The notes below the pieces were generated by a model. That model was given only the letters and a program-made list of their open reading frames with translations. It was not told the DNA's origin and searched no databases. From positions 1-11,819 of the forward strand of contig JAITHS010000135.1 of NCBI GenBank assembly GCA_031279875.1: DNA of 11,819 bases, given 5' to 3'. This DNA is from Tannerella sp. Its GTDB lineage: Bacteria; Bacteroidota; Bacteroidia; Bacteroidales; Tannerellaceae. The translations under genes and the position numbers were made by a program. Positions within the stretch are counted from its first letter, which is position 1. Each line of letters begins with the position of its first letter. Positions 1 through 11,819 of this stretch are shown here, one piece after another.

Positions 1-11
1 TGCTTTTTCCT

Positions 12-92
12 TCCGGATTACTTCCTGTATTCTGGATTGCTTCGTACCTCGCAATGACGAATGCCCTGTACGTCATTAGTAGAAACGCAGCA
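12..92. repeat. Interspersed palindromic repeat cluster, partly degenerate
   Basis: Bases 32-70 match the reverse complement of bases 7368-7406 inside queA over 39 bases with one mismatch (base 46). The match covers one arm of the palindrome (32-59) plus an 11-base flank, AATGCCCTGTA (60-70). A degenerate opposite arm beginning CGTCATT follows at about 71-92. A degenerate same-direction half-copy precedes it at about 12-25. The arrangement looks like decayed palindromes in tandem around a conserved spacer, as in REP-type clusters. The element ends just before the lipoprotein gene and probably lies in an intergenic region. Its mobility and function are unknown. Confidence 0.75.
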
Positions 93-126
93 CTTTACCG
101 GACAGACACCAAATAATTATTATTTT

Positions 127-2244
127 ATGAAAAAAATTTGTTTATTTAAAGTTTTATTTGTACATTTGTATATGGGTATGACCGTAAGTTGTACGAATAA
201 CACCGACACAGGGGTGCCGGTAAAGGTTGAGTTGCTTTCTTCCGCCCGAACTTTCGATTTCGACGGACGAACGGCTTCCGCTACGCTTAATCCTCAATCT
301 TCGCAGGCTGATATAACGCTTCCCGACGATCCGAAAAAAGGCTTTACACTCAAATTCTCATTAACAACAAAGCCTTTCAAAAACGAAGAAACTGTTCTGG
401 AAATACATAACATTCTCACTGTCAGGCTGCGACAACACGACCGCAACACCCGCGACCGTCAGAATTATCCGGCATTTAAAATGCCCGACAATTCATGTCC
501 CGTTTTGGAAGCCGCACTGAAATTAAAACTTTATCCCGACAAAGATGAAATACAAGACATGATTGTCGGTATCCCGCTTGCAATGCTCGATGAGCCTTTC
601 GGCAAACACGAAATAGTGTTGAATTTTTCAGGCGTGTGCTGGACTTTGTTTGTTGACGGAAAACTGTCAGACAATGATTTTGCAATAGGATACCCCCTGT
701 GGGAAGAAAAAAACAGTTGCAAAATCAATCCCGACTATACCCCAAAAGCCGAATTTTACTATCCCGCACTGACACCAAAACGCTTGACACCGACAGAAAC
801 GCCGTCCGAAACGCCGTCCGAAACCGTTTCCGAAACATCGTCCGAAATTCAATATTGGACGCCGACCGGACATAATGCGTGGGTCGGCGATGTAGCAACT
901 ATCTATCATAAAGGTCGTTATCATGTGTTTTATCTTTACGACCGCCGACATCATGCCGCTAAATTCGGACGCGGAGGGCATTATTTTGAACATCTCTCAA
1001 CAACCGATTTTAAAACATGGACTGAACACGAACCGGCTACCCCGATCGAAGAACAGTGGGAAACGTTCGGCACAGGAACGCCTTTTGTCTTCGACCACAA
1101 ACTGTGCATCAGTTACGGATTGCATACTACGCGCATTTATCCGCACGAACAGACTAATTTGCCGATGCAGTGGGATTTTATTCAAAAACATGGTCTTACA
1201 GGCACTTTCAACGTCGATTTGTCACAAAAATATCCGGCCGGCGCAACTTATTCGATAAGCGACGACGGCATTGCCGGTTTCAAAAAAACAGGCGTAATAT
1301 TTCATCCGTGCGAAAATCCGAGCGTATATGTTGACCCTGACGGCAAACTCAAATTGTTGGCCAACTATCAAGCGAAAGGTACATGGGAATCGCAATCCGT
1401 CGATCAAGGCTGGCGATGCTTGAACAAAGATTTCCCTCCGGGAGGTGACTGTACTTTTTTCTTCCGCTGGGGAAAGTTCGATTACATTATCGGAGGATTT
1501 GTAAATCAGTGGATTAAGCCTGCCGGAACAGACGATTCGCTTTATGTTGATCTCGCCCGACAAGGTCTTGATTTTTATGACGGAACGGGTGTGCCTGCCG
1601 TTTCGCAAATCCACGACAAACGGTTTGTCATGGCCGGATGGATGCCGATTAGAGGTTGGGGCGGGCCGCTCATTATCCGCGAACTGACACAGTTTCCAGA
1701 CGGACGAATAGGAACAAAGTGGATGGACGAAATCACTCCGCAAACCGGCGAAATAATCTCGTTAGCTTCGTCAATATCTGATAATCAAATATTTGCGAAC
1801 GACAACGAATCGTTTTTACTATCTTTTCAGGTTGTTCCGGCAAAGGGAGGAGGGAAGTTCGGCATCGTGTTTTCGGAAGGAAACAACGAAACAAATGCCT
1901 GTGAACTGCAAATCTGCTCCGACAAAAAGAGGGCGCAGTTTGCGGCCGGTGCGTTCAATGGTTTTTCCGCACAAACAAAATCCCTGCGCGAAGGAGGCTC
2001 TAACGGATTATATCCGGCGCCGGAAGCTATCGAAAATCTTATCGGAGTTGATAAACCCTTTACCGTCCGCGTTATTGTAAAAGGTTCCGATAAACTTGGA
2101 GGGTCTTTGATTGACGTCGAAATAGCCGGTCAACGCACGCTGATTACATACCGTCCCGACTTGACTGTCAAGCAGTTGCTGTTTCGTACAAAAGGCGTTG
2201 AACTGAAACATATTCGCTTGGGAAATCTTATTAATAAATTTTAA
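127..2244 (+). CDS. GH32-like glycoside hydrolase, surface lipoprotein
   Basis: This 705-residue predicted lipoprotein probably acts on a fructoside-like sugar outside the cytoplasm. The ATG at 127 gives a lysine-rich, hydrophobic leader ending in a lipobox (T-V-S-C, Cys22). A start at 61 would put 22 residues before that leader and lie in a repeat, so I reject it. Residues about 30-210 look like a LamG/ConA-type beta sandwich (for example, HEIVLNFSG, then LFVDG). A Thr/Pro/Ser/Glu linker covers about 216-241. The five-bladed GH32-type domain covers about 242-540 (YHVFYLYDRRHH; HLSTTDFKTWTEH), and a C-terminal beta sandwich covers 540-705. The active-site motifs are unusual. The nucleophile position appears as WVGD (Asp255) rather than WMNDPNG, the RDP motif may be ENP (396-398), and the EC motif may be DC (441-442). 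It heads an operon with a sugar permease and a sugar kinase. GH32 clan membership is fairly secure; the substrate is not. Confidence 0.72.
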   Translation: MKKICLFKVLFVHLYMGMTVSCTNNTDTGVPVKVELLSSARTFDFDGRTASATLNPQSSQADITLPDDPKKGFTLKFSLTTKPFKNEETVLEIHNILTVRLRQHDRNTRDRQNYPAFKMPDNSCPVLEAALKLKLYPDKDEIQDMIVGIPLAMLDEPFGKHEIVLNFSGVCWTLFVDGKLSDNDFAIGYPLWEEKNSCKINPDYTPKAEFYYPALTPKRLTPTETPSETPSETVSETSSEIQYWTPTGHNAWVGDVATIYHKGRYHVFYLYDRRHHAAKFGRGGHYFEHLSTTDFKTWTEHEPATPIEEQWETFGTGTPFVFDHKLCISYGLHTTRIYPHEQTNLPMQWDFIQKHGLTGTFNVDLSQKYPAGATYSISDDGIAGFKKTGVIFHPCENPSVYVDPDGKLKLLANYQAKGTWESQSVDQGWRCLNKDFPPGGDCTFFFRWGKFDYIIGGFVNQWIKPAGTDDSLYVDLARQGLDFYDGTGVPAVSQIHDKRFVMAGWMPIRGWGGPLIIRELTQFPDGRIGTKWMDEITPQTGEIISLASSISDNQIFANDNESFLLSFQVVPAKGGGKFGIVFSEGNNETNACELQICSDKKRAQFAAGAFNGFSAQTKSLREGGSNGLYPAPEAIENLIGVDKPFTVRVIVKGSDKLGGSLIDVEIAGQRTLITYRPDLTVKQLLFRTKGVELKHIRLGNLINKF
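772..849 (+). repeat. Low-complexity Thr/Pro/Ser/Glu linker repeat
   Basis: A short degenerate repeat built on CCGTCCGAAAC gives the peptide pattern T-P-S-E-T repeated about four times with drift (residues about 216-241 of the GH32-like protein). It joins the N-terminal lectin-like domain to the catalytic domain. Linkers of this composition are common between domains of secreted carbohydrate-active enzymes. The near-identical nucleotide units suggest growth by slippage. Confidence 0.6.
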
Positions 2245-2280
2245 TAACTATCATGCCAATATTAAAATAATTTAAAATAT

Positions 2281-3426
2281 ATGAACAACAAGAACATTCT
2301 TTTTAAAATGATACCTGTCATGCTGGCATTTTTTGCTATGGGCACGGTTGATTTGGTCGGTATCGCTTCCAATTATGCAAAGGAAGATTTTGAATTGTCC
2401 GACACGACGGCAAATTTTTTCGCTTCGATGGTTTTTTTCTGGTTCCTCATTTTTTCGGTACCTACCGGTCTGCTAATGAACAAAATAGGGCGGCGCAATA
2501 CCGTCTTGTTGAGTTTGGTCGTTACCGTATTGGCGCTGATTATTCCTGTTATCGGATATAACTTCCCGCTGATGTTGCTATCTTTTTCGCTGTTAGGAAT
2601 TGGAAATACTTTGATGCAGGTATCGCTTAATCCGCTGATTTCAAATGCAGTAGGCGGACAACGCATGGCAAGCATACTTACTTTGGGACAGTTTGTTAAG
2701 GCAATAGCATCATTTTCGGCGCCCGTAATTGCCGGTTTTGCAGCCAAACATTTCGGCGACTGGAAACTGTTTTTCCCTGTTTATGCGGCTCTCACGGCAC
2801 TGTCGTTTGCTTGTTTAAAGGTAACAAAAATCGAAGAGCAACCTTACGAATCGAAAACGTCATTCGGCGATTGCTTTAAGTTGTTGGGTAACGGCACAAT
2901 TTTACTGCTATTTTTCAGTATCATGGCGCACGTGGGAATTGACGTCGGCTTGAACGCTACCGCACCGAAAATACTGATGGAACGCACCGGAATATCATTG
3001 GCCGACGCCGGTTTTGCTACAAGTCTGTACTTCCTTTTCAGGGTCGCAGGATGTTTTTCGGGAACATTTATTCTGGCTAAATTCTCAATGCGTAATTTCT
3101 TCATTATAAGTGTAATAATGATGATATTATCGGCTGTCGGACTCTTCTTTTCTACTAATACAACAATGCTTTACATAGCCATCGCATTGACGGGTTTCGG
3201 TAATTCCAACATTTTTCCGATGATATTTTCTACCGCAATTCGATCCGAACCTGACCGCGAAAATGAAATTTCGGGCTTAATGATTATGGGTATCTCCGGC
3301 GGAGCTGTTTTCCCGCTTCTGATGGGCGCTTTTTCCGATTTTTTCCATGCACAGTGGGGTGCCGTAATTGTTTTGACGGTTTTAGTGGTTTATCTGTTTT
3401 GTATGGCGGGAAAGTTAAAAAAGTGA
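2281..3426 (+). CDS. MFS sugar permease (FucP/FHS-like)
   Basis: This 381-residue inner-membrane protein is made almost wholly of hydrophobic helices, in keeping with a 12-helix major facilitator. The MFS loop 2-3 signature is clear at residues 63-72 (GLLMNKIGRR). Helix 1 carries a charged residue (Asp24 in GTVDLVGIASNY), and the start of the protein resembles proton-linked sugar permeases of the fucose/glucose/galactose group in Bacteroidetes. It follows the GH32-like gene by 36 bases and precedes the kinase by 6. It is therefore the natural importer for the monosaccharide released by the hydrolase. A fructose or other ketose substrate is an inference from context; the sequence alone does not settle it. 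Confidence 0.8.
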   Translation: MNNKNILFKMIPVMLAFFAMGTVDLVGIASNYAKEDFELSDTTANFFASMVFFWFLIFSVPTGLLMNKIGRRNTVLLSLVVTVLALIIPVIGYNFPLMLLSFSLLGIGNTLMQVSLNPLISNAVGGQRMASILTLGQFVKAIASFSAPVIAGFAAKHFGDWKLFFPVYAALTALSFACLKVTKIEEQPYESKTSFGDCFKLLGNGTILLLFFSIMAHVGIDVGLNATAPKILMERTGISLADAGFATSLYFLFRVAGCFSGTFILAKFSMRNFFIISVIMMILSAVGLFFSTNTTMLYIAIALTGFGNSNIFPMIFSTAIRSEPDRENEISGLMIMGISGGAVFPLLMGAFSDFFHAQWGAVIVLTVLVVYLFCMAGKLKK

Positions 3427-3432
3427 ATCTTT

Positions 3433-4794
3433 ATGTATTATATCGGTATCGACATCGGAACAAGCTCGATTTGCGGAATAGTTTATGACGCGGTTAACAA
3501 AACTTATGATTCGGTAACAAAACAAAACACGGCGCATATCCTATCGCCTTTGGCATGGGAAAGAATACAAAATCCGTCGATTATAATGGATATTGTTAAC
3601 GAAATAATTTGTCTTTTTACTGCACAATACCCTGATATAAAGGCTATTGGAGTTACAGGACAAATGCACGGAATACTTTATATCGACGAGCATGGCAACG
3701 CTCTCACTCCGCTCTATACATGGCAGGACGGCAGAGGTTCGCAACTCTTTATCAACAATTTAACATATTCGCAATATCTGACCGAACTTACAAATTATCG
3801 TACCGCAACAGGATACGGATTAGTAACTCATTTTTACAATCAAAAAAATAATCTCGTTCCTTGCAATGCCGTAAAACTCTGTACCATAATGGATTATGCG
3901 GTCATGAAACTGTCAAAAACCGCAAGTCCGATTATCGATTATACGAACGGCGCTGCTCTTGGTTTTTTTGATACGGAGAAGCTCTGCTTCGATACGGAGG
4001 CGCTGACAAAAGTTGGTATTGATGCTTCGTTTTTGCCCGAACTCAAACCTTCCGGCGCTTTTGCCGGTCTTCATCAGGGCAGCATTCCCGTCTTTTCGGC
4101 TATCGGCGACAATCAGGCAAGTTTTATCGGCTCGGTAAGCGATATACCTCATTCCGTGCATATTACGATCGGCACAAGCAGTCAGATTTCCGTATATTCC
4201 GAAAAATACACGGCTGTTCCGTCTCTCGATACGCGCCCGCTTCCGGGTGGCGGATATATCCTCGTCGGCGCTGCTCTGTGCGGCGGACAATCGTTTGCCG
4301 TTCTGAAAGATTTCTTTGAAGCAACATTGAAATTTTTCGGAACAAAAACATCTGGGAACCTCCAAAAATTGATTTTTTCGAGGTTCCCATCCGAATTGCC
4401 TGATTTATACGACATAATGACGACAATACCTGTTGACGCCGCCGACGAATTACCGATAACCGAAACACTTTTTAACGGTACCCGTTCGGAGCCTTCAAAA
4501 AAAGGCAGTATATCCAATATTTCAACAACTAATTTTACGCCTCAAAACCTGATTATCAGCTTTTTAAAAGGCATTTCCGACGAGCTGCATAACTTTTTCC
4601 TGCAACTTCCCGACGAAATAAGACAAAACAAAACCATATTAGTTGGCGCCGGCAACGGCATCACAAAGAATCCGTTGCTAATCAACATCATAGAACAGCA
4701 ATTCAACTGCAACATGACCCTTTCGCCTCAAGCCGAAGTCGCTGCTCTCGGCGCCTGCCTCTTCGTAACCCAACCCCTAATTCTTAATTCTTAA
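3433..4794 (+). CDS. FGGY-family carbohydrate kinase, sedoheptulokinase-like
   Basis: This 453-residue cytoplasmic kinase uses ATP to phosphorylate a sugar. The first phosphate motif is DIGTSS (7-12). The sugar-contacting region holds GQMHG (76-80) and TWQDGR (96-101). The probable catalytic base is Asp226 in GDNQAS. The second phosphate motif is TIGTSSQ (245-251), and the adenosine motif is VGAGNGITKNPL (404-415). The TWQDGR segment, the VGAALCGGQSFA segment (278-289) and the C-terminal third resemble sedoheptulokinases more than xylulose or glycerol kinases, judged by eye. Residues 307-319 are encoded by a hairpin that looks like an inserted repeat. The last residues and the stop lie in a 7-bp tandem repeat. 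It begins 6 bases after the permease stop, so the two are probably translated together. Kinase activity is likely; the exact sugar is uncertain. Confidence 0.8.
   Translation: MYYIGIDIGTSSICGIVYDAVNKTYDSVTKQNTAHILSPLAWERIQNPSIIMDIVNEIICLFTAQYPDIKAIGVTGQMHGILYIDEHGNALTPLYTWQDGRGSQLFINNLTYSQYLTELTNYRTATGYGLVTHFYNQKNNLVPCNAVKLCTIMDYAVMKLSKTASPIIDYTNGAALGFFDTEKLCFDTEALTKVGIDASFLPELKPSGAFAGLHQGSIPVFSAIGDNQASFIGSVSDIPHSVHITIGTSSQISVYSEKYTAVPSLDTRPLPGGGYILVGAALCGGQSFAVLKDFFEATLKFFGTKTSGNLQKLIFSRFPSELPDLYDIMTTIPVDAADELPITETLFNGTRSEPSKKGSISNISTTNFTPQNLIISFLKGISDELHNFFLQLPDEIRQNKTILVGAGNGITKNPLLINIIEQQFNCNMTLSPQAEVAALGACLFVTQPLILNS
4353..4389. repeat. Palindromic hairpin inside the kinase gene
   Basis: Bases 4353-4362 (TGGGAACCTC) and 4380-4389 (GAGGTTCCCA) are perfect reverse complements. 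An inner AAAAAT/ATTTTT stem (4364-4369 and 4372-4377) continues the hairpin past small mismatches. The hairpin encodes residues 307-319 of the kinase, between recognisable family blocks and in frame. It looks like a small mobile palindrome or REP-like insertion, but no second copy is visible here, so its element status is inferred. Confidence 0.6.
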
Positions 4795-4803
4795 TTCTTA
4801 ATT
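4778..4803 (+). repeat. 7-bp tandem repeat (TAATTCT) across the kinase stop
   Basis: About 3.7 copies of TAATTCT lie at 4778-4803. The stop codon of the kinase is the TAA that opens the third copy (4792-4794). Because the unit is 7 bases and contains TAA, successive copies place a stop in each reading frame. Only 11 bases separate the two convergent genes here. Confidence 0.8.
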
Positions 4804-4826
4804 GGTTATGTACGGGAACTAATTAA
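4798..4826. terminator. Possible hairpin between convergent genes
   Basis: Arms 4798-4807 and 4817-4826 pair over 10 positions with one G-U wobble (as + strand RNA), enclosing a 9-base loop. The stem is AT-rich and has no U-run after it on either strand. It overlaps the end of the CYTH gene. It sits where a shared terminator would be expected, but the structural support is weak. Confidence 0.3.
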
Positions 4827-5264
4827 ACAAGCGTTGTAATACTTCGGGTTGCCGGTAACTTCGGCACCGAGCCATGAAGGGCGGTCGAATGTTTCGGATT
4901 CGGATTGGAGTTCGATTTCGGCAATAATCAAGCCCTCGAAGATGCCGTGAAAAACATCTACGTCCCATGTATGCTCGCCGACTTTAACGTAATGGCGCAT
5001 TTTGTCGATACGTCCGGGCAGGCAAAGGTTCATCATCTCACGGGCGTCTTCAAGCGGTATCAGGCGTTCAAACTCGTAACGGCTACGGCCTTTTGCGTCA
5101 GAGCCGCTCTTGACGGTTATAAAGCCCTCATTTTCACGTATTCTGATACGAACAGTTCGTTCTCTGTCGGCGCATAGATAGCCCTGTTCGATATGGTGAA
5201 CTTGATATGCCTGATGGATAAAACTGTCGTCTTTGACTAAAAATTTTCGCTCAATTTCGATCAT
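4806..5264 (-). CDS. CYTH-domain phosphohydrolase
   Basis: This 152-residue soluble protein fits a single CYTH domain, the triphosphate-tunnel fold shared by class IV adenylate cyclases, thiamine triphosphatases and bacterial inorganic triphosphatases. The family signature ExExK is Glu3, Glu5 and Lys7 in IEIERKFLV. Alternating charged residues on later strands (RIRIRENEGFITVKS; EIELQ near 117-121) fit the metal- and phosphate-lined tunnel. Small single-domain bacterial members of this length are usually tripolyphosphatases, so that activity is more likely than cAMP synthesis, but the substrate is not readable from sequence. The start ATG overlaps the stop of the upstream DUF2027-Smr gene by four bases (ATGA), implying translational coupling. 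Confidence 0.85.
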   Translation of the reverse strand: MIEIERKFLVKDDSFIHQAYQVHHIEQGYLCADRERTVRIRIRENEGFITVKSGSDAKGRSRYEFERLIPLEDAREMMNLCLPGRIDKMRHYVKVGEHTWDVDVFHGIFEGLIIAEIELQSESETFDRPSWLGAEVTGNPKYYNACLISSRT

Positions 5265-6403
5265 GATGCTTTAAAATTTGCTGTTCTTATCGTAACCATT
5301 GTAGCGCCGTAGCCATATTCGCGAAACGAAGCATCCTGATACTCAATGCGATTTTTGTAGATTGAGCGCAGTTCCTTTTCGATTGCCAACCGCAAAACGC
5401 CCTCTCCCTTGCCGTGAATAAACACTATCCGCTGCCCGATACGGTTAAGATTTTCTTTCATCGTTTCGTGAAACTTTAGCATCTGATATTCAAGTATATC
5501 CGCATTGCTCATACCGTTTGTTGTGTCGAGTAATTGATTGATATGCAGGTCGATTTCGAGTATTGCCGGCGGAATGGTTTTCGGTTTGCCGACAGGTGAA
5601 GTTGAGGAATCGTGTTTTCTTGTGCGACGCTTCGACGAAATCATGGCGTTTTCGAGTTCTTCGGCCGAGATAAGCATCTGACGTTGAGGCGTATCATTTA
5701 CTACTAACGGTACGATGATAGCATCTTCGTCAAAAAAATCATTAGCAATAAAACAATGCCTTTTGTAAAACTTGACGGTATCAAACCGAAACTCTACCGT
5801 CATCGTTCTTTTTAATGCAAAAGGCTGTCCGTCTTTAAACGCCAGCATCTGCACACATAAATGCTCTATTTCGTTAGCCGACTGTTTTTCAAACTCTTCC
5901 ACAAACATTTTCGTGTCCGATTCGACAATATCATGGCAACGGCTTGTCCACGAACGGTTTTTGCAACTCATATAGTTAAAATACACATTATAATTGCTTT
6001 CATTGATGATATAAGTCTCAAAATCGGTATTAACAAAATCTTTCGGCTTTGTAAGCACAAATGCCATTGAGATATTCAATTGTTCGCCTTCGGGGTTAAA
6101 AGCGGCGGAATTTTCAACTTTACCGGGGTTTGGGACAATTATTTTGGGTTTAATTTGTTCAACCGTTACGGAGGCGCTCGGTCGTACTGCGGCATTACCC
6201 GCCATGGCAGGTTCTATGACCACACACTCCGCTATAAGCACGGGTATATCAAAACCGTCTTCATCTTCAACTAAAACCTGATCTTTACCATGAAACGCTG
6301 TTACGGTACCGCCGCCGACTGTGTTCAAAAACCGCACTTTATCGCCTATCGCAACAGCCCGAAACTGATGTCCGGAGGCGTCATAAAAATCTTCTTTTTT
6401 CAT
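5261..6403 (-). CDS. DUF2027 / Smr-domain protein
   Basis: This 380-residue protein is of a type common in Bacteroidetes. The N-terminal part (about 15-65) is a small beta-rich module (IGDKVRFL, then GGGTVTAF). The middle (about 105-255) fits the rest of DUF2027, whose function is unknown. A charged linker follows (about 255-278). The C-terminal Smr domain (about 282-372) has the EIDLHI motif (283-288) and HGKGEG (330-335), as in the MutS2 C-terminus. Smr domains often nick or bind DNA or RNA, so a nucleic-acid role is plausible. I chose the ATG at 6403 (MKKEDFYD): it lies a short distance downstream of a consensus promoter, while the longer frame to 6517 would run through that promoter into queA. 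It is the first gene of a two-gene unit with the CYTH gene. Confidence 0.85.
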   Translation of the reverse strand: MKKEDFYDASGHQFRAVAIGDKVRFLNTVGGGTVTAFHGKDQVLVEDEDGFDIPVLIAECVVIEPAMAGNAAVRPSASVTVEQIKPKIIVPNPGKVENSAAFNPEGEQLNISMAFVLTKPKDFVNTDFETYIINESNYNVYFNYMSCKNRSWTSRCHDIVESDTKMFVEEFEKQSANEIEHLCVQMLAFKDGQPFALKRTMTVEFRFDTVKFYKRHCFIANDFFDEDAIIVPLVVNDTPQRQMLISAEELENAMISSKRRTRKHDSSTSPVGKPKTIPPAILEIDLHINQLLDTTNGMSNADILEYQMLKFHETMKENLNRIGQRIVFIHGKGEGVLRLAIEKELRSIYKNRIEYQDASFREYGYGATMVTIRTANFKAS

Positions 6404-6408
6404 TTTTC

Positions 6409-6440
6409 TTCGTTTTTTTAGTGCAAAATTACTACTTTTG
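6409..6440 (+). promoter_or_regulatory. Bacteroidetes-type promoter for queA
   Basis: TACTTTTG at 6433-6440 is an exact TAnnTTTG -7 box. Its upstream partner is weaker: TTCG at 6409-6412, with 20 bases between. The queA start at 6461 is 20 bases downstream. One base separates this -7 box from the opposing -7 box at 6424-6431, and the two form a near palindrome, so the polymerases should compete. Confidence 0.6.
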
Positions 6441-6454
6441 CATGAAAAAACAAA
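6424..6454 (-). promoter_or_regulatory. Bacteroidetes-type promoter for the DUF2027-Smr/CYTH unit
   Basis: Read on the minus strand, TTTG (6454-6451), 19 bases, then TAATTTTG (6431-6424) is an exact match to the -33/-7 consensus of the primary sigma factor of Bacteroidetes. The start codon at 6403 lies 20 bases beyond the -7 box, leaving a short leader. Confidence 0.75.
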
Positions 6455-6460
6455 ACCGAA

Positions 6461-7792
6461 ATGCCCGAAAATTTCAACAACGTACAGGATATCAATATCC
6501 AACAATTTGATTATCAACTGCCTGATGATAGTATCGCCAAGTTTCCGTTAGAACGTCGCGACATGTCGAAACTGCTCGTTTACAGAGGCGGCGAAATTTC
6601 GGAGCATGTTTTTAAAGACCTTTCCCAACTGCTGCCGACAGGTTCGCTGCTTGTTTTCAACAACACGCGGGTCATCAGGGCGCGACTGCCGTTTACGAAA
6701 GATACCGGTGCCAAAATCGAGGTGTTTTGCCTCGAACCCGACGAGCCTAACGACTACGCCGTCAATTTCGCTACACGCGGAGAATGTCGCTGGAAATGTC
6801 TCATCGGCAACCAAAAACGCTGGAAATCGGGAGAGTTGAAAAAGAACATCATTATCAAAGGAAATGAAGTAACGCTGACGGCAACACAACATTCAACCGT
6901 AACGATAACATTTCGCTGGTCAAACGCCGACTACACTTTTGCCGACATCCTCGAAGCCGGCGGCGTTATCCCTATCCCCCCGTATCTGAACAGAGCAACG
7001 CAAGAATCTGATTTACAGACATATCAAACTATATATTCCAAAATCAAAGGCTCGGTAGCAGCGCCGACAGCAGGCTTACACTTTACCGACGAAGTGCTAC
7101 AAGACCTCAAAGACAAAGGTATTAAAACCGAAGAGCTGACCCTGCACGTCGGCGCAGGAACGTTTAAACCCGTTCAAACCGACCGTATCGGCGACCATGC
7201 GATGCACGCCGAATTTTTTACTGTTAGCCGTCGCCTCCTCGAAGCCCTCAAACAACATGCCGGTAACATTACAGCCGTAGGCACAACAAGCGTGAGGACG
7301 CTCGAAAGCCTGTATTTTTTAGGAACACAACTCGAAACGCCGGATTGCTGCGTGCCTACCGATGATTTACAGGGCATTCGTCATTGCGAGGAACGAAGCA
7401 ATCCAGCGTTACGGTTTTCTCTGGATTGCTTCGTTCCTCGCAATGACGTGCGTCCGGCAACCAGCGCAATTCCGACAGTATCCCAATGGTCGCCCTACGA
7501 CACTTCTACTCCTGAAATATCGACCGAAAAAGCGCTCCAAAACCTCATCGACTACTGCGACCGCAATAATCTCGACGCCATAACAGCCTCGACACAAATT
7601 ATTATAGTACCCGGTTTTCGTTTCCGCATAATAAACCGTATGCTGACCAACTTCCACCAGCCCAAAAGTACGCTGATGCTACTCGTTGCCGCTTTTACCG
7701 GCACGGAAGATATTCACAAAATCTACGATTACGCTTTAACACATGATTTCCGCTTTTTAAGTTACGGAGATACATCCCTGCTAACACATTGA
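6461..7792 (+). CDS. queA: tRNA preQ1(34) S-adenosylmethionine ribosyltransferase-isomerase, with repeat-encoded insertion
   Basis: QueA moves the ribosyl part of S-adenosylmethionine onto preQ1 in the wobble position of tRNA, giving epoxyqueuosine. Family blocks are present in order: NNTRVIRARL (67-76), GSVAAPTAGLHFT (197-209), LHVGAGTFKPVQ (228-239), VGTTSVRTLE (273-282), VPGFRFRIINRMLTNFH (383-399) and FLSYGD (432-437). At 443 residues it is well above the roughly 350 of E. coli QueA. Part of the excess is usual for Bacteroidetes, whose members have a longer stretch before the PGF block. Residues about 303-330, however, are encoded by a palindromic repeat inserted in frame (peptide HCEERSNPALRF, then LDCFVPRND). 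The insertion lies between conserved blocks, so activity may survive. The ATG at 6461 follows the promoter at a suitable distance; the ATG at 6442 is out of frame. The last 31 bases overlap the convergent stress-protein gene. Confidence 0.93.
   Translation: MPENFNNVQDINIQQFDYQLPDDSIAKFPLERRDMSKLLVYRGGEISEHVFKDLSQLLPTGSLLVFNNTRVIRARLPFTKDTGAKIEVFCLEPDEPNDYAVNFATRGECRWKCLIGNQKRWKSGELKKNIIIKGNEVTLTATQHSTVTITFRWSNADYTFADILEAGGVIPIPPYLNRATQESDLQTYQTIYSKIKGSVAAPTAGLHFTDEVLQDLKDKGIKTEELTLHVGAGTFKPVQTDRIGDHAMHAEFFTVSRRLLEALKQHAGNITAVGTTSVRTLESLYFLGTQLETPDCCVPTDDLQGIRHCEERSNPALRFSLDCFVPRNDVRPATSAIPTVSQWSPYDTSTPEISTEKALQNLIDYCDRNNLDAITASTQIIIVPGFRFRIINRMLTNFHQPKSTLMLLVAAFTGTEDIHKIYDYALTHDFRFLSYGDTSLLTH
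7368..7448. repeat. In-frame palindromic element inside queA
   Basis: The arms at 7379-7406 and 7421-7448 are perfect 28-base reverse complements around a 14-base loop (7407-7420). The left arm begins CGTCATTGCGAGGAACGAAG. The 11 bases before it (7368-7378, TACAGGGCATT) also occur next to the copy at 32-70, so they belong to the element. The whole element is then 81 bp, exactly 27 codons, which explains how queA stays open. The CATTGCGAG-type palindrome is a widespread intergenic repeat in many bacterial genomes; finding it within a conserved gene is unusual. Confidence 0.88.
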
Positions 7793-8676
7793 CTGCTTGG
7801 AATAACAAGCAGCGCCGTGTTGGTATGAAACAGCATCTTGCGGGCGATGCTCGGATTGAAGATGCGGTCTATCATGCTGTGGCGGTATGTCGTAAGCGCT
7901 ATGACGTCGATACTTTTTTCCTGAACAAATTTTTCGATAGCCAGCAGCAAATCCATATCATCAAGTACGGTAAAGATGATGCTTAACTCCGGATAATGTT
8001 TTTGCAGATACTCGCGAGTACCGGTCAGTCGTATCTCGTTCCATTCATCGTGGCTTGTGGATATGTTAAAAAGATGTATCGACGGACAATAGCCTTTGAG
8101 CAGACTGTTAAAACGGTCAAACGCCGTCAGGTCTTGCTGCTTGAACGATACGGCAAAAGCCACATTTTCTGCGTCATTGAGATTGTTAAACACCACATTT
8201 TCGGGAATAGCCAGCAGCGGAAATTGAGTATGTTCGATGATTTCGGCCGTTACGCTTCCTATCAAATCGAGATTTTTGCGGCTCTTTCCGCGTGTACCCA
8301 TCACTATCATAGCCGGTTGAATATCATTGGAATAAGCGATGATAACGTCTTCCGGCAATCCTTCGCGAATGATATATTTACATTCAACCGACGGCAACTT
8401 TCCGGCGCGAGTCTGCGTATCGATGTCCGTTTTCATGCAGTTCATCCCTTCTTCCGCCCGTTTCAACGCCATCGCTACCGATTCTTTATCTGTAACATCC
8501 TGTTTAACACCGAGATATGACAGCGACGAGTGTATCAATGACGAATAATAAGCGTTGAGAAACACTACTTCGGCATTGTTTTGGTAAGCATATTCAAATC
8601 CGACGGCACATGCACGCATCGAATAGTCGGTAAAATCAACCGGAATAAGCACTGTTTGTTTGTTTTTCGTATTCAT
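7762..8676 (-). CDS. Tandem universal stress protein (two Usp domains)
   Basis: This 304-residue cytoplasmic protein has two Usp folds in a row. The first (about 7-158) starts TVLIPVDFTDYS and has the ATP-binding pattern G-2x-G-9x-G-S at Gly127, Gly130 and Gly140-Ser141, followed by PLLAIP. The second (about 170-294) ends in a similar ALLVIP strand but lacks the glycine pattern (TTYRHSMIDRIFNPS), so it probably does not bind ATP. Such proteins usually help cells through starvation or other stress, with no fixed reaction. The gene follows the transporter with a 2-base gap and is the last of the operon. Its last ten or so codons lie within the opposite-strand end of queA. Confidence 0.88.
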   Translation of the reverse strand: MNTKNKQTVLIPVDFTDYSMRACAVGFEYAYQNNAEVVFLNAYYSSLIHSSLSYLGVKQDVTDKESVAMALKRAEEGMNCMKTDIDTQTRAGKLPSVECKYIIREGLPEDVIIAYSNDIQPAMIVMGTRGKSRKNLDLIGSVTAEIIEHTQFPLLAIPENVVFNNLNDAENVAFAVSFKQQDLTAFDRFNSLLKGYCPSIHLFNISTSHDEWNEIRLTGTREYLQKHYPELSIIFTVLDDMDLLLAIEKFVQEKSIDVIALTTYRHSMIDRIFNPSIARKMLFHTNTALLVIPSSQCVSRDVSP

Positions 8677-8678
8677 AA

Positions 8679-9584
<906 letters not shown>

Positions 9585-11573
9585 CTATTGAATCGGTATA
9601 TACCTGACAAACGCTTCGATAGCTTCGTAAGAAGCCAGTCCGAGTTGTTTATACAGTTCGGCGGTAGCACGGTTGCGGTCTTCGGCGCGTTGCCAGAAGA
9701 GGCGCTCATCGTCGCCGAGAAACGGTGCGCTTTCGGCTTGCGACTGATGTTTGAGGATAGCGTTACGTTTCTGGCGCAGTTCTTCGGGGCTGATAGGCAC
9801 TGCCATTTCGATGTGGTCCATTTCCCATTCCGCCCATGCTCCTCGATACATCCAGACGCGGCAGTTTTGCATCCATTGTTGGTCTTTTACTTCGTCGATA
9901 GCGGCAAGAACGGCGTCGAGGCATACTTTGTGAGTGCCGTGTGGGTCGGCAAGGTCTCCGGCAACAAACATTTCGTCGGGTTTGACCGTCAGCAGCAGAC
10001 GTTTTACTATTTCTATATCCTGTTCTCCGATCGGTTTTTTCTTCACTAACCCTGTTTCGTAGAACGGCAAGTCGAGGAAGTGTATGTTTTCGTCTTTAAC
10101 GCCCGAATAGCGTGCTGCGTGTCGTGCTTCTTCGCGTCGGATAGTACCTTTCATAAACAGCACATCGGGGCGTTCGGGTTTGCCGTCTTCCTTTTTTTCA
10201 TACCTTAAATAATTGATTATATCTTCGGCTTTGGATTTGAGGACATTTTCTTTCGGCGCATAATGCTTGCTCACATCGCGCAGATAATCGCAGTAGCGTA
10301 TTACTTCATCGTCGCCGACGGCTATATTTCCCGAAGTTTGATACGCTACGTGAACGTCGTGGTGTTGGTCGCAAATACGGCGTAATGTTCCTCCCATCGA
10401 GATAACGTCGTCGTCGGGGTGAGGGCTGAAAACGATTATTTTCTTCGGATATGGCTTGGCTCGTTCCGGTCGGTTAGAATCGTCGGCATCAGGTTTGCCG
10501 CCCGGCCATCCGGTTATAGTATGCTGTATATCGTTGAATATTTTGATATTAACGACATAAGCGGAACCGAAGCTGGCAAGCAGTCCTGCAAGTCCGTTAT
10601 CGGTATAGTCTTTGTTTGTCAGTTTGAGGATAGGTTTGCCTGTAATTTGGCATAGCCATACTATTGCTCTTCGTATCAGTTTGTTGTCCCACTCGCAGGC
10701 TGTTACGAGCCATGGGTGGCTGATGCGTGTCAGGTTGTAAGCCGACAAGAGGTCGGTTATTACTTTGGTATTGTCATGCAGTTGCAGGCATGTAGCAGGA
10801 ACGGCGTCGGTAACAATGCCTTCGACTGTTTTTTTGATAATCGACGCTTTGCTTTCGCCCCACGACATGAGTATTATTCGGCGGACGTCCATTATAGTGC
10901 CTATTCCCATCGTGATAACGCCTGCGGGTACTTCGTCGATGGAGTTAAATTGTTGTGCCGATTCTTTGCGCGATGTGTTGTCCATCAGAACGAGATGCGT
11001 GCGTGAGTTGCGCGATGCTCCCGGACTGTTAAGTCCGATAGTTCCAGCCAGCCCGACGCCGAGCAGCATCAAATCGATGCCTCCCGCTTCCTTGATTTTT
11101 TCTTCATAGCGACGGCAAAACTTTCCTATATCGTTTTTGTTCATAAATCCGTCGGGATAAAAGATGTTTTCTTCGGGGATGTCAACATGATTGAAGAATG
11201 CTTCTCGAAGGTGATAGAGGTTGCTGTTTTCGACTGCCATGAGAGGATAAAACTCATAAAGCAGGAATACAAGCACGTTATCGAAGGAGATATTTTCTGT
11301 CTTGCCGATATTTATAAGATGCTGAAAGACAGCATGTGGCGAACGTCCGCCGGGTATTGCCAGCACGTATTTTTTGTTAGATTTCCGGGCTTCAATTATG
11401 CCGTCAACTATCTCACGGGCAATGACCATAGCGCCTTCTTCCATGTTAGCGCGGACGTCGGTAGGTATCTTCTCAAACCGTGTTAATACGCTGTATTCAA
11501 AAGCGTTTTCCGGCTTGTAATACATTTCCGGTATCCGCGTCAGCGTAATCTGTGAACTCAAATTGTTTCTCAT
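9585..11573 (-). CDS. Glucosamine-6-phosphate deaminase-like / PIG-L deacetylase-like fusion
   Basis: This 662-residue two-domain protein has the size and order of the NagB-like fusion found across Bacteroidales. Residues about 20-300 form a NagB/RpiA-type isomerase domain (LAIPGGRSPH at 71-80; an LGVG loop at 171-174). Residues about 300-375 join it to a PIG-L/LmbE deacetylase-like domain. That domain has the metal-binding HPDDD at 385-389 and a second His pair in DPHGTH (543-548), so it looks intact. The NagB domain does not: the expected DEY block reads LYEFYPL (105-111), and the expected DGH...NEPG block reads LAGTIGLNSPG (174-184), losing the Asp, His and Glu used by E. coli NagB. Orthologues also deviate, as far as I recall, so deamination is doubtful and an amino-sugar binding or sensing role is possible. 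It is the first gene of the operon behind a consensus promoter. Confidence 0.88.
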   Translation of the reverse strand: MRNNLSSQITLTRIPEMYYKPENAFEYSVLTRFEKIPTDVRANMEEGAMVIAREIVDGIIEARKSNKKYVLAIPGGRSPHAVFQHLINIGKTENISFDNVLVFLLYEFYPLMAVENSNLYHLREAFFNHVDIPEENIFYPDGFMNKNDIGKFCRRYEEKIKEAGGIDLMLLGVGLAGTIGLNSPGASRNSRTHLVLMDNTSRKESAQQFNSIDEVPAGVITMGIGTIMDVRRIILMSWGESKASIIKKTVEGIVTDAVPATCLQLHDNTKVITDLLSAYNLTRISHPWLVTACEWDNKLIRRAIVWLCQITGKPILKLTNKDYTDNGLAGLLASFGSAYVVNIKIFNDIQHTITGWPGGKPDADDSNRPERAKPYPKKIIVFSPHPDDDVISMGGTLRRICDQHHDVHVAYQTSGNIAVGDDEVIRYCDYLRDVSKHYAPKENVLKSKAEDIINYLRYEKKEDGKPERPDVLFMKGTIRREEARHAARYSGVKDENIHFLDLPFYETGLVKKKPIGEQDIEIVKRLLLTVKPDEMFVAGDLADPHGTHKVCLDAVLAAIDEVKDQQWMQNCRVWMYRGAWAEWEMDHIEMAVPISPEELRQKRNAILKHQSQAESAPFLGDDERLFWQRAEDRNRATAELYKQLGLASYEAIEAFVRYIPIQ

Positions 11574-11599
11574 TTTATTTTATTTCTGTTTTGCGACTG

Positions 11600-11630
11600 C
11601 AAAGGTAGGTCTTTTTCAGGAACTTTCAAA
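11600..11630 (-). promoter_or_regulatory. Bacteroidetes-type promoter for the NagB-like/transporter/Usp operon
   Basis: On the minus strand, TTTG (11630-11627), 19 bases, then TACCTTTG (11607-11600) matches the consensus exactly, with the same spacing as the promoter at 6424-6454. The start codon at 11573 is 26 bases past the -7 box. No promoter of this quality was noticed between the three genes downstream. Confidence 0.75.
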
Positions 11631-11658
11631 ATTTCGGAAGATTTGTTGTGTTACATGA

Positions 11659-11819
11659 TTCGTCATTACGAGCAGGAATGATAGCATCAAACGAAAAAGG
11701 ATGACGGTACCCAAAACCCTTGCAGTGGTTTTAAACCCTGCAAGCGGTTTGGAGCTTACGTCCGTCATTATAAGCGTCGGCGCAATCAAGTGTCGTCCCA
11801 TGCGGGACTATTGTTGATA
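11659..11819. repeat. Gene-free region with degenerate palindromic repeats
   Basis: No credible gene is present here. Bases 11659-11675 (ATTCGTCATTACGAG core) resemble the start of the queA element, and CGTCAT at 11661 has an inverted partner, ATGACG, at 11701-11706. Bases 11711-11725 and 11738-11752 are inverted arms matching at 13 of 15 positions around a 12-base loop that is itself nearly palindromic (GGTTTTAAACC). Another CGTCATT lies at about 11763. A perfect GTCCC-ATGC-GGGAC hairpin lies at 11795-11808, possibly the start of a further repeat cut by the window edge. Confidence 0.55.

Follow-up and report, generated by a model that had tools for sequence, protein, structure and literature searches.

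The queA gene and its product

The window, by which we mean the whole stretch of 11,819 nt analysed here, is contig C173 of a draft genome (G000; 2.785 Mb, 410 contigs, 80 % complete). It includes a gene of the QueA family in the long form found in Bacteroidales (Table 1), with a product named S-adenosylmethionine:tRNA ribosyltransferase-isomerase. The protein scores 360.6 bits against NF001140 (cut-off 324) and 322.9 against TIGR00113 (cut-off 267.45) in NCBIfam, has a match to PF02547, and is matched in sequence by the solved QueA structures 1yy3, 1vky and 1wdi. Its predicted fold also matches QueA structures (Foldseek). The frame of 443 codons is free of stops across the whole of a palindrome that lies within it. 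In an alignment with 36 relatives, which agree completely at 120 columns, the window protein differs at 1 of these, so that the gene looks maintained.

A second QueA-type gene, 31 % identical to the first and with an open frame of 380 aa, is found in the same genome (C263:1176-2012) and, among the matches listed, many relatives likewise have both a form of about 350 aa and one of about 410 aa. A scan of the named genomes found 19 QueA loci of 37–49 % identity, and hence no close relative among them. No second record of the allele in the window was found, the window protein being the only one at 100 % among the matches listed. In one homologue of 588 aa (P0002), well over 100 residues in a row are duplicated internally, which may be a tandem duplication or an effect of assembly.

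Table 1. Coordinates of queA, of the repeat within it and of the second copy of the repeat in the window
Feature	Position	Strand	Description and basis
QueA-family gene, long Bacteroidales form	6461–7792	+	443 aa; open reading frame, PF02547, NCBIfam, sequence match to 1yy3/1vky/1wdi, Foldseek
Inferred insert in queA	7340–7447	+	108 bp, 36 codons, residues 294–329; length excess, repeat matches, low pLDDT
Decayed third REP arm	7340–7367	−	23 of 27 comparable bases match the arm consensus; inverted match
Conserved spacer, TACAGGGCATT	7368–7378	+	Lies ahead of the plus arm in many copies in the genome
REP dimer, plus arm	7379–7406	+	CGTC tag, ATTGC/GCAAT stem, CCAG tail
Inter-arm loop	7407–7420	+	14 bases; inverted-repeat search, loop lengths of 75 dimers
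REP dimer, minus arm	7421–7448	−	Fully complementary to the plus arm
Second copy of the repeat	31–69	−	At the contig end

The palindrome and the extent of the insert

The original prediction described a perfect 28-bp inverted repeat with a 14-base loop, and this is exact: the two arms are 28 nt each and 100 % complementary, with 14 nt between them. A folding energy of −35.5 kcal/mol (z −12.4) was obtained for the 70-nt hairpin as DNA, and one of −72.6 kcal/mol (z −9.3) for the 130-nt region 7331–7460 as RNA, with 0 of 200 shuffles as good in either case. Taken singly, the arms fold with a 5-bp stem and a 10-nt loop at −2.4 and −2.2 kcal/mol, and 45 and 53 of 200 shuffles, respectively, fold as well. 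The related copy that had been noticed at the start of the window is also present.

Comparison of the two copies had been taken to define an element of 81 bp, that is 27 codons without a stop. The stop-free frame stands, and the length is revised, as a third arm lies upstream and the excess over relatives is about 36 residues. A 61-nt inverted match pairs 32–92 with 7346–7406 and thus crosses the left edge assigned to the element. The segment upstream of the spacer was compared with the minus-arm consensus (CCTACC variant), and its 23 matches are the highest score among 111 elements. The second-highest score, 22, belongs to another genic copy (L179), and the sequence upstream of a copy in mfd matches at 15 of 27 bases. 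None of the shuffled upstream sequences (50 per element) was as high as 19. The insert peptide reads PDCCVPTDD-LQGI-RHCEERSNP-ALRFS-LDCFVPRND and, as PDCCVPTDD resembles LDCFVPRND, the third arm is visible at the peptide level too. The reading we favour for the queA insert is a composite of three arms, about 108 bp long; its left boundary rests on a degenerate arm, and this we count against the reading.

The QueA loop in relatives

Among 29 relative loci fetched, the span from the VGTT to the PGFRF motif was measurable in 22, five having no ORF by the pattern used and two being partial. The span is 116 residues in the window protein and 77–82 residues in all 22 measurable loci, with exactly 80 in 12 of them. 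A larger set was made up of the 120 best-listed homologues from a search of 5.8 billion proteins, of which 112 were measurable at the loop. Here, the loop is 58–62 residues long in 107 of the 112 and 97 residues long in the window protein, and the mode, 61 residues, equals 97 minus the insert of 36 codons. Unrelated expansions of 16–49 residues occupy the loop in 4 of the 112. Among the 120 best-listed homologues, the peptide encoded by the repeat is found in the window protein alone, the other 119 lacking it. Hence the segment is missing from the relatives measured, which are shorter by about 36 residues rather than 27, and an equally long but unrelated segment in its place is not what they show. 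Judged from these alignments, the QueA loop is tolerant of changes in length.

The AlphaFold model of the window protein (mean pLDDT 76.7, alignment of 37 sequences) has pLDDT values below 50 at residues 296–303 and 305–334, and residues 296–334 are almost without regular secondary structure. In this model the inserted loop is probably disordered or flexible.

The repeat family in the genome and the genus

With up to three mismatches allowed, the arm has 102 forward and 109 reverse matches (211 in all) in the source genome, and a reversed control pattern has none. The stretches fetched around listed copies (107 stretches, 304 kb) gave 97 sites, derived from about 100 of the 211 arm places, 100 of 140 places in a second listing and a third listing. 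Among these matches, 59 of the 97 sites examined are simple plus-minus dimers (head-to-head, with the tags outside) and lone minus-plus pairs were found at none of the 97. In the 75 dimers measured with looser arms, the loops are 11–15 or 31–58 nt. The arms are without mismatch in 18 of the 75, including the queA copy; arm mismatches number 4, 4 and 6 in the other three genic dimers that were measured.

Allowing up to two mismatches, the repeat is present in 25 of 61 genomes searched, its own included. All 25 are among the 37 genomes searched from the genus of the source genome, and the repeat was found in none of 24 genomes from other families of the order. A search of plasmids returned one record, a Novosphingobium plasmid with 78 % identity, and viral contigs returned 9 stretches with one exact arm apiece. 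The window has no match in Rfam at gathering scores.

Several further repeats were recorded. A second REP subtype (CGTCATTGCGAGCGNAGCGAAGCAAT) has tens of matches in G021, G036, G062, G015, G020 and G006 and none in G000. The right end of the window (11655–11819) appears to consist of further intergenic repeat modules in an array; its reverse complement resembles a flank, CGCATGGGACGACACTTGGTTGCGCCGC, lying upstream of several REP copies, and it also includes a module, CCCTGCAAGCGGTTTGGAGC, that is found beside REPs. A second repeat module, reading DVSSKPLAGFKTTARV, is close to the REP in a number of ORFs (L190, which encodes a FecR protein, L147, L202 and L241) and lengthens the coding insert in L190. 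The window also has a 12-bp tandem repeat (ACGCCGTCCGAA) at 787–834, coding for TPSE-type repeats in the ORF at 61–2244, and a 6-bp tandem repeat (GCTCCT) at 9154–9183, in a minus-strand ORF of 301 aa for a membrane-type protein, where it codes for repeated AG.

The test for an associated transposase was confined to PF01797 (Y1_Tnp). In 37 genomes of the genus, the presence of Y1_Tnp showed no relationship to the copy number of the repeat (Fisher p 0.70–1.0, Spearman rho −0.01). The sole Y1_Tnp match in the 80 %-complete source genome is at C98:217-432, and no arm was found in its 1,932-base locus with up to five mismatches allowed. The arrangement expected of a RAYT-mobilised REP, in which the repeat lies on either side of its own RAYT gene, was thus not seen in this 80 %-complete genome.

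Copies within other genes

Among the matches listed, 13 of the 97 sites examined lie, with 60 bp to either side, within ORFs of 120 codons or more. A Pfam scan covered ten of the 13 ORFs as well as QueA, with L147 and L228 outside the scan. Two ORFs were left out because the repeat is not internal, namely L202 (C-terminal tail of a sulfatase) and L193 (N-terminal extension of an MFS protein), and L144, L147, L169, L187, L228 and L241 were discarded as unsupported. The repeat is within a domain-supported protein at 5 of the 97 sites (among the matches listed). The hosts are QueA, Mfd, chorismate synthase (AroC), a glycosyltransferase linker and FecR, and the plus arm is read as RHCE in all five. 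As stop-to-stop ORFs of at least 150 codons make up 80 % of the 304 kb fetched, genic copies are strongly depleted.

In Mfd (L221), the loop is 61 residues long and is 33 residues long in 27 of 39 aligned relatives (+28). The other 12 relatives have 30–59 residues, some of them through unrelated expansions, so that an excess of length is not in itself proof for Mfd. In AroC (L185/L316), the loop is 41 residues, compared with 28 in 28 of 29 other loci (+13); the aroC gene of the source genome seems to be split across contigs C16 and C143. The glycosyltransferase linker (L179) has 55 residues and its relatives have 34–53, which would mean that the repeat replaced linker sequence rather than purely adding to it. 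The N-terminal part of L179 looks dehydratase-like by eye and is without a Pfam match. FecR (L190) was counted on the basis of its flanking domain alone.

In G005, G006 and G021, eight stretches in which a long open frame surrounds the repeat were judged by eye to be spurious or terminal and were not counted. In G005, which has 200 arms, no supported genic copy was found among the stretches inspected, and the pattern is thus not uniform.

Recurrence at the same loops

The part of these results that we find most interesting is the recurrence in AroC and Mfd. In the AroC of a second species (G036, L322), the loop that holds the insert in the source genome comprises 61 residues (+33), including RHCERSEAIQ, which derives from a different REP subtype with 42 matches in G036 and none in G000. 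This insert is also found in a separate record, P0241, which differs at 2 of 408 residues and has a longest contig of 9,271 bases, compared with 11,094 for G036:C186. The AroC loop is at its modal length in 89 of 96 measurable proteins from the best 120 listed, and unrelated expansions are present in P0242, P0261, P0278, P0353 and P0357. At the Mfd loop, P0126 and P0134 read RHYEAQSN and RHCEARSN, respectively; these are the two found besides the source protein among 120 listed.

All six events counted (QueA, Mfd, AroC, the glycosyltransferase linker, FecR and the G036 AroC) read the plus arm as RHCE; were two frames equally open, the probability of this by chance would be 1/32 to 1/64. The survey of the source genome was blind to frame, and the protein search for further cases is biased towards RHCE because that frame was its query. 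A bias of frame is suggestive only. The RHCE-frame peptide is hydrophilic and the alternative, VIARNEAIQ...IASFLAMT, is less so; selection for tolerable loops could cause the bias. A bolder reading is that REP insertion, locked to one frame, repeatedly supplies protein segments in the genus; it would have struck the same AroC and Mfd loops independently in several species and left a shared RHCE peptide whose Cys and His residues may have a role, for example in binding a metal or a shared partner. We consider this unlikely.

Origin of the queA insert

The original prediction placed a palindrome of a mobile type, mostly intergenic, in frame in a QueA-family gene of the Bacteroidales, and the identity of the repeat, its copy number and the intact frame bear this out. 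Taken with the absence of the insert from the measured relatives and the low-confidence loop in the model, they make it very probable that queA carries a copy of a non-autonomous REP found genome-wide, and that this copy was inserted in a length-tolerant loop and is translated as 36 extra, disordered residues. The element, a head-to-head dimer of the CGTC-REP-like kind with a decayed third arm, would insert broadly across the genome, and selection would purge those copies that break genes; among the matches listed, only five genic copies were found in the source genome. In-frame copies in tolerant loops would persist. As its length is divisible by three and no stop interrupts it, the queA copy is most likely translated as 36 extra residues, and these would probably be a near-neutral decoration with a small effect on QueA.

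A regulatory role, with the strong mRNA hairpin slowing ribosomes or altering the stability of the queA transcript, would suit the very stable RNA fold and the perfect arms of the queA copy. However, the arms of the other genic dimers are imperfect, so that a perfect hairpin has not been kept in them, and the insert is absent from the measured relatives; we regard this role as rather improbable. Less probable again is that queA is a decaying paralogue, in which the insert is tolerated only because another gene does the work. The gene at C263, and the pairs of QueA forms in relatives, leave room for a loss of function in the insert-bearing queA even with its frame intact, but that frame is full length with almost all invariant columns retained, and like inserts are present in Mfd and chorismate synthase.

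The repeat could also have been misplaced into queA during assembly. The genome is a draft in many contigs, repeats can sit at contig ends, as does the second copy in the window, and aroC appears to be split between two contigs. Against this, the two halves of queA flank the insert in order and in frame within a single 11.8-kb contig, Mfd and AroC have in-frame inserts as well, and the G036 AroC insert recurs in P0241. An assembly error at queA is unlikely from these sequences, and we give it very little weight. Finally, the segment might be removed from the RNA or bypassed by ribosomes, leaving a mature protein without it. Known bypass elements have a strong hairpin within a coding region, as is the case here. 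However, the genic inserts measured are all whole codons and stop-free (+36, +28, +13 and +33 residues), a constraint that bypassing would not impose, and the window has no Rfam match; this is the least probable of the explanations considered.

Translation of an inserted REP therefore remains our preferred explanation for queA. It adds a Bacteroidales case of new protein segments written by a selfish palindrome; the sites in relatives are cleanly empty, the same loops have been hit repeatedly across species, and the queA family has been hit in Rickettsia as well. Comparisons within the genus make it testable whether such inserts are driven by hotspots, selected for frame or functional.

Comparison with known repeats

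In-frame REPs have already been described in Rickettsia, queA included, and in other bacteria, and the phenomenon itself is not new. The view that in-frame palindromes are mainly rickettsial does not hold, since, in the part of Di Nocera 2013 (PMC3733652) used here, GTAG and CGTC REPs located within genes are reported for several species. For Bacteroidales proteins, no publication on in-frame REPs was found at the level of result lists, the supplementary tables of Di Nocera 2013 excluded.

The GTAG REPs moved by RAYT tyrosine transposases are like the repeat described here in being short palindromes of high copy number that form dimers, but here Y1_Tnp does not follow copy number in 37 genomes. 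The CGTC REPs are closer. According to the same part of PMC3733652, they occur in five phyla, including Bacteroidetes, are mostly head-to-head dimers with tail-to-tail pairs rare, have units with an 8–9 bp stem and a 4–5 nt loop, include RPE-4 and RPE-6 of R. conorii, and had no transposase found accompanying them. On that description, the features in common are the unpaired outer CGTC tag, a stem starting AT and a CCA-type tail (CGTC-ATTGC...GCAAT-CCAG), together with the predominance of head-to-head dimers, high copy number, a mostly extragenic location with some copies in genes, and Bacteroidetes hosts. The arms here differ in having a 5-bp stem and a 10-nt loop, and some copies, that in queA included, have a further upstream arm-like module. 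Because of the different stem and loop, we call the repeat CGTC-REP-like rather than a member of the CGTC REPs.

In Rickettsia, by the part of PMC3767692 used here, RPE-4, RPE-6 and RPE-7 occupy protein sites that are solvent-exposed and recurrently hit, and the inserts are extended; queA (tRNA ribosyltransferase-isomerase) carries RPE-4, of 115 bp in R. japonica (Table 1 of that paper). As far as that account goes, the likenesses are in-frame location in conserved proteins, recurrent loci, extended inserts and the hit in queA; the phylum and the sequence of the repeat are different here.

Pieces of an Erythrobacter QueA aligned to NF002398, which we take to be the Rickettsia-type QueA model, leave about 28 extra model positions between 149 and 181, and these are presumably the RPE. 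They map near residue 180 of the window protein, about 115 residues upstream of the loop that holds the insert (294–329), and an insert at the same loop in Rickettsia was on this ground set aside. As the loops differ, the QueA family has probably been decorated independently in the two lineages. What QueA, Mfd and AroC share with the RPE-bearing proteins is an in-frame, stop-free insert in a conserved protein that is absent from relatives.
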